The notes: a model not told the origin generated them from the sequence alone. A stretch of 64,000 nucleotides of DNA from Terriglobia bacterium (GCA_020073305.1 JAIQFK010000015.1:62001-126000); one strand, 5' to 3'; numbered from the stretch's first letter, positions 1 to 64,000 are shown. Numbers and translations are program-made.

Positions 1-1431
1 GCGCCTGCGCAGATCGCCGGGCCGCTCACCGTCTCCAGCAATCCGAACTACTTCAAGGACGCTAACGGCAACGTTCTCATCTTGAACGGGTCGCAGACCT
101 GGAATACTTTTCAGGATTGGGGGACTGACGGGTCTTTGCAGGCCTTGGATTTCGCGGCCTTCGTCCATTTCCTCACCGCGCACGGGCACAATTTTACTCT
201 GCTGTGGACGACGGAATTGCCTCATTTCTGTAGTCTTCCAACTACAGCAAGTGCTCCGCCGGATTTCACGGCTAGCCCGCTTCCGTGGGCGAGGACGGGC
301 CCCGGGGACGCAACCGATGGCGGCTTGAAATTCGATCTCACGAAGTTCGACGCAGGCTTTTTCGACCGCTTACGCGAGAGAGTGCAGGCCCTGCACCATG
401 CCGGTGTCTATGTCGGTGTCTACTTGTTCACGGGCGAATGGCTGAATATTTTTCGTTGCTCCAGCGACGGTTACCCGTTCACGGGAGCGAACAATATCAA
501 CGGCGTGGACGACGCGTACGCCGGCGGAAAGAACGGGATCGGCTCGATCACCATGACGGCGCCCAATGCGATCACGCGGTTCCAGGACGCGTACGTGGAA
601 AAGGTCATCGACACTCTGAACGATTTACCCAACGTGCTCTGGATTGTTTCCGAGGAAGCCCCCAAAAATTCCACGTGGTGGAACGACCATCAGATCGCGC
701 ACCTCCGCGCGTATGAAGCGAAGAAGCCACATCAGCACCCCATCGGATATGCCGCGCTGATTGGGGCCCCGGACACTATTCTGTACAACTCTGATGCGGA
801 TTGGGTAGCGCCGCAGGTTAGGATTTCGCCCGCCACGTCCTGCGGAAACGGGATGCCGGCCTGCAAGGTGAACGTCAATGACAGCGACCATTCCTACTGG
901 GAAATGTGGAACGAGACGCCGCAAAAGAACCGCAACTTCGCATGGGAGAACTTCATGAACGGGAACCAGGTGCTGTTCATGGACCCGTACCTGGTGTACT
1001 ACCCGCGCGAGAAACGGAACCTGTGCGTTTCTCCGACTAACGGAATTTGCAGCGCACCGGACACGCGCTATGACAATTTCAGAGACAATCTTGGGTACAT
1101 TCTGAAATATTCCCGCAGGTTGAATCTCGCCAGTGTCGCCCCGCGTGGCACCGTTTGCTCGACGGGGTATTGTCTTGTCCAGACTCCAGCCGCCGGTGCG
1201 GAGTATCTGGTTTACGCCCCTTCTGGCGGTTCGTTCACGGTCAATCTCTCGGCAATGCCAGCTTCAAGAGAACTGGCGGTAGAGTGGTTCAATCCTTCGA
1301 CCGGAGCTACGATTCCCGGAAATACAATTTCCGCTGGCTCATCCTCCCAAGCGTTCACGCCGCCGTTCAGCGGAGACGCGGTGCTGTACCTGGTGGATAC
1401 GGCGGGGCACGCCACCTCAGCCAGGCGCTGA
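1..1431 (+). CDS. Apiosidase-like glycoside hydrolase (DUF4038 type), 5' end cut by window
   Basis: The reading frame is open from base 1, so the gene starts outside the window and 476 residues are visible. The first visible stretch reads as the start of a DUF4038/apiosidase-like TIM barrel (PLTVS..NYFKDANGNVLILNGSQTW), followed by aromatic-rich barrel segments such as LPNVLWIVSEEAP. The last ~90 residues (VEWFNPSTGATI ... FSGDAVLYLVD) match the beta-sandwich 'putative collagen-binding' domain that usually closes these proteins. The family cleaves glycosidic bonds of plant polysaccharides such as apiose-containing pectin; the substrate here cannot be told. The protein is probably exported, but the signal region is not visible. 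It ends 18 bp before the next gene and heads the catabolic cluster to 6738. TTG at 82 is an internal codon, not the start. Confidence 0.75.
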   Translation, partial: APAQIAGPLTVSSNPNYFKDANGNVLILNGSQTWNTFQDWGTDGSLQALDFAAFVHFLTAHGHNFTLLWTTELPHFCSLPTTASAPPDFTASPLPWARTGPGDATDGGLKFDLTKFDAGFFDRLRERVQALHHAGVYVGVYLFTGEWLNIFRCSSDGYPFTGANNINGVDDAYAGGKNGIGSITMTAPNAITRFQDAYVEKVIDTLNDLPNVLWIVSEEAPKNSTWWNDHQIAHLRAYEAKKPHQHPIGYAALIGAPDTILYNSDADWVAPQVRISPATSCGNGMPACKVNVNDSDHSYWEMWNETPQKNRNFAWENFMNGNQVLFMDPYLVYYPREKRNLCVSPTNGICSAPDTRYDNFRDNLGYILKYSRRLNLASVAPRGTVCSTGYCLVQTPAAGAEYLVYAPSGGSFTVNLSAMPASRELAVEWFNPSTGATIPGNTISAGSSSQAFTPPFSGDAVLYLVDTAGHATSARR

Positions 1432-1449
1432 CCAGATGGAGCATAACGG

Positions 1450-2505
1450 ATGACCTTGCGCGAAATCGACACACCGGCCCTGCTGCTCGATTTGGATGCC
1501 ATGGAGCGCAATGTGGCGAAGATGGCGCGCTTCTTTAGCGACGGCCCGACCCGGCTGCGTCCGCATTACAAGAACCATAAGTGCCCGGCTCTGGCGCGGC
1601 GGCAACTCGACGCGGGGGCCATCGGCATGACGTGCGCGACTTTCGGCGAAGCCGAGGCATTGGTCTCGAACGGAATCACGAACATTCTTCTTTCGAGCGA
1701 ACTTGCCGGCGACCGCAAGATCGAGCACTTCATCGAGCTGGCCCGGCAAGCCGACATCAAGGCTGTGGTGGACAATCCGAAGGCTATCGCAGCGATCGGA
1801 GCGGCGGCAAGGGCAAGAGGGTGCCGTCCCGGTGTCCTTGTGAATGTCAATGTGGGCCAGAATCGCACTGGCGTTAAGCCCGGGGAGCCTGTACTGGAAC
1901 TGGCGCGCCAGATTCTCACCGAAGGACTGTGGTTTCGCGGCCTCATGGGTTACGAGGGCCACGTGTCACATCAGGTGGAAGGGCCAGAGAAGGAATCCGC
2001 TTACGATCTGGCCATGGGCGCCTTGATGAAGTGCCGGTGCCTGCTTCAAGAGGACGGGATTCCGGTTGAAATTGTGAGCACAGGCGGAACGGGAACGCAC
2101 CATCTGACGCCCCGATTTCCCGCCATCACCGAGTTTCAGGCGGGTTCGTACCTGGTGATGGATACGGAGTACACGAGCACTTGCAAAGATTTCGAGCGGG
2201 CGCTCACGGTGCTGAGCACAGTCATCAGCAAGACGGAAGGAGAACGGGTGGTGGTGGATGCGGGGCTGAAGTCGATCAGCGGCGAGCACGGCGTGCCGGC
2301 CGTCAAAGCCCGCGAGGGCCTGCGCCTGAGAAAGCTGAACGCGGAACACGGGATCATCGACATTTTGGATTCCCTGGCCGCGCTTGAGGTTGGCGACACC
2401 CTCGAGATCTGGGTGCACTACAGCGACGCGACGGTCAATCTGCACGACCGCATGTACGGCATCCGCAACGGGGAAGTTGAAGAAATCCTGAAGCTCCAGA
2501 GCTGA
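1450..2505 (+). CDS. D-threonine aldolase / D-serine dehydratase-like PLP enzyme (DSD1 family), copy 1
   Basis: This 351-residue protein has the alanine-racemase-like N-terminal barrel of fold-type III PLP enzymes. It opens with IDTPALLLDLDAMERN, and the RPHYKNHK motif carries the probable PLP lysine (K41). Other family features are GLMGYEGH near 170-180, a STGGTGT phosphate-binding segment, and the C-terminal HYSDATVNLH motif from about residue 323, where D-threonine aldolases and eukaryotic D-serine dehydratases bind a divalent metal. Family members split D-threonine or other D-3-hydroxy amino acids to glycine and an aldehyde, or dehydrate D-serine. It lies 4 bp before the MFS gene and has a clear paralogue at 5677. 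The exact substrate is unknown; the cluster suggests a hydroxy amino acid or amino-sugar derivative taken up by the adjacent transporter. Confidence 0.85.
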   Translation: MTLREIDTPALLLDLDAMERNVAKMARFFSDGPTRLRPHYKNHKCPALARRQLDAGAIGMTCATFGEAEALVSNGITNILLSSELAGDRKIEHFIELARQADIKAVVDNPKAIAAIGAAARARGCRPGVLVNVNVGQNRTGVKPGEPVLELARQILTEGLWFRGLMGYEGHVSHQVEGPEKESAYDLAMGALMKCRCLLQEDGIPVEIVSTGGTGTHHLTPRFPAITEFQAGSYLVMDTEYTSTCKDFERALTVLSTVISKTEGERVVVDAGLKSISGEHGVPAVKAREGLRLRKLNAEHGIIDILDSLAALEVGDTLEIWVHYSDATVNLHDRMYGIRNGEVEEILKLQS

Positions 2506-2509
2506 CCGG

Positions 2510-3742
2510 ATGATCCTGCCAAAAAAGTGGCAACTTTGCATCGTGCTGTTTCTGGCGACGACGTTGAACTACCTGGATCGCCAGACCATGAGCATTCTGG
2601 CTCCGGCGCTGCAGAAAGAACTCCATCTGGACAATGTGGCGCTGGGCTGGCTGTTTGCGGTCTTCTACTACGCCTACACGTTTTCGCAGATGGCAGTCGG
2701 CCCGATTCTCGATCGCGTGAACCTGCGCTGGGCGTTTGCATGGGCAGTGTTCCTTTGGTCTGTGGTATCCGCGCTGACGGGGTTGGCAAACGGCTTCGTG
2801 GCTCTGCTGATCTTCCGCCTGTCGCTGGGAGTGGTGGAATCCGCTAACTGGCCCGCGGGTATGCGCGTGGTGGCACGAATGCTGGAGCCGCGAGAGCGAT
2901 CGCTGGGCAACGGAATCTTCACCAGCGGAACGAGCGTCGGAGCCCTGGTGGCTCCGGGCTTGATCTTGGGTATCTCGGCGGCGTTCGGATGGCGCTGGGC
3001 ATTTGTGCTGATCGGGGCACTGGGCGCGTTCTGGATTTGCGGATGGATTCTCATGACGCGGGACCGGAAGCTGATGCCAGTGTGGCGCGAGCCGGTGGCA
3101 CCGGAAGCAGCGGGCCTCGCGGGACAATGGCGCATTTTCGCCGGCATTGCCAAGAGCCCGCGCTTTCTGCCTGTGCTGGCTGTCGCAGTGCTAGTCAATC
3201 CGTGCCTCTACTTCAGCGTCAACTGGCTGCCGACCTATTTCGCCCAGCAACGCGGCCTTGCCCCGGGCCGGCAGATGGGTTGGATTCTGACGGCCATCTA
3301 CCTCGGTCTCGACCTCGGCAATATTGCGTGCGGCAGCGCGATTCTGGCGCTGACTCGTTGGGGGAGCGGCGTTCAAAGAGCCCGTAGAATCGTGTTCATC
3401 CTGGCGACAGTGGCCGTGGTGTGTTGTGCAACCGTTCCGATTTTGCCGATGGCGGGAGCGGTCACCGCGCTGGTCCTGGTCAATTTTGGCCTGGGTATCT
3501 GGGTGGCGGTGTACTTGACCATGGCGCAGGAGGTGTCGGCGACGCACGTGTCGACGGCCATCGGGATTCTCAGCGGCTGCGGTTCCCTTGCCGGCGCCCT
3601 CGCCATGTGGGAGGTTGGGCGGGTGACCCAGCAGACGGGCAGTTTTGCCATACCGATGAGCACCGTGGCGACCGCAGCAGCCCTGGCGGCCCTGGCGGGA
3701 TGGGTGGCCAGCAAGGAATCCAGGAAACTGGTGCCGGCATGA
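2510..3742 (+). CDS. MFS transporter, anion:cation symporter (ExuT/GarP-like)
   Basis: A 410-residue polytopic membrane protein with about 12 hydrophobic segments. The N-terminal NYLDRQTMSILAPAL stretch and the GVVESANWPAGMRVV signature in TM4-TM5 are typical of the ACS (anion:cation symporter) branch of the major facilitator superfamily, which imports hexuronates, galactonate, glucarate and other organic anions with protons. It is translationally coupled to the next gene: its stop TGA (3740-3742) overlaps the ATG at 3739. Its place between a PLP lyase and a hydrolase makes it the probable importer for the substrate of this operon. The substrate itself is not readable from sequence. Confidence 0.88.
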   Translation: MILPKKWQLCIVLFLATTLNYLDRQTMSILAPALQKELHLDNVALGWLFAVFYYAYTFSQMAVGPILDRVNLRWAFAWAVFLWSVVSALTGLANGFVALLIFRLSLGVVESANWPAGMRVVARMLEPRERSLGNGIFTSGTSVGALVAPGLILGISAAFGWRWAFVLIGALGAFWICGWILMTRDRKLMPVWREPVAPEAAGLAGQWRIFAGIAKSPRFLPVLAVAVLVNPCLYFSVNWLPTYFAQQRGLAPGRQMGWILTAIYLGLDLGNIACGSAILALTRWGSGVQRARRIVFILATVAVVCCATVPILPMAGAVTALVLVNFGLGIWVAVYLTMAQEVSATHVSTAIGILSGCGSLAGALAMWEVGRVTQQTGSFAIPMSTVATAAALAALAGWVASKESRKLVPA

Positions 3743-4599
3743 GTCATCTGCCGGACTACCTCGAGGGCGCGGTGGATCTGCACGTGCATAGCGCCCCGGA
3801 CGTGGATCGCCGCCGCTTCGATGACCTGGAGCTGGCGCGCGCTGCCAAGGACGCAGGCGTAGGAGCGGTGCTCATCAAGTCGCACCAGAATTCCACGGTG
3901 GAGCGCGCGTGGCTGGTGTCGCAGTGCGTGCCCGGTATCCGTGTTTACGGCGGCTTGGTCTTGAACGAGACGGTGGGCGGGCTGAATCCGGCTGCGGTAC
4001 GGCTGGCACTCGAATTGGGCGCGCGGCAAGTCTGGATGCCGACGCGCTCGGCGCGCAATCACCGCAGTTACCACCGCCAGCCCGGTGGAATCTCCATTCT
4101 TGATGAGCAGGGAAAGCTGCTCGCGGTTGTCGAGGAAATTCTCCGCGCCATGGCGCAGAGCGACTGCATTCTCGGCACGGGCCATTTGAGCCCCCAGGAA
4201 ACTTCCGTGTTAATTGATGCCGCTTCGAACTTGGGCGTGCGAAAGATTCTCGTAACGCATCCCGAGTGGGGGCCGACATTTCATTCCTGTGAGGCGCAGA
4301 AGGAACTCGCGCAACGCGGCGACGTGTTCTTCGAACGCTGTTTCGTTTCCACCACGCACCTTTGTGGAAGCGTTCCTTTTGAAACCATTGAGCGCGCGAT
4401 CATCGAGGCGGGCGTGGAGCGCACGATCCTTTCCACGGACCTCGGCCAGCCCGAGACGCCCCCGCCCGCCGAAGGCTTGCGGCTTTATGCTGAAAGGTTG
4501 CGCAGCACCGGTTTCTCGGTCGATCAGATTCGCGTCATGATGCAGGCGAATCCCGAACGCCTGCTGGCGCATTCCACACCCACATGCCAAACGTCCTGA
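3739..4599 (+). CDS. DUF6282-type metal-dependent hydrolase
   Basis: This 286-residue protein resembles the amidohydrolase-like DUF6282 family. The start gives GAVDLHVHSAPD, the HxH metal motif of the TIM-barrel metallohydrolase fold. Further possible ligands lie in GTGHLSPQE, VTHPEWGPT and STDLGQ. The open frame extends upstream to 3421 inside the transporter gene, but ATG 3739 is chosen because the metal motif follows at once and because ATGA coupling with the transporter stop is a normal operon arrangement. It overlaps the next gene by 16 bp. The reaction is unknown; the fold suggests hydrolysis of an amide, lactone or ester in the pathway of this cluster. Confidence 0.75.
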   Translation: MSHLPDYLEGAVDLHVHSAPDVDRRRFDDLELARAAKDAGVGAVLIKSHQNSTVERAWLVSQCVPGIRVYGGLVLNETVGGLNPAAVRLALELGARQVWMPTRSARNHRSYHRQPGGISILDEQGKLLAVVEEILRAMAQSDCILGTGHLSPQETSVLIDAASNLGVRKILVTHPEWGPTFHSCEAQKELAQRGDVFFERCFVSTTHLCGSVPFETIERAIIEAGVERTILSTDLGQPETPPPAEGLRLYAERLRSTGFSVDQIRVMMQANPERLLAHSTPTCQTS

Positions 4600-5624
4600 A
4601 AGGCGCCATCATCGGCTGCGGTTTCTTCGCGGAGCGCCATATCGAAGCGTGGCGGAGAATTCCGGAAGTGGAAATTGTTGCCGCAGCCGACCCGCGCCTG
4701 GAGCGCGCGGAAACATTCGCGAACCGGGCATACCGTTCAGCGGAGGAAATGCTCGATCGCGAGCAACCCGATTTCGTGGACATCGTCACCCGCGTGGAAA
4801 CCCACCTTCCGCTGGTTCACCTGGCTCTCGAAAAGAAGATTCCGGTCATTTGCCAAAAGCCCATCGCGCCCGACTGGGAATCCGCGGTAGAAATCGTCAC
4901 TGCGGCCGAATCCGCCGGAGTGCCGTTCATGATCCACGAGAACTGGCGCTGGCAGGCCTGGTACCGCGTGGCACATCAAATGATCACGCGGGGAGATATT
5001 GGCCCTCCGATCGGCTACGGGTTTCGAACACGAACGCGCGATGGTCTAGGAGCGGAGCCCTACGCCAAGCAGTCCTACTTCCGGCAACTGCGCCGGTTGC
5101 TGATCGATGAGGCTCTGGTCCATCACATGGACACGGCTCGATTCCTGTTTGGCGAGATCGAGTCGGTGTATGCGCAGGCTAGCCGCAGGAATCCGAACGT
5201 CATCGCCGAAGACCAGGCCATACTGGTGCTGACCCATGAAGGCGCAGTTCATGGCTGGATCGATGGGCATCGCTTCCTCGATCCCGATCCGGATGGGCCG
5301 GCCATGGGCGATGCTTTCTTCGAAGGAGAGCTCGGCACGATCTCGATCCAAGGCACGGGCGATGTTTATCGGAATCATGTCCGGGCTTGGAAAAATGACG
5401 TCACCACCGGCTATCGCGGGGACAGCGTGCGCGCCACGCAGGCGCACTTTATCTCTTGCCTTAAGCAGGGCTGTTCGTTCGAATCGGGCGGACGCCAGTA
5501 CTTGCACACCTTTGCGGCGGTCGAAGCCGCGTACCGCAGTGCAGCCGAGCGCCGTTGCGTCTCGCTTGGCGAGATTCTTCGGCCAGGCGCCGCGGGCTCA
5601 CAACAGAAATTTGTGGATTCCTGA
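4584..5624 (+). CDS. Gfo/Idh/MocA family NAD(P)-dependent oxidoreductase
   Basis: A 346-residue cytosolic dehydrogenase. The Rossmann dinucleotide motif is GAIIGCGFFAERH at about residues 7-19. CQKPIAPD near 93 contains the conserved EKP-like catalytic lysine, here with Q instead of E. The second domain carries EALVHHMDTARFLFG with the expected catalytic histidine region. Family members oxidise or reduce hydroxyl groups of sugars, inositols and sugar acids. The ATG lies inside the end of the DUF6282 gene (16-bp overlap), implying co-translation. It probably interconverts a hydroxyl and a keto group on the substrate handled by the operon; no sequence feature fixes the substrate. Confidence 0.85.
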   Translation: MPNVLKGAIIGCGFFAERHIEAWRRIPEVEIVAAADPRLERAETFANRAYRSAEEMLDREQPDFVDIVTRVETHLPLVHLALEKKIPVICQKPIAPDWESAVEIVTAAESAGVPFMIHENWRWQAWYRVAHQMITRGDIGPPIGYGFRTRTRDGLGAEPYAKQSYFRQLRRLLIDEALVHHMDTARFLFGEIESVYAQASRRNPNVIAEDQAILVLTHEGAVHGWIDGHRFLDPDPDGPAMGDAFFEGELGTISIQGTGDVYRNHVRAWKNDVTTGYRGDSVRATQAHFISCLKQGCSFESGGRQYLHTFAAVEAAYRSAAERRCVSLGEILRPGAAGSQQKFVDS

Positions 5625-5676
5625 TAGATATTTTGCCTCCATCTGCGCTACAAAAGTTCGGTCAGGAGCCGACTCG

Positions 5677-6738
5677 ATGAATCTTAAGAAGACTGAGATT
5701 GAAACCCCCGCTCTCCTGGTGGATCTGGACGTCATGGAGCAGAATCTCCAGACGATGGCGCGGTTCTTTTGCAGCCGGCCGGCAAAGCTGCGGCCGCATT
5801 TCAAGAACCACCGCGTCCTGGAACTGGCCGCGCGGCAATTGGAGCACGGCGCCATCGGAATTACTTGCGCCAGGCTCTGGCAGGCGGAGAGACTGGCCAA
5901 CTTTGGGATTCGCGACATTTTGATCGCCAACGAGATCGCGGGCGAAGCGCCCGTGCGGCGTTTTGTCGAACTCTCCCGCGAAGTTCCCGTGCTGGTCGCC
6001 GTGGACAACCCGAAAGTGGTTGCCGACATGGCCCGGCTGGCGCGCGATCGCAAAGTCGAGGTGAATGTGTTGGTGGACGTCGATCTGGGGCTCAAGCGTT
6101 GCGGGCTGCCGCCTGGAGGGCCCGCCGCAGGGCTCGCAAGAACTGTCGTGGAAAGCGGACTGCGATTCCGGGGGCTCATGGGATATGAAGGCCATCTGCA
6201 GCCCTTGCTGCCGGGCCCTGACAAAGAACGCGTTGTAACGGAGGCGATGCAAGGTCTTGCGCGGACAAAGACGCTGATCGAATCGGCCGGCATTCCGGTC
6301 GGCATCGTCAGTTGCGGGGGCACGGGCGATTACTCGATTGCAGGCGCCTATGCGGGCGTTACCGAGAACCAGGCCGGTTCTTATCTACTGATGGACACGT
6401 GGTACGCGCCTTTCGCTCCGGATTTCAAGGTCGCGCTCAGCGTGCTGGCGACCGTGATCAGCAAGACTCCGGGCGAGCGGCTGGTGGTGGATGCCGGCTG
6501 CAAGGTCATCAGCGGCGAGCGCGGGCTTCCATCCGTGAAAGGGATCGCCGGACTGAAGCTCAAAGCGCTGCACGCCGAACACGCTCCCATTGAGATCCAG
6601 GATCCGGCGGTGGGCGTAGAAGTCGGCGACAAGATCGAGATCGCCGTTCATTATCACGACGGGACCATTAATCTCCACAGACAGATGCACGGCGTCCGTA
6701 ACGGTGAAGTGGAGTGTGTCTTTCAGATCGAACAATGA
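5677..6738 (+). CDS. D-threonine aldolase / D-serine dehydratase-like PLP enzyme (DSD1 family), copy 2
   Basis: A 353-residue paralogue of the gene at 1450, alignable end to end: IETPALLVDLDVMEQN, RPHFKNHR with the probable PLP lysine K43, FRGLMGYEGH, the CGGTG segment, and the C-terminal HYHDGTINLH motif from about residue 325. The open frame runs back to 5236 through the Gfo/Idh gene, but ATG 5677 is chosen because it aligns with the start of copy 1 and leaves a 52-bp gap. The two copies differ around the substrate pocket: copy 1 has YTSTCKDF where copy 2 has YAPFAPDF. They therefore probably act on related but different substrates. It is the last gene of the cluster and converges with the esterase at 6859. 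Confidence 0.85.
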   Translation: MNLKKTEIETPALLVDLDVMEQNLQTMARFFCSRPAKLRPHFKNHRVLELAARQLEHGAIGITCARLWQAERLANFGIRDILIANEIAGEAPVRRFVELSREVPVLVAVDNPKVVADMARLARDRKVEVNVLVDVDLGLKRCGLPPGGPAAGLARTVVESGLRFRGLMGYEGHLQPLLPGPDKERVVTEAMQGLARTKTLIESAGIPVGIVSCGGTGDYSIAGAYAGVTENQAGSYLLMDTWYAPFAPDFKVALSVLATVISKTPGERLVVDAGCKVISGERGLPSVKGIAGLKLKALHAEHAPIEIQDPAVGVEVGDKIEIAVHYHDGTINLHRQMHGVRNGEVECVFQIEQ

Positions 6739-6762
6739 CTTTTGCAGCAGGCGTGATCTAAC

Positions 6763-6807
6763 CCGGGTATGGCTCTCCCGGTTTAACAATCCGGATCCAG
6801 TGATCCG
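6763..6807. repeat. Two small hairpins between convergent genes
   Basis: CCGGG (6763-6767) pairs with CCCGG (6777-6781), and CGGATC (6792-6797) pairs with GATCCG (6802-6807) over a 4-base loop. They lie between the convergent ends at 6738 and 6859 and could help end transcription, but neither has a T-tract. Confidence 0.35.
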
Positions 6808-6858
6808 TGAAAGCGTTGTGAGTTTCCGGGGATGCGTCAGGAATCAACCTCCCGGTGA

Positions 6859-8904
6859 TCATTGTATGAAGTCGTCTACGTATGTGTTGTCCTCGTCATC
6901 GTGGAGATCCGTTGTGTCACCGAGGATGTGGCGATAGCGAAACGGGGGGCCAAGAGCAACAGGGCGCCCCATCCAATTCGCCGGGTCGGTCCACAATACC
7001 GGCCGGTCTCCCAGGGCCTTGGTGACATCATCCAGATCCCAGCGAAGCGCGAAGCCGGGAATCACCGCGTCAAACAAATCGGTGTTCATAGAGTTTTCCA
7101 GAGCGGCCCGCAGACTGTGCGGCGTTCGGTCCAGCCAGACCTTGCCGATTCGGGTGTCAACCGCCGCCGCCAGTAACAGCCAGATCCCTTTGACACCGCG
7201 GGCGGCCGCTCGAATCGAGGCAGGATCTACGTCGCTACGAGCAGCCAGAAGATCGATCCCGCGCAGAATGTCATGCGCCCGCATGGCCGGCAAATTGCGT
7301 CCGATTTGGTCTGCCCTTGCGTTAGCCAGCCAGTTGCCGACATATGGCCGGTTGTCATCCTGTGAGGAAGAATCACGCGGCGCCAGCTCAAGCACAACTC
7401 GCCCTTTGCGTGCGATCCTCTCAGCCAACGAAGGGGTCGATGGAATCCAATAGCTACTCATCTTATCCGCCACCAGCAATACGGCCGGTTTTCGTCCACT
7501 GGAATGAGGGATGTAAAGCTTTCCGCCAATCTCGACCCCTGGCTCACTCTCAAACTTAACGTTTTGATGCAGCCCTTCCGGGCCGTTCGACTCATCCGAC
7601 ACCCTCACTTCGAGTGGAGAGCCCTCGGAGGGAATGTGCAGCCTGCGCAGTTCGGCGAGAAGTTCCGGTATGGTCCCCTGCCGTTTCTTGGCGCGAAATT
7701 CTTCCAGGATCAACTGATAAAGTTTCCGGCTGCCGGGTTCGTTCTCGACATTGCCACTGGCCGTTACCAGAAGTTCGTGGTTCGTGTAGAGCTTCACCGG
7801 CTGTTCATGAAAATCACCGTGTCCATCCTTAAGCCAGCGGATCATCCATTTGTAGATCTCTTCCCGCGTTTCGAGCGGAGTCCCATGCGGCCCCGGTCCA
7901 ACAAAAAAGCGCAGCTTATCCTCAGCCCCATAGAGGCCAAACCAGCGGCGGGCTTCCTCGTAGACGAGCCTCGCCCCGGCAGGCGCGAAATAATCACCCT
8001 CGGTTGCGAGGATCAGCCATGGAGTCGGAGCGGACAATTCAACATAATCAGCCATATCCAACCCGCTCGAAAGAAGCTGGGGAGGGCTCATTTCCGAATC
8101 AGGATCGGGACCCGCAAACAGCAGCCGGTACGAATTGATAAAGCAGGCGGGCGCGACGGCCTTGAGCCTGGGATCCAGAGCCCCAATGAATGTCGTGAGT
8201 GCCCCGCCCCCCGAGCACCCCACGGCTCCCAAACGCGCCGGGTCCACTTCCGGCCGGCTGACCAGATAGTCGAGGGCTCGTTTCGCGTCCCAAATGAAGT
8301 AGCGGGCAACGCTTTCGCCAATCAGAATGTTCTGCGCTCCTGCCTGAATGTGCTCTGGGACTGACCAACCCGCCAGAGGCCGATCTACCTGCCGATCGTA
8401 GGTCTGCTCTCTCTCGCCTTGGCCGACGGGATCGAACGCCAGTACCACGACACCCTTCAAAGCCAGGTTCGCGGCAAGTCGCTGCCCCTCCGGCTTCCCC
8501 TCTTGCGTGTGGCCGGCCTGCAAAAGAACTCCGGGATAACGTCCCGCCTGGCTGGGCCGGTAAAGATTGGCGGTAACGTAGAAGCCTGGCAGGCTCTCGA
8601 AAATCACTTTCTCGATCGTATAGTTTTCACTTTGGATACGGCCGGTAATTCTCGGATTCAGCGGACCACTGTAGTCGGGCAGCCCCCCGATCAGCGCCAA
8701 AAGTTTTTCGCGGACTGATTGCCTCCGGCGCTCCGCGTCGGCCACACTGTGAATTTGGGCAATGGCTTTTTCCCGCCGTTGCAGTTGCTCTTGTGCAATC
8801 CGGTCCATCCAGCGGAGAAGAGGGTCTTGAGCAGGCTGTTGAGCGGAAAGAAATTGGAGATTGAGAAACGTGGCGAATACTAGCGCTAGGGTCTTCAGTT
8901 TCAT
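6859..8904 (-). CDS. Secreted two-domain alpha/beta hydrolase (acetyl xylan esterase-like)
   Basis: A 681-residue protein starting MKLKTLALVFATFLNLQFLSAQ, a good signal peptide. A start upstream at 9084 would put 60 low-complexity residues before the signal, so ATG 8904 was chosen. Residues ~100-400 form an alpha/beta-hydrolase of the acetyl xylan esterase/dienelactone hydrolase type: FDPVGQGERE, the nucleophile elbow GAVGCSGGGALTT, EGDYFAPAG for the acid and GPGPHGTPLE for the histidine. The second half repeats the fold, but the elbow reads AARGVKG with no serine, so it is probably non-catalytic. It diverges from the Gfo/Idh gene at 9030. A relative of the same architecture begins at the right edge of the window. 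Likely role: de-esterification of plant polysaccharides or other esters in the periplasm. Confidence 0.78.
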   Translation of the reverse strand: MKLKTLALVFATFLNLQFLSAQQPAQDPLLRWMDRIAQEQLQRREKAIAQIHSVADAERRRQSVREKLLALIGGLPDYSGPLNPRITGRIQSENYTIEKVIFESLPGFYVTANLYRPSQAGRYPGVLLQAGHTQEGKPEGQRLAANLALKGVVVLAFDPVGQGEREQTYDRQVDRPLAGWSVPEHIQAGAQNILIGESVARYFIWDAKRALDYLVSRPEVDPARLGAVGCSGGGALTTFIGALDPRLKAVAPACFINSYRLLFAGPDPDSEMSPPQLLSSGLDMADYVELSAPTPWLILATEGDYFAPAGARLVYEEARRWFGLYGAEDKLRFFVGPGPHGTPLETREEIYKWMIRWLKDGHGDFHEQPVKLYTNHELLVTASGNVENEPGSRKLYQLILEEFRAKKRQGTIPELLAELRRLHIPSEGSPLEVRVSDESNGPEGLHQNVKFESEPGVEIGGKLYIPHSSGRKPAVLLVADKMSSYWIPSTPSLAERIARKGRVVLELAPRDSSSQDDNRPYVGNWLANARADQIGRNLPAMRAHDILRGIDLLAARSDVDPASIRAAARGVKGIWLLLAAAVDTRIGKVWLDRTPHSLRAALENSMNTDLFDAVIPGFALRWDLDDVTKALGDRPVLWTDPANWMGRPVALGPPFRYRHILGDTTDLHDDEDNTYVDDFIQ

Positions 8905-8970
8905 AAGGTGGGCAACGAAGCCACAATAGGCCCTCTTATTATCATGTTTTTGGCCCTGCCCATCGTGATC

Positions 8971-9000
8971 GCGACAGGTTCTCTGATGGGATCGTATAAA
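8971..9000 (+). promoter_or_regulatory. Possible sigma-70-type promoter for the gene at 9030
   Basis: GCGACA (8971-8976) and TATAAA (8995-9000) are 18 bp apart and 29 bp ahead of the ATG at 9030, in the spacer between two divergent genes. The -35 element matches poorly. Confidence 0.3.
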
Positions 9001-9029
9001 ATCGAATCGGCGAAGGGAGCGAGGAGACG

Positions 9030-10157
9030 ATGTCGAAACAGAGTCCGGATATCTCGAGGCGCCATGTGATTGGCGCTCTCGCATTGACAGGAGTCAGCGC
9101 TACCGCTGCCAACTCCAGCATCTCGATGGGCCTGATCGGATGCGGTGACCGCGGCATCCTGGTCGCCCGGTTGCTCAAAAAAAACGCCGGCGCCCGCCTG
9201 GTGGCGCTTTGCGATATTTTCGACGACCGGATAGAAAAGGCAAAGCAAGCGATACCGGTAGAAGCCCCGCGCGTGTACAAGGACTATCGCGAGCTTCTTG
9301 CGAGCGACGTCGATGCCGTCATCATCGCCACGCCTGTGTTTCTTCATCCCGAGCACTTCGAGGCCGCGGTCGAAGCCAAGAAGCACATCTACATTGAGAA
9401 ACCGGCGGCGGCGGATGTGGCGGGATGCAAACGTGTCATCAAAGCGGCGGATCTGGCCGATCGGCGCTTGAACATCGCGTTCGGCTTGCAGGCGCGGTAC
9501 GGGCCGGGTTATCGGAAGGCCAAGCAGTTGCTCGATGCCGGCGGCATCGGACCGATTCGCATGGCGCACGCCCACTTCATCAAGGGCGAGGTAACCGGCA
9601 ATGAAGCTCCTGTCCCGCGGCCGAAAACGGACGAAGAAAGGGTCCGGCAGTGGAAGCTCTGGCGCGCCACGTACGGGGACGTCATCGTTGAAACGTACTG
9701 CCACGGCATCGACGTGTTGAACTGGTTCCTGGGCAGTCACGCTCTCAAGGCGTACGGCACTGGCGGACGCACCATCCGGCGTGACGGCGACAACATGGAT
9801 CACGTGGATGTCACGTTCACCTATGGGAACAACGTGCACGCAGTCTTCACCGGTTCCCAGATTACGCCGCCGTTTTTCCGCTCCGCCATGGAGCAGTTTT
9901 ATGGCGCAACCGGTGTGATCGAAACCAGCCGCCAATACTGGACCCATTACCGCGGGAACAATGACGCAACCACCGAAACCATCCCGGAAGATATCACGAT
10001 GAACGCCGTCAACGAATTCGTACACCGCATTCGCTCGGGCAGCTCCGAGAACACGGGCGTGCGATCCGCGGAGAGCACACTGACCGCCATCATGGGACGG
10101 ATGGCCATCGACCTGAAGCGCGAAGTAACGTGGGAAGACGCTCTGCTTTCCAGTTAA
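9030..10157 (+). CDS. Exported (Tat-type) Gfo/Idh/MocA oxidoreductase
   Basis: A 375-residue protein. The N-terminus has a twin-arginine motif (SRRHVIGALALTG), so it is probably exported folded with its cofactor bound. The Rossmann motif MGLIGCGDRG and the catalytic EKPAAAD motif (IYIEKPAA) follow, then a C-terminal GFO/IDH domain with YCHGIDVLNWFLG, where the histidine and aspartate fit the usual active site. Tat-exported members of this family act on glycans or sugars in the periplasm, for example NAD-dependent glycosidases of GH109-like type. AGGAG lies just ahead of the ATG. It diverges from the esterase gene. It is not closely similar to the cytosolic Gfo/Idh at 4584. Confidence 0.82.
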   Translation: MSKQSPDISRRHVIGALALTGVSATAANSSISMGLIGCGDRGILVARLLKKNAGARLVALCDIFDDRIEKAKQAIPVEAPRVYKDYRELLASDVDAVIIATPVFLHPEHFEAAVEAKKHIYIEKPAAADVAGCKRVIKAADLADRRLNIAFGLQARYGPGYRKAKQLLDAGGIGPIRMAHAHFIKGEVTGNEAPVPRPKTDEERVRQWKLWRATYGDVIVETYCHGIDVLNWFLGSHALKAYGTGGRTIRRDGDNMDHVDVTFTYGNNVHAVFTGSQITPPFFRSAMEQFYGATGVIETSRQYWTHYRGNNDATTETIPEDITMNAVNEFVHRIRSGSSENTGVRSAESTLTAIMGRMAIDLKREVTWEDALLSS

Positions 10158-10362
10158 GGGCTTGCTACCACACCTGATTATTCTGCGGGGCGGCGGGATT
10201 TTGAACTCACGCCCACCCATCGCGGCCAGCACATCCACATGACTGGCGGTTTTTGAAGACCCTGCGGAATTCACCGCGCCATCGGGGTGCCCGCAATGCC
10301 GTCGATTGATGGTTCGCTCTCTCGGTTAATGGAAACATCGGACCAGCCACCGCCCACACATC

Positions 10363-10375
10363 TGTTGTGACAACA
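10363..10375. repeat. 13-bp perfect inverted repeat before the TonB-receptor gene
   Basis: TGTTGT-G-ACAACA is a perfect palindrome ending 27 bp before the ATG at 10403. Its place fits an operator, but the binding protein is unknown. Confidence 0.45.
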
Positions 10376-10402
10376 TAACGTCGTCATTCTCGCACGACAC
10401 CT

Positions 10403-13400
10403 ATGACGATCCGAATGAAGAACCTTTTGGTTGTGTCTTTTGGGTTAACTTTCGCGCCTGCGCTGTGTCTGGGTCAGGCGGGCCGGGCGGAACTGTTCGG
10501 CACTATTCGAGATCCGGCCGATCTCGCGGTGCCGAACGCCAAGGTTGGAGCGGAGGATCAGGCGACGACGGTTCGCTATGCCACCATTTCAAACGAGAGC
10601 GGCGAGTATCACATTCTGGGATTGCCCCCTGGCCAGTACGTACTCACGGTGGAGCAGCCGGGTTTCCGCACCTACCGGCAGTCCGGCATCACCCTTCGGC
10701 TGGCGGAACGGACATCGCTGGAGGTGAAGCTTGAGGTTGGCCAACCTTCCCAATCCATTGAAGTCAAGGCTGCGGCGCCTCTGCTGCAAACGGCAAGCAG
10801 TGAGGTCAGCCTGAACATGGACGAGAAAAAGATCTATGCACTGCCGCTGGACGGACGCAATTTCATTCCCCTTGTGACGCTTTCGCCGGGCGTGGCACTT
10901 CCGAACGGCCAGTTCCTTCCCCGGATCAACGGCAGCCGCCCGCGCACGAACGAATACATCTACGACGGCATCAGCGTCCTGCAACCGGAACCGGGCCAGG
11001 TCGTCTACTACCCGATCATCGACGGCATGGCGGAGTTCAAGCTCAACGTGAATGCATACTCGCCCGAGTATGGCCGGTCAAACGGCGGCACCGTGATGGT
11101 AATTGGACGGTCTGGAAGCAATGATTTCCATGGAAGCCTTTTCGAGTTCTTTCGGAATGAGGCTCTGAATGCACGGAATCTGTTCGCTCAACCGGGGCCA
11201 AAACCGGAGTTTCGCCGCAACCAGTACGGGTTAACGATCGGCGGTCCCATTCAAAAGAACAAGTTGTTCTTCTTCGCGGATTGGCAAGGCACAAGGCTGC
11301 TCACCGGAATCACACGATTTAGTGTGGTTCCGACACTGGCGCAACGGAAGGGTGTCTTCAAGCAGCCGATCTTTGATCCTCTGACTTCGCCCCGCACTGA
11401 GTTTCCGGGCAACGCCATTCCTGCAAGCCGCTTCGATCCCATTGCCAATGGCATCCTCCAGCATTACCCGCTACCCAACGTTACAGGCCCGAACAACTTC
11501 ACGCGAACCGCCACGGAACCCGATAATCAGGATCAGGCGGATTTCAGGCTGGACCGTTACTTCGGGGAAAAGCATCGGTTTTTTGGACGCTACACCATCT
11601 TTCATGACGACGACACGCCCGTCACACCCTTGCCCGATGGCAGCGGCAGTCTGACGTCGGGCGTCATCGGTCACGCGATCACGCGGGGCGACGCGTTTGT
11701 CGGCGATTACAACTCGACGCTCTCGGTTTCGGCTCTCAATCAGTTTCGCGTGGGCTACTCACGGAGGGACCTCAACCAGACGTCGCTTCAGAACGGTGGA
11801 ATCACCGTGCCGGGTCTCCCCGCGAATTCCTTTGCGTCGGTCCTGCCGCTCTTTGCTGTCGCCGGATTCCAGCAGATCGGACCGACTACTGCGGCCAACT
11901 CCAAATTCACAACCTCGATAACGGAGTTTCTCGACACTTTCAGCATAGTGCGAAACAGGCACACCATAAAGTTCGGAGCCGACATCCGGCGCGAAGCTTT
12001 GGACGTCCTGAATCCGCCGAATCCCACGGGATCGTTTGGCTTCAGCACCACCGGCACAAATAGTGCGAGCGCTTTAGGAAGCGGGAACGCGCTGGCTTCT
12101 CTCCTGCTGGGGCAAGTGAACGCGTTCACCATCGACATTCAAAAGAACGTGATTCAGCCCCGCGCGCATATTGCCGAGTTTTTCGTCGGCGACGACTGGA
12201 AAGTTTCACAGCGCCTCACCTTGAACATCGGCACGCGGTATACCCTCAACTTTCCTTCCACGGAAAGGCACGATCAGGGCGCCATCTTTAATCTGAATAC
12301 TCAGCTGCTGGATTTTCCGCACACGGCTCGCGAACTCGAGTGTTGCGATTTCGGGCCGCGTGTGGGGCTGGCCTACCGTATCGGCGACAGTTGGGTCGTC
12401 CGTTCGGGTTACGGCATGATTTTCTTCGAGCAATCCGGGATCACGACCCCCTTCACGATCCCGCAGTTTCCGTTCGTGCGGACGGTCGGCCAGCAATCAT
12501 CAGATAATCTGACCGCCGCGTTCGGCCTCTCCAATGGACCCACGGTTCAAGTAAAGGCGCCGAATCCCGATTCCGGCCTCGGGCAAGGTGTTTTTGGCGT
12601 GGATCGCCACAACGGCTCCGGCTATTCACAGCAATGGAACTTCACGGTTGAGAAGACGATTGGAAAGAACTGGAACGTGGAAGCCATGTATTTAGGTTCG
12701 AAGAACACGCGGCTCGACATTCCGGATGCGAACATCAACCAACTCCCCTCGCAGTACTTATCGATGGGCGCCGACCTGCTGACGAAAGTTCTGAACCCTT
12801 ACTTCGGCGAGATTCCAAAGTCGTCGTCTCTTGGAAAAGCCACCATCGCGCAGCAATTGCTGTTGCGCCCGTTCCCACGCTTTACCTCCTTGGCTCTGTT
12901 CCGCGACAACGTCGGCAACTCGAGCTACAACGCCGTCGCCGCAAAGCTGGAGAAGCGGCTGTCGCACGGATTGACGATCAACGCATCCTACACGTTTTCC
13001 AAGCTGATTGACGATGCCTCCAGTGTGTTCTCCCAGACAATCTTCACCGGTCCGGTCCTCAACAGTACCGGCGCCGCGGATGCCTTCAACCGCCACCTGG
13101 AGAAGGACGTTTCGAGCGGCGACATTCCCCGTGTTTTCGCACTTGGCTGGTCGTACGACATTCCGCGGTTATGGAAAATCTCCGGCTGGCAGATCGCGGG
13201 GTTGGTTCGCGTGCAAGCGGGCGACACCGTGCCGGTGACACAGGCTACGAATAACAACTCGAGTCTGGGCTTCGCGGTACAGAGGCCTAACCGGATCAGT
13301 GACCCTGACCAGTTCGATGCCCGCACGGTGGCCAAATATTTCGACACCGCTGCCTTCACCGCTGCTCCGCAGTTTGTGATCGGCAACAGCTCACGCAACC

Positions 13401-13621
13401 CGGTTCGAGGGCCCGGGCTTCAGGATGCGGATCTAATGATCGGAAAAACATTTCGTATCACCGAACGTGCGAACCTCGAATTCCGTGCGGAGGTTTTCAA
13501 CGTATCGAATACCCCCCCGCTGAACGACCCCAATGGAAGCTTTGGAAGTGCGGCCTTTGGCTCGATTACCAGCGCGGGAAACCCCCGTGTGTTCGAATTC
13601 GTTGCGAAGGTCCACTTCTAA
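10403..13621 (+). CDS. Oar-like TonB-dependent outer membrane receptor
   Basis: A 1072-residue outer-membrane protein. MKNLLVVSFGLTFAPALCLGQ is a signal peptide (ATG at 10415 is an alternative start). Residues ~28-115 are a carboxypeptidase-regulatory (CnaB-like) beta-sandwich: GRAELFGTIRDPADLAVPNAKV ... GEYHILGLPPGQYVLTV. A plug-like region follows (LPLDGRNFIPLVTLSPGV, then GGTVMVIGRSGSNDFHGSLFEFFRN), then a long beta-barrel ending in a terminal phenylalanine (VAKVHF), the outer-membrane insertion signal. This architecture is abundant in acidobacteria and is thought to import oligosaccharides or other large nutrients with TonB energy. The ligand is unknown. It ends just ahead of the next gene and may share its transcript. 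Confidence 0.88.
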   Translation: MTIRMKNLLVVSFGLTFAPALCLGQAGRAELFGTIRDPADLAVPNAKVGAEDQATTVRYATISNESGEYHILGLPPGQYVLTVEQPGFRTYRQSGITLRLAERTSLEVKLEVGQPSQSIEVKAAAPLLQTASSEVSLNMDEKKIYALPLDGRNFIPLVTLSPGVALPNGQFLPRINGSRPRTNEYIYDGISVLQPEPGQVVYYPIIDGMAEFKLNVNAYSPEYGRSNGGTVMVIGRSGSNDFHGSLFEFFRNEALNARNLFAQPGPKPEFRRNQYGLTIGGPIQKNKLFFFADWQGTRLLTGITRFSVVPTLAQRKGVFKQPIFDPLTSPRTEFPGNAIPASRFDPIANGILQHYPLPNVTGPNNFTRTATEPDNQDQADFRLDRYFGEKHRFFGRYTIFHDDDTPVTPLPDGSGSLTSGVIGHAITRGDAFVGDYNSTLSVSALNQFRVGYSRRDLNQTSLQNGGITVPGLPANSFASVLPLFAVAGFQQIGPTTAANSKFTTSITEFLDTFSIVRNRHTIKFGADIRREALDVLNPPNPTGSFGFSTTGTNSASALGSGNALASLLLGQVNAFTIDIQKNVIQPRAHIAEFFVGDDWKVSQRLTLNIGTRYTLNFPSTERHDQGAIFNLNTQLLDFPHTARELECCDFGPRVGLAYRIGDSWVVRSGYGMIFFEQSGITTPFTIPQFPFVRTVGQQSSDNLTAAFGLSNGPTVQVKAPNPDSGLGQGVFGVDRHNGSGYSQQWNFTVEKTIGKNWNVEAMYLGSKNTRLDIPDANINQLPSQYLSMGADLLTKVLNPYFGEIPKSSSLGKATIAQQLLLRPFPRFTSLALFRDNVGNSSYNAVAAKLEKRLSHGLTINASYTFSKLIDDASSVFSQTIFTGPVLNSTGAADAFNRHLEKDVSSGDIPRVFALGWSYDIPRLWKISGWQIAGLVRVQAGDTVPVTQATNNNSSLGFAVQRPNRISDPDQFDARTVAKYFDTAAFTAAPQFVIGNSSRNPVRGPGLQDADLMIGKTFRITERANLEFRAEVFNVSNTPPLNDPNGSFGSAAFGSITSAGNPRVFEFVAKVHF

Positions 13622-13647
13622 GCGTGACGCTACAATGTGAAGTGTTC

Positions 13648-14136
13648 ATGTACACACGACGCTCCTTGGTCTTGGCGCTTCTGGCTGCGAGTCTCTTGCC
13701 GGCGCAGGACCCGCAACCGTCGATCCAGGTCACGGGCGCGGTCAAACAGGCGCTCACGTTAACCGCTGACGATCTGGCGAAAATGCCTCGCGCCTCAGTC
13801 CGTACGGTAAGCAACGGAATGGAAACTGCGTATGAGGGCGTGTGGCTCCATGAAATCCTGAAGCGGGCCGGCGTTCCGCAAGGGAGTAACCTTCGCGGCA
13901 AAGCTCTTGCCAGCTACGTGCTCGCCGCAGCGCAGGACGGCTATCAGGTTGTGTTCTCGCTTGCCGAACTCGATCCGTCCTTCATCGATAATCAGATTCT
14001 GCTCGCCGACACCGCAAATGGCAAGCCCTTGTCTGGTGCTCAAGGCCGCTTTCTTCTGGTTGTACCGAAGGACGCGCACGGAGCCCGCTCCATCCGCATG
14101 CTGACGAAGTTCGAAGTCATTCAGTTGAGGAAATAA
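13648..14136 (+). CDS. Small exported protein with a molybdopterin-oxidoreductase-like fold
   Basis: A 162-residue protein. GTG at 13624 is in frame, but ATG 13648 gives a clean signal peptide (MYTRRSLVLALLAASLLPAQ). The mature part resembles the sulfite-oxidase-type molybdopterin-binding domain (SIQVTGAVKQALTLTADDLAKMP ... YEGVWLHEILKRAGVP ... GAQGRFLLVVP). The whole protein contains no cysteine, so the thiolate that ligates molybdenum in sulfite oxidase is absent; it may bind a ligand without doing Mo chemistry. It is 3 bp from the next gene, whose product has a molybdate-type binding domain, which supports a link to molybdenum or pterin sensing. Function otherwise unassigned. Confidence 0.65.
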   Translation: MYTRRSLVLALLAASLLPAQDPQPSIQVTGAVKQALTLTADDLAKMPRASVRTVSNGMETAYEGVWLHEILKRAGVPQGSNLRGKALASYVLAAAQDGYQVVFSLAELDPSFIDNQILLADTANGKPLSGAQGRFLLVVPKDAHGARSIRMLTKFEVIQLRK

Positions 14137-14139
14137 CCC

Positions 14140-15261
14140 TTGAAGACACGCGTCGACAATCGCCTCGGCCTGGTGCGGAAGAGCAGGGGCATTGGTGCGT
14201 CCGAGCTGGCTCGTCGCGTGCACGTCAGCCGCCAGACCATCTACGCGATCGAAGCCGGAACCTATGTTCCCAATACCGAGGTCGCGTTGAACCTGGCCCG
14301 CGAGCTGGAAGTGACCGTCGACGAACTGTTTTCACTCCAGCCAGGATCTCAGCAGTCGCCCGAGTCGCTGGCCGCCGAAATGTTGAGTGCTGCGGCGCCG
14401 GCGAAGGGTCAGCCCGTTCGAGTCTGCCAGATCGGATCGCGCTGGGTCGGCGTGCCCGTCAGCGCTTCTCCTTACTACATGCCGGAAGCCGATGGCATTA
14501 TCAAGCGAACCGGCCAAAAAAATGGCCGTGCGGACTTGATCGTGTTTGCGAAGGAAGAAGCGGCTCAGAAGCGGCTTGTACTGGCGGGCTGCGACCCGGC
14601 CACAGGTCTTCTTTCCCGAATGGTGGAGAAGATTAGCGGTGTGGAGATCGTCTCCGCCGCTGCTTCGAGCAAGCTGGCCTTGGCTTGGCTTAAGGAAGGC
14701 AAAGTCCACATCGCTGGTTCACATCTTGAGGATCCCAGGACCGGAGAATTCAATCTGCCCTTCATTCGCAGGGAATTTCCGGACGAAGATTTCAGGGTCG
14801 TGACCTTTGCGCGGTGGGAGGAAGGACTGGTCATCGCGCCCAGGAACCCGAAAGGTGTGCACAAGGTGGAAGACCTGGCCCGGAACAACGTCAGGTTTGT
14901 GAATCGCGAGCCTGGTTCGGGAAGCCGTGCTCTGCTGGACAAACTTCTGAAGAAAGCCGGGATGGACGCGCATCGAGTTCAGGGATACGATCGAGTCGCT
15001 TATGGTCATCTTGCCGCCGCTTATTGCGTGGTGTCTCACGATGCGGACGTGTGTCTGGCGACGCGGTCCGCGGCCCGGACGTTTGGCCTGGATTTCATTC
15101 CCCTGAATAGTGAACGCTACGATCTGGTGATGCGCAGGAGAACCACCGATCTCCCGGCCGTCAAGGCGTTCCTGGATGTTTTGCAGCGAGCCGCGCTACG
15201 CCGCAAGCTGGAGGTACTCGCCGGATATGACACATCCGAAACGGGGGCGATGGTGGCTTAA
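14140..15261 (+). CDS. XRE-type HTH regulator with periplasmic-binding-protein-like ligand domain
   Basis: A 373-residue cytosolic regulator starting at TTG. Residues ~7-62 form an XRE helix-turn-helix (RKSRGIGASELARRVHVSRQ followed by TIYAIEAG). Residues ~85-360 match the PBP-like substrate-binding domain (PF12727 type) found fused to helix-turn-helix or molybdopterin proteins, with RFVNREPGSGSRALLDKLL as the typical anion-binding loop. Such proteins are thought to sense molybdate, tungstate or molybdopterin and control Mo-enzyme genes. It follows the molybdopterin-fold protein by 3 bp, so the two are almost certainly co-expressed and perhaps functionally paired. No modABC or moe genes are in the window. 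The regulatory target is unknown. Confidence 0.75.
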   Translation: MKTRVDNRLGLVRKSRGIGASELARRVHVSRQTIYAIEAGTYVPNTEVALNLARELEVTVDELFSLQPGSQQSPESLAAEMLSAAAPAKGQPVRVCQIGSRWVGVPVSASPYYMPEADGIIKRTGQKNGRADLIVFAKEEAAQKRLVLAGCDPATGLLSRMVEKISGVEIVSAAASSKLALAWLKEGKVHIAGSHLEDPRTGEFNLPFIRREFPDEDFRVVTFARWEEGLVIAPRNPKGVHKVEDLARNNVRFVNREPGSGSRALLDKLLKKAGMDAHRVQGYDRVAYGHLAAAYCVVSHDADVCLATRSAARTFGLDFIPLNSERYDLVMRRRTTDLPAVKAFLDVLQRAALRRKLEVLAGYDTSETGAMVA

Positions 15262-15340
15262 GCGCTCTACTCCCGGATTCGAGAAAAGTCATCCCTAACC
15301 TAGCGTTTCTACCTCTCCAGCGTCGGGCTCGCGCCAATAG

Positions 15341-15895
15341 CTAGGCGGAGAGCCTGCGGCGGCTCTTCATTTCCCGGGAAATTTCGGCCAGCTCCGGTGC
15401 ACTCAACACCCTTTGGCCCAGCGCGATGAGCGTCTGGTCCTCGGCGGCCATGTGGGAACGATACAGCTCAGCCAGACGGCCCGCGGCGGCACCGTAGCGC
15501 TCCTGCAATTCGCGGCTCGCCGCCGACCCGCTCTGCAACTCGCCTGCAACGGCTTTGAGTTCGGCATAGAGCCGGTCTGCTTCCCGGTGCTGATCTTCGA
15601 GGCTGGCGATGAATGCGCGCTCTTCGTGGCTCAGGCGCGGCTGGAGTCTCGGAAACACGCTCTCCTCTTCATCGGCCGTGTGCAGTACACCGTTGGAATC
15701 GAAAAACCGGAAGCATGCCGCCATTGCCTCGATTGCTTCGCCAGTGCTGCGATCGAGATGGCCGGCCACGCGCTCGAGTGTTGCCAGGCGCTCTTCGATG
15801 CGGCGATGGCACGCCGTGAGGTGATCGAGTGGCCGATCGAGCGTCGATCCCGATTCCTGCGATTTCGGCTGGAGTAGCTGTTCCGGGGTGATCAT
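15341..15895 (-). CDS. Hemerythrin-like domain protein
   Basis: A 184-residue protein with the four-helix hemerythrin pattern: LDHLTACHRRIEERL, HTADEEESVFPRL, LEDQHREADRLYAEL and YRSHMAAEDQTLIAL supply histidines and acidic residues spaced for a non-haem di-iron centre. Family members bind O2 or NO or store and sense iron. It lies 27 bp after the Crp/Fnr gene on the same strand, and the Ric gene is divergent just beyond, so it probably acts in nitric-oxide or iron-sulfur damage defence. It is unusual only in being separate from Ric, which has its own hemerythrin domain. Confidence 0.8.
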   Translation of the reverse strand: MITPEQLLQPKSQESGSTLDRPLDHLTACHRRIEERLATLERVAGHLDRSTGEAIEAMAACFRFFDSNGVLHTADEEESVFPRLQPRLSHEERAFIASLEDQHREADRLYAELKAVAGELQSGSAASRELQERYGAAAGRLAELYRSHMAAEDQTLIALGQRVLSAPELAEISREMKSRRRLSA

Positions 15896-15922
15896 CTGCT
15901 TTCATTGTACGGCGGCGCGCCG

Positions 15923-16603
15923 CTAAAGCTCGGCTGCGGCCTCGCGCTCCAGGCCTGCACGGTCGAGAATGGCGAGCTGGTGATCCTCGAGTCGTACCAG
16001 TCCGTCTGCCCGGAATCGCATCAGATTTCGGGAAACCACTTCTCGGACCGTTCCCAACCGTGAGGCCAGCTCCTGGTGAGTGATGGGCAGCGGAAACTCG
16101 TCCCGTCCCGCTTCCTGGCTCATGTCGAGGAGCAGTCGCGCCAGACGTCCGGTAACGCTGCCGAAGGTGATGCTCTCGATCGCGGCGACGAGGTGTCGAA
16201 GCCGCGCACCGACCTTCGCGAGAATCTTGAGCGTAATATCCGGGTGCGTACGGCAGACGCGGTAGAAATCTTCCTTATTGACGAAATAGGTCACCACGTC
16301 GACGAGGGCCCGCGCGGACGCCGGATAGGGGCCGCCATCGAACAGAGGCAGCTCGGCTACCGAGGAAGGAGCCGATTCGAGCCCGATCACCAGCTCGCGT
16401 CCGGACTGCGAAGTCTTGAAGATCTTGACGGTTCCCTTCACGATGAGGAACATCCCCGCGCACGGTTCGCCTTCCCAAAACAGCATCTCTCCCGCTGCGT
16501 AACGCCGCTCGATCAATAGTTGCGTGATCGACGAGATTTCGCTTGCGTCCAATCCGGAAAACAACGCTATGCCGGGTAAAATCGCAGGCTTCTGTGAGGC
16601 CAT
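15923..16603 (-). CDS. Crp/Fnr-family transcriptional regulator (NO/redox type)
   Basis: A 226-residue regulator with an N-terminal cyclic-nucleotide-binding-like beta-barrel (MLFWEGEPCAGMFLIVKGTVKIF) and a C-terminal winged helix whose recognition helix is TVREVVSRNLMRF. Only two scattered cysteines are present, so it lacks the FNR iron-sulfur cluster. The E-x-x-S-R pattern in the recognition helix is FNR/DNR-like rather than CRP-like (E-x-x-G-R). It is followed by the hemerythrin gene (27 bp) and diverges from ric across a 98-bp spacer with a perfect palindrome. Best reading: a DNR/NNR-like nitric-oxide sensor controlling this island and itself. The effector is not proven. Confidence 0.82.
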   Translation of the reverse strand: MASQKPAILPGIALFSGLDASEISSITQLLIERRYAAGEMLFWEGEPCAGMFLIVKGTVKIFKTSQSGRELVIGLESAPSSVAELPLFDGGPYPASARALVDVVTYFVNKEDFYRVCRTHPDITLKILAKVGARLRHLVAAIESITFGSVTGRLARLLLDMSQEAGRDEFPLPITHQELASRLGTVREVVSRNLMRFRADGLVRLEDHQLAILDRAGLEREAAAEL

Positions 16604-16641
16604 TCCCTTAGTCTGCCAGATCCTGGATCATTTTCGGTACC

Positions 16642-16657
16642 TGTGACCAGCGTCACA
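16642..16657. promoter_or_regulatory. Perfect 16-bp palindrome, likely Crp/Fnr operator
   Basis: TGTGACCAGCGTCACA consists of 6-bp arms around a 4-bp centre and matches the CRP-type consensus TGTGA-N6-TCACA exactly. It lies 38 bp before the regulator's start codon and 44 bp before that of ric, so it could serve both divergent genes. Confidence 0.7.
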
Positions 16658-16701
16658 AGCGAACGCGCGTTTCGGCCCTATTCTGGTTTCGGGAGATCGG
16701 A

Positions 16702-17400
16702 ATGCTACGTTCAAGCGAGAAAACGGTTGGCGAGTTGGTGGTCGAGAATCCCGCTACGGCTCGTGTTTTCGAGAAATACGGAATTGACTATTGTTGCGGA
16801 GGAAAACACTCGCTCGATGATGCTTGCCGGGAACGCGGAGTTGCGCCGGCGGCCTTGCTGGACGAATTGAGTCAAGCCAGTCCTAAGCCCCAGCCAGATA
16901 AGCGCGATTGGCAAGGCGCTGCGCTCCGGGATTTGATCGAGCACATCGTCTCGCGGCACCACGCGTATCTGAAATCGGAGCTGCCGCGACTCGCGGAACT
17001 TTTCGCCAAGGTGGTGCGCGCACACGGCGAAAGGGAGCCCGTACTGGCCGAGGTGAGTGAGATCTTCGGCATCATGAAGGAAGAGCTGGACGCACACCTG
17101 ATGAAAGAGGAAATGATCCTGTTTCCCACGATCGTGAAACTCGAAGCCGGCAACGCTTCGGGCGCGCCATGTTCGATCGAGCACCCCATCGCACGGATGG
17201 AGTACGAGCACGAAAGCGCCGGCCGGGCGCTCGCGCAGATGCGCCACCTCACCCGCGACTACTACATACCAGAGGAAGCCTGCAACACATACCGGGCGCT
17301 TTTCGCCGCGATGATCGAGCTCGAAGCTGATCTGCACGAGCACATCCATCTGGAAAACAACATCCTATTCCCGCGGGCGGCCGCGCTGCAGGCTCGGTAG
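16702..17400 (+). CDS. ric: Iron-sulfur cluster repair di-iron protein Ric (ScdA/YtfE/DnrN)
   Basis: A 232-residue cytosolic protein with the full family architecture. The N-terminal ScdA_N domain has TVGELVVENPATARVFEKYG followed by the conserved DYCCGG (C31, C32). The hemerythrin-like di-iron domain has LIEHIVSRHHAYL (H81, H86), HLMKEEMILFP, MEYEHESAG and LHEHIHLENNILFPR. Ric proteins restore iron-sulfur clusters damaged by nitric oxide or peroxide, and bind or reduce NO. The length is normal. Its gene diverges from a Crp/Fnr regulator with a palindrome between them, so NO-dependent induction is likely. Confidence 0.95.
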   Translation: MLRSSEKTVGELVVENPATARVFEKYGIDYCCGGKHSLDDACRERGVAPAALLDELSQASPKPQPDKRDWQGAALRDLIEHIVSRHHAYLKSELPRLAELFAKVVRAHGEREPVLAEVSEIFGIMKEELDAHLMKEEMILFPTIVKLEAGNASGAPCSIEHPIARMEYEHESAGRALAQMRHLTRDYYIPEEACNTYRALFAAMIELEADLHEHIHLENNILFPRAAALQAR

Positions 17401-17621
17401 AGTGTTCGAGCTGGCCGGATGTGGCGGCCGGTTGGCCCACCCCGAGGTTTGAAATTGTCAATTTATTGCGGTGGGTCGTGGGATTCGTACCACCCCCTCA
17501 CGTTGTAAAGGATGATTCCACGCCGGTGCTTTGTCCGCGTTCCTCCGGCTGAGCCTCCGGTGCTCCTGCGGGTAACAGCCGGCTCAAGCGGGTTTACGGG
17601 CCACACGGGCAAGGATTCGCG

Positions 17622-20600
17622 TCACCGCATTGCGGCCAGGGCGACTCGAGCGCCCGCCAGGTCGGGGCTCATCTCAACGGCCTGGCTTAGTTCGGCTTTG
17701 GCCTGGGTTTGATCATCAAGACCCAGGTATCCAAGTCCAGTGAGGTAATGTGCATGAGCGAGACGAGCGCGAAGAGAAAGCATCCAGCCGTCTCGCGCGC
17801 TGTGGTCGCCACCCGCCGCGGCGGCCTGCTGGAGAGTGGCTTTACCGGACTCGACGAGGCCCGCGAAGAGTGTTTGGGCTTTATCGGCCTGACCCAGCTT
17901 CAGGAGAGCCAGCGCCTGGTAATAGAGCTGGGCACCGCCCGCGGCGTGACCACCGCGCCGGCGCCAGCCAGCCTGGACTGGCGCTTCTGCTTTCTGCCAG
18001 GCTTCCACCGCCTTCGCGTGGTCGCCCAAGCCTTCGTGGGCCACTCCCGTCCAGTAAGCCACCTCTGCCTCCCGCATGCCGGCGCCGTCTCCGGCGGCTC
18101 CTAAAGGCAGGTTCGAGGGAATGGTCACGGCGGCCTGAAGATCGGCAAGAGCGTCCTTGTACCGCATGGCTTCAATGTACTTTCGGGCGCGCAAGATGTG
18201 GGCGTCCGTCCAATGCTCGGTAACATTGAGGTTCGCGCCTTCGGCAACGGCGAATTGCCGCTCCGCCATCATCCGGATGGCTTCGTCGTAGGCTCCGGCA
18301 GCTATCTTGATCGCGATAAACCCGTTTTGTGCATCATCGCGTTGTGCGACCACAGTTGCGCTCTTATCGAAAAAGGGGAGCCGCTGTTCCAGAGGAACAC
18401 CGGCCTGCTCATATAATTCAGCGAGCTCCGTAAAGTGCAGCGGATATTTGCGCTCGGCAACGGTGGCCTTCTCCATTTCGGCAATGGCCCGACTCAGGTC
18501 GCCCTGCGGCTTCTGGTGCGCATAGGCCGTCGCCAGGTTACGATGCACGATGGCAAACGACGGGTCTAGGGCCGCGGAAGCTTCCCACATTCTTGTGGCC
18601 TCCTCCGGCTGCCAGTCATATAAGAGATTGCCCAGATAATAAGGCGCGCGACCGTCGCGCGGATTGGCTTTCATGGCCGCGCGAAGCACGTCGATAGCCT
18701 CGTTCTGGAACGGAAAGACGTAGTCCGGCGGCATGGCCATTGCCCGCGCGTCGTAATCGCACTCCTTCTGTGCCTGTCCCACCTTTCCGGCGAAATAGCC
18801 CAGATAGTAGTAGGCCATGGGATGGATCTTGGATTTGTCCGGCGCGGCGGCGACCATTTGCAGAAGCACATCGGTGCCGTCCTGCCAGAGACCGGCGTTC
18901 AGGTATTCCGCCGCCGTCTCCTGAGCAGTGGCGGGATGACGGCTCATCGTAGACGCGAGGGTCCGCGCCGCCTCGCGGCTCTTTGAAGTCAGCCATTTTT
19001 CCGCCATGGAGTGAACGTCGAGAGGATCAGCCTTTTGAGCGGCGTCCAGCACCTGCAGCGCGTCAGTGGGACGCCCCAGATGGCGCAGCACCGCAGCCTT
19101 CAGGTTCTGCGCGCGGATATTGAGCGCGTTGGAATCGATGGAGCGGTCAACCAGATCCAGGGCCGCGGCCATGTCGCCGCGGGAGGCCGCGATCTCCGCC
19201 AGCGAATAATAACCCGCGGCTTTCCACGCCTGGCTCCAGGTGGCCTTGTAGAGGTGCGCACAGGCTTCGTCGGCTTTGCCTTCGGCTTTCAAGGTGGCGC
19301 CGAGATAGTAACTCGCTTCGCCATCCTTGGGACTTGTATACCGGTCCGTGAGCTGGTCCAACGCGGCGCGCAGGTGCCTCTCCGCCTCCGCGTATCTTGC
19401 TTTCCGGAAATAGGTGATCCCCAGAGCCGTGTTCACTCGTGCATCGCCGGGGTCGCGCCGCAGCGCCTCCTCCCAATACGGCATCGGATCGATCGCCGGA
19501 TCGTGGAACTGCTGCGCGCGCAGCCCGATCAGGTAGAGCTCCTCACTCGTCTTGACCTCCGCGGGCGGCGCCGGTGTGGTGACCGGCTTGGGCATCGCTA
19601 GGGGCGTGAGTCGAATCGGACGGTACGAAACCAGTTCCCTGCCCTGGTCCGAAATAGAGGCGACAAGATCGTGCTCGTCGATTCCCGCCGGCACAGCAAC
19701 CGTCTTGACGTACGGCTTCGCGGGGTTGATCGCCACTGTCTCCTGGAGCAGCATTTTGTCTCCTGCCTGGAGCCTGACCTCTGATGCCGCGTGCGCCGAA
19801 GTGGTGTAAAAACCGATCTTGGCCGCGCCATTGGCGACTTCCAGATTCACGGCGGCCTCAAGGTTGGCCTTCTTCACACCGCCGATGTCGCGAAACGGAT
19901 ACCAATTCATGGAGAACGACCGCGTCTCATAGGGCTCGAGCCAGCTATAGTCGGGCTGGTTATCCGAGTAGGCCCCAACCATCAGCTCGATGTAAGGCCC
20001 ATCCTCGTCGGTGAGGATCTTGTCCCACGCGCGGCCAAACGGCCCGTTGCCCCAGGTCCAGAACTTCTTGCCGGGGACCATGTTGTGGTCCGCGATGCTC
20101 ATGGTGCCGGCCTCTTTCCCGTGGTCGTAGCCGGCAAAAAAGTCGTCCTGGTAATTCCAGGCGAACACCGAGTTGGCCGAAATGTGGTTCTTGTACCAAC
20201 TGATATCGACGCCTTTGGTGAAGTCAGCGCCAGCATACCTGGTAGTGGAGAACGGCCAGGCGGTGAACTCCCTCTTACCGTGGAAGACGCCGTATTGCGT
20301 GCTGGGAGGAAAGATGACCTGGTAATTCTCATTGGCATGGACGGCGAGGTTCGCAAAACACAACATGGTGTTCACCAGGGGCGTGCGGTTCAGGATTCGC
20401 ACTGACGCCTCCAGGTACGCCTTGCCCGGCCGTAGCGTATAGCCTACTGCCCAGCGCATGCGCTGGCGCACTTCCAGCTCGCCGACCCAAATGGTCTTGC
20501 TGCCGTCGGCGTTCTCCTCCACCTTGTACTGCACGGGAGTAAAGGTGCTGGCACGGTGGTGGTGCGGGATGTTCCACTCTACGCCGCCGGAGATCCACGC

Positions 20601-21011
20601 TCCCAGCAGACCGATCAGCGCGGGCTTGATCACATGCTGGCGGTAAATGAAATTGTAGTTGTTGGTCTTGTCCACGCCTTCGAAGATCCGGCCGCCGATT
20701 TCGGGCAACACGCCGATGCGCAGGTACTCGTTCTCAAGGTAGACGGCCGTGTAGGTCTTGTCGACCTTCTTGCCAGTGAGCGTATCGTACATCGGATAGG
20801 GATAGACCGGTCCCTGGGCGCCCTGAGATTCCCGGCCGAAAAAGAACATCGGGTTCGGCTCGGGCGCGCCCGCCAAATAAGTCGGGATGGTGATCTGCTC
20901 TTCCCAGAGCTTGACGGTCGAATCACCGGTTGCGGACAGAAGTTGCGAGGCGCCGATCAGGAGCGCCACCAGGCAAACAGGCAGCGACGATAGGAGTTTC
21001 TTTGGGAGCAT
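17622..21011 (-). CDS. Large secreted DUF5107 + TPR-repeat protein
   Basis: A 1129-residue exported protein. MLPKKLLSSLPVCLVALLIGASQLLSA is the signal peptide, with GGAGG well placed before the ATG. Residues ~30-430 match DUF5107, with the aromatic-rich VLPEIGGRIFEGVD and GAWISGGVEWNIPHHHR typical of it; this is a galactose-mutarotase-like beta-sandwich thought to bind sugars. From about residue 490 to the end run many tetratricopeptide repeats (for example YAEAERHLRAAL, PHYLGNLLYDW-like units). The combination suggests glycan recognition plus protein scaffolding in the periplasm or at the surface. It is the last gene of a minus-strand group with a TPR protein and a CRTAC protein. Its enzymatic role, if any, is unknown. 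Confidence 0.8.
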   Translation of the reverse strand: MLPKKLLSSLPVCLVALLIGASQLLSATGDSTVKLWEEQITIPTYLAGAPEPNPMFFFGRESQGAQGPVYPYPMYDTLTGKKVDKTYTAVYLENEYLRIGVLPEIGGRIFEGVDKTNNYNFIYRQHVIKPALIGLLGAWISGGVEWNIPHHHRASTFTPVQYKVEENADGSKTIWVGELEVRQRMRWAVGYTLRPGKAYLEASVRILNRTPLVNTMLCFANLAVHANENYQVIFPPSTQYGVFHGKREFTAWPFSTTRYAGADFTKGVDISWYKNHISANSVFAWNYQDDFFAGYDHGKEAGTMSIADHNMVPGKKFWTWGNGPFGRAWDKILTDEDGPYIELMVGAYSDNQPDYSWLEPYETRSFSMNWYPFRDIGGVKKANLEAAVNLEVANGAAKIGFYTTSAHAASEVRLQAGDKMLLQETVAINPAKPYVKTVAVPAGIDEHDLVASISDQGRELVSYRPIRLTPLAMPKPVTTPAPPAEVKTSEELYLIGLRAQQFHDPAIDPMPYWEEALRRDPGDARVNTALGITYFRKARYAEAERHLRAALDQLTDRYTSPKDGEASYYLGATLKAEGKADEACAHLYKATWSQAWKAAGYYSLAEIAASRGDMAAALDLVDRSIDSNALNIRAQNLKAAVLRHLGRPTDALQVLDAAQKADPLDVHSMAEKWLTSKSREAARTLASTMSRHPATAQETAAEYLNAGLWQDGTDVLLQMVAAAPDKSKIHPMAYYYLGYFAGKVGQAQKECDYDARAMAMPPDYVFPFQNEAIDVLRAAMKANPRDGRAPYYLGNLLYDWQPEEATRMWEASAALDPSFAIVHRNLATAYAHQKPQGDLSRAIAEMEKATVAERKYPLHFTELAELYEQAGVPLEQRLPFFDKSATVVAQRDDAQNGFIAIKIAAGAYDEAIRMMAERQFAVAEGANLNVTEHWTDAHILRARKYIEAMRYKDALADLQAAVTIPSNLPLGAAGDGAGMREAEVAYWTGVAHEGLGDHAKAVEAWQKAEAPVQAGWRRRGGHAAGGAQLYYQALALLKLGQADKAQTLFAGLVESGKATLQQAAAAGGDHSARDGWMLSLRARLAHAHYLTGLGYLGLDDQTQAKAELSQAVEMSPDLAGARVALAAMR

Positions 21012-21111
21012 GGAGTTTCCTCCAGATGGGAACGGAACCGGAATTCGTTTTCGGACTACCGGCTCCTATTCAGTATATACCCAGCCGCGGCGGCAGCGCA
21101 GGCGGTCCGCC

Positions 21112-22317
21112 TCAGTATTTCGTTCCCGCTTTCCGCGACTTACCGGCTTGCCCCTGACCTCCGAACTCGGCGGGCGCTTGCTTAAGAGCATCGTCCAAGG
21201 CGGCTTTCCATAACGCATTCCCAGGTTCCCGCCGGACAGCCTCGCGCATTTCCGCCAAGCCCTGCTGCCATTCGGCGAGCCGCAGGAGCGCCACCGCAAA
21301 ATTCACGCGGATGCCCACGTGGTCGGGCAGCAGCGCTACGGCCGCCCGGTACTTCTCCAGCGCCGCAGGCAGATTGCCGGCCCTTTCGAGATCGGCGCCC
21401 TGGTTGTTGAGCTGGATCCCAGCCAGCAGGTTCTGGTCGGCCTTGTCTTTTTCGCGCAGCATCTCCGCCAGCTTCTTCTTGATGGCGTCCGCCTGTTCTT
21501 CCTGGCCGTCTTCGCGAAAGGCGCGCTGGAGGCTATAAAGCGTGCTCTGATTCGTTGGGTCGAGGCGTGCGGCCTCCTGCAAGTGCGCCGCCGCCAGGTG
21601 TGCTTTGCCCTGGTTGAGGTACTCCGCGCCGAGGCGGGTTTGCGCTACGGCGTCATCCGGAGCCAGCGACACGGCGCGCTCGAAGGCGGTCAGCGCGCCG
21701 GCATCGTCCGACAGAGTCTTTCGTGCGTCTCCCAGATCCGACCAGGCTTCGGCAAGGTCTGGCCGCAGTGTAACAGCCTCCTGCAACTGCGCGGCCGCCT
21801 TCGGAACGTCATTCTGCTCGGTGCACACCTTGGCCCTCAAATAGTGGGCGTACGCCGCGTCGGGCTTGTGTCCCAAAAGCCCGATGGCGCGGTCAAGGTG
21901 CTTGGCAGCGGCGTCAGACTCGCCGGCTTCGAGCAGGATCATCCCGAGATTGACATGCGCCTGAGCAAACCTGGGGTCGAGTGACACCGCCTTCTCGAAC
22001 GGCGCGCGCGCCGCCTTCACGTCACCGAACGCATTCAGCGCCTCTCCCAACGCGTTCTGCGCCTCCGCCGATCGAGGGCGCAGCCGGACAGCCTCGGTCA
22101 ATTGCGCGATCGACTCCGTGCGTTCGCCCTCCTCCTGCAGAAGGCTTCCCAGGAGCAGGCGGGCGTCGGCATCGCGCGGGTTGTCTTTGATCATGTGGTT
22201 CAGCAGGCGGATCGCTTGGGGTCGCTGCCCCTTTATCGCCAGGTCCCAGGCATCTTCGATGGGCTTGCGCTGCGCCAGCAGAAGACCCGCGCAGGCCAGC
22301 GCCGCGAGAATTCGCAT
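21112..22317 (-). CDS. Exported tetratricopeptide-repeat protein
   Basis: A 401-residue protein whose true start is ATG 22317, giving MRILAALACAGLLLAQ as signal peptide; the longer frame to 22437 overlaps the upstream gene and reads as nonsense. The rest is almost entirely TPRs (DADARLLLGSLLQEEG, AEAQNALGEALNAFGD, AQAHVNLGMILLEAG, AEAWSDLGDARK), about nine to ten units. It starts 5 bp after the CRTAC-type gene and precedes the DUF5107-TPR gene by about 100 bp, so the three probably form one operon. In such clusters TPR proteins act as scaffolds for exported enzymes; no catalytic domain is visible. Confidence 0.82.
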   Translation of the reverse strand: MRILAALACAGLLLAQRKPIEDAWDLAIKGQRPQAIRLLNHMIKDNPRDADARLLLGSLLQEEGERTESIAQLTEAVRLRPRSAEAQNALGEALNAFGDVKAARAPFEKAVSLDPRFAQAHVNLGMILLEAGESDAAAKHLDRAIGLLGHKPDAAYAHYLRAKVCTEQNDVPKAAAQLQEAVTLRPDLAEAWSDLGDARKTLSDDAGALTAFERAVSLAPDDAVAQTRLGAEYLNQGKAHLAAAHLQEAARLDPTNQSTLYSLQRAFREDGQEEQADAIKKKLAEMLREKDKADQNLLAGIQLNNQGADLERAGNLPAALEKYRAAVALLPDHVGIRVNFAVALLRLAEWQQGLAEMREAVRREPGNALWKAALDDALKQAPAEFGGQGQAGKSRKAGTKY

Positions 22318-22322
22318 CACCG

Positions 22323-24077
22323 TCAGCCTCGGCTCATGGGGAACTTTTGCGTCCGCGTGATTCCCGAACCCTCGGTGACGTAAATCAGTTGGTCCGCCGC
22401 GACGCCGGTCAGTTTCTCCACCTGGCCCAGCGGCCAACGGATTTCCATGTCCACCTTGGTGACCGTTCCCAGGCCGAAGTGCAGGCGGCTATCGCTCGAG
22501 GATAAGTAGGACGACTGGCTCAGCACCTCTTGCGCCTGCAGTTTGTCACCATAGCGCACCGTAACACGTCCGCCGATCGCGCTGCGGTTCGATTTGACGC
22601 CGTGCAGCTTCACCTTGATCCAGTGATGGTCGCCTGTGACATCGTTCCGCAGTAGCGACGGCGGTTCGTTGTGATTGACGATCAGGATGTCCACGTCGCC
22701 GTCGTTATCGAAATCGCCCACAGCGCAACCGCGGCTGGAGTGCCGGGCTTCCACTCCCGGACCTCCCTGGCCCAGTAGCTCCTCGAATTGTCCGTTGCCC
22801 AAGTTGCGAAAGATCACGCGCGGCGTCAGATAGTTGTTGCGCACTTCCGGGTAGATGCCGCCCGTGACCCAGAAGATATCCGGAATGCCATTGTTGTCCA
22901 GATCGGCGGCCAGGATGCCCCAACACACATAGCGTGTTTCGACACCCAGTCCCGCGCGGATGGTCATATCGCGGAAACTACCCTTGCCGTTGTTTACGTA
23001 CAACGCCGGCGTGTCGTTGACAAAGTGGGTCTTGACGATATCCAGGTTGCCATCCAGCCGGAAGTCGCTGATGCTGACGCCCATGCCGGCCTGCTCCATG
23101 CCGTCTTCGCTCAGAGCCACACCTTTTTCCAGGCCCTCCTCGGTGAAGGTCCCGTCGTGGTTGTTACGGAAAAGCAGGCTGGGCGTGGAATCGCATGCGA
23201 CGTAAATATCCGGCCAGCCATCGTTGTCAAAATCCGCGGATACCACCGTCAGACCATAGCCTGGCGTTACCTTGCCGATCCCGGTGATGTCCGTGACATC
23301 CGTGAAGGTGCCATCGCCATTGTTGTGATAGAGACTGTGGTGGCCGTATAGCAGGCCGCGCGGGCCGCAGAACACGCCCTGGAAGTTACAACTGTTCGAC
23401 TTCCCCGCCCGCGGAATCGTCTCCATGTCGAATGTCACATAGTTCGACACGAACAGGTCGAGCCTGCCGTCGCGATCATAATCCAGGAACGAGCAACCGG
23501 AGCCGAAACGGGGTTTCGCGTCCCGCAGGCCCGCTTCCCTGGTGACGTCCGTGAATGTGCCGTCGCCGTTGTTGTGATAAAGAGTGTTCTGCGGCCAGCC
23601 GGTGATGAACAGGTCGTCGTAACCGTCGTTGTTGTAATCGCCGACGGTCACGCCGTATTCGTAGCCGGTGCGGAACAGGCCGGCCTTTTCCGTCACGTCG
23701 GTGAAGGTGCCGTTGCGGTTATTTCGGTAGAGGCGCTTTGAAGCCGTGGGCGGAGGATCGCCGAATCGCGAACCGGTCAGGACGAGAACGTCCAGCCAGC
23801 CGTCGTTGTCGTAATCGAAAAACGCCGCCCCGCAGCTCATGGCTTCAATCACGTAATCCGCGCGAGCCGGGTGGCCGCAGACCACGATTTCCTTCAGCCC
23901 GGCCTGCTGGGCCACATCCGTAAAGCGTGCGTGAAAAGGAAGTCCGGAGGGCTTACCGCGCGGGGCCGCCGTCACACCGCGCGAAGCCATGCCTTGGCCG
24001 GGAGTCGTCTGGCCCCAAAAGCGGGTAGCCGGCCAGGCAAGAAGGCTGAGAAGACTGCGCCGGGTCAGACGAGCCAT
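22323..24077 (-). CDS. FG-GAP/VCBS repeat protein with ASPIC/UnbV domain (CRTAC-like)
   Basis: A 584-residue exported protein. The N-terminus MARLTRRSLLSLLAWP looks like a short twin-arginine or Sec signal. The body is a chain of FG-GAP/VCBS beta-propeller blades with repeated calcium-binding loops (YDNDGWLDVLVL, NGDGTFTDVT, YNNDGYDDLFITG, DRDGRLDLFVSN). The last ~90 residues are the ASPIC/UnbV domain (SAIGGRVTVRYG ... QSSYLSSSDSRLHFGLG). Proteins with this plan are frequent in acidobacteria and planctomycetes beside TPR genes and TonB receptors and are thought to bind surface ligands. It is followed 5 bp later by the TPR gene. Confidence 0.9.
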   Translation of the reverse strand: MARLTRRSLLSLLAWPATRFWGQTTPGQGMASRGVTAAPRGKPSGLPFHARFTDVAQQAGLKEIVVCGHPARADYVIEAMSCGAAFFDYDNDGWLDVLVLTGSRFGDPPPTASKRLYRNNRNGTFTDVTEKAGLFRTGYEYGVTVGDYNNDGYDDLFITGWPQNTLYHNNGDGTFTDVTREAGLRDAKPRFGSGCSFLDYDRDGRLDLFVSNYVTFDMETIPRAGKSNSCNFQGVFCGPRGLLYGHHSLYHNNGDGTFTDVTDITGIGKVTPGYGLTVVSADFDNDGWPDIYVACDSTPSLLFRNNHDGTFTEEGLEKGVALSEDGMEQAGMGVSISDFRLDGNLDIVKTHFVNDTPALYVNNGKGSFRDMTIRAGLGVETRYVCWGILAADLDNNGIPDIFWVTGGIYPEVRNNYLTPRVIFRNLGNGQFEELLGQGGPGVEARHSSRGCAVGDFDNDGDVDILIVNHNEPPSLLRNDVTGDHHWIKVKLHGVKSNRSAIGGRVTVRYGDKLQAQEVLSQSSYLSSSDSRLHFGLGTVTKVDMEIRWPLGQVEKLTGVAADQLIYVTEGSGITRTQKFPMSRG

Positions 24078-24134
24078 GTCATCGAGATCCTATTCGCCAG
24101 TATAAAGGGGCCTGAGACAGCATGGACCGCTGAC

Positions 24135-24164
24135 AAAAAAGGCGGCGGGTTTAACCCCGCCGCC
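24135..24164 (-). terminator. Intrinsic terminator of the TonB-receptor gene
   Basis: On the minus strand a 9-bp G/C-rich stem (24164-24156 with 24149-24141) around a 6-base loop is followed by six T residues (24140-24135). It sits 28 bp after the stop codon at 24193 and separates the receptor gene from the downstream CRTAC operon. Confidence 0.9.
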
Positions 24165-24192
24165 TCGAATTGAAACGAACTGCTGCCCGCGG

Positions 24193-27100
24193 CTACCAGA
24201 GGATTTTGAAACTCAGCTCAACCTGGCGGCCGCTGTTGTAAGCAGAGGTCGCAGTTTGAGAGCCGAAATTGCCGGTCGGTGAGCCCTGGTACAATGCCGT
24301 GCCGAAGTTGGCGTCATAGACGTTCGTATCCGGGTCGCCACGGTTCAGGTTATTCAGTGTGTTGTAAGCAGTCATTTTGAGCTCGGCGCGGAATTTCTCG
24401 GTGAGGTGGAATTCCTTCGCCAGGCTCGCGTCCACTTCCCAGAAACGCGGACCGGTCAGACAATCGTACTGTATGGGGTTAGTCCGCAGCGCGTAGGTAT
24501 TTGCGGGAATCGGCTGAAACGCCGAAGTATTGAACCAGCGCCCAGGGGAAGGACTGGAGACGCAGGGGTTACCAGTCACAATCAGGTTCCCAAACTGTGG
24601 GAAGTCGCCTGAGATGTATTGGAATACCGGCGTGATCTTCCAACCCCCCACGATGGCGTCCAGAGCTCTGGATGCCCCACTCAGGTAGGTGCGGCCCTTG
24701 CCGAACGGAAACTCGTAAGTGCCGGCGATGTTCATGCGGTGGCGTGGCTGATTGCTGTCCTGCCATTGGAACGTGTTGTTGTAGTACGTCATGTCGTTGA
24801 AGTTGTTGATTTGCGAACTCTCGCGCGTGTACACGTACGTGAACAGGAAGTTGAAGCCTTTGCTGAACGCCCTTTGGCCCTTGAACTGGACCTGGTGATA
24901 ATGCTCGCCCGAGCAGCAAGCGCCGATCTCATACAACGGGCCGTATTGCGGATACGGCACCAGCAGCGACGACAGCGGGAGCGTCGCCTGGTTATAGTAG
25001 GGACCGTTGATGGTGGTCGTGTTCAGATAGTGATAGAAGGGGTTGGCGACGGCGGCGCTCAGAGCGCTGTAATTGCTCGCAAACTTTTGGAGTATGCTCG
25101 GGTTGACTGCGTTCAACTCCTTGATGTAATGCTGGTGGCCGATATTGAGGAAGTACGTGAACGATGCCACGAACCCGCCGGGCAACTGCCGCTGGATGTT
25201 GAAATTGAACCGGTCGTTGTGAGACTTCTGGAAGTTCTGCGGGTACCACAGCAGGTTTTCCCCTCCCCGGCCAATGTTGGTCCCCAACGCCTTCCCGGCC
25301 ACAGGACCGAAATTCGGAAGCAGCGGGTTGGCGGAGCTGAAAGGATTCGAGAGTGTGGCTTGCGGTATGCCGCTGGCCAAGGGAGCCACAAACTGGTATC
25401 CCGTCATGCCGAAGAACGGCGGCTCAAGAAAGTTGATGTCTTCGAATCCGGAGATGGGAGCCGCGGTGAAATTGAACTCCGATGGAGTGACATAACGGGC
25501 GTAGCCGAAGCGGAAGGCTGTTTTGTCGTTGATGCGGTATGCCAGACCGACGCGCGGCGCCAAAGCTAACTTTGGCGGATCCCACATGCCCGGATGACCG
25601 CCGTTGGTGAACTGCCATGCGCCCGTAAGGTGATAGAAGCTACTTCCACCGACCAAGTCGAGGGCCTGCGCCGGGAACTGCGGCGGATTGTTCTGCATCT
25701 CGCTCACGGGAGCCGAGAGATTCATCGCCTGGGAAAGCAGGTGGGACGAATCATGCCAGGCCGACTCATATTCTTCCCGGAGTCCCAGGTTGAGGGTGAG
25801 CCTGCTGTTCACCTTCCAGTCGTCTTGGAAGTAGATGCCGTAGAAGTTGGTGATGGGGTTCGGGACACCGCCGCCCACCACTTCCGTGAGGTTGCTGGTG
25901 CCGCCGTTTTCGTCAGGTCCCAGCGCGCCGAGGAGGAAGCTGGCCCACTGGTCACCATAGATGGCGGTGTTTGGCTGCGAGTACGTGTTCGCCGTGAGAG
26001 CCGTATTGAAAATGAACTGCGTGGTGTTGGATACGTAAACCGGGCCCCAACTGCGCCGGTACTCAAAGCCGGCTTTGAGATAGTGAGAGCCGTGCTGGTG
26101 CGAGATCTTGCCGTTGAAAGCTTCTCCCTTGGGCCGCTGGTCCCAATAAAAACCACGCCCTCCGAATACGTTGCCACCAATGTTTATGGATGGGAAGTAG
26201 ATGGGCACCCCGGGCGAGTTCACCTGGTAGGGTTCGTACCATGAATTGTTCGGCCAGAACTGGGCGTTCCCGTTGGATCCCAAGCTGGGCGAAACATACG
26301 CGTCGACCACGTTATGCCAGTCGCCGTGGAAGTCCACCACCGTCCGAGCACTGACCGCCCAGATGGCGTCGCCCGCGACCTGGTTCGCATTCCGCAGAGA
26401 GCCAGTCGGCACGTAAAGCGGGGATTTGTTGGGCGTCGGGTTCGAGTAGATGTCGGTTGTGTGGTAGCGCCCCCAGCGACCGAACAGCTTCCACTTATCG
26501 TTGATGTTCCAGTCGGCTCGATCGCCAATGTTGTAATAATTCCAGGCGTCGATGTAGCCGAACTTGAAGTTGTTCACTCCCGTAATGTTGTCGCCCGGGT
26601 TGTTGGCCGGCCAGAAGTCTTTCATGAAGGACGCCGCCACAGGATCCCATCTGTTCTGTGGAATCTTGTTGCCGGAAAATGGCATGCGGGTTACCGTTCC
26701 GTTGGCGCCTATCACCGTGGAGAAGGGATCGAAAATCGTCCGCAGAACCGACTTGCCGTTTTGCAGGCCGTACGACTGCGAGAAATCCCCTTGCTGCTCT
26801 AATGACGTCGGCAGCGTGGTGACGTAGTTGGCGGGGGAATCAAGTTTCCAGTTTTCGATCGAAAAGAAGTTGAATATTTTGTTCTTCTTGATCGGGTTGC
26901 CCAGGGTGCCGCCAATGATACTCTGACGCGTGGCACTCTTGCTGAAAATGGTCCGGTCAGACTCCGCATTCAGCCAGGGATAGCGCCCCAGGTAAAAGGC
27001 ATCGCCGTGCCATTGGTTGGTGCCGGCTTTAGTGGTCATGGTGATGATGCCCCCGGCGCTATGGCCGGACTCGGCGTCCACGCTGTTCTGTGAGACGATC

Positions 27101-27765
27101 ACTTCCTGGACGGCATCCATATTCGGCGGGTAGCTATACTTGTGACCCATGCCCACCGGGCTGCCGTCGATCTGGAGATCGTTTTTGAGGTTGGTCTGTC
27201 CGCCGAGATCCACGCTGTTGCCGGACCACGATTCGAACGGCCGCACTTCACCGCGCGTATTGATCGCTTCAGGAGCCAGCAGGGTCAGCTTGAACGGGTT
27301 GCGATCATAACGCGGCGTTTCCCTCGCCATGGTGGAATCGATGGTCAGGTCCTGGTTGCTGGTGTTGAACTGCACGTCCACAGGGCTTTCCGCCACCGTG
27401 ATGCTTTCCTGAACCGTGCCAGGTTTCAGGGTGGCGTTGACCGTGATGTCGCCGCGGGTCTGCACGACGATATTCTCTTGAATGAACCTGCTGAAGCCGG
27501 CCGCCTCGATGGTGACCGTGTAGGTGCCGGGATCGATCAGATCGAACAGGTATAAACCCGTGTCGCTGGTTTGCCGGACTGTGTTTATTCCAGTGTTGAC
27601 GTTATGGAGCGTCACCGTTACGTTGGGAATTGCAGCCTGGCTCTGATCGGTAACGAGACCCTGAATACGCCCGCGGTAATCCTGCGCGAGGATTGTCGAC
27701 GCCAGAATCAAAAGTGCCGCAATGGTGAGTGCAACATGCGAAAGTCTTCTCAAGTCTCTATTCAT
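24193..27765 (-). CDS. Oar-like TonB-dependent outer membrane receptor
   Basis: A 1190-residue outer-membrane protein. MNRDLRRLSHVALTIAALLI begins the signal peptide. A carboxypeptidase-regulatory domain follows (YRGRIQGLVTDQSQAAIPNV ... GTYTVTIEAAGF), then a plug domain (NDLQIDGSPVGMGHKYSYPP, SAGGIITMTTKAGTNQWHGD) and a long barrel ending in tryptophan (LSFKILW). AGGAG lies about 8 bp before the ATG. It is ended by a strong terminator, so it is probably transcribed alone, with the CRTAC/TPR/DUF5107 genes read from another promoter or by leak-through. The divergent neighbour is a membrane winged-helix regulator. The imported substrate is unknown; the genes downstream suggest a glycan. Confidence 0.9.
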   Translation of the reverse strand: MNRDLRRLSHVALTIAALLILASTILAQDYRGRIQGLVTDQSQAAIPNVTVTLHNVNTGINTVRQTSDTGLYLFDLIDPGTYTVTIEAAGFSRFIQENIVVQTRGDITVNATLKPGTVQESITVAESPVDVQFNTSNQDLTIDSTMARETPRYDRNPFKLTLLAPEAINTRGEVRPFESWSGNSVDLGGQTNLKNDLQIDGSPVGMGHKYSYPPNMDAVQEVIVSQNSVDAESGHSAGGIITMTTKAGTNQWHGDAFYLGRYPWLNAESDRTIFSKSATRQSIIGGTLGNPIKKNKIFNFFSIENWKLDSPANYVTTLPTSLEQQGDFSQSYGLQNGKSVLRTIFDPFSTVIGANGTVTRMPFSGNKIPQNRWDPVAASFMKDFWPANNPGDNITGVNNFKFGYIDAWNYYNIGDRADWNINDKWKLFGRWGRYHTTDIYSNPTPNKSPLYVPTGSLRNANQVAGDAIWAVSARTVVDFHGDWHNVVDAYVSPSLGSNGNAQFWPNNSWYEPYQVNSPGVPIYFPSINIGGNVFGGRGFYWDQRPKGEAFNGKISHQHGSHYLKAGFEYRRSWGPVYVSNTTQFIFNTALTANTYSQPNTAIYGDQWASFLLGALGPDENGGTSNLTEVVGGGVPNPITNFYGIYFQDDWKVNSRLTLNLGLREEYESAWHDSSHLLSQAMNLSAPVSEMQNNPPQFPAQALDLVGGSSFYHLTGAWQFTNGGHPGMWDPPKLALAPRVGLAYRINDKTAFRFGYARYVTPSEFNFTAAPISGFEDINFLEPPFFGMTGYQFVAPLASGIPQATLSNPFSSANPLLPNFGPVAGKALGTNIGRGGENLLWYPQNFQKSHNDRFNFNIQRQLPGGFVASFTYFLNIGHQHYIKELNAVNPSILQKFASNYSALSAAVANPFYHYLNTTTINGPYYNQATLPLSSLLVPYPQYGPLYEIGACCSGEHYHQVQFKGQRAFSKGFNFLFTYVYTRESSQINNFNDMTYYNNTFQWQDSNQPRHRMNIAGTYEFPFGKGRTYLSGASRALDAIVGGWKITPVFQYISGDFPQFGNLIVTGNPCVSSPSPGRWFNTSAFQPIPANTYALRTNPIQYDCLTGPRFWEVDASLAKEFHLTEKFRAELKMTAYNTLNNLNRGDPDTNVYDANFGTALYQGSPTGNFGSQTATSAYNSGRQVELSFKILW

Positions 27766-28079
27766 GTCTCCATCTCCTGAAGCTCTGGCCGAGATTTCTT
27801 TGCGATCTCTAGCCCGTGAACGATAGGGCTATGTTGTCCATTCGACGCACCTCACACTCCTTGTGCGCGTGCCTGCGAACGAACCCGTTTGCTTGTTAAG
27901 CCTAGGCTGACTCTGCGCCCCTCTACTATCAAGGGAATTCACAGTGTCTTCTCGGCGCATTCACGTGAACGGAATGTGAACGATCTTTCAGAATCAAGCG
28001 GTTCCGGGCCTGGATTTCTTCGGCAGAGGGGAGTACGCTGGTATGTAAAAGTTACTTCAGCCTGTCTAGGGAAGGGCGC
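27766..28079. promoter_or_regulatory. Divergent control region with GTGAACG repeats
   Basis: This 314-bp spacer lies between the receptor gene (leftward) and the winged-helix regulator (rightward). It contains GTGAACGAT at 27816-27824 and 27976-27984 and GTGAACG at 27965-27971; the last two start 11 bp apart, one helical turn. The 27965 copy overlaps the perfect palindrome TTCACGTGAA (27960-27969). Tandem direct repeats at one-turn spacing are typical of OmpR-like winged-helix sites. No open reading frame of note is seen. Confidence 0.5.
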
Positions 28080-29462
28080 TTGAGCGAACTGCCCATTGGT
28101 AGCGGAAGCACGGGCACCTCAATTGGGGACGCACGGTGGGAACTCGTTCAACGCATTCTCGCCAGCCGGCACTTCCAGAAAGCCCCGCAACTGCGGGAGA
28201 TCCTCCTCTATCTGTGCCGGCGAGCTTTAGAGAACGGTCCGATAACGATCAGCGAACACGAAATTGGATGCAACGTTTTGGGCCGGCGTCCTGACTTCAA
28301 CTCCAGTGAAGACAATATTGTCCGCGTACAAGTGCGACATTTGCGGAAGAAACTCGAGGAGTATTTCGCCACGGACGGGCTGGAAGAGCCGCTGATCCTG
28401 GTCGTGCCGAAAGGCACTTATGTCCCGCATTTCGAACCCCTGGGCTCCCACTCTGTCCGCCAGACGTCAGCCCACCCCGACAACGGGCATGCGGAGTTGC
28501 CCTCCCCGGCGCCCATAACGGCTGCGCCACGCTCCGCGAGCGCGTCGCACCTGTGGGCGGTGGTGGCACTGCTCTCCTTGCTGTCGGTTGGCCTGGCGAT
28601 TACGGCGTTTGTGTTCTGGCGGCAAACGGAGGCCGGCACAGCATCCACTTCTAGAGAATCTGGCTCGCCGGCCGGAGACGCGTTATGGTCCAAGGTGTTC
28701 GCGCCCGGTCAGGAGGTCACGATTGTCGCCTCCGACACATGCTTTGTGATGCTGCAGGACATCCTGGATCTGGATATCCCTTTGAGCGATTATCTGAGCG
28801 GAGCGTATCCGCTTAAGTGGATTTCGTCGGTTCAGGATCGCAGATTACGGGAGGCCTTGCAGCTGATCTCCTTGCGCCGGTATACAAGTTTGGGCGACAT
28901 GAGCGTGGCCCAGAAGGTGCTCGAGATGGGCCACCGGTACAACCGGGCACCCAAGATTCGCTACGCGCGTTATCTGGATGCGAGGGAATTCAAGACTGGA
29001 AATTTCGTGCTAATTGGCAGCCGGCGCGGGATTCCTTGGCTACAGTTGTTCGAGCCGCAGTTGAATTTCTCTCTTGAGGAGCGCCGGGAGTCGCGGAGGT
29101 ACTACTTCCACAACAAATCACCCCGGCCGGGGGAACAAGTCAGCTACGGAATTACAAGCGACGGCAAACCGACTCCGGAGAGTTACGCGGACATCGCTCT
29201 TCTGCCGAACTTGGGAGGTACGGGTTATGTGCTGCTGCTCTCCGGCATCACGATGGAAATGACAGAGGCCGCCGGTGAACTCGTAACGAGCCCTGAGTTT
29301 TCCTCGGCGCTGTCGAAAATGCTTCATTCAAAAACTGGCGCCCCCCCCGCGTCCTGCATAGAAATACTGCTGCAAGCGAATACCGTGCCGGGGACCACCC
29401 GCGCCTCGAAGATCATTGGTTATCGCATCCTGGCACCGCAAAAACCGGATCCATCAAGCTAA
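28080..29462 (+). CDS. Membrane-anchored winged-helix regulator with extracytoplasmic domain
   Basis: A 460-residue protein starting at TTG. Residues ~20-117 are the winged-helix-like domain widespread in acidobacteria (LREILLYLCRRALEN, then VLGRRPDFNSSEDNIVRVQV, HLRKKLEEYF and PKGTYVPHFEP). A proline-rich linker leads to one membrane helix at about 157-180 (HLWAVVALLSLLSVGLAITAFVFW). The remaining ~280 residues lie outside the cytoplasm and match no domain I recognise. This is the ToxR/CadC layout: DNA binding inside, sensing outside. It diverges from a TonB receptor over a spacer with direct repeats, so it probably controls that receptor in response to an outside ligand. The sensed signal is unknown. 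Confidence 0.72.
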   Translation: MSELPIGSGSTGTSIGDARWELVQRILASRHFQKAPQLREILLYLCRRALENGPITISEHEIGCNVLGRRPDFNSSEDNIVRVQVRHLRKKLEEYFATDGLEEPLILVVPKGTYVPHFEPLGSHSVRQTSAHPDNGHAELPSPAPITAAPRSASASHLWAVVALLSLLSVGLAITAFVFWRQTEAGTASTSRESGSPAGDALWSKVFAPGQEVTIVASDTCFVMLQDILDLDIPLSDYLSGAYPLKWISSVQDRRLREALQLISLRRYTSLGDMSVAQKVLEMGHRYNRAPKIRYARYLDAREFKTGNFVLIGSRRGIPWLQLFEPQLNFSLEERRESRRYYFHNKSPRPGEQVSYGITSDGKPTPESYADIALLPNLGGTGYVLLLSGITMEMTEAAGELVTSPEFSSALSKMLHSKTGAPPASCIEILLQANTVPGTTRASKIIGYRILAPQKPDPSS

Positions 29463-29556
29463 GACGTGCCCGGCGGAGGGCGGGGAGGTATACTGGCCGA
29501 TGCTGTTAGCCCAAGATCGAAATCCTGTTGAACCCATAATTCCAAAGGAGAACCAA

Positions 29557-30057
29557 ATGAGTCTGACTCCCGACCAGGCAAAAGTAATCGCGGATTATAC
29601 CCTCACCGACTACGAGCACGAACGCGCTCCGACCAAGCGCGTGATCGGCGCCGTCCCCGCCGGCCAGGAACGCTACGCTCCCAGCGCCAAATGCATGACG
29701 TCTCTGGATTTGGCCTGGCATCTCGCCAGCAGTGAGTTGTTTTTCCTGAACGGCGTTTGCGGCGGTCAATTCAGCGCGGGCGAATCCAAACGCCCGGATC
29801 ATATCCGCAATGCGCAGGATGTGCTGGCCTGGTATGACGAGAATCTACCGCCCGCAGTCGCGCGAGCCCGACAACTCTCGGCGGAACAACTGGCCCAAGT
29901 CATCGACTTCTTCGGCATGATGCAGTTGCCCGGCGTGGTCTACCTCACCCTCATGGTCAAGCACAGCGCGCATCACCGCGGCCAGCTTTCCTCCTACCTA
30001 CGGCCGATGGGGGCAAAGGTGCCCGGCATCTATGGGCCCAGCGGGGACACGCAGTAG
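29557..30057 (+). CDS. DinB-family four-helix metalloprotein
   Basis: A 166-residue protein with the DinB-like four-helix bundle. LAWHLASSELFFLNG carries H55, and KHSAHHRGQLSSYLRPMG carries H136 and H140, the three histidines expected to bind a divalent metal. The frame extends upstream to 29416, but ATG 29557 has a good AAGGAG eight bases ahead and the domain begins at once. Family members include stress-induced DinB and metal-dependent thiol transferases; substrate and role are not known here. It follows the winged-helix gene by 94 bp and may have its own promoter. Confidence 0.85.
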   Translation: MSLTPDQAKVIADYTLTDYEHERAPTKRVIGAVPAGQERYAPSAKCMTSLDLAWHLASSELFFLNGVCGGQFSAGESKRPDHIRNAQDVLAWYDENLPPAVARARQLSAEQLAQVIDFFGMMQLPGVVYLTLMVKHSAHHRGQLSSYLRPMGAKVPGIYGPSGDTQ

Positions 30058-30448
30058 GCGGTTGTGGCGCAAGCGCGAGTGTGGATGGTAGTCCCACGGA
30101 ACGATCGCGAGCTGGCATAGAACGCTTCCTCGCAAAACTCCTCCATCCCGGCCGGTAGGTTCTTCCGATTAGCACGCGGCGGCTTCTCGGCCTGGTCTTG
30201 ATCGCGAAGCACCCAGAACAGCCAACACCCTCGGCTAACCAGACCCAGACCTTGGCGCGTGCAGCTTGCGCTTCTTGATCAACCGACCGACCCCTGCCAA
30301 GGCGGTCTGGATATTGAGGCCCTTCTTACAACAGTCGATATCGGAGTAGACGGCATTCAGATATCGGAGCCGGCGACCTTGTGTAGAAGTACACCTCGTA
30401 TGAACGGAGCCGGTTCTCGTTCTTCAGGCTCGGATGGTAGAAGCTGTT
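30058..30448. other. Intergenic stretch, no gene recognised
   Basis: About 390 bp between the DinB gene and tRNA-His. Short minus-strand frames exist (about 30030-30212) but show no domain, start signal or coupling. Confidence 0.4.
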
Positions 30449-30525
30449 GGGGTGGGTGGAGGGATTCGAACCCTCGGCCACTGGAACCACAATCCAGCGC
30501 TCTACCAGCTGAGCTACACCCACCG
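30449..30525 (-). tRNA. tRNA-His (anticodon GTG)
   Basis: The minus strand folds as a complete cloverleaf of 77 nt: a 7-bp acceptor stem preceded by the extra 5' G (G-1) typical of tRNA-His, a D-loop with AGCTCAGCTGGTAGAGC, an anticodon stem CTGGA/TCCAG with loop TTGTGGT, a T-arm with GGTTCGAATCC, and an encoded CCA end at 30451-30449. The anticodon GTG reads histidine codons. Hypothetical ORFs on either strand here are artefacts of the tRNA. Confidence 0.96.
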
Positions 30526-30641
30526 TGGAGGGACGTTCTCAGTCTAGCAACTCCGCGGTGGGCCGATCAAATTCAGCTCGCTGTGCCCGTCATCATCGGC
30601 CATCGAGTTTGGCGACAGACTGCCAACGGATGCCCGATGCG

Positions 30642-31859
30642 TCATAGCGAATGGACGCGGAGGCCGTTCTCTGGGGGATCTGGTTGCAAGTCTGCAGTAT
30701 TTCTCGTCAACCCTGCAGAACTGAAGCGAGCTTTTAGGGATAGGAAAGGGCTTTCATAGAAACGCCAGCTAAGGCATGCAATGGCGAAACTGGCAGCCAT
30801 GCTGACCGCGAATAAGGGCAGCGGGGCATTGGCGCTCCAGCCCAGGACAGGAAACAAATGCGGCCCGAGCCAGCGTTCACAGACCGTAAGCACCAGCATG
30901 TGAAAAACGTATAAGCAGTAGCTGTACTTTCCAAATATCACCAGAACCGGATTGCTGAAAAAGCGGCTCGTCCGGCCGCGGGTGGCGCCGGCGAGCCAAA
31001 CCACGCTCGCAAACAGCAGGGCCAAGAGGGAGTACCCGAAGGTTCGCATGGGCCAGTCATTGAATATCAGTCCGTGCCTCCAAATCGCGATCGCGGAAAG
31101 CGTGACCAGCATCGTACTACCGATGGGCGTCATCCAGCGCTTGGGCCAGTTTGGGTGTTGCTGTATGACAATGGCGGTCATGGCGCCCACTACCAGCGAA
31201 TCCACCCGCGACGTGGTGAAGTAGCAAGCCGCGAGCCAAGTCACTTTGAAAAACGTGATTGCTAATCTGCTAAGAAGGGCGAGAAGTGCAATGATTGCGC
31301 ACCCGGCGAGGAGCTTGTTCTTGGGCGTTACCCTAACGAGCATCGGCCAGAACAAATAGAAGTGTTCCTCAACAGCGAGAGACCAAAAGGCGCCGAGCGA
31401 AACGGGGCCCCAGCCGATGAACACGCTCGCATAGTTGGAATAGTACAACAACAAAGGCCCTCCGTCATTCAGGGTTTCGAGCCCGAGCCAATAAGAGTTG
31501 ACGAGTCTGGGAAGTATCAGCAACGTCAGTGCCATGAAGCCGTAATACAGAGGGAAAATCCGGAGGCACCTCCGGACGTAAAAATTCCGGAAGTAATGCG
31601 CTTTGGTCGTCGATGAGTAGAGTATTCCGGTAATGAGATACCCGGATAATACAAAGAACAGGTCGACGCCACACCAGCCAGTGCTCGTCAACGGGCGAAG
31701 CCAAGCACACGGCGCCGGAAAGTGAAAGAAGAGGACCAACAGAATAGCAGCGCCGCGGACGCCGTCGAGCGCCCGGACGTGGTTTCCCGTGGGAATTAGC
31801 TGCGCCTGAGGCGGGTTCTGTTCCGGGATCGCCGCGCCTCCCTTCTGGGTCGTCATCAC
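30642..31859 (-). CDS. Membrane acyltransferase (acyltransferase 3, OafA/YrhL-like)
   Basis: A 405-residue polytopic protein with about ten hydrophobic segments. The N-terminal signature VRALDGVRGAAILLVLFFHF includes the catalytic histidine region, followed by GVDLFFVLSGYLITGIL and YFRNFYVRRCLRIFPLYY, all characteristic of acyltransferase family 3. These enzymes O-acetylate or succinylate sugars of lipopolysaccharide, exopolysaccharide or peptidoglycan across the inner membrane. A second start codon lies one codon downstream. It stands alone with no glycosyltransferase beside it, so the acceptor is unknown. Confidence 0.9.
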   Translation of the reverse strand: MMTTQKGGAAIPEQNPPQAQLIPTGNHVRALDGVRGAAILLVLFFHFPAPCAWLRPLTSTGWCGVDLFFVLSGYLITGILYSSTTKAHYFRNFYVRRCLRIFPLYYGFMALTLLILPRLVNSYWLGLETLNDGGPLLLYYSNYASVFIGWGPVSLGAFWSLAVEEHFYLFWPMLVRVTPKNKLLAGCAIIALLALLSRLAITFFKVTWLAACYFTTSRVDSLVVGAMTAIVIQQHPNWPKRWMTPIGSTMLVTLSAIAIWRHGLIFNDWPMRTFGYSLLALLFASVVWLAGATRGRTSRFFSNPVLVIFGKYSYCLYVFHMLVLTVCERWLGPHLFPVLGWSANAPLPLFAVSMAASFAIACLSWRFYESPFLSLKARFSSAGLTRNTADLQPDPPENGLRVHSL

Positions 31860-32194
31860 TTGTTTCGTAGTAGTATAAACCTTGGTCCTGGTGGAACGTT
31901 AATTCCGCTAATCCCGTAATCTCTCGGGCGGCCAGTTGGCACAGAGCTCCATTCAGATTGACGCCGGAGCCCGGAAACGCACCCGACGATCCAGTATCCT
32001 TTCGCCAGCAGAGGAAGCTCCCGGGGCCCCTGCGCATTCCAGCCGGAACCCCAACCCGCCTGCGTCTGGTCATCGTCAGTCCTCCTCAACTTTGCGGGCT
32101 GTTACACCGACTTTTCCAGCCAGACGCCCCCCAACTTAAAAGGCAGTCCGATTCCCCAGCTCCACAATCACTTGTAAAATGAGCGGATGGCCAA
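31860..32194. other. Intergenic stretch, no gene recognised
   Basis: Short frames on both strands (for example 31856-32089 minus) show no domain or ribosome-binding site. It leads into a degraded reading frame. Confidence 0.4.
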
Positions 32195-32676
32195 GTGCTG
32201 ATCGGCACGCCGGCGGCGACGTTTGGCGTGGCAAATCGCATCCAAACGCAAGTCGGTATACCGGGGACCGTACCAGAGTCGCCGGGAGGAGCAAATTCTG
32301 GCTATGCCAGCGGCAACCGGACGCAGTTGTTCGTCGATGCGTATCGTTTGATTCCGGGTGTGGCAATCGACGAGGTGCGGGTGGTCTTGGTCGCAGAACT
32401 CGCGGAAATCATCAATTCGGCGTGGCCGAAACCCGGTGGGTTTCTCGTCGGGACGTCGATGAGCGAAGGGCTATCCCGCCCTTCACAGTCGGGCCGACGC
32501 CGCCCGATCCGCCGCCAGGCTGGCGCGAAGCGCTGCGGTGGGCGGCACAGGTTCGGAATGATCTTCGTCAACACATCCGTTCGAACCCGCGTGAGGTGCA
32601 GACCGTCGCAGAGCTTCTCGGAAAGCATTTCGGTGTCGAGCCGGTGGAGTTCTTGGGAGGCTCGAACAAAGACTGA
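32195..32676 (+). pseudogene. Frame-broken remnant of an unidentified gene
   Basis: From 32195 one frame reads as plausible protein (VLIGTPAATFGVANRI ... FVDAYRLIPGVAIDEVRVVL, VAELAEIINSAWPKPGGFLV, GTSMSEGLSR) up to about 32475 and then turns into arginine-rich noise. A second frame is noise until about 32470 and then reads well (PFTVGPTPPDPPPGWREALR ... VAELLGKHFGVEPVEFLGG) to a stop at 32676. A single-frame slip near 32470 would join them. There is no convincing start or ribosome-binding site. The family is not recognised. It is probably a decayed gene, though a sequencing error is possible. Confidence 0.4.
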
Positions 32677-33236
32677 CGCGCGTGTACATCAATCGACAAT
32701 ACCTTCAATTGAGCCGACACTGCCGCGGTATACGGACATCCTACTTGGTTGTCGCTTGTCGCGTAAGCGGATGTGGCGACGCTCGTTTTCGGTCAAATCA
32801 CGGCTCATGCCGGACGTAATCCACGCCGTTCTTTGTGTTCGAAATAGTCCGATAATCTCAACTTAAGACTTTATTCCAGCGGATTCCCCATTACACCTGT
32901 GATCTTAAACATGGGGTCAGTCGACTCGCGACTCTCCCTGATGAAAAAGGTGCTACCGCCTTAGATCCTTCCTAAAACCCCGGATAAGAATCACCAGACG
33001 TCGGCATCTGAAGGAAGAAATCGCCGCTTATTGGAGCGCTGACCATGAATGAGCCGTTGCCCACGACGGCCATGCGTGTGATCAAAGACGATCTGCTGGG
33101 GACTCCCTGCTCGTATGGGTGCGCGCTGGCTCATTGCGCACTACCGTTCATAATACCGCCCAGCGCGCGTGCACCTGCGTCCGTCTCGGCCCAGCGCACT
33201 CGCGCTTTCCGCACGTTTTCGGCGCGCAGGCTTGCT
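32677..33236. other. Intergenic stretch, no gene recognised
   Basis: About 560 bp, locally less GC-rich than the flanks. ATG 33045 opens a plus-strand frame that runs antisense through the receiver gene and shows no domain, so it is not called. Confidence 0.45.
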
Positions 33237-33899
33237 TCAGTTGGATGCCAAAACTCGTCGGACGGTCTCCGTCAACGGAGGTGCGCTCAGGGGTTCGGCG
33301 ACCCTGGCGGTTACACCCCACGGAAGGCGTTGGTTGCCAGGTTGGGACACCAGGATGCGAACATCCGGCCGGATCCTCTTGAGCTCATAAACCACGGTGT
33401 CGATCGAGCTCCGCAGTTCCGTCCGGTCCAGAAGAACGAGCGCTACGTGAGGCGAGGTTTTACGGAACAGGGCCACTGCCTGAGAACCGCTGTCAGCCAG
33501 CGCAACCGCGTAGCCGTATCGCTCCAGCGTCGTCTTGGCGATCAGCCGCTGGCTGTTATTGTTCTCGGCAACCAGAATGAGTCTCTGGCCTTGCGGTCCG
33601 CGGTCGGCTTGCGAACCGAATGCGGGAAGTCCCAGCATCTCGCGAATGGTAGAAGTCAGCGCCATGGATGTGGCAAAGTTACTATCCAGATATGCAATTC
33701 GGACCGCAAGCACTAGCAGCAATACGCACACAACCGCGGCCACCAGATCCCAAGGGCCCTTGAGCGCCTTCTTCCTTCGCCTGACGTAATCGGTCCGGCT
33801 TTTATAACTGACGTGCGGTTCATCGCTGCCGACCACCTTCCGTTCCGGGTTTAAGAGCTTCAGCGATACATCCTGTATGCTACCCATACACGCCTCCAT
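33237..33899 (-). CDS. Membrane-anchored degenerate receiver-domain protein
   Basis: A 220-residue protein. Residues 1-50 are charged and cytoplasmic (YVRRRKKALKG), 51-72 form one membrane helix, and ~106-217 fold like a CheY receiver: RLILVAENNNSQRLIAKTTL, YGYAVALADSGSQAVALF, VALVLLDRTELRSS, PDVRILVSQPG. The phosphoacceptor aspartate is kept (D158), but the acidic pair is reduced to E112-N113 and the conserved lysine is replaced in the VAEPLS segment. It is probably not phosphorylated normally, or works as a pseudo-receiver. Fusing a receiver after a membrane helix, with no output domain, is unusual. If the N-terminus is cytoplasmic, the receiver would lie outside unless the helix is a re-entrant or peripheral anchor. 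It stands alone. Confidence 0.6.
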   Translation of the reverse strand: MEACMGSIQDVSLKLLNPERKVVGSDEPHVSYKSRTDYVRRRKKALKGPWDLVAAVVCVLLLVLAVRIAYLDSNFATSMALTSTIREMLGLPAFGSQADRGPQGQRLILVAENNNSQRLIAKTTLERYGYAVALADSGSQAVALFRKTSPHVALVLLDRTELRSSIDTVVYELKRIRPDVRILVSQPGNQRLPWGVTARVAEPLSAPPLTETVRRVLASN

Positions 33900-34084
33900 A
33901 GCCGCCTCCGGAGCGCCCCGAAACGATGCTCAGGCAGAGTTGCTTGATAGGAAGACATTAACTTGCGTGACTAACTTAGGACAATCGGGCAATCACCTGA
34001 CGAGGTAGAAACTACACGCCGGAAACATCGCAATCCAAACCCGATATACTCCGGAGCGAGGTCGACTAACAAAGGTTCTACTGG

Positions 34085-35533
34085 TTACAACCCTGCTTTC
34101 TTCCACAGCGCATCCACACGCTCTTTGACGTCCGCCGGCATGCGGATCACACCCGGCCACGGCCGCATGAAACCTTCGCCGGGCCATTTGCGCGTGGCAT
34201 CGATTCCCATCTTGGAACCGAAATTGGGCAGGCGGCTTGAATGATCGAGCGAATCCACCGGGCCGAGCGTGAACTGAATGTCGCGTTCCGGGTCGATGTT
34301 GTTCAGCGCCTTCCACGCCACCTCGCGCACGTTCTGCACGTCCACGTCTTCATCCACCACCACCATGCATTTGGTGAACATCGCCTGGCCCAGTCCCCAG
34401 ATGGCGCTCATGACTTTACGCGCATGGCCCGGGTACGACTTGCGCATGGAGACCAGCATCAGATTATGGAAGATGCCTTCGGCGGGCATCGAAATGTCCC
34501 GGATCTCCGGCAATTGCAGTCGCATCAGCGGCAGAAAAATGCGTTCCACCGCCTTGCCCATGTAGTAATCCTCCATGGGTGGCGGACCCACGATCGTCGT
34601 CGCGTACACCGGCTCTTTGCGCCCGGTGATGCACGTCACGTGAAACACCGGATAATCGTCGGCCAGCGAATAGAATCCCGTGTGATCGCCGAACGGGCCT
34701 TCGGTGCGCAGCTCGCCCAGTTGTACGTAACCTTCGAGTACGATCTCGGCGTTGGCCGGCACTTCGAGATCGCACGTCTGGCACTTCACCATCTCCACCG
34801 GGCTCGATCGGATGAACCCGGCGATCAGCATTTCATCGAGGTCCGGCGGCAGTGGCAGGATGGCCGAATACATCGTGGCTGGATCGGAGCCAATAGCCAC
34901 CGCAACCTCCATGCGATCTTTTCCGGTCTGCGCGAGCATACGCCGGTAGTGTTCCGCGCCCTGCTTGTGCGTCTGCCAGTGCATCCCGGCGCTACGCTCG
35001 TCGTAGATCTGCATGCGGTAACATCCGCAGTTTCGTTTGCCCGTATCGGGATTTCGCGAGAAGACCATGGGCAGCGTGATGAAACGTCCCGCGTCCTCCG
35101 GCCAGCATTGGAGCACCGGGTAATCGAGCAGCGAAAAGCCGTCGCGCCTGATGATCTCCTGACAGGGGCCTTTGTCCACGATCTTCGGGACAAACGAGCC
35201 CATCTCCGCAAGCTTGGGCAGCATTTTGAGCTTGCCGATGAGGCCCTCCGGCATCCGCATTTCGAGATATTCCGAAATGCGCCGCGCGATCTCTTCCACC
35301 GATCCCACTTCGAGCGCCAGTTCCATGCGGCGCATGCTGGCGTATCCGTTGATGAACACCGGAATCGTAGAGCCTTTGGGGCGTTCGAACAGCAGCGCCG
35401 GGCCGCCCGACTTCACGGCGCGGTCCGCAAACTCCGCGATCTCGAGCACCGGATCCACCTCCACGGAGATCCGCTTCAGCTCGCCTTCTTTCTCGAGCTT
35501 GCGAATGAAGTCGCGCAGGTCGCTGTAGGCCAT
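34085..35533 (-). CDS. ubiD: UbiD-family prenylated-FMN decarboxylase
   Basis: A 482-residue protein spanning the whole UbiD family. The N-terminus YSDLRDFIRKLEKEGELKRI, the central AIGSDPATMYSA and the catalytic segment RTEGPFGDHTGFYSLADDYP with the Glu/Arg network that holds prenylated FMN are all present. UbiD enzymes remove carboxyl groups from aromatic or unsaturated acids, in ubiquinone or futalosine-menaquinone synthesis or in catabolism. No ubiX partner lies in the window. It ends the minus-strand group led by xseB, 13 bp after the dicarboxylate symporter. A quinone pathway is likely, but the substrate is not proven. Confidence 0.9.
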   Translation of the reverse strand: MAYSDLRDFIRKLEKEGELKRISVEVDPVLEIAEFADRAVKSGGPALLFERPKGSTIPVFINGYASMRRMELALEVGSVEEIARRISEYLEMRMPEGLIGKLKMLPKLAEMGSFVPKIVDKGPCQEIIRRDGFSLLDYPVLQCWPEDAGRFITLPMVFSRNPDTGKRNCGCYRMQIYDERSAGMHWQTHKQGAEHYRRMLAQTGKDRMEVAVAIGSDPATMYSAILPLPPDLDEMLIAGFIRSSPVEMVKCQTCDLEVPANAEIVLEGYVQLGELRTEGPFGDHTGFYSLADDYPVFHVTCITGRKEPVYATTIVGPPPMEDYYMGKAVERIFLPLMRLQLPEIRDISMPAEGIFHNLMLVSMRKSYPGHARKVMSAIWGLGQAMFTKCMVVVDEDVDVQNVREVAWKALNNIDPERDIQFTLGPVDSLDHSSRLPNFGSKMGIDATRKWPGEGFMRPWPGVIRMPADVKERVDALWKKAGL

Positions 35534-35546
35534 GGTTGAAGTCCTA

Positions 35547-36782
35547 TTATGATGGCACTTGAGGAAGCGGATCGCTTACCGCCGGTGCGCGAAACTCCAC
35601 TCCTTCCCATCGCGCCACCACTGCGGAAGCCAGGCAATTCCCGACCACATTCACCGACGTTCGCGCCATGTCCAACACGGCATCGATCCCCAGCAGCACG
35701 GCGACGCCTTCCATGGGCAGGCGAAAGCTCGAGAGCGTTCCCGCCAGAATCACCAGAGCCGCGCGCGGCACGCCCGCCACGCCTTTGCTCGTCAGCATGA
35801 GCGTCAGCATCATGAGGAGTTGCTGGCTGAGGGTAAGCTCCACGCCCGCTGCCTGTGCGACGAAGACGGATGCCAGCGAAAGATACAGCGTCGATCCATC
35901 CAGGTTGAAACTGTACCCGGTGGGCAGCACAAAGGCCACAATGTGCCGCGGCACGCCGAACTGCTCCATGTTCTCGAGCGCGCGCGGTAGCGCCGCTTCA
36001 CTCGAGGCGGTCGAGAATGCGATAAGGAAGGGTTCGCGCACCGCGCGGTAGAACGCCGCCGCGGGAATGCGAAACAGCATCACAATTGACCCCAGCACGA
36101 GCGCGACAAAAATAGACTGCGCAGCGTACATCGTCAGGATCAGCTTGCCGAGGCCGAACAGTACACCGGAACCCTTGCTGGCCACCGTCACGGCAATCGC
36201 GGCTGCCACGCCGAAAGGCGCCAGGCACATCACGTAATTCGTGTAGCGGAACATCACCTCGGCGAGCGATTCGCAAAACGCCACCACGGGCTTCGCCTTC
36301 GGTCCAACGGCGGCGCACGCCGCTCCGAACAGAAACGCGAATACGACGATTTCGAGGACGTCGCCGCGAGCCATGGCGTCAATGATGCTGGCGGGAAATA
36401 CCTGCTCGATGGTTGATCCCGGCGTCGGTTTTGCCTGCGCGATCACAGGCTCGGCCGCAGGCGCCAACTTCAACCCCGCCCCAGGCCGCACCAGGTTCAC
36501 CGCCGCAAGGCCCAGAAACAGCGCCACGGTGGTGACCGCTTCGAAATAAACGATGGCTTTCAGGCCAATGCGCCCCATGCGTTTCAGGTCGCCCGACCCC
36601 GCGATGCCGTATACCAGCGTCCCGAAGATCAGCGGTGCGATGATCGAGCGAATCAGGCGGAGAAAAATGTTGCTGACCGGCGAGAACTGGCTCGCAAAGC
36701 CGGGAGCCGCGATGCCGGTCGCGATGCCGGCCGCCATTCCAATGAAGATCCATGCCGTGAGAGACAGACGGGGAAACTTCAT
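35547..36782 (-). CDS. Dicarboxylate/amino acid:cation symporter (DAACS family)
   Basis: A 411-residue inner-membrane protein of the GltP/DctA fold. It shows eight hydrophobic segments, the serine-rich hairpin tip (AFSTASSEAALPRALENM), the NxD-type cation/substrate segment (FNLDGSTLYLSLASVFVAQ) and LMLTSKGVAGVPRAALVILA typical of HP2/TM8. These proteins import glutamate, aspartate or C4-dicarboxylates with H+ or Na+. It lies 22 bp after nadK and 13 bp before ubiD. Which substrate it carries cannot be read from sequence. Confidence 0.93.
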   Translation of the reverse strand: MKFPRLSLTAWIFIGMAAGIATGIAAPGFASQFSPVSNIFLRLIRSIIAPLIFGTLVYGIAGSGDLKRMGRIGLKAIVYFEAVTTVALFLGLAAVNLVRPGAGLKLAPAAEPVIAQAKPTPGSTIEQVFPASIIDAMARGDVLEIVVFAFLFGAACAAVGPKAKPVVAFCESLAEVMFRYTNYVMCLAPFGVAAAIAVTVASKGSGVLFGLGKLILTMYAAQSIFVALVLGSIVMLFRIPAAAFYRAVREPFLIAFSTASSEAALPRALENMEQFGVPRHIVAFVLPTGYSFNLDGSTLYLSLASVFVAQAAGVELTLSQQLLMMLTLMLTSKGVAGVPRAALVILAGTLSSFRLPMEGVAVLLGIDAVLDMARTSVNVVGNCLASAVVARWEGVEFRAPAVSDPLPQVPS

Positions 36783-36804
36783 GGGCGGATTCTGACGCGC
36801 ACCC

Positions 36805-37668
36805 TCACCGCTCTCCCCATTTAAGCTTCTCGCGGAGAACGTCGAAGAACATCAGCTTCGGCGGGCGGACCAGCATGAGCGCGTATGTGGAACTGCGGCA
36901 AATAATCTGGTCGCCCTTCCTGAGAGGCTGGCCGACCTGTCCGTCGATGGTGAGAAACGCTCCGTCGTCTTCCGCCTGGCTTGTGATCCGGATCGTGCTC
37001 GTTTCCGGCACGATGACCGGACGGTTGGTCAGCATGTGCGGGCAGATGGGCGTCAGGCAGATCGCGCTCACCGAAGGGAAAATGATGGGCCCGCCGGCGG
37101 AAAGCGAATACGCCGTTGAACCGGTGGGTGTCGCTACAATCAAGCCGTCCGCCTTGTACCGGCAGACGAACATGTCATCGACGTGCGCATCCAGATCGAT
37201 CATGCGCGCGATGTCCGCTTTCGTTACCACCACGTCGTTCAGTGCCTCATAATGGCCCACGGGCTGTTCGCCGCGGACGAGATCGGCTTCCAACAGTTTC
37301 CGCTTCCCGATACGGTGCTCGCCGCGAAAGGCGCGCTCCAACTCGGGAAAGATCGCATCGATGGTAATCGCCGTCAGAAACCCCAGCCCGCCGAGGTTCA
37401 CCGGGAACAGCGGCACCTCGCGGCCGTGAATTGCGCGCGCCGCGGAAAGCAGCGTGCCGTCGCCACCCAGTACGATGATCAGGTCTGCTTCTTCCGGAAC
37501 CTTCTCGCGCGGCATCCCATCCCGCGTACCGGCGTATTTCGCCGTCTCCTCGTCATAGCGCACTGTAAGGCCTCGCTCGGCGAGCCAGCGCATCAGCGTC
37601 GGAACCAGCTCGGCGGCGGCCGGCACGGCCGGTTTGGAGATAATTCCGACGGTCTTAATGACGGGCAT
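36805..37668 (-). CDS. nadK: NAD kinase
   Basis: A 287-residue cytosolic enzyme that phosphorylates NAD+ to NADP+ with ATP or polyphosphate. The hallmark GGDGT is at 68-72, followed by GGLGFLT, LNDVVVTK and the NAD-binding TPTGSTAYSLSAGGP segment, all in normal order and spacing. The length is typical. It overlaps tlyA by 14 bp. The order xseB-ispA-tlyA-nadK is a well-known housekeeping cluster (often with dxs and recN, absent here). Confidence 0.97.
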   Translation of the reverse strand: MPVIKTVGIISKPAVPAAAELVPTLMRWLAERGLTVRYDEETAKYAGTRDGMPREKVPEEADLIIVLGGDGTLLSAARAIHGREVPLFPVNLGGLGFLTAITIDAIFPELERAFRGEHRIGKRKLLEADLVRGEQPVGHYEALNDVVVTKADIARMIDLDAHVDDMFVCRYKADGLIVATPTGSTAYSLSAGGPIIFPSVSAICLTPICPHMLTNRPVIVPETSTIRITSQAEDDGAFLTIDGQVGQPLRKGDQIICRSSTYALMLVRPPKLMFFDVLREKLKWGER

Positions 37669-38377
37669 AGAGCAGAAATTCCTTGTTCCCTTCCGCGCCG
37701 GTAATCGGGCTCTCCATGATACTCGTTGCGAATCCCACGCTCTTCACGGCGCCTTCCACGCGCGCACAGGCCTCGCGGTGCAATTCCGTTGAACGCACGA
37801 TGCCGCCTTTCCCGACTTGCCCCTTTCCCACTTCAAACTGGGGCTTGACGAGTATAACCATGCGGCCCTCGGGACGCAAAATCGCCGCCACCGCCGGCAC
37901 AATCAGCGTGACAGAAATGAAGCTTACGTCGCACGTGGCAAAGTCCACCGGCTCGCCGATGTCTTTCTGGGTCAGATGCCGCGCATTGATACCTTCGTGC
38001 ACCGCTACGCGCGGATCGTTGCGAATCTTCCAATCGAGCTGGCCCGTGCCCACGTCCACCGCGTGGACGCGCGCCGCCCCGCGCTGGAGAAGACAGTCGG
38101 TGAAGCCGCCGGTCGATGAGCCCACATCCATCGCGACCAGCCCCGCCACATCGATTGCAAAGCCGTCCAGCGCCGCCGCCAACTTCACGCCTCCACGGCT
38201 CACGTACGGCGCTTTTCCCGTGACTTCAATCTGGCTGGAATCGTCGATGGAGTGCCCGGGCTTAACGGCTTTCTGACCGTCAACCATCACCTCGCCGGCC
38301 ATGATGAGAGCCTGGGCCTTTTCGCGGGATTCGGCCAGACCGCGCTCGACCAGCAGACGATCGAGCCGCTCCTTCAT
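37655..38377 (-). CDS. tlyA: TlyA-type rRNA (cytidine-2'-O)-methyltransferase
   Basis: A 240-residue protein with an N-terminal S4 RNA-binding domain (KERLDRLLVERGLAESREKA, VMVDGQ) and an FtsJ-like SAM methyltransferase domain (VAMDVGSSTGGFTDCLLQ, VHAVDVGTGQL, FATCDVSFIS, LVKPQFEVGK) that carries the K-D-K-E catalytic residues. TlyA methylates 2'-hydroxyls of 16S and 23S rRNA and affects capreomycin sensitivity. Its start overlaps ispA by 4 bp (ATGA) and its end overlaps nadK, so expression is coupled. Confidence 0.95.
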   Translation of the reverse strand: MKERLDRLLVERGLAESREKAQALIMAGEVMVDGQKAVKPGHSIDDSSQIEVTGKAPYVSRGGVKLAAALDGFAIDVAGLVAMDVGSSTGGFTDCLLQRGAARVHAVDVGTGQLDWKIRNDPRVAVHEGINARHLTQKDIGEPVDFATCDVSFISVTLIVPAVAAILRPEGRMVILVKPQFEVGKGQVGKGGIVRSTELHREACARVEGAVKSVGFATSIMESPITGAEGNKEFLLYARH

Positions 38378-39258
38378 GACGTGCGCTGCACTATCAGATC
38401 AGCCAGCTCGCGCAACCTGTCTGCTCTTGCGTCGAAAATAGCGAGCGATTCGTGGGCGCTCCGCCGTTCTCGCTCCGCCATGCGCCGCGATTCCTCAAGC
38501 CCATAGACCGCGGGAAACGTGATCTTGTGCTGCTGGGCGTCTTTGCCGGCTGTCTTGCCCAGTGACTCGCTCGACTGCTCCACGTCCAGAATGTCGTCCA
38601 CGATCTGAAACGCCAGGCCAATGTGCTCGCCGTAGCGCGAAACGGCGTCGAGCTGCTGTTCATCGGCGCCCGCGTAGATCGCGCCCATGCGCACGCTCGC
38701 TCGGAGCAGCGCCCCCGTCTTCGCGCGATGGATGGTTTCGAGCAGTTGCGCGTCGGGCGGTTTCCCTTCCCCTTCCAGATCCGCCACCTGACCGGCGATC
38801 ATGCCCCCCACCGTGCCGGCAGCCGTGGCCAGCTCCGCAATCACGCGCGCCTTGCGATCGTCCGTCACTGCATTCATCTTCGAGAGCGTTTCGAACGCCA
38901 GCGTCAGCAGCGCATCGCCCGCGAGAATCGCCATGGCCTCGCCGAAGACCTTGTGCGAAGTCAGCTTGCCGCGGCGGTAGTCATCATTATCGAGCGCCGG
39001 CAGATCGTCATGGATCAGCGAATACGTGTGCACGAATTCGAGCGAGCAGGCCGCGGTCTCGATGCCGCGCGGTGAATCGGCTACCGCGCGCCCGGCTTCG
39101 AGACACAGAATTGGCCGCACGCGCTTGCCGCCGGCGAATAGGCTGTAACGCATGGCGCGGTGGATGGTTTCGGGCGGAAAGTTTTCCGACGGGACTAAGC
39201 GGTCCAGCTCGCGGTCGATGAGCTGCTGCTGCCCGGCCAGGTACTCGCGGAAGCTCAT
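38374..39258 (-). CDS. ispA: Short-chain polyprenyl diphosphate synthase (farnesyl/geranylgeranyl type)
   Basis: A 294-residue cytosolic enzyme with both aspartate-rich motifs: LIHDDLPALDNDDYRRG (first motif, DDxxxxD type as in bacterial FPP synthases) and FQIVDDILDVEQ (second). It condenses isopentenyl and allylic diphosphates to farnesyl or geranylgeranyl diphosphate, feeding quinones, hopanoids and undecaprenyl carriers. It overlaps xseB and tlyA by 4 bp each. Exact chain length cannot be fixed from sequence, but the motif pattern favours C15. A product branch may be the hopanoid route represented by hpnE at 51392. Confidence 0.95.
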   Translation of the reverse strand: MSFREYLAGQQQLIDRELDRLVPSENFPPETIHRAMRYSLFAGGKRVRPILCLEAGRAVADSPRGIETAACSLEFVHTYSLIHDDLPALDNDDYRRGKLTSHKVFGEAMAILAGDALLTLAFETLSKMNAVTDDRKARVIAELATAAGTVGGMIAGQVADLEGEGKPPDAQLLETIHRAKTGALLRASVRMGAIYAGADEQQLDAVSRYGEHIGLAFQIVDDILDVEQSSESLGKTAGKDAQQHKITFPAVYGLEESRRMAERERRSAHESLAIFDARADRLRELADLIVQRTS

Positions 39259-39497
39259 TTTTCGGGACGGAACGGCTCGGGTTGGATCTTGCCCTCTTTG
39301 CGGATGAGCATCTCGACGCGCGTTTCCGCGTTCTCGAGCTGCTTACGGCACGTTTCGCTCAGCGCCATGCCCTTTTCGAACAACTCCATCGACCGCTCGA
39401 GCGGCAGATCCCCCGCCTCCAGCTCCTTGACGACTTTTTCCAGCTCGTCGAGCGAAGCTTCAAAACTCTCGGCGGGTTGGGCGGGTTCTTCCGGCAT
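39255..39497 (-). CDS. xseB: Exodeoxyribonuclease VII small subunit
   Basis: An 80-residue protein with the family's coiled-coil core (SFEASLDELEKVVKELEAG, LPLERSMELFEKGMALSETC). It binds XseA to form exonuclease VII, which cuts single-stranded DNA from both ends. XseA itself is not in the window. It is the first gene of the ispA-tlyA-nadK group with a 4-bp overlap to ispA. A 25-bp inverted repeat lies just upstream. Confidence 0.95.
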   Translation of the reverse strand: MPEEPAQPAESFEASLDELEKVVKELEAGDLPLERSMELFEKGMALSETCRKQLENAETRVEMLIRKEGKIQPEPFRPEK

Positions 39498-39873
39498 CGA
39501 TACATTTTAGCGTGACGCCGCCGAAAACGTCCTCGAGACGTTTTCGATTAGGGAGAAAGTGTGCAATGTGCCAGCAAGAAATAGCTCAATGCGTGCCCAC
39601 CTTGCAGTCTCGCTTGCGGCGCGACGGCTTTAGGTCAGGTGGAACCCAAGACGGACGCGAGTCGGCGTCATTGGGTCTTGGGTACCAACCTCCAATGCCG
39701 AAGATCACTAGCGTGACGACAATCGCAAGCCCAAGTTCGACTAAAGCGATCTGCAAATTGGTCGTCGGCGGGCACCATGAATGTCGCCGATTCCGACGAG
39801 CTCACGCACCGAGTGTGCCTCGAATCGCTCTGGCAAGATATTGCATGTGATATCATTTGACTGAGACTAAGGT
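39498..39873. other. Divergent intergenic region with a 25-bp inverted repeat
   Basis: CGAAAACGT (39522-39530) and ACGTTTTCG (39538-39546) are perfect 9-bp arms around 7 bases, starting 25 bp before the xseB ATG, so an operator or leader hairpin of that operon is likely. Further right, TGATATCA (39848-39855) lies 18 bp before the toxin gene. No gene is recognised in between. Confidence 0.55.
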
Positions 39874-40314
39874 GTGCGGGTCGTGCTGGATACCAACGTC
39901 GTGGTCGCGGCGCTTCGCAGCGATCGTGGCGCGTCGCGCCAGCTATTGTTGACTGCGTTGGATCGCAGGATGATCCTGCTGGCGTCGGTCGCGCTTATGC
40001 TTGAGTATGAGGCAGTGCTGACAAGGTCCGAGCAATTGTTGGAAACCGGGCTGAATCGGAACGAGATGACGGCAGTGCTTGACGCCATTGCCTCGGTAGT
40101 GGAGCCTGTAGAAATGCGTTTCCTGTGGAGGCCGCGGCTGAAGGATCCCGGCGACGAGATGGTGCTGGAGACGGCCGTCAACGGCCGCGCCGATCGCCTC
40201 GTCACTTTTAACCAACGCCACTTTGCCGAAGCCGTGGAGCAATTCGGAATCACCGTTACAGCGCCCGGCGAGACCTGGCGCGAGATTCGGGGGTACAACC
40301 GTGAGAAGGAGTAA
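39874..40314 (+). CDS. PIN-domain toxin (COG1569 type)
   Basis: A 146-residue putative ribonuclease toxin starting at GTG. The PIN fold is clear: VVLDTNVVVAALRS with D6, EYEAVLTR with the second acidic residue, and DPGDEMVLETA then RLVTFNQRHF giving the remaining metal ligands. It probably cleaves RNA with Mg2+. Its stop overlaps the start of the downstream ribbon-helix-helix gene, so the toxin precedes the antitoxin, the reverse of classic vapBC order but usual for this PIN subgroup. Autoregulation by the pair through the short palindrome upstream is plausible. Confidence 0.85.
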   Translation: MRVVLDTNVVVAALRSDRGASRQLLLTALDRRMILLASVALMLEYEAVLTRSEQLLETGLNRNEMTAVLDAIASVVEPVEMRFLWRPRLKDPGDEMVLETAVNGRADRLVTFNQRHFAEAVEQFGITVTAPGETWREIRGYNREKE

Positions 40315-40546
40315 CGTCGCACTCCGATTGCAGGAATCACTGCTGGAAGAAGCCAAGCGTGTGGCGGCATGCGAGGGTGTTGCGCTGAATCAACTGATCA
40401 ATGTCGCGGTGGCGGAGAAACTTTCGGCCCTGCGCACGGAAGACTATTTCCGCGAGCGGGCCGGCCGGGCGAACCTGAGCAAGGCGAAACGATTGCTCAA
40501 ACGCGCCGGCAAGAACAAGCCGCCCATGCCCGGTGACGAACGGTAG
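40301..40546 (+). CDS. Ribbon-helix-helix antitoxin
   Basis: An 81-residue protein whose GTG start lies within the toxin gene (14-bp overlap). The N-terminus NVALRLQESLLEEAKRVAAC and GVALNQLINVAVAEKLSAL is a ribbon-helix-helix DNA-binding domain of the CopG/HicB type. The C-terminal half is basic and should wrap the toxin (LSKAKRLLKRAGKNKPPMP). It should neutralise the PIN toxin upstream and repress the operon. A longer frame back to 40223 is out of keeping with the family. Confidence 0.82.
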   Translation: MRRSNVALRLQESLLEEAKRVAACEGVALNQLINVAVAEKLSALRTEDYFRERAGRANLSKAKRLLKRAGKNKPPMPGDER

Positions 40547-40615
40547 GCAAGGCACCCAGATTCCATTGGAATTTCCCCTGTGATACCTTGATCCCCGGAG
40601 GTGTTCCAAACCAAA

Positions 40616-41611
40616 ATGTCCCGTTCCGTTTTCTTCTTGATGCTTCTTCTCGGGGCGGCCATTGCCCAGGCGGCTTCGGCTCCAGCGCTGCTGGTCGTCG
40701 CCAACAAAGCCGACCAGAGTCTTGGCATTGTCGATCCCTGGTCGGGCCGGCAGGTGGCCACGATTGCGGAGGACGGCGTGACGGGCCACGAGGTGATTGC
40801 CTCGCCCGACGGCCGTTTTGCTTATGTCCCGATTTATGGAAATTCCGGAGTCGGCAAGCCGGGCACCGACGGGCAGAAGGTTGATGTCATCGATATCGAG
40901 GCGCGGAAGATCATCGGCACCATCGATTTCGGGCATGCCGTGCGCCCGCACTGCCCGAGGTTCGGTCCCCAGAACGGCTTGCTCTACATCACAACCGAAC
41001 TCGACAATACCGTGAGCATCATCGATCCTCACACGCTCAAGATCATCGGAACCGTGCTCACCGGGCAGCATGAGTCGCACATGCTGGCCATCACGCGCGA
41101 CGGCCGGCGCGGGTACACCGCCAACGTCGGGCCGGGAACCGTCTCCGTGCTGGACCTCGAAGCCCGCAAGACCATCGCCGTGATTCCCGTTTCCGGGCAA
41201 ACGCAGCGCATCTCGCTCTCTGTCGACGACCGCCTGGCCTTCACCGCCGACCAGACCAAGCCACAGCTTGCCGTGATCGACACCGCCACGAACAAAGTCA
41301 AAACATGGGTGCCTCTACCGGCCCCGGGATACGGAACGGCGCCCACGCCGGACGGCCGCTGGCTCGTAGTGGCTGTCCAAAAGACGAATCAGGCCGCTGT
41401 CGTGGATCTGCGGACCATGCAGGTCGCCCACACCATCGACGTCCCCAGCGTGCCGCAGGAGGTGCTGGTGCGCCCGGACGGCAAAATCGCCTATGTTTCC
41501 TGTGACGCCAGCCACAAGATCGCCGCGATCGACACCGCAACCTGGAAAGTGGACAAGCTCATCGACGCGGGAAAAGGCACGGACGGGCTGGCCTGGGCCA
41601 TGGCGCGGTGA
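40616..41611 (+). CDS. Exported YVTN-type beta-propeller protein
   Basis: A 331-residue protein. MSRSVFFLMLLLGAAIAQA is the signal peptide; an in-frame GTG at 40601 would add five residues ahead of it, so ATG 40616 is preferred. The mature part consists of seven repeated ~42-residue blades with the pattern VSVLDLEARKTIAVIPVSGQ, AVIDTATNKVKTWVPL and IDTATWKVDKLIDAG, typical of YVTN/cytochrome D1-like beta-propellers. Such proteins mediate binding or act as periplasmic lactonase-like folds; no catalytic residues are evident. GGAGG lies at 40597-40601. Confidence 0.85.
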   Translation: MSRSVFFLMLLLGAAIAQAASAPALLVVANKADQSLGIVDPWSGRQVATIAEDGVTGHEVIASPDGRFAYVPIYGNSGVGKPGTDGQKVDVIDIEARKIIGTIDFGHAVRPHCPRFGPQNGLLYITTELDNTVSIIDPHTLKIIGTVLTGQHESHMLAITRDGRRGYTANVGPGTVSVLDLEARKTIAVIPVSGQTQRISLSVDDRLAFTADQTKPQLAVIDTATNKVKTWVPLPAPGYGTAPTPDGRWLVVAVQKTNQAAVVDLRTMQVAHTIDVPSVPQEVLVRPDGKIAYVSCDASHKIAAIDTATWKVDKLIDAGKGTDGLAWAMAR

Positions 41612-41646
41612 GCGGAATCACTGGCACTGGGGCCTACGTTGACTAG

Positions 41647-42432
41647 CTACTTGATGATCAACCCTTGACCAGTTGGCAGCGATAACACCTCTGCGCCTGC
41701 ACCCATCGCGAACTCATCCACGGCTTCGGTCTGGGCTCCGTGTCCGAAATAGGCGTAGTCGTCAAGCAGCACAATTCCACCCGGCGTCAGCAGTTTCCAG
41801 AAAAATCGCAGGGCCTCTCGCTCGGGGAAGGCGCAGTTCAGGTCCAGATGCAGAAATGCGAGGGGCCCGAATGGAATGCTCGACAGAATATCGGGAACCA
41901 GGCCGCGGACGACCTGGACATTGCGCCACCCCGAAAAATTGCGCCGCACGCGGTCCATATCCGTCACATAGGCGCCAGCGGCAACGGCGTTCTGAGCGAT
42001 CTTCAAACGGCCTCGCTCGATTTCTTCGGCCGAAAACTGATTCAGGTCCGGACCCGCGAAGGTATCAATCAAATAGAACTGCTTGCCGGTATGACTCCAT
42101 TTGAGTCTCTGCATGATCGCTGAGCTGATGAAACCCGCGTTCACCCCGCACTCTACGAAGTCTCCGGGAAGCCGCGCCGCGGTACGTGCCGCCCACAGTG
42201 CGACATGAACACGCCATTCAAAATGTGGATCGACGCCGGCGCTGGCCTCGATGCCTCGCTCGTAAGCCGCTCGGAATTGCGGATCGTTGCGAAAATGGTC
42301 GTTGTGCACCGTCAGCAATCCATCTTGCACGTATCGGTTGCGCGTGTTGAAGAGTTCGTAACCGGCGCCACGCAACACCTGCCTCAGGCCGCGCTTGACG
42401 AAATCCCGGATGGTGTTTGCTTCCTTCTGCAC
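41647..42432 (-). CDS. TylF/macrocin-type O-methyltransferase-like protein
   Basis: A 261-residue protein. The open frame extends far upstream to 43080, but that part is noise inside the dehydrogenase gene; GTG 42432 overlaps the stop of that gene (TAGTG). The SAM-methyltransferase fold is seen in DFVECGVNAGFISSAIMQ, FYLIDTFAGPD, VQVVRGLVPDILSSIP, LAFLHLDLNCAFPEREAL and GGIVLLDDYAYFG, matching the TylF family that O-methylates sugars in macrolides and surface glycans. The acceptor is unknown, and the partner gene upstream gives no strong hint. Confidence 0.8.
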   Translation of the reverse strand: MQKEANTIRDFVKRGLRQVLRGAGYELFNTRNRYVQDGLLTVHNDHFRNDPQFRAAYERGIEASAGVDPHFEWRVHVALWAARTAARLPGDFVECGVNAGFISSAIMQRLKWSHTGKQFYLIDTFAGPDLNQFSAEEIERGRLKIAQNAVAAGAYVTDMDRVRRNFSGWRNVQVVRGLVPDILSSIPFGPLAFLHLDLNCAFPEREALRFFWKLLTPGGIVLLDDYAYFGHGAQTEAVDEFAMGAGAEVLSLPTGQGLIIK

Positions 42433-43505
42433 TACGCGGTATCCCCGGCAATCACCGGCGCCGCCACCCCCAGCCGGTCCGCTGCTTCGCATAGCGCGTG
42501 CCACGTCCCACGCCCTACCGGCACCCCGCTCTGACGTCTCTCTTCCTCCATGCGCCATTCGGGATCGCCGGCCACCAGCACTTCGCTGTAGCCCACGGCG
42601 GGCGGCGTCGCCTTCATTTGCCGGATCAGGCCGTCCATGCGCGCTCGAAACTCGTCCACGGGCAAGAACCGTGCGATGTCGATGGCGAGGAACATCTGGC
42701 TGACTCGCACCGGTTTGCCGCGGAAGCGGATGCCGCCGAGTTCGGTGCTCATGGCGCCGCCGCTCAAAACGGCGCAAAGAATCTCGACCATCATCGCGAG
42801 CCCACTGCCCTTGTAGCCGCCAAGCGGCATCAGCAATCCTTTGAGCGCGGTCTCCGGGTCGGTGGTCGGCACGCCTTCCGAGTCCATGGCCCATCCGGCG
42901 GGAATCTGTGGCTGCCCGTTGATCTTCGCTTTGAAAATCTTGCCCGCCGCAACCGTCGTGGTCGCCATGTCCAGCAGCCAGGGCTTCTCTTCCCCGCCCG
43001 GCACCGCCATGCAAATCGGATTCGTTCCCAGGCGCGGCTGCTTTCCCTGCCACGGTGGAACCAGGGACGACGCGTTGCACATAACGATCCCGATGTGCCC
43101 TGCGGCCGATATCTTCTGCGCCCAGAACGCCGCCGCCCCGAAATGATTTGACTCACGCGCCACTACCGCCGCCATGCCCTGCGCACTCGCAATGCGCACC
43201 GCGTGCGCGCAGCAGATTTCGGCGATGGACTGCCCGATGCCGTTCTGCCCGTCATAGAGCAGGCACGCGCCGTTCTCCGAAATCACGCGCCCGTCAGCCC
43301 GGGCATCCATGTCGCTCCACTCGATCTGCTCCAGATAGTACGGGAGCAATTGCACGCCATGGGAATCCACTCCGCGCAAGTTGGCCGCGACGAGCGACCC
43401 GGCAACCAGCTGCGCCTTGGCGGCCGTCACACCGACCCCCTCGAGGAGACGTTGCGCGAAAGCCGCAAGCGCGCCGGGCGCAACGACAACATCCGGTTCA
43501 GGCAT
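42432..43505 (-). CDS. Malate/L-lactate/ureidoglycolate dehydrogenase-family protein (Ldh_2)
   Basis: A 357-residue NAD(P)-dependent dehydrogenase of the COG2055 fold, which is distinct from Rossmann dehydrogenases. Signatures are LRGVDSHGVQLLPYYLE (with the substrate-binding DSHG), RESNHFGAAAFWA with the catalytic histidine, GTNPICMAVPGGE and PLGGYKGSGLAMMVEIL near the cofactor site. Family members oxidise malate, sulfolactate, ureidoglycolate or 2,3-diketogulonate. The following methyltransferase gene is coupled by a 1-nt overlap. The substrate here is undetermined. Confidence 0.9.
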   Translation of the reverse strand: MPEPDVVVAPGALAAFAQRLLEGVGVTAAKAQLVAGSLVAANLRGVDSHGVQLLPYYLEQIEWSDMDARADGRVISENGACLLYDGQNGIGQSIAEICCAHAVRIASAQGMAAVVARESNHFGAAAFWAQKISAAGHIGIVMCNASSLVPPWQGKQPRLGTNPICMAVPGGEEKPWLLDMATTTVAAGKIFKAKINGQPQIPAGWAMDSEGVPTTDPETALKGLLMPLGGYKGSGLAMMVEILCAVLSGGAMSTELGGIRFRGKPVRVSQMFLAIDIARFLPVDEFRARMDGLIRQMKATPPAVGYSEVLVAGDPEWRMEEERRQSGVPVGRGTWHALCEAADRLGVAAPVIAGDTA

Positions 43506-43541
43506 AGGACCTACTAGCTTAAGATACCTTCAGGTCTTACC

Positions 43542-43582
43542 GTGATACTCAGCACTGGAGTACGCTATACTCACAGTGTGAG
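43542..43582 (+). promoter_or_regulatory. Candidate promoter and palindromic operator of the second toxin-antitoxin pair
   Basis: GTGATA (43542-43547) and TATACT (43566-43571) are 18 bp apart. The perfect palindrome CTCACA-G-TGTGAG (43570-43582) covers the GTG start codon of the antitoxin at 43578. Transcription would start at or very near that GTG, implying a leaderless message. Confidence 0.5.
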
Positions 43583-43823
43583 CAAGCGCTTACAGATCCT
43601 GTTGCCGGATGCGGAAATGGAAGACATCCGTCGAATCGCCCGTCGCGAGCACATCTCGGTCGGCGAGTGGGCCCGGCGTGCTCTGCGGTCGGCCCGCTCC
43701 AGCCTGGCCTCTGGCGATCCGGAGCGGAAACTGAAATTGCTCCGGGAAGCTGCAAAGTACTCCTTTCCGACTGGCGATATAGATCAGATGTCGGCGGAGA
43801 TTGAGCGCGGCTACCTGGAGTGA
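43578..43823 (+). CDS. vapB: VapB-type ribbon-helix-helix antitoxin
   Basis: An 81-residue protein. GTG 43578 is chosen over 43542 because the domain starts at once (VSKRLQILLPDAEMEDIRRI). The ARREHISVGEWARRALRSAR stretch is a ribbon-helix-helix. The C-terminus ([20 protein letters not shown]) is acidic, as expected for a toxin-wrapping tail. It is translationally coupled to the PIN toxin by a 4-bp overlap (GTGA). It probably represses its own promoter at the palindrome over its start. Confidence 0.85.
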   Translation: MSKRLQILLPDAEMEDIRRIARREHISVGEWARRALRSARSSLASGDPERKLKLLREAAKYSFPTGDIDQMSAEIERGYLE

Positions 43824-44221
43824 TCTTCCTCGATTCCAACATCCCGATGTATCTGGTGGGATCTCACCATCCGCACAAGGCCGAAGCTCATATACTCGTG
43901 GAGAAAGCCATTGCTTCGCGAGACCGCCTGCTGACCGACGCCGAAGTGTTGCAGGAAATACTCCATCGCTACGCTTCGATAGATCGTCGCGCCGACATCC
44001 CAACTGCTCTCAGGATCACGCTGGGTCTGGTCGACGAAGTGTTGCCAATCGAACAGCGTGACGTGTTACGCGCGGCAGAAATCGTCCGATTGCCCGAATC
44101 CTGGTCCGCCCGTGACGCTCTTCATCTCGCCGTCCTGGAGCGGTACGGCATCCGGCGCATCATGAGCTTCGATCGGGATTTCGATCGATGGCCCGGACTC
44201 AGCCGAATCCACGAGGTCTGA
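43820..44221 (+). CDS. vapC: VapC-type PIN-domain toxin
   Basis: A 133-residue PIN-domain ribonuclease. The metal ligands are D5 ([10 protein letters not shown]), an acidic residue in [13 protein letters not shown] (E46 or E42), D99 in [13 protein letters not shown] and D118/D120 in SFDRDFDRW. VapC toxins cleave initiator tRNA or rRNA. The start GTG overlaps vapB, giving the classic antitoxin-toxin order, unlike the first module at 39874. It ends 52 bp before recA. Confidence 0.88.
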
Positions 44222-44230
44222 CGGCTACGG

Positions 44231-44263
44231 TATAATTCCCTTTCACCGCCCCCTCAAGAGGAG
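44231..44263 (+). promoter_or_regulatory. -10 element and ribosome-binding site of the first recA
   Basis: A perfect TATAAT (44231-44236) lies 37 bp ahead of the ATG at 44274. AGAGGAG (44257-44263) is 10 bp upstream of the start. No good -35 element and no recognisable LexA box is seen. Confidence 0.5.
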
Positions 44264-44273
44264 TTTCCCCGTC

Positions 44274-45362
<1,089 letters not shown>

Positions 45363-45440
45363 ATTCTTCTCGACGATCCTGCGTCTCGGCGGTGATGGCT
45401 TTTGCTGAGAGAATCCCGCGCCGCCATCCACTTCCTGTGT

Positions 45441-46487
45441 ATGGAAGATCGCGAACGCCGCAAGGTAATTGACCAGACCCTGGTCCAGTTAGAAAAGCAA
45501 TTCGGCAAAGGATCCATCGTCCGGCTGGGATCGAGTAACGTAGTGCCCGTCTCCGTGATCTCCACCGGCTCGATTTCCATCGATTCAGCCCTGGGAGTCG
45601 GGGGAATGCCGCGCGGCCGCGTCATCGAGGTCTTCGGGCCGGAATCGTCGGGCAAAACCACGATCGCCCTTCAGGTCATCGCCGAGGCCCAGCGCGCCGG
45701 CGGCTCAGCCGCGTTTATCGATGCCGAGCACGCACTCGATCCCGAGTACTCCCGCAGGCTCGGCGTGGATGTGGACAATCTTCTCGTCTCGCAGCCGGAT
45801 TGCGGTGAGCAGGCTCTCGAAATCACCAGCGCCCTTGTGGCCTCAGGCGCCATCGACGTTGTGGTCGTCGACTCCGTCGCGGCGCTCGTCCCCAAAGCGG
45901 AACTCGACGGCGAGATGGGCGACAGCCACATGGGCCTGCAGGCACGCCTCATGTCGCAGGCTTTGCGCAAGCTTACCGGCGCCGTATCCAAGACCAACAC
46001 CTGCCTGATATTTATCAATCAGATTCGCGAAAAAATCGGCGTGATGTTCGGCAGCCCCGAAACCACCACCGGCGGCCGTGCCCTGAAATTCTACTCGTCG
46101 GTTCGTCTGGATATCCGCCGCATCGCCGCCATCAAAGACGGCGAGACCATCATCGGCAATCGTACACGTGTAAAAATCGTGAAAAATAAGGTCGCCTCGC
46201 CCTTCCGCGAAGCTGAGTTCGACATCCTCTACGGCCACGGGACCTCTCGCGAGGGCGATCTGCTGGACGTGGGCGTAACCCGCAATTTGATCGAGAAGAG
46301 CGGTTCCTGGTTTAGTTATAAGGGCCAGCGCATTGGACAAGGACGCGACACCGCGCGGCAGTTCCTCAAAGAGAATCCGGAAATGTTCGGAAAGATCGAC
46401 GCCGATCTGCGATCTGTTCTCGGTCTGCTGGCCCCCGCCGAAAACGGCTCCGCCAAGGCCGCCATCGCTGCGGTGCCCCAGAAGTAG
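45441..46487 (+). CDS. recA: RecA recombinase, copy 2
   Basis: A 348-residue second RecA, full length with intact motifs: GPESSGKTT at 66-74, [19 protein letters not shown], the L1 loop identical to copy 1, and [14 protein letters not shown] 45441 was chosen because MEDRERR aligns with MEDKERA of copy 1; the longer frame from TTG 45402 has no counterpart. No Shine-Dalgarno sequence is visible, so it may be poorly translated or depend on coupling with copy 1. The copies differ throughout (for example PEYSRRLG against PIYARKLG), so this is not a recent duplication. The tail is short and ends in lysine. It may be a specialised or differently regulated recombinase. Confidence 0.95.
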
Positions 46488-46668
46488 CTCAAACCAACGC
46501 CATTCAGCACTACACGACGCAAAACAGCGAAAAACAGGCCATTTTCCCTGTGTTTTCTCTTTACATCGGCTTTCACCTTCCGTATCATTGAAACGATTCG
46601 CGGGATGGCGGTGTGCACATCCCTAAGTTTTCATGTTCGATGAGTGAGTTCAATTCTGAGGAGGTTGA

Positions 46669-46971
46669 ATGGCAAGTCAACGAATGACGCAGACCCAGTT
46701 GGTGAGATCACTGGCAGAGTCCGTCGAGGTGCCGAACAAGACCGCGCGGACGTTTCTCGAAAACCTGTCCGCTCTGGCAATCGGTGAAGTGAAGAAGAAC
46801 GGCGTTTTCGTCGTGCCTGGCTTGGGTCGGCTGGTTCGAGTGGACCGGAAGGCGAGAATGGGTCGAAACCCGGCAACGGGTGAAGCCATCAAGATTCCGG
46901 CCAAGAAAGTCGTGAAGTTCCGTGTGGCCAAGGCGGCCAAAGATTCGATCGTGCCGCCGAAAAAGAAATAA
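46669..46971 (+). CDS. HU-family DNA-binding protein
   Basis: A 100-residue nucleoid protein with the HU/IHF fold: TQTQLVRSLAESVEVPNKTA and FVVPGLGRLVRVDRKARMGR, then NPATGEAIKIPAKKVVKFRV with the DNA-grasping arm and the family GRNPxTGE signature. The C-terminal lysines (PPKKK) extend past the usual end. HU bends and protects DNA. GAGGAGG is well placed before the ATG. The transcript ends at a strong bidirectional terminator shared with tatA on the opposite strand. Confidence 0.95.
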   Translation: MASQRMTQTQLVRSLAESVEVPNKTARTFLENLSALAIGEVKKNGVFVVPGLGRLVRVDRKARMGRNPATGEAIKIPAKKVVKFRVAKAAKDSIVPPKKK

Positions 46972-46996
46972 CTCGAAAAATCCGAGCGTCAAAAAG

Positions 46997-47032
46997 AAAA
47001 CCCCGCCATCCCTGGCGGGGTTTTCATTTTTT
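46997..47032. terminator. Bidirectional intrinsic terminator between HU and tatA
   Basis: CCCCGCCA (47001-47008) and TGGCGGGG (47013-47020) form an 8-bp stem flanked by AAAA on the left and TTTT plus further T residues on the right, so it can end both convergent transcripts. Confidence 0.9.
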
Positions 47033-47087
47033 GGATCTTCTGAAGCCGAGATGAGATCCGCCCAACGTGCGGGCAGCTCCTCGAAGC

Positions 47088-47258
47088 TTATGCCTGCTTC
47101 TTCTCTTCGACCTTCTCTTCTTCGCTCTTCAGAGCGGTTTTGAAGTTGCGGATCCCTTCGCCTAAACCCTTTGCCACCTCGGGAATCTTTTTGCCGCCAA
47201 AAAGCAACACGGCCACACCCAGGATGACGAGAAGTTCAGGCATGCCAATGGAACGCAT
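47088..47258 (-). CDS. tatA: Twin-arginine translocase subunit TatA (short)
   Basis: A 56-residue gene read directly from the minus strand. The product begins [20 protein letters not shown] and continues [20 protein letters not shown], then an acidic/basic tail ending EEKKQA. This is the TatA/E pattern: a short N-terminal membrane helix, the FG hinge, then an amphipathic helix with the conserved GxGxxIxxFK. TatA forms the pore for folded proteins carrying twin-arginine signals, such as the Gfo/Idh protein at 9030. AAGGAGG lies 5-6 bp before the ATG. tatB and tatC are not in the window. It converges with HU at a shared terminator. Confidence 0.94.
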
Positions 47259-47401
47259 ACGGCCTCCTTCTCATTGTTTATTGTAAGAACGCGGTCCCAA
47301 CGCCGTCAAGCACAAGAAACAGATAGGCGGAATCCGCTACCCGGCCACACTCCTTGTTCCACCACCCCGCGCTGCTATGATGACTGGTTCGGAGATCACA
47401 A

Positions 47402-48640
47402 ATGAAACCTGTTCCCGCGACGAAACAGCAAGCTTTGGTCGACCGGTTGACGAAAGCCTGCGGTGGCGCCTACACCGCCGCCACACGCCGTAAGTACTAC
47501 ATTTCCGGACCGCAATGGGCAGCTGCCTATCAGGGCCAGGCCCTGTTTCATGCCCCGACGCGCGAGGCCATCGGCTTTGAAGACGTCATCCGCGAATACG
47601 CCAAGATCGGCATCGGGCACTGGACGACGCACGATACCGACGTCATCCCCACCCCGGCCCTGGGCAAGGACGAGCAGTGGACCATCGTCAGCCTGATCCA
47701 GAAGAGCCTCAAGAAGCACGGGCTCGAGTGCTCGATGGTGACCACCGAAACCTTCTTCCACGCCGTGTGGGCCGCCAGCCCCGCGGCGGAATCTCCCCAG
47801 GTCCGTGAGTACGCCTCGTTTCGCGTGCGCAATACGGTCGACGTGGGCCACGAGCTGGGCGCGAAGTTTGCCGTGTATTGGCCCGGCTCGCTCGGTTACT
47901 ACACCCAAGGCGCAGTCGAGGAAACCGAGACGCTGCGCTGGTATGCCGATGCCCTCAACGCCGCTTGTGAGCGCGATATCGAGGTTGCCAAAAAGAAGAA
48001 GCGGCCCACGCTGAAGCACTGCCTCGAAGCCAAGCCGTTCGAGCCGCAGGCCGAGATCCTCCTGCCCACCAGTGACGCCATGATGGCGTTCATCTTCTCC
48101 GGCCTGCTCACGCATCCCGAGATGGTCGGCTTAAATCCCGAGTACCTGCACGAGCTGATGTGGGGCGCCGCGCCCCGCGCCGCTCTGGCCCGCGCCCTGG
48201 TGGCCGGCAAACTCTGGCACTTCGATATCAACGACGGCTACCGGCTGAAACACGATGTCGATATCGCCATTGGCTTGGTGAACCCGCTCGACTGGCTTAA
48301 TGTACTGGTGCTGCTCCGCAGCCACAACTACAACGGCCCATTCAATTTGGATTACAAACCCCCGCGCACTACCAGCAACCGGGGTGTCTTTTCCGTGAGC
48401 TTCCCGACCGCAGTCGACCGCTTCATCACCCTCTGGGAAATGGCCGGCGACGTAATCTCCGATCCCATCATCAAAGAAGCACTGGACGCCCTCAAAGCCG
48501 GTGGGGAACCGGTGGATACGCGTGATGCCGAGGCAGTCACTGCCGCCCACCGAGACCTTCTGACTCTGCATGAATTGGTTGCCCATCGCATGTTCCAGAT
48601 CCTGGTCGGCGCGCACCGGGGCCGTACGTTTTCCGCCTGA
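47402..48640 (+). CDS. xylA: Xylose isomerase (class I type)
   Basis: A 412-residue TIM-barrel enzyme converting D-xylose to D-xylulose (and often glucose to fructose) with divalent metals. Motifs match actinobacterial class I enzymes: THDTDVIP with the catalytic histidine H77, LEAKPFEPQAEILLPT with metal ligands E209 and catalytic K211, LWHFDINDG with D275, and FNLDYKPPRT with D317. GGAG lies about 9 bp before the ATG. It stands without xylB or a xylose transporter in the window, so it is probably expressed alone. The surrounding polysaccharide genes fit hemicellulose use. Confidence 0.92.
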   Translation: MKPVPATKQQALVDRLTKACGGAYTAATRRKYYISGPQWAAAYQGQALFHAPTREAIGFEDVIREYAKIGIGHWTTHDTDVIPTPALGKDEQWTIVSLIQKSLKKHGLECSMVTTETFFHAVWAASPAAESPQVREYASFRVRNTVDVGHELGAKFAVYWPGSLGYYTQGAVEETETLRWYADALNAACERDIEVAKKKKRPTLKHCLEAKPFEPQAEILLPTSDAMMAFIFSGLLTHPEMVGLNPEYLHELMWGAAPRAALARALVAGKLWHFDINDGYRLKHDVDIAIGLVNPLDWLNVLVLLRSHNYNGPFNLDYKPPRTTSNRGVFSVSFPTAVDRFITLWEMAGDVISDPIIKEALDALKAGGEPVDTRDAEAVTAAHRDLLTLHELVAHRMFQILVGAHRGRTFSA

Positions 48641-48724
48641 AGATGGGTTTTGCAAGAGAAAAATTACAAAATATTGCACAACCTTTGCTGGTAGGTTTGC
48701 GTCTTCTGCAAGTGGAGGGGCAAG

Positions 48725-48910
48725 ATGTCGACAAAGGTTATGGTGCAACGGTTTAAGGGCCAAGTTCATTGTCCAATCTGTACCCGCAACGTGGACGCGG
48801 AAGTCGAGCAGATCGGGAAGAAGATCCGGGCAGTGCCCGGCCAGAAGTGCCCCCGTTGTATATCGACTTTGGACGTAGCTGCGGTGCTGCAGGTACTACA
48901 AGCGGCCTGA
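48725..48910 (+). CDS. Small zinc-ribbon protein
   Basis: A 61-residue protein with two CxxC knuckles (HCPICTRNVDAE and KCPRCISTLDVA) spaced as in zinc ribbons; the ends are basic and then hydrophobic. Such tiny proteins often bind RNA polymerase, ribosomes or DNA; no specific function is recognised. A start at ATG 48725 is assumed; no strong ribosome-binding site was seen beyond GGAGGGG at 48714-48720, which is well placed. It lies 84 bp after xylA. Confidence 0.65.
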   Translation: MSTKVMVQRFKGQVHCPICTRNVDAEVEQIGKKIRAVPGQKCPRCISTLDVAAVLQVLQAA

Positions 48911-48996
48911 ACCTGTGGATAACGATCCAGTGCGGCGCAGGTAACTACCGTATTGTGATCTAGCTACATTTCTGCGATATTGTTAATGTCTTTGAT

Positions 48997-49224
48997 ATGA
49001 GACGCAAATCGCCAGCCAAACCCGTAGGACCGGTTGTTTCGCCAGAGATCCTGGAGCAGGCGAAGCGCGCCATTTCGCCGGACAAGGCCAAGAGCGTGAC
49101 CAAATGCACGGTCTGCGGCGCCGAAGTCACCGAGGTGTCTCCGGAGCAGCTTTGCTGGGTTTGCCGCCGGCTTAAGACCAGCGCGTGGCATGACATCGAG
49201 CAGCAGATGCCTGCTCAGGAATAG
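48997..49224 (+). CDS. Small zinc-ribbon protein
   Basis: A 75-residue protein with a second, different CxxC pair (KCTVCGAEVTEV and LCWVCRRLKTSAW) after a basic N-terminus. It may bind one zinc. The family is unrecognised. It follows the other zinc-ribbon gene by 86 bp and converges with, and overlaps by 10 bp, the ornithine cyclodeaminase homologue on the other strand. The pair of small cysteine-knuckle genes together is notable. Confidence 0.6.
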   Translation: MRRKSPAKPVGPVVSPEILEQAKRAISPDKAKSVTKCTVCGAEVTEVSPEQLCWVCRRLKTSAWHDIEQQMPAQE

Positions 49225-50168
49225 CGCATCTCCACGCCCCGTCCTTCCTTTAGTCCTCTGTCATAAACGTAACCCGCACAAACCACATCCTCCACAGCGA
49301 GTCCGTTCGACTTGAAGATCGTGATGTCGGTGGATCGACGATCGCGGGCCGGCTTCGACACAACGATTTCCTTCAACTCAACGAGCTTGGGATCCCTCCA
49401 CTCGTCCTCGGCGAGCGCCAGCAAGAGATCGCCTGATTCCATGCGCGCCTGCTCGATGGAATCCACCGCAATACAGTCCGCCCGCCTGATCAGCTCCGCG
49501 GGCAGTTCCCGGCGCCGCGCCTGGTTGGATCCCATGGCATTGATGTGGGTTCCCGGATCAACCCATTCCGAGGACAGCACTGGATCCTTGGCATTGGTCG
49601 CCGTCACCACGACAGCGGAGCCGCGGACAGCTTCTTCCGCGGTGTCGACCGCTGCGACATGGGTAGAAACAGCCGACGCGCACTCGGCGGCAAAGGCGCT
49701 GCGCCTCTCCGCATCGCGGCTCCAGACCTTCACTTGGCGGAACTGCCGGACCGCCAGCATAGCCGCCAACTGGCTTCGCGCCTGGAAGCCCGAGCCGATG
49801 ATGCCCAAGGTATCGGCATCCGCCCGAGCCATATGGCGCGTAGCCAGGCCGCTCACAGCGCCGGTTCGAATCTGCCCCAGGTAATTGGCTTCCATTACGG
49901 CCAAAGGCTGGGCGTCTTCCGCCCGATAGAGCAGGAAAAGAAAATGCGCGCCATGACGGGCGTGGGTCGAGTAAATCTTCGCGCCGAAATAGAGGCCGTC
50001 GCCTGCCGCCATGTAATGCAAGACCGACCCCGTGGGCAGGATCAGCCGCCGCCGCGGCTGGTTGATGGCCTCGCCCCCTGCCAGCCGTTCGAACGCCTCC
50101 TGCATCAATCGGATAGCATCGGTCATCGACAGCATCGCACGAACGTCGGACTCGGTGAAGTAGCGCAT
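49215..50168 (-). CDS. Ornithine cyclodeaminase / mu-crystallin family protein
   Basis: A 317-residue NAD(P)-binding protein. The N-terminal substrate domain has FTESDVRAMLSMTDAIRLMQ and PRRRLILPTG; the Rossmann motif is LGIIGSGFQARSQLAAMLA; and GTHINAMGSNQARRRELP is the conserved substrate/cofactor segment. Family members convert ornithine to proline with ammonia release, reduce imino acids or act as alanine dehydrogenases. The lysine in GAKIYSTH corresponds to the catalytic lysine. The exact reaction is not decided by sequence. It stands alone on the minus strand. Confidence 0.88.
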   Translation of the reverse strand: MRYFTESDVRAMLSMTDAIRLMQEAFERLAGGEAINQPRRRLILPTGSVLHYMAAGDGLYFGAKIYSTHARHGAHFLFLLYRAEDAQPLAVMEANYLGQIRTGAVSGLATRHMARADADTLGIIGSGFQARSQLAAMLAVRQFRQVKVWSRDAERRSAFAAECASAVSTHVAAVDTAEEAVRGSAVVVTATNAKDPVLSSEWVDPGTHINAMGSNQARRRELPAELIRRADCIAVDSIEQARMESGDLLLALAEDEWRDPKLVELKEIVVSKPARDRRSTDITIFKSNGLAVEDVVCAGYVYDRGLKEGRGVEMRYS

Positions 50169-50208
50169 GAGATGCTATGGTGGCACAGCTCAGTGATGGG
50201 AAGGTGGT

Positions 50209-50889
50209 TTACTGCGCTCCGGACGCGCCCTGCTGAATCTTGGCCGTGAGGCCGGCCGCCATGGCGACACGGATCAGCCCGGCAACATTATTTACATGGA
50301 GCTTTTTCATCATGGTCTTGCGGTAACTGCGCACCGTCTCCACGCCCAGGCTCAGCATCACCGCAATTTCTTTGCTGGCCTTGCCCTCGACGATCATTCC
50401 AAGCACCTGAAATTCCCGTGGAGTCAGTTGGGCCAGCAGAGGATGCCGGCTGGCGGCTTCGGGCTCGCCGCGGCGGATCCGCGATAGCAGCCGTTCCGAA
50501 ATATTAGGGCTGAGATAGGAACCGCCCCGGGCTACGGCGCGCAACGCATCCAGCAGTTCTCCCGACGAAGCCCGTTTTACCACATAACCTCGAGCGCCGG
50601 CTCGAATTGAACTGACTACCGAGTCCTCGTCATCGTACATGGAAAGGATAATGACTTTCACATTGGGGCAGTGCCGGAGCAGCTCGGTCGTGGCATCAAC
50701 GCCGTTCAGTCCCGGCAGACCAATGTCCATAAGCACCACATCTGGAGGGGTTTCTGTACAGATCTGAATCGCTTCGGCTCCCGATTCAGCTTCGCCGGCG
50801 ACGGTGAATTCGCCGCTGCGGTCGAGCAGCGCTCGAATACCATCGCGCATGATCTTATGATCCTCGACAATAACAACCCTATACGGCAT
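50209..50889 (-). CDS. NarL/FixJ-type response regulator
   Basis: A 226-residue two-component regulator. The receiver has the acidic pair (VVIVEDHKIMRDG), phosphoacceptor D55 in VVLMDIGLPGLNG and K105 in GYVVKRASSG; the C-terminal LuxR-type helix-turn-helix reads LTPREFQVLGMIVEGKASKE followed by IAVMLSLGVETVRSYRKTMM. The partner histidine kinase is not adjacent, so it is an orphan in this window. Its targets are unknown; no neighbouring gene has an obvious shared site. Confidence 0.93.
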   Translation of the reverse strand: MPYRVVIVEDHKIMRDGIRALLDRSGEFTVAGEAESGAEAIQICTETPPDVVLMDIGLPGLNGVDATTELLRHCPNVKVIILSMYDDEDSVVSSIRAGARGYVVKRASSGELLDALRAVARGGSYLSPNISERLLSRIRRGEPEAASRHPLLAQLTPREFQVLGMIVEGKASKEIAVMLSLGVETVRSYRKTMMKKLHVNNVAGLIRVAMAAGLTAKIQQGASGAQ

Positions 50890-50984
50890 GGCGCGAAAGT
50901 CTACTGTGTGGCGCAGTAGTTTGTCCTTCTATACCACGCCGAAAGGTACGGGAGCAAACTCCCCATCTAACCCTGGTACCGGGA

Positions 50985-51362
50985 TTACTGGTGCGAAGAG
51001 TACTGAGCCTGTGGCGGATTCAGCTTCACTTCAATGGTTTTCTGTTCTTCGTCCACATCGAACATCTGGCCGAAGGTTTGGTAGCCTTTTGCAATAACTT
51101 GCACCTGGATTGAGCCCTGCGGAATGGGAGGAATCTTTGCCCGGCCCTCCTGGTTGGTGCGCGTCTCCCACGTCTTCAGAATCTTTTTGCCGAGCTTCAT
51201 CTTGGCGCGGCCCTTCACAAATTTAACAATTACACTGGCCCGGTCGACGGGGTTCCCACTCAGGGTCTTGACCTCCACGGTCAAAGTCGTCATATCGGCC
51301 GCCGACAAGACGCTCGCAGCAACACCGATCAGGCCTGCGATGAGCAGGAAGCACTTCCGCAT
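50985..51362 (-). CDS. Small exported carboxypeptidase-regulatory-like protein
   Basis: A 125-residue protein. The frame extends to 51500 in arginine-rich noise, so ATG 51362 is chosen; it gives MRKCFLLIAGLIGVAASVLSA as signal peptide. The mature part is one beta-sandwich of the carboxypeptidase-regulatory/CnaB type (TTLTVEVKTLSGNPVDRASVIVKF ... GSIQVQVIAKGYQTFGQMF), the same fold as the N-terminal domain of the Oar-like receptors. Role unknown. It lies 29 bp after hpnE on the same strand. Confidence 0.7.
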   Translation of the reverse strand: MRKCFLLIAGLIGVAASVLSAADMTTLTVEVKTLSGNPVDRASVIVKFVKGRAKMKLGKKILKTWETRTNQEGRAKIPPIPQGSIQVQVIAKGYQTFGQMFDVDEEQKTIEVKLNPPQAQYSSHQ

Positions 51363-51391
51363 AATCCGATTATCCCAAAACCGGTGACGGC

Positions 51392-52717
51392 TCATGCGAT
51401 GTCCGGAAGCAGGAATTTCCCGGGAACGCCGGCGACCGCGCAGGTTTCCTCGGCGGCGCGATAACCGCTGCGGACGGCGCCTTCCATGGTCGCGGGCCAT
51501 CCTGAGCGCGTCCAGTCACCCGCCAGGAAGACGTTGGGCGCAACGGTTTTGGTGTCCGGCCGCAGCACCTCCATGCCTGGACTGGCGGAATATGTGGCGC
51601 GCACTTCTTTGATTACACTCGCTTTCTCCACTTTGGCCTCGCGCACCCGAGGGAAGAATTCCGCGGCCTCTCCCAACGCCAACTCGATCACTTCCGCGCG
51701 AGGCGTTTCCAACAGGTCCCGGGAAGCGCTCACGACAAACTGCAGGTACCGGCCTTGGCCCTTGTTGAACATCCATTGGATCGTGCGGTCAAGCAGCGCA
51801 GCGTGTGGAAGTTCGGTCACCGGCCTGTCGAACCACACGTGGATGCCCGTGATGGGCGAGTGCTGGAACGGCGCAGTGTCGATCCCAAGTTCCGGCGCGA
51901 GCGCCCCCAGACGCTCGAAAGGCACAGTACAAATGTGGAAATCTGCTGCCCGCGACTCGCCCAAGGTCTCAACCGCGGTGGCGGCGCCATCGCGGAACAG
52001 GAGGCGGTCCACCGGCGACCGGGCATGGATGCGCACTGCGCCGATTTTCTGCCAGGCATCCAGACTGTAAAGCTCGCGCAGAGGCACTTGGGGGACTCCC
52101 ATCTCATAGGCATCGGCGCGCGCCAGCATGCCCAGCCAGAACACTTGAAATCCGTGCACCGCCGCCATGCGGTCCAGCTCTTCATTGACCGCGCTGACCA
52201 GCACCTGACGCCAGAATCGATCGATGGCGTGCGGCGTCTGCTTCTTCTGCAGCAGCCAATCCTGCATCGTGATCTGGTCGAGGTCGCGCCGCCGGCCACG
52301 CTCGCGCATGAGGGCCATCATGGCGCGCGCGATCGAGAATTTGTCGGCCGCGCTCAGGCACGCCATGCGCAAAAATGACGCCGTCAGGTGCAGCGGAGCC
52401 GGCAGCGAACCACGCCCCAATTTCGACAGGCGCCCTCCCGGCTCGAGGAAATAGAACTCGCGGTAGAAATGAATCCGGTCGGCCACGCCCAGCCGGCCGT
52501 AAAAATCCAAAAGATTGACGCAACACCGCAGCAGCACGTGCTGGCAATTGTCGATCAGCTCGGCGTCGTCATCACCCGGCGTGACGGGAAACGAGGTGGC
52601 GCGGCCGCCCAAAAATGGGCGCGATTCAAACAGATCGACCCGAAACCCGGCCGATCCCAAGGCCGCCGCCGCCGCCAGACCGGCCAGTCCTCCGCCGACA
52701 ATGTTTACCGAAGGCAT
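51392..52717 (-). CDS. hpnE: Hydroxysqualene dehydroxylase HpnE
   Basis: A 441-residue FAD-dependent enzyme. The N-terminal dinucleotide motif is NIVGGGLAGLAAAAALGSAG, followed by ESRPFLGGRATSF and the HpnE hallmark DNCQHVLLRCCVNLLDFYGR. The C-terminal NVFLAGDWTRSGWPATMEGA is the second FAD-binding motif. HpnE reduces hydroxysqualene to squalene in the HpnCDE route to hopanoids or carotenoids. hpnC and hpnD are not in the window, so the pathway genes are scattered. It lies 24 bp downstream of the DNA ligase gene. Confidence 0.92.
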   Translation of the reverse strand: MPSVNIVGGGLAGLAAAAALGSAGFRVDLFESRPFLGGRATSFPVTPGDDDAELIDNCQHVLLRCCVNLLDFYGRLGVADRIHFYREFYFLEPGGRLSKLGRGSLPAPLHLTASFLRMACLSAADKFSIARAMMALMRERGRRRDLDQITMQDWLLQKKQTPHAIDRFWRQVLVSAVNEELDRMAAVHGFQVFWLGMLARADAYEMGVPQVPLRELYSLDAWQKIGAVRIHARSPVDRLLFRDGAATAVETLGESRAADFHICTVPFERLGALAPELGIDTAPFQHSPITGIHVWFDRPVTELPHAALLDRTIQWMFNKGQGRYLQFVVSASRDLLETPRAEVIELALGEAAEFFPRVREAKVEKASVIKEVRATYSASPGMEVLRPDTKTVAPNVFLAGDWTRSGWPATMEGAVRSGYRAAEETCAVAGVPGKFLLPDIA

Positions 52718-52741
52718 TCCCGCCCGAACATAACGCGTTTT

Positions 52742-54334
52742 CTACCCCGGGGGCAATAAGGCACGCACCGTTTCAATCGTATCCGCGTCCTCGGCTTTCT
52801 TATCCGTTCGCCAGCGCGCGATGCGGGGAAATCGCACGGCGATGCCGCTCCGGTGCCGCGACGATCTCTGAATCGCCTCAAATGCCAGTTCGAACACCAA
52901 CTCGGGCTTGAGTCTGCGCACCGGCCCGAACTTTTCGATCGTATGGTTGCGGACGAACGCGTCAACCTGGCGGATCTCGTCATCCGTCAATCCCGAATAC
53001 GCCTTGGCGAACGGTACCAGCTCGCCCTGGTCCCAAACACCGAAAGTGTAATCCGTAAACAGACTCGCCCGGCGGCCGCTGCCCGGCTGCGCATAGATCA
53101 GGACGGCATCCACCGAGTAAGGGTTGATCTTCCATTTCCACCAGTCGCCACGGCGGCGTCCCACGCGATACGGCGATCCGCGCCGCTTGAGCATGAAGCC
53201 CTCGACGCCTCGCGATCGCGCTTCTTCACGCGTACGCTGCAACTCCTCCCACGATGCGCCCTCGACCAGCGGCGATGCCAGCAAGTGACTTTCCGGCCCG
53301 GCAGCCGCGACGATGCGCTCCAGTTCCGCGCGCCGCCACTCGAGCGACCTTTCTCTCGCATCTTGGCCGCCGTGCTCCAGCAAATCGAACGCCATGAGCA
53401 CGACCGGTACTTCCGCCAGAATCTTCGAGCCCAACTCCTTGCGTCCAATGCGCCGCTGCATCTCGGTGAAGGGGAGCGGTGCGCCATCTTTCCACGGCAG
53501 GACCTCGCCATCGAGCACCGTGCCTTCCGGCAGCAACGCGCCCGCGGCCGCCAGTTCCGGGAATCGATCGGTGATCAGCTCCTCTCCGCGCGACCACAGA
53601 AACGTCCGCCACTGGCGCCGGATCAACTGCGAGCGGATGCCGTCCCACTTCCATTCGATCTGCCATTCGTGGACAGGCCCGAGTTCCTCGACCGTTCCCT
53701 CCAGCGGATAGGCCAGACAAAACGGGTACGGCCGGCTCACGTCCGCATCGCCGGTTGTCTTGGCCAGGATCTCGGTGGCGAAATCGGGGGTGGGCTGCCA
53801 GTCGCCCATCAAGCGGTGAGCCAGCACGTTCGCGTCGACTCCGCTGGCCTCCGCCAGCGCGCGCACCACCAGGTTCTGCGACACGCCGACACGAAATTCG
53901 CCGGTAATCAGCTTGTTCCACGCGAAGCGCTGGCGATCGCTCATCTCGCGCCAGGCTTCGATCATGGACTCGCGCCGCGCGCGGTCGTCCCAGTCGCGCA
54001 TGGGCAGCAAGCGCTGTTCCACCCATTCGTGGAGCGGCCGGCTGCTGGTCGCCTGCGCTGGAGGCAACAGCAGCGCAATGGTCTCAGCGAGATCCCCCAC
54101 CGCTTGATAAGATTCGCCGAACAGCCACTCGGGGATTTTCGCTTCTTCGATAGCCCACGCCGCCAGTTCGCGCGTGGGGATGAGCCGCTTCGGCCGGCGG
54201 CCGATCAGAAAGTGGACGGCCCAGGAGATGTCCGCGGGCGGCGCTGAGCGAAAGTAGCTCGACATGGCCGCAATCTTTTCGTTGGTCTTTGTCGTCTCAT
54301 CCAGCGCGGCGTAAAGATCGGCGAATGCTTTCAC
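52742..54334 (-). CDS. ATP-dependent DNA ligase of the bacterial exonuclease-associated type
   Basis: A 530-residue ligase. The N-terminal domain is the LigB/LigC-like helical region, the nucleotidyltransferase motif EWKWDGIRSQLI has the adenylated lysine K229 (KxDG motif), and later FMLKRRGSPYRVGRRRGDWW contains motif V (K of the lxR/vxK type). It seals nicks using ATP, as an accessory to NAD-dependent LigA. It is coupled by a 4-bp overlap with a metallo-beta-lactamase exonuclease gene, the conserved pair of the ligase-associated DNA-repair operon; the Lhr-type helicase and phosphoesterase that often complete that operon are not adjacent. Confidence 0.92.
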   Translation of the reverse strand: MKAFADLYAALDETTKTNEKIAAMSSYFRSAPPADISWAVHFLIGRRPKRLIPTRELAAWAIEEAKIPEWLFGESYQAVGDLAETIALLLPPAQATSSRPLHEWVEQRLLPMRDWDDRARRESMIEAWREMSDRQRFAWNKLITGEFRVGVSQNLVVRALAEASGVDANVLAHRLMGDWQPTPDFATEILAKTTGDADVSRPYPFCLAYPLEGTVEELGPVHEWQIEWKWDGIRSQLIRRQWRTFLWSRGEELITDRFPELAAAGALLPEGTVLDGEVLPWKDGAPLPFTEMQRRIGRKELGSKILAEVPVVLMAFDLLEHGGQDARERSLEWRRAELERIVAAAGPESHLLASPLVEGASWEELQRTREEARSRGVEGFMLKRRGSPYRVGRRRGDWWKWKINPYSVDAVLIYAQPGSGRRASLFTDYTFGVWDQGELVPFAKAYSGLTDDEIRQVDAFVRNHTIEKFGPVRRLKPELVFELAFEAIQRSSRHRSGIAVRFPRIARWRTDKKAEDADTIETVRALLPPG

Positions 54335-55356
54335 GGTTCGGCCTCGTCCGATGGAAGTTCGGCGTCGTCACGCTCGCCTTCATACTGCGTGTCGATGGCG
54401 TGCGCCTCCAGACCGCTTTCTTCCAGCCAGCGAGCCAGTTGCGCGCGATATCCGTGCGTTACCCAAACGCGCCTCGCCCCCGATGAGCGAATCGCTGTGA
54501 GCAGCGCGGGCCAGTCGGCATGATCCGAGAGCACGAAGCCGCGGTCGATTGACCGCCGTCGCCTGGTGCCGCGGATGCGCATCCAGCCGGAAGCCAGGCC
54601 GGTCGAAAAATCTCCGAAGCGGCGCAGCCATGGCGCTGTCTTCGCCATTGGCGGGGCCAAAATCAGCGCGCCCGTCCAGTCGGTCTTGGGCGGCGCTGAT
54701 CGCGCGTACTGAGTTGCCGCGAGCGCGATGCCGGCATCGCGGTAGAGCCGGTTGAAGGTCTCGACTGCCCCGTGTGTGTAGATGGGTCCGATGGAACTAT
54801 CGACGCCCGCGAGCACGCGTTGTGCTTTGCCCAACGGATACGCGAACAGCACGCTGGCCTTGCCCGCCTGTCGATTACCACGCCACCACGCGTTGATTGC
54901 GGCCAGCGCTTCGGTTGGCTCCAGCCAGCGAAAGATCGGGAGGCCGAAGGTCGATTCCGTGACGAACGTGTGGCACGGAACCGGATCGAAGGGCGCGCAG
55001 GTGGAGTCGGCATCGAGTTTGTAATCGCCCGAGACCACCCAGATCTCGCCCCGGTACTCGAGCCGAATCTGCGCTGAGCCGCGGATGTGGCCGGCAGGAT
55101 GGAGGGAAACGCGCACACCATCAAAAGTGACAGAAGCCCCGTAATCAACGGCTTCAATCAGGCCCTCAGAACCGATCCGGGCTCGCAAGAGCGCCTCGCC
55201 GGCTCGCGTGCAGAGATACCGTTTCGAACTAGGGCACAGATGGTCCGCGTGCGCATGCGTGATGACGGCACGCTCGACCGGATTCCACGGATCGATGTAA
55301 AAGCCGCCGGCCGCGCAGTACAGGCCATCAGGCTGGCGCTCGAGCAGGTTGTCCAC
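54331..55356 (-). CDS. Ligase-associated metallo-beta-lactamase exonuclease
   Basis: A 341-residue protein of the CPSF/SNM1-like branch of the metallo-beta-lactamase fold. The zinc motif HAHADHL begins at H34. Other family features are SLHPAGHIRGSAQIRLEYRG, VVSGDYKLD and the C-terminal FVLSDHADWPALLTAIRSSG with HGYR. Members of this ligase-linked group act as DNA exonucleases in repair of interstrand cross-links and alkylation damage. It starts at GTG, 33 bp from the divergent AlkD-like gene, and its end overlaps the ligase gene by 4 bp. Confidence 0.9.
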   Translation of the reverse strand: MDNLLERQPDGLYCAAGGFYIDPWNPVERAVITHAHADHLCPSSKRYLCTRAGEALLRARIGSEGLIEAVDYGASVTFDGVRVSLHPAGHIRGSAQIRLEYRGEIWVVSGDYKLDADSTCAPFDPVPCHTFVTESTFGLPIFRWLEPTEALAAINAWWRGNRQAGKASVLFAYPLGKAQRVLAGVDSSIGPIYTHGAVETFNRLYRDAGIALAATQYARSAPPKTDWTGALILAPPMAKTAPWLRRFGDFSTGLASGWMRIRGTRRRRSIDRGFVLSDHADWPALLTAIRSSGARRVWVTHGYRAQLARWLEESGLEAHAIDTQYEGERDDAELPSDEAEP

Positions 55357-55389
55357 CGGTGTCTGAAATTAGTATAGAGTGCGAAGACG

Positions 55390-56121
55390 ATGACTCCTCG
55401 CCAACTCGCCCGGCGCGCTCGCACGGTATTACGGACATCCGGCGACCCGCGTGTGGCGCTCGGCCAAAAGAAGTTCTTTAAGTCCTGGGAAAGGATCTCG
55501 CTCTACGGACTTAAGACGCCCGACGTGAAGCGCATCGAGCGGGACTTGTACCAAGGCGTGCGGAAATCTTGGAGGTATCCCGAGGCGCTGTCCTTTTGCG
55601 ATTTACTGATGCGCGACCCGCATCTGGAGAGCAAAGCAGTGGGACTGTTGCTGCTGGAGCGTTACCACCGGCGGTTCGAAGAGGGTTTACTGGAAACGGC
55701 GCAGGGCTGGCTCGAGGGCGGATTGTGCGACAACTGGGCCGCGACCGACGATCTTGCGACCGGGGTCCTCTGGCGATTGCTCGAAAAATTCGAAGACCTC
55801 GCTGGACCGTTCGAGGCGTGGCATGATTCGCCGAACCTATGGCTCCGCCGCGCGAGCGTGGTGGTGTTCGTCAAGTCCGCGGGCAAAGGAAAACACCAGG
55901 ACCGGGCTTACCGGATCGTGACCGCGCTCCTTCCCGACGCTCACGACCTGATCCACAAAGCCTGCGGCTGGCTCCTCCGCGAAGCCGGCAAGGCCGACGC
56001 CAGACGCCTGGAACAATATCTGCTCCAGCACGGCCCCTCCGTCCCGCGAACCACAGTGCGCTATGCCATTGAACGATTCCCGGAAGCGAAACGGCGAAAA
56101 CTCCTGGAGCGCACGCGCTAG
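55390..56121 (+). CDS. AlkD-like DNA alkylation repair protein (HEAT-repeat glycosylase)
   Basis: A 243-residue all-helical protein matching the AlkC/AlkD superfamily: KKFFKSWERISLYGLKTPDV at the start, CDNWAATDDLATGVLWRLLE (with the conserved W and D that contact DNA), LWLRRASVVVFVKSAGKG and LIHKACGWLLREAGK. It excises positively charged N3- and N7-alkylated bases without flipping them out. It diverges from the ligase/exonuclease operon with 33 bp between start codons, suggesting a shared control region for repair genes. Confidence 0.9.
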   Translation: MTPRQLARRARTVLRTSGDPRVALGQKKFFKSWERISLYGLKTPDVKRIERDLYQGVRKSWRYPEALSFCDLLMRDPHLESKAVGLLLLERYHRRFEEGLLETAQGWLEGGLCDNWAATDDLATGVLWRLLEKFEDLAGPFEAWHDSPNLWLRRASVVVFVKSAGKGKHQDRAYRIVTALLPDAHDLIHKACGWLLREAGKADARRLEQYLLQHGPSVPRTTVRYAIERFPEAKRRKLLERTR

Positions 56122-56130
56122 CCGGCAGCT

Positions 56131-57591
56131 TTACAGCGTTTTGAGAAAAGCGATGAGGGCCTTCTTTTCATCAGGTGAGAGATCCAAGCCGAAGCGGTGC
56201 CCCTTTACCGAGCGAGTGCCGCCGTCGTACCCTTTGAAACCCGTGGGGACGTAATCGGCGCCAAGCCGAGATGGATCGAACCAGTCTTCGAGCGTGACAA
56301 CGGAGCCGTTGTGTTCGAAAGGGCTCCGATACCAAACTCCCTTCAACGAAGGGACCTTATAATAACCCGTGCCTTTGTGGGTCTGGAGCGAGTAGCGCGG
56401 GTCGATGCCGATTCGCGTTTCCATAAGATCGAATCGCTTCCTGTGATCTTCTGGGGGCTCGAAGCCATCCACGGGAATGAGCCTGTTGTTCGTATACAGT
56501 GGCGGCGTGTGGCAGGCGGCGCAACCCGCGTGTTCGAAAACTGCTTTCCCGCGGTTGGCCGTCGCATCAAGACGGTTAGGATTCGACGGTGGATGAAGCG
56601 AGTACAGGTACAGCCCAAGCGCATATAACTGCTCATCACTGTAGCGTTCGTTGTGGCCGCCTTCTGCCGGCTGCGGTGGCGCATCGCCATATCGATCCAG
56701 TTTGGATACATCCTGTACCAGCGAGCAGTAGCGCATCAGATCGCCAATGCCGCTGTGGCGCACCAGACCGGTATGGTCCAAGTAGCGCCGCTCTTCGATC
56801 CCGATCAGATCGGGAATCTGAGGAGGTAAGAAGATACTGGTATTGCTGCGGGCCGTTACGCCGGGCGGGATGGCCTCGCCGGCCGCGATCAGGCCATCGA
56901 GCGACATCGTCTGAGCGCGACGATTCGGATCATCGGCCAGCCATGGCATCTCAAACTGGCGCGCGAAGCCGCGGATCCTCTCCAGCACTTTGGCGGGATC
57001 GGCGAATTGGGCGGCCCGGCGGAGCATCGACGCGCCCTCGCGATCGCCTGGATTGTTCCCCTGTGCGCCGGCAACGATCGTTCCGTCCGCCAACACGCGC
57101 GTGTGGCAGGTATTGCAGCCCATGGAACCCAGCTCGACTTCACCTTTTCGCCGGATGACCCAGCGCGCGAACGGAATGGTGCCGTCTTTCGCGACCGGCA
57201 TGCCAGACCGCTGGTAAAAAGCGGGATCGCGCACTTCCGCCGCGCCGAAAAACACGGGGCCGTAGGAGGTGGGTGCGTTGAAAACGAGGGTGCCCGCGTT
57301 GACCCAGTCCTCGCGCGTCTTCAGACGCGAAGCGTCGAAAGCGACCTGGGGTTCCTGACTCCGGAGCCACTCCATATAACCCGCGGGCTCGCGGTCGGGA
57401 CGGTAAACCGGATAGCTCTTGTAAATGACGCGAACGGGTATCCGGTAATACTGCTCCTCGGAAATGTGGATGGCGGAGTATCTCGCGTTCGCAAGCGGCA
57501 CTTCGAGCGTATCCACATCGGATTGTTTCCACGTTCTCGGAATGCTTGGCGAAACTGCAGCCATAGCGAGCAGCACTGCCAGTAACGTCAC
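56131..57591 (-). CDS. Exported dihaem cytochrome c protein (peroxidase-like)
   Basis: A 486-residue periplasmic protein starting at GTG, with signal MTLLAVLLAMAAVSPS. Two haem-binding CxxCH motifs are at 159-163 (CNTCH) and 357-361 (CAACH), the latter in a class I-like cytochrome c domain ending PDEKKALIAFLKTL. The plan resembles the dihaem c / CCP-MauG-like proteins of unassigned function in acidobacteria. It is 23 bp downstream of the SDR gene, so it may be the last gene of the DapA-SDR operon and accept electrons from substrate oxidation. Peroxidase activity is not certain. Confidence 0.8.
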   Translation of the reverse strand: MTLLAVLLAMAAVSPSIPRTWKQSDVDTLEVPLANARYSAIHISEEQYYRIPVRVIYKSYPVYRPDREPAGYMEWLRSQEPQVAFDASRLKTREDWVNAGTLVFNAPTSYGPVFFGAAEVRDPAFYQRSGMPVAKDGTIPFARWVIRRKGEVELGSMGCNTCHTRVLADGTIVAGAQGNNPGDREGASMLRRAAQFADPAKVLERIRGFARQFEMPWLADDPNRRAQTMSLDGLIAAGEAIPPGVTARSNTSIFLPPQIPDLIGIEERRYLDHTGLVRHSGIGDLMRYCSLVQDVSKLDRYGDAPPQPAEGGHNERYSDEQLYALGLYLYSLHPPSNPNRLDATANRGKAVFEHAGCAACHTPPLYTNNRLIPVDGFEPPEDHRKRFDLMETRIGIDPRYSLQTHKGTGYYKVPSLKGVWYRSPFEHNGSVVTLEDWFDPSRLGADYVPTGFKGYDGGTRSVKGHRFGLDLSPDEKKALIAFLKTL

Positions 57592-57614
57592 GGAAGATCT
57601 CCTCGAGGCGTTTC

Positions 57615-58388
57615 CTAAACTGCCGGTGGAAGACCCGAGCCGAAACCGCCGTCCACCACCAGCGCGCTCCCTGTCACAAACGACGCGTCGTCGCTCGCCA
57701 GGTACACGGCCGCGCGAGCTACTTCCTCAGCTCTGCCTATACGCCACAGCGCGTGGAGCTTTCCGGCCGAGGCCCGCGCGGCCGCCGGGTCCGGCTGCGC
57801 CTGAAAATAGCCCTCCGCCAGACCGGCATCGATATATCCGGGGCAGATGCAATTCACGCGGATGCCCTCCTTCCCGTGGTCGATCGCCATGGCCTTGGTC
57901 AGCCCGATGATTGCGGCTTTGGTCGCGCAATAGCCCGCGCAGCCGGGTTCCACAAAGTAGGCGTTCACCGATGACAGGCTCACGATGTTGCCACGCGTCT
58001 TGCGCAGGTGCGGGATGAAGTACTTCGAACACAAGAAGACGCCGCCCAGGTTAACAGCGAGCTCCCGGGTCCATTCCTCCGGCGTGGTGTCCTCAACGGT
58101 TTTGTTGACCTGTATCGCGGCATCGTTTAACAACACGTGGACTTCGGAGAATCGCCGCAAGGTCTCGCCCGCCAGCCGTTCAACAGCAGCCGGATCCGCC
58201 ACGTCTGTTTCGACGGCGTGGGCCACCCCGCCGGCCGCCTCGATCTCCCGCATAGTCTCTCGGGCGCCCGCAAGATTCACATCGGCGAGCACTACGCGTG
58301 CGCCCTCTTTCGCGAACTCTATCGCGCAGGCCCGCCCAATGCCGGAAGCAGCCCCGGTGATCACAGCAACGCGATCCTTGAGTTTCAT
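57615..58388 (-). CDS. Short-chain dehydrogenase/reductase (classical SDR)
   Basis: A 257-residue NAD(P)-dependent oxidoreductase. The cofactor motif is TGAASGIGRA, ADVNLAGA favours NAD binding by its aspartate, NDAAIQVN is the NNAG-like motif, and the active-site tetrad includes S and Y-x-x-x-K in SLSSVNAYFVEPGCAGYCATKAA. The C-terminus LVVDGGFGS is typical. It lies 24 bp after the DapA-like gene and 23 bp before the cytochrome gene. In this context it probably oxidises a sugar or hydroxy acid, but the substrate is not readable. Confidence 0.93.
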   Translation of the reverse strand: MKLKDRVAVITGAASGIGRACAIEFAKEGARVVLADVNLAGARETMREIEAAGGVAHAVETDVADPAAVERLAGETLRRFSEVHVLLNDAAIQVNKTVEDTTPEEWTRELAVNLGGVFLCSKYFIPHLRKTRGNIVSLSSVNAYFVEPGCAGYCATKAAIIGLTKAMAIDHGKEGIRVNCICPGYIDAGLAEGYFQAQPDPAAARASAGKLHALWRIGRAEEVARAAVYLASDDASFVTGSALVVDGGFGSGLPPAV

Positions 58389-58412
58389 GACTTTTCCATT
58401 CTCCTCAAACCA

Positions 58413-59369
58413 TTACACAGTCTGGATCGGCAACGGTGGATGATGAGGCATATTGAGCCTGTCGAGCAGCGCGAGTATCCGGTGGTCCAGGAAGTCCACA
58501 TGAGCGCGGTCGATTTCGTCCGGCGTCATCGTCAGGTCCCGCACGGCGGTTTCGCGCAAGATACCGCGCATCGCCAGAAGCCGCTTCTCGGCGTAATGGT
58601 AGAACTCCATGTTCTGCAAGCTGAACACAATTTGTGGAAGAACGTCCGCGAAGATTTCATAGGCGGCCGGCTTCCGGCCGGAACGCGCCAGTTGATAGAC
58701 CTGGACGAGCAGATCCGAGACCGCAAGTCCCGGCATTACCCCGCAAATCCCCGCGTCGATGAGCTCCAGCATGTACATCCCACCCCATCCTTCCAGAACG
58801 CCCACCTCGCCGCTGGTAGCATCCACCATGGCCTTAACCTTCGCGGCCATCACTGGCTCCTCCAGCTTGATATAGCGGAAGTGAGGATGCAGCCGGTTGA
58901 GGTCTGCCACAAACTGCGGGCTGACCGTTGGACCTCCCGGGTTGAAGTCTTGAATCAGCAACGGAACCTGAATAGCCGAAAGAATGGTATCGAAGTAACG
59001 GAAGATATCCTTTTCCGGCAGGCCGAACAGCCGCGGAACAGCCACTGCAATAGCATCCACGCCGGCGGCCTCCAGAGCGCGCGCGGCCTTGGCCGCAAGG
59101 CGGGCAGCCGGATGATTCGCCTGCCCGATTACCGGAATCCGGCCGTGTGCAGCCGTCATCGCATGCTGCACCACTCCGATCCGCTCTTCCTCCGAGAGCT
59201 TGTAGAATTCGCTCGCGTACGCCGGCAGACAGATGGCGCTGCAACCCCCGGCGACGGCAAAATCGACCAGCGGCGCGAAGCCGGCGAAGTCTATGCTTTC
59301 ATCGCTTTGAAACGGCGTCGGGATGATAGGGACGATGCCATCGATGTGAAGGGTTCGCGGAGCGGACAT
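58413..59369 (-). CDS. DapA/NanA-superfamily aldolase
   Basis: A 318-residue class I aldolase fold (dihydrodipicolinate synthase/N-acetylneuraminate lyase family). IIPTPFQSDESIDFAGFAPL is the N-terminal family signature, the Schiff-base lysine is in FRYIKLEEPV, and YASEFYKLSEEER and GLPEKDIFRYF follow the usual order. Family members split 2-keto-3-deoxy sugar acids, neuraminate or hydroxyproline derivatives. With the SDR and cytochrome c behind it, a sugar-acid or hydroxyacid catabolic role is likelier than lysine synthesis. It diverges from the lysine-rich gene at 59622. Confidence 0.88.
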   Translation of the reverse strand: MSAPRTLHIDGIVPIIPTPFQSDESIDFAGFAPLVDFAVAGGCSAICLPAYASEFYKLSEEERIGVVQHAMTAAHGRIPVIGQANHPAARLAAKAARALEAAGVDAIAVAVPRLFGLPEKDIFRYFDTILSAIQVPLLIQDFNPGGPTVSPQFVADLNRLHPHFRYIKLEEPVMAAKVKAMVDATSGEVGVLEGWGGMYMLELIDAGICGVMPGLAVSDLLVQVYQLARSGRKPAAYEIFADVLPQIVFSLQNMEFYHYAEKRLLAMRGILRETAVRDLTMTPDEIDRAHVDFLDHRILALLDRLNMPHHPPLPIQTV

Positions 59370-59496
59370 ACTGTATCCAACGGATTCATGACGGCTGCGG
59401 CAAACAATCCACTCTGGATGCTATAGGGAAGATACCCTCTGCGTCAACTGTTGAGCGCGGCGGGACAAGCAGTCCTGTGACAGAGCCCGTGGCGAC

Positions 59497-59529
59497 GCAT
59501 CGTCACGTCAACAGCATCGTCACGTCAAC
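59497..59529. repeat. Perfect 16-bp tandem direct repeat in divergent promoter region
   Basis: GCATCGTCACGTCAAC occurs at 59497-59512 and again at 59514-59529 (period 17). It lies 127 bp before the DapA-like gene start and 92 bp before the lysine-rich gene start; it could be an operator for either. Confidence 0.75.
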
Positions 59530-59621
59530 CTACGGAGGCAAGCACATGGTGATAGAATCGATTCGCATTCCGCAACTGGCACAAATTTGAAATCTACATT
59601 CGAACGGGAGACCTTACGCGC

Positions 59622-60035
59622 ATGGCACGACACGCACGCATAGATGAGAGCGTTTTGGAAATGGCGCTCATCGGTTATCAAGCCGAGAAGACAAGGATCG
59701 AAACAGTGATGGCTGAGATCCGGGAGCAGTTGGGCCATCGGGGTCCGGGGCGTCCCAAAGCAGCATCAGATGGTACGGGACAAGCCTCCCCGCGAAGACG
59801 CGTCATGAGTGCGGAGGCGCGCAAGCGAATTGCGGCTGCACAACGAAAGCGATGGGCAGCGGTCAAGAGCGAGAAGGCCAAGCCGGAAAAGCCGAAGCGC
59901 AAATTGAGTGCGGCGGGACGAAAAGCCATCGTTGCGGCCTTACGAAAACGGTGGGCGGCTGTGCGCAAGGCAGCAGGAAAGACCAAGAAGGCAGCTCCGA
60001 CTGCGGCTGCAAAAGAGGCGGTGGCAACCGCGTAG
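59622..60035 (+). CDS. Lysine/alanine-rich histone H1-like repeat protein
   Basis: A 137-residue basic protein. Residues 1-40 form a helix likely to coil (RIDESVLEMALIGYQAEK), then a GPGRPK patch like an AT-hook. Two copies of a ~22-residue motif follow: SAEARKRIAAAQRKRWAAVK and SAAGRKAIVAALRKRWAAVR, spaced by lysine/proline linkers, and an alanine-rich tail. It probably binds DNA or RNA electrostatically, as eukaryotic H1-like proteins of bacteria do. The family is common in acidobacterial genomes but its function is unknown. It precedes the secreted hydrolase by 36 bp. Confidence 0.72.
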   Translation: MARHARIDESVLEMALIGYQAEKTRIETVMAEIREQLGHRGPGRPKAASDGTGQASPRRRVMSAEARKRIAAAQRKRWAAVKSEKAKPEKPKRKLSAAGRKAIVAALRKRWAAVRKAAGKTKKAAPTAAAKEAVATA

Positions 60036-60071
60036 TCCCTTACAGCCCCACGAAGTCAGAGGGCAGCAGGC

Positions 60072-62552
60072 ATGTCAACCTCGAGGGCCGGTCGGTCACG
60101 CTTGCGAGCCTTGCTAGGCTCCGCAACGGTGGCGCTTGGCGCCATCTTCGCGCAAGCACAAAGCACTCCGACAAGCTTGACAGGAGAGCCTCGCTCCAGC
60201 GTGATCCGTCCATTGGCGCTCTCGCAAACGCGGTACGAGATGCGCGCCGGTGAGGCCAGAAGGTTAGCAGGTACTCGCCAGGCGCTCGATTTTATCTTGA
60301 AGGCGAAGCGCCTGCGGATCGGGATCGACGGAGAAGACGCAAAGGGGTTCGTTGTCGGGCCGGGCATCAAAGGCGATGAACCGTTGTTAGCTGCTTCGCA
60401 TACGGTGAAACCCGGCGAATACACACTGACCCTCTCGGTAACGAGCGACTCTGGTGAGGAGCGGGTGATAAAGCTCAGCGTCGTTTTGAACCCAGTGGAG
60501 CGGGTGCCGTCGACTGCGGCGAAGCCACCCGTGGTGCTGTTAAATGGCTGGCAATTCGGCTTTCTAAACGGCGGTTGCCCCATATCGAGTGGGCCCTCGG
60601 ATACATTCGGGAATCTCGCCGAGTACCTGGCGGGCGACGGCGTTCCCGTTGTGTATTTCTTCGATAATTGCGCAGAGTGCCCAAGCTGCAAGATCGAAGA
60701 CTTGGGCAACACCTTGCAGCAATTCCTCAATTTGATCCAGTACGACAATGGCGGCCTTGTCCCGCAGGTCGATGTTGTTACTCACAGCATGGGCGGCCTG
60801 ATCGTGAGAGCGTACCTCGCAGGCTTGCAAGCGGACGGATCACTGCGGCCTCCGCCGAATCCAAGGGTTGGGAAACTGGTCTTGATTGCGGAGCCAAACT
60901 TCGGCTCCTTCATCGCACCGAACATTGGCACTCAAACGGCTGAGATGATTCCTGGCAGCTCGTTGCTGTGGCAGTTAGCCACATGGAACCAAGGTGGCGA
61001 CGACTTGCGCGGCGTGAATGCACTGGCCATCATCGGCAACGCGGGCGCGTGGAGTGGGCGGATGAATGCCAGTGACGGAGTGGTATCTCTGACCAGCGGT
61101 TCTATCGGTTTTGCGCGGGACCCGTCGCGAACCCGCATTCTCCCGTATTGCCACATAGATCCCGGCCCTCTGATCAGTCTGTTCATGGATTGCTCCACCG
61201 CGCCCGGCATTGCGCAGGTAGATTCCGCGATGCATCCGACATGGGTCATCATCCAGTCGTTCCTGGCGGGCACATCTGATTGGACGTCAATCGGCGCGAC
61301 ACCAGGCGTGGATCCGTACCTGTCTCAGTACGGAGGGCTCTATTTCTCCCAGGAAAATGCGGCAGACAAGTTTCTAACCGACCTCAGTCAGGTGTTATTC
61401 GGAAACGCAAAGCTCGAAGATCGCGGGACCACCGGCACCGTTTTTTATGACGAGTTCGCAGCCGGCACGGCGACGTTCCAAGCTACCAGCAGTTCGCTCG
61501 GCCAAAGTAACATTGGACCCGTCACCGTACTAACTGGCCGCTTCTTGGCAGTGCGGGCCAAGTCCGCCCCAGCGATTTCCTCCGTGACTCCACTCCTGTC
61601 CACCATACCGCTGCTCGTACAATCAGGCACGGCAATCACCATTAACGGTTCTGGGTTCGGGCAGCAGCAGTGCCACACCTGCGCCGTCTCGGCATATCCG
61701 GGGCCGTCGTCGTTTCAGGTTTCATCCTGGAGCGATCAGACGATTACCGGAAATTTGCCGTCAAGCTACAACGGCCTGGTCCAACTCGTGGTGCAAACGG
61801 CATCTGGGCAGGACCAAATTAACATTATGGCGACTCCGGTCACGATCAGCGCCGTTGTGAATGGCGCCAGCTTTTTGCCCGACATCGCTTCCGGGACCTG
61901 GATCACGATTCAGGGATCGGGGCTATCGTCCACCACAAGAACCTGGACCACAGCCGACTTCCAGGGAACTCAGCTACCAACGCACATGGACGGCGTCTCG
62001 GTCACCGTCAACGGGAAACCGGCTTACCTCTACTACATCAGCCGCACACAACTGAACGTGCTCGTGCCGGACGATCCGATTACGGGACAGGTCCAGGTGC
62101 AGGTGACGAGTCCGCTGGGAATCAGTAATCCCTTGATGGCGAACAAAAACGCATTCTCTCCGGCGTTCTTTCGGTTCCTGCCCACCAAATACGTGGCGGC
62201 GGTTCATACCAGCGGAGTCTACGTTGGACCGGCCGGCCTGATCCCTATAGCGCCTTTTTCGCCCGCCAAGCCTGGTGAAACCATCATGGTGTACGGGACG
62301 GGCTTTGGGGCAACCAATCCTCTGTTGCCGTCCGGGCAGATCGTCGCCAAGCCGGCACGCCTGGCTGATTCAGTAACCATATTGATCGGTGGCAAACGGG
62401 CAGACGTGTCTTTTGCCGGGCTGACCGCTTCGGGCGAGGATCAGTTCAACGTGACGGTGCCAGCGGATCTGCCCGATGGCGATCAACCGTTCATCGCGAC
62501 AATCGACGGCATGCAGAGCCAAACTGGTGTCTTCCTCGCGGTTCAGAAATGA
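60072..62552 (+). CDS. Secreted lipase-like hydrolase with IPT/TIG and TIGR03437-type C-terminal domains
   Basis: An 826-residue secreted protein. A basic signal peptide (about residues 1-30, ending FAQAQS) is followed by a beta-rich segment, then an alpha/beta-hydrolase: VVLLNGWQFGF, a cysteine pair region DNCAECPSCK, and the nucleophile elbow VTHSMGGLIVRAYL with S239. Residues ~500-590 are an IPT/TIG Ig-like domain (GSGFGQQQ). The last ~240 residues match the Solibacter-type TIGR03437 domain (ISAVVNGASFLPDIASGTWI ... LNVLVPDD ... GETIMVYGTGFGATNP ... DQFNVTVPADLPDGDQ). It may degrade esters outside the cell. The substrate is unknown; a PGAP1/lipase-like fold is likeliest. Confidence 0.82.
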   Translation: MSTSRAGRSRLRALLGSATVALGAIFAQAQSTPTSLTGEPRSSVIRPLALSQTRYEMRAGEARRLAGTRQALDFILKAKRLRIGIDGEDAKGFVVGPGIKGDEPLLAASHTVKPGEYTLTLSVTSDSGEERVIKLSVVLNPVERVPSTAAKPPVVLLNGWQFGFLNGGCPISSGPSDTFGNLAEYLAGDGVPVVYFFDNCAECPSCKIEDLGNTLQQFLNLIQYDNGGLVPQVDVVTHSMGGLIVRAYLAGLQADGSLRPPPNPRVGKLVLIAEPNFGSFIAPNIGTQTAEMIPGSSLLWQLATWNQGGDDLRGVNALAIIGNAGAWSGRMNASDGVVSLTSGSIGFARDPSRTRILPYCHIDPGPLISLFMDCSTAPGIAQVDSAMHPTWVIIQSFLAGTSDWTSIGATPGVDPYLSQYGGLYFSQENAADKFLTDLSQVLFGNAKLEDRGTTGTVFYDEFAAGTATFQATSSSLGQSNIGPVTVLTGRFLAVRAKSAPAISSVTPLLSTIPLLVQSGTAITINGSGFGQQQCHTCAVSAYPGPSSFQVSSWSDQTITGNLPSSYNGLVQLVVQTASGQDQINIMATPVTISAVVNGASFLPDIASGTWITIQGSGLSSTTRTWTTADFQGTQLPTHMDGVSVTVNGKPAYLYYISRTQLNVLVPDDPITGQVQVQVTSPLGISNPLMANKNAFSPAFFRFLPTKYVAAVHTSGVYVGPAGLIPIAPFSPAKPGETIMVYGTGFGATNPLLPSGQIVAKPARLADSVTILIGGKRADVSFAGLTASGEDQFNVTVPADLPDGDQPFIATIDGMQSQTGVFLAVQK

Positions 62553-62613
62553 GGGAATCAGCGATGGGCTGCAGTCTCGCACCGAGCCTTGTGTGAGACT
62601 GCTGGCCGCCCCT

Positions 62614-64000
62614 TCAATCACCGGCGAATGAAACCAGCCGTTCGACGGTCCACTTCGCCTCCGGCTCGATCGAAACATTCCCGGCTGTGTATTGCTGGCG
62701 AACGGCTGCCGCCTCCGCCGTCTGGCCCCTGGCATTGACTGCTCCGGCAAGCACGATGCGGCGCGGCGCGAGCCCGGCCGCCACTTCCGGCAGATCCGTG
62801 TGCTTCAATAGGCCCGGCACGAAGTTCGCGAAGGATTGGTTAAATAGTTCGGAGTCCACTACGTCGCGGAAAGACGTGAGACCGCCGGAAAGATACAGTG
62901 CCTCGATTCCCTGATCGAGCGCGGCCGCAAACAGCGCCGGTACGGTCAGTTTTCCGGCGGCTGCAACGCGGACGCGCCGTCCGGCGGTAACTGGATGTTT
63001 GCGAAGCGCGGCGACCACTGCCAGGATATCTGTTACCCTCTGCCCCACCAGCGGTTTGCCCAGGATTACCGAGCCCCACGCATAGTTCTCCTCTTGTCTG
63101 TGCGAGGCCGCATAACCGGGATGGCCCGGGCCGTACTCCGGAAGCAACGCGCCCACGCCGCGAATGTCCACCGCGCACACCACCGGACTCCCTGGCGCGA
63201 GATCGGCATCCGGATCGAACCACAGGCGCTCGGAGGCAACCGCGTCGAGCACCAGCAGCACCGGCTTGTCGCGTGTGGTGTCCTTGGCGGCAAGCACCCA
63301 GGTGGGAAGCCAGACGGACGGCTCTGAGGCGACTTCGAGCACCTCTGCCGTTGTGCTGGGCGATTGCCGGCGCGCAATCACTTTCGCCGAAGTTGCCGAG
63401 CGGGAAACCCTCAGCAGTGAATCGATCTTCGCGGGAGCGCGCTCCACCTGCCTTGCCTTGTTCAAAGTGAAAGCAGTCGCACTATGCAGCGAAGTGACCA
63501 CGCTCCCCGATTCCGTTGCGTGCAGAGTGGCGGCAGCCTCGGGATTCACGGGAGGCTCGGCGTGGACCGTTTCCGTCGAACCTTTCAGCCAACGCGACAA
63601 CCAGTTGTAAACAAGAAGACGGCTATCGTACGCCAGCGAATGAGGGAGGGGGGTGCCGGCCCACTTCAACCGGTCGGCATGATTCAAGACGGCGTACACC
63701 GCCTGGAGCTTCTGAAATTCCTGCCACCCGTTTGCAATGTACCCGGACGAGTAGGTCGCGTAGAAATCACGATCGCTCGGCCAGATCAGCATGGGCTTTG
63801 GCGCAAACGGATAGAAAAGATCCCAGCGGTCGAAGCCGGCGGGGCCGGAGTCGACGAAATCCTGCTCGGCGTCGTCCGTCGAGCCAGGTGGAATGAAGGG
63901 GAGCGCCGCCACGTTTTCGAGGTTCCCCATACAAACGGCCGCCGCAGCCAGCCGCTCATCGGCCGCGGAAAGCAGCATCGTGAGCGTGCCTCCGCCGGAA
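62614..64000 (-). CDS. Two-domain alpha/beta hydrolase (acetyl xylan esterase-like), 5' end cut by window
   Basis: The frame stays open to the window edge; the codons just before position 63978 continue S-G-G-G-T-L-T, the end of a G-x-S-G-G-G nucleophile elbow, so ATG 63978 is internal and the start lies outside. The visible 462 residues match the latter part of the protein at 6859: WPSDRDFYATYSS near the acid, PLPHSLAYDSRLLVYNWLSR for the histidine, then a second hydrolase-like half (VVCAVDIRGVGALLPEYGPG) in which the elbow position reads AAAGKLT, without a serine. It probably cleaves esters of plant material. It is convergent with the TIGR03437 hydrolase gene. Confidence 0.8.
   Translation of the reverse strand, partial: SGGGTLTMLLSAADERLAAAAVCMGNLENVAALPFIPPGSTDDAEQDFVDSGPAGFDRWDLFYPFAPKPMLIWPSDRDFYATYSSGYIANGWQEFQKLQAVYAVLNHADRLKWAGTPLPHSLAYDSRLLVYNWLSRWLKGSTETVHAEPPVNPEAAATLHATESGSVVTSLHSATAFTLNKARQVERAPAKIDSLLRVSRSATSAKVIARRQSPSTTAEVLEVASEPSVWLPTWVLAAKDTTRDKPVLLVLDAVASERLWFDPDADLAPGSPVVCAVDIRGVGALLPEYGPGHPGYAASHRQEENYAWGSVILGKPLVGQRVTDILAVVAALRKHPVTAGRRVRVAAAGKLTVPALFAAALDQGIEALYLSGGLTSFRDVVDSELFNQSFANFVPGLLKHTDLPEVAAGLAPRRIVLAGAVNARGQTAEAAAVRQQYTAGNVSIEPEAKWTVERLVSFAGD

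What the first reader, a model, noticed from the sequence alone, without database searches (positions are those of the whole stretch)
1..6738. Six-gene catabolic cluster with two paralogous DSD1-type PLP enzymes
Genes are coupled by gaps of 4-52 bp or by overlaps. They combine a glycoside hydrolase, ACS transporter, DUF6282 hydrolase, Gfo/Idh dehydrogenase and two D-threonine-aldolase-like enzymes that differ in the predicted substrate loop. I know of no described pathway with this set. A route for a glycan-linked or D-configured hydroxy amino compound is a guess.
Basis: inference. Interest (0 to 1): 0.65.

Follow-up and report, generated by a model that had tools for sequence, protein, structure and literature searches.

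The report
Half of a split catabolic regulon
These soil-bacterium genes are one half of an undescribed, repeatedly conserved pathway that seems to cut a nitrogen-bearing compound off plant or microbial glycosides and break it down, using two vitamin-B6 enzymes whose usual metal-binding site is altered.

Summary
They are part of something larger. In the genome the run starts about 2.2 kb before the window, with two ABM-domain genes and a second secreted glycosidase. The set recurs in eleven Acidobacteriota genomes, one of them outside the window's class, with shuffled order. In nearly all of them it goes with a second module: SMP-30-like, amino-acid permease, DhaK/DhaL-type kinase, an LsrF-type thiolase, ABM, AraC. 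In several relatives the second PLP gene sits inside that module; here the module lies on another contig. All 19 cluster PLP enzymes (both paralogues) carry Tyr where D-threonine aldolase has its metal-ligand His347, so they should not be filed as D-threonine aldolases. DUF6282 models as an amidohydrolase-type barrel. The glycosidase's nearest fold is GH140, from a low-confidence model. I read it as a split regulon that degrades a glycoside-bound amino compound to DHAP plus an acyl-CoA. The substrate and the order of steps are inferred. I found no described pathway with this set, though most subscription literature could not be searched.

The parts
1..1431 (+). Secreted GH140-like glycosidase (GHb); the full gene begins about 69 bp upstream of the window
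   Evidence: PF12904 above cut-off, PF19815 just above; fold search of a low-confidence model: best match GH140 apiosidase 8t9w, Z 14.0; 69-78% identical copies near the PLP gene in most relatives
1450..2505 (+). Fold-type III PLP enzyme, paralogue a; H347 of D-threonine aldolase is Tyr
   Evidence: PF01168+PF14031; 39% identical to A. xylosoxidans D-threonine aldolase; Lys59, Arg157, Tyr187, Asp349 kept, His347 replaced
2510..3742 (+). MFS inner-membrane transporter, ACS-like (TIGR00893 best, below its cut-off)
   Evidence: in most relatives the clusters carry an APC amino-acid permease instead
3739..4599 (+). DUF6282 protein, predicted amidohydrolase-superfamily metal hydrolase (lactonase or amidase)
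   Evidence: PF19799 231 bits; predicted (beta/alpha)8 barrel, PTE-like/amidohydrolase best matches Z about 15; H15xH17, H149, H174, D234 invariant
4584..5624 (+). Gfo/Idh/MocA NAD-dependent dehydrogenase
   Evidence: PF01408 + C-terminal domains; nearest solved relative 5uhw series, E 1.8e-46, next 1e-18
5677..6738 (+). Fold-type III PLP enzyme, paralogue b; Tyr at the metal-His position and no His193
   Evidence: the b clade is monophyletic (99/95) over eight genomes and is next to ABM-LsrF genes in five of them

Best explanation
The window carries half of a split catabolic regulon. Secreted GH140-like glycosidases free a polyhydroxylated compound that bears an amino group, and an MFS or amino-acid permease imports it. 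Gfo/Idh and the other dehydrogenases, with DUF6282 acting as lactonase or amidase, turn it into the amino substrate of the PLP enzymes. Those act as lyases with an altered or absent divalent-metal site; dehydrative deamination is more likely than retro-aldol cleavage. The carbon skeleton then goes to the second module: a DhaK/DhaL-type kinase phosphorylates it, the ABM protein isomerises it, and the LsrF-type enzyme thiolyses it to DHAP and an acyl-CoA. Shown: gene content, linkage, co-occurrence, conserved and changed active-site residues by alignment, predicted folds. Inferred: the substrate, the order of steps and every reaction.
For: Same gene set with varied order in eleven genomes. In one even draw of 396 genomes the PLP-a enzyme (E<=1e-85), the close GHb copy and the LsrF subclade above 75% identity occur in the same two genomes only, although 72 genomes have some LsrF relative at E<=1e-80. 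LsrF present in 10 of 11 cluster-bearing genomes, the copies in relatives being 73-92% identical to the window genome's (in G336 a contig-end fragment). LsrF, ABM and PLP-b adjacent in five genomes (L058, L097, L101, L106, L109). The window genome keeps SMP-30, permease, DhaK, DhaL, LsrF and AraC on contig C2. LsrF is 65% identical to E. coli LsrF with D57, K203, D251 kept and a relative passes the LsrF equivalog cut-off, 487 against 297 bits. PLP Lys and Arg157 kept, metal His lost in all 19.
Against: No enzyme has been assayed and no substrate is identified. DUF6282 has no match in four cluster-bearing genomes, MFS is missing from most, and the Gfo/Idh of the distant genome is only 31% identical, so steps differ or are substituted. 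ABM falls far below the LsrG cut-off (24 against 135 bits). G545 has no LsrF match at E<=1e-60. Some loci are MAG contigs of a few kb.
Confidence: 0.5

Rival explanations
1. An amino-aldonate route that works like the ong pathway: an amino sugar is oxidised to its lactone (Gfo/Idh), opened or deacetylated by DUF6282, and the 2-amino-2-deoxyaldonate is deaminated by the fold-III PLP enzyme to a 2-keto-3-deoxyaldonate.
For: OngC, a fold-III PLP enzyme, deaminates 2-amino-2-deoxygluconate to KDG after deacetylation by OngB (PMC9537276). DUF6282 has an amidohydrolase fold. The carrier resembles sugar-acid transporters or is an amino-acid permease.
Against: No RidA, KDG kinase or SSS transporter was recognised among the cluster genes annotated here. 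The glycosidases resemble GH140, not hexosaminidases. DhaK-ABM-LsrF is not what KDG needs.
Confidence: 0.2
2. A branched-sugar (apiose-type) pathway in which GH140-like enzymes release apiose, Gfo/Idh oxidises it and a DhaK-type kinase handles erythrulose; the PLP enzymes process an amino-acid aglycone or are side activities.
For: GHb's best structural match is a GH140 apiosidase; true PF13204 genes sit in relatives' clusters. The Gfo/Idh is nearest to the 5uhw/5uhz/5ui9/5uia/5uib series, which I recall as an Agrobacterium D-apionate oxidoisomerase; that identity is from memory and was not verified.
Against: PF13204 is below cut-off for the window's own glycosidases. Apiose catabolism as I know it has no amine step, while the PLP genes are among the most constant of the set.
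Confidence: 0.15
3. The PLP enzymes are racemases, epimerases or PLP-binding accessory proteins rather than lyases, the lost metal His marking a return to alanine-racemase-like chemistry.
For: Loss of the metal-ligand His in all 19, and of His193 in every b paralogue. Alanine racemases share the fold and use no metal (established knowledge).
Against: The PF14031 domain typical of the metal-dependent lyases is retained; Asp349, Arg157 and the PLP lysine are conserved; duplicates are kept in most genomes.
Confidence: 0.1
4. Neighbouring but functionally unrelated genes.
For: Parts are missing or swapped in individual relatives.
Against: Repeated linkage with shuffled order across lineages, and identical patchy distribution of three genes in one 396-genome draw.
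Confidence: 0.05

Closest known systems
ong cluster for oxidised chitin (GlcNAc1A), Pseudoalteromonas prydzensis (PMC9537276)
   Same: Secreted or periplasmic glycosidase, TonB-type outer-membrane protein in some relatives, inner-membrane carrier, amidohydrolase-type hydrolase, fold-III PLP enzyme
   Different: Glycosidase, carrier and hydrolase belong to other families; no KdgK or RidA recognised; extra dehydrogenases and a DhaK-ABM-LsrF end module
D-threonine aldolase / 3-hydroxy-D-aspartate aldolase (AxDTA 4v15, BhcC 6qkb)
   Same: Fold, PLP lysine, Arg157, Tyr187, phosphate-binding residues, Asp349
   Different: Metal-ligand His347 is Tyr, Gln81 and Asp321 are Ala, His193 missing in all b paralogues; 32-39% identity
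Lsr AI-2 degradation (LsrK, LsrG, LsrF) of enterobacteria
   Same: LsrF 65% identical with catalytic residues kept; an ABM-fold protein (the fold of LsrG) next to it in relatives
   Different: DhaK/DhaL-type kinase instead of LsrK; ABM far below the LsrG cut-off; no Lsr-type ABC transporter seen in the module; linked to glycosidases and PLP enzymes
GH140 apiosidases (BT_1012, 8t9w)
   Same: Best fold match of GHb; C-terminal PF12904-type domain; true PF13204 genes in relatives' clusters
   Different: GHb and GHa score below the PF13204 cut-off; specificity unknown

Membership tests
D-threonine aldolase | PLP Schiff-base lysine (Lys59) and Arg157 | tested here: met
   K and R in all 19 cluster sequences
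D-threonine aldolase | Divalent-metal ligands His347 and Asp349 | tested here: not met
   Asp349 kept, His347 is Tyr in all 19; the neighbouring His346 is not conserved either (ligands from PMC4401734)
D-threonine aldolase | Putative base His193 | tested here: not met
   Absent in all eight b paralogues and in 6 of 11 a paralogues; present in window PLP-a
3-hydroxy-D-aspartate aldolase BhcC | NCBIfam NF045642 equivalog cut-off 690 bits | tested here: not met
   247 and 213 bits
DSD1-like fold-type III PLP superfamily | PF01168 plus PF14031 above cut-off | tested here: met
GH140 apiosidase | PF13204 above cut-off | tested here: not met
   12.8 and 13.4 bits against 26.5
GH140 apiosidase | GH140 fold | tested here: inconclusive
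   Best match 8t9w Z 14.0, but model mean pLDDT 52
Amidohydrolase superfamily (DUF6282) | (beta/alpha)8 barrel with HxH on strand 1, His on strands 5 and 6, Asp on strand 8 | tested here: met
   Model mean pLDDT 63.5; residues invariant and placed at those strands; best VIA matches amidohydrolase/PTE Z about 15; plain Foldseek order mixed with other barrels
LsrF | NF006081 equivalog cut-off 297 bits and catalytic K203/D57/D251 | tested here: met
   487 bits for the G551 copy; residues kept in the window genome's copy
LsrG | NF007791 equivalog cut-off 135 bits | tested here: not met
   24 bits for the G551 copy
ong pathway | D-aminoacylase-type OngB, KdgK, RidA, SSS carrier with the PLP enzyme | tested here: not met
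   None recognised among annotated cluster genes; genome-wide search not done
D-apiose oxidative pathway | ApsD, ApnL, ApnO and following enzymes | not tested
   Only the nearness of the Gfo/Idh to the 5uhw series was seen; identity of 5uhw recalled from memory

The most novel reading that the evidence does not exclude
The regulon is a carbon-and-nitrogen route that enters autoinducer-2 breakdown chemistry. A metal-free PLP ammonia-lyase turns an amino-keto polyol cut from a glycoside into a methyl-dione of the DPD type. A DhaK-type kinase, the ABM isomerase and LsrF then turn that into DHAP and acetyl-CoA. LsrF chemistry would here serve nutrition, not signalling.
Probability: 0.12. Interest if true: 0.75.

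Novelty: new variant of a known kind. Interest (0 to 1): 0.52.

Why it matters
It would be an undescribed way for soil Acidobacteriota to use a glycosidically bound nitrogen compound, with DUF6282 and a PLP clade of unknown chemistry placed in one testable context. The His-to-Tyr change at the metal site makes a direct question: does this fold catalyse beta-hydroxy amino acid chemistry without its metal? An LsrF-type thiolase tied to glycosidases suggests that this chemistry is used outside quorum sensing.

Tried and rejected
(1) Plain D-threonine aldolase or BhcC function: rejected on the metal His and the equivalog scores. (2) Reading the six genes as the complete unit: rejected after the upstream genes and the C2 module were found. 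(3) Literature on DUF6282 and on LsrF-like or LsrF-family proteins: no papers in the library; on apiose catabolism: nothing close. (4) The low-confidence GHb model (pLDDT 52) is not used for residue-level claims. (5) Foldseek alone on DUF6282 lists many unrelated barrels; amidohydrolases stand out only after realignment and with the motif. (6) Contexts of more distant PLP relatives (L070-L073, about 40% identity) show no shared neighbours. (8) OngC and LsrK sequences were not at hand, so no direct comparison was made.

Full report
Observation. The window edge cuts the first gene. Upstream in the same genome (L005 = G000:C6:45001-64000, in which L005 position 17001 is window position 1) lie two ABM-domain genes (14784-15116, 15109-15417), GHa (15426-16910) and the complete GHb (16932-18431), all in the same direction and closely spaced. 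The run from ABM1 to PLP-b is about 9.0 kb. No sigma-70-like + strand site or convincing intergenic terminator breaks it, but the scan is only a consensus scan.

Conservation. A search of a genome collection gave nine relatives of PLP-a in Acidobacteriota MAGs. With the window genome and G336, which shares only the phylum with it, eleven genomes were compared. Examples: GHb-PLPa-MFS-Gfo (G544); PLPa-MFS-DUF6282-Gfo-like with a divergently placed GHb (G336); GHb-PLPa-DUF6282-Gfo-SDR (G546, G547); GntR-GHb-OMP-PLPa-Gfo with an amino-acid permease about 7 kb from PLPa (G548); ADH-DUF6282-permease-GntR-GHb-PLPa-Gfo (G550). DUF6282 has no match at E<=1e-40 in G544, G548, G549 and G551. MFS is seen only in G000, G336 and G544.

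The second module. In L097, L101, L106 and L109 PLP-b is next to ABM and a DeoC/LacD-type gene, with an AraC-type regulator on the other side; L097, L101 and L109 continue with DhaK or DhaL-type genes, and L097 and L101 with an amino-acid permease and an SMP-30-like gene. L058 of G336 shows PLP-b, ABM, the DeoC-type gene and ADH. The DeoC-type protein passes the LsrF equivalog (487 bits against 297). In the window genome it is 65% identical to E. coli LsrF, with D57, K203 and D251 kept. The window genome holds ADH, SDRs, SMP-30, permease, DhaK, DhaL, LsrF and AraC together on contig C2 at about 43-54 kb, without ABM or PLP-b, which are in the window's cluster instead. G550 and G551 have both modules on one contig; G546 has the LsrF/ABM/DhaK module about 13 kb from its PLP gene, with no second PLP copy found. 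LsrF occurs in ten of the eleven genomes.

Chance. In the same even draw of 396 genomes of the phylum, PLP-a (E<=1e-85), GHb at high similarity, and an LsrF above 75% identity all occur in exactly G000 and G336, while 72 genomes have some LsrF relative at E<=1e-80. For two genes each found in two of 396 genomes, the chance of hitting the same pair is about 1 in 78,000. Only the best few candidates per genome were scored, so remote copies could be missed.

PLP enzymes. A tree of 30 sequences puts the cluster enzymes in one clade (100/99). The b paralogues are monophyletic over eight genomes (99/95); the a paralogues are paraphyletic with weak forks. Against A. xylosoxidans D-threonine aldolase, all keep Lys59, Arg157, Tyr187, Thr233, Gln249, Ser252, Tyr260 and Asp349. 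All have Tyr at 347, where the metal-ligand His should be, and Ala at 81 and 321. His193 is absent from every b enzyme and from six of eleven a enzymes. A Glu/Asp at 188 and, in 18 of 19, a His at 190 are new (ligand roles from PMC4401734). Four more distant Acidobacteriota relatives (L018-L021) share the Tyr. What replaces the metal is unknown; no coordinates were inspected.

Other parts. DUF6282: eight alternating strands and helices, HxH on strand 1, His after strands 5 and 6, Asp on strand 8, best realigned matches in the phosphotriesterase/amidohydrolase group at Z about 15; model confidence is moderate and plain Foldseek is not specific. GHb: best realigned match GH140 apiosidase 8t9w, Z 14.0, then related proteins, from a poor model; PF13204 is not reached by sequence, but true PF13204 genes lie in relatives' clusters. 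Gfo/Idh: one solved relative stands out, the 5uhw series; that it is a D-apionate oxidoisomerase is my recollection only.

Mechanism. Established family knowledge: PLP enzymes need an amine; LsrF cleaves a phosphorylated dione to DHAP and acetyl-CoA in AI-2 breakdown; DhaK-type kinases phosphorylate DHA-like ketones. Inferred: glycosidases release, carriers import, dehydrogenases and DUF6282 prepare, PLP enzymes remove the amino group, and kinase, ABM and LsrF finish. The closest characterised analogue in logic is the ong pathway (PMC9537276), but its other components were not recognised here.

Verdict. It is a new variant of a known kind (a catabolic gene cluster), of interest for the altered PLP clade and the LsrF link.

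Noticed in passing
G000:C21:4168-5232 (L006 4147-5235) and G000:C42 (L007 3127-4353): Two further DSD1-type proteins in the genome: one keeps a His-x-Cys metal motif; the other begins with a twin-arginine-like signal sequence and has Asn at the metal-His position.
   Followed up: partly
G000:C34:172186-172761 (L065): A second DUF6282 gene, 38% identical to the window's, with no sugar-catabolic neighbours recognised.
   Followed up: partly
L005:4778-5161: A short ORF that nearly repeats the C-terminal part of the Gfo/Idh-like gene at L005:1850-2998: a truncated duplicate about 1.8 kb downstream.
   Followed up: no
window:6859-10157: Directly after the cluster: a 741-aa ORF on the minus strand that looks like an alpha/beta hydrolase, overlapping the start of a divergent second Gfo/Idh-like gene.
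   Followed up: no
L018-L021 (G021, G023, G025, G125): Distant PLP relatives (about 40% identity) share the Tyr at the metal-His position but none of the cluster neighbours, so the altered site is not confined to this cluster.
   Followed up: partly
72 of 396 Acidobacteriota genomes: LsrF-type proteins are widespread in the phylum at 56-69% identity, apart from this cluster; their role is unknown.
   Followed up: no
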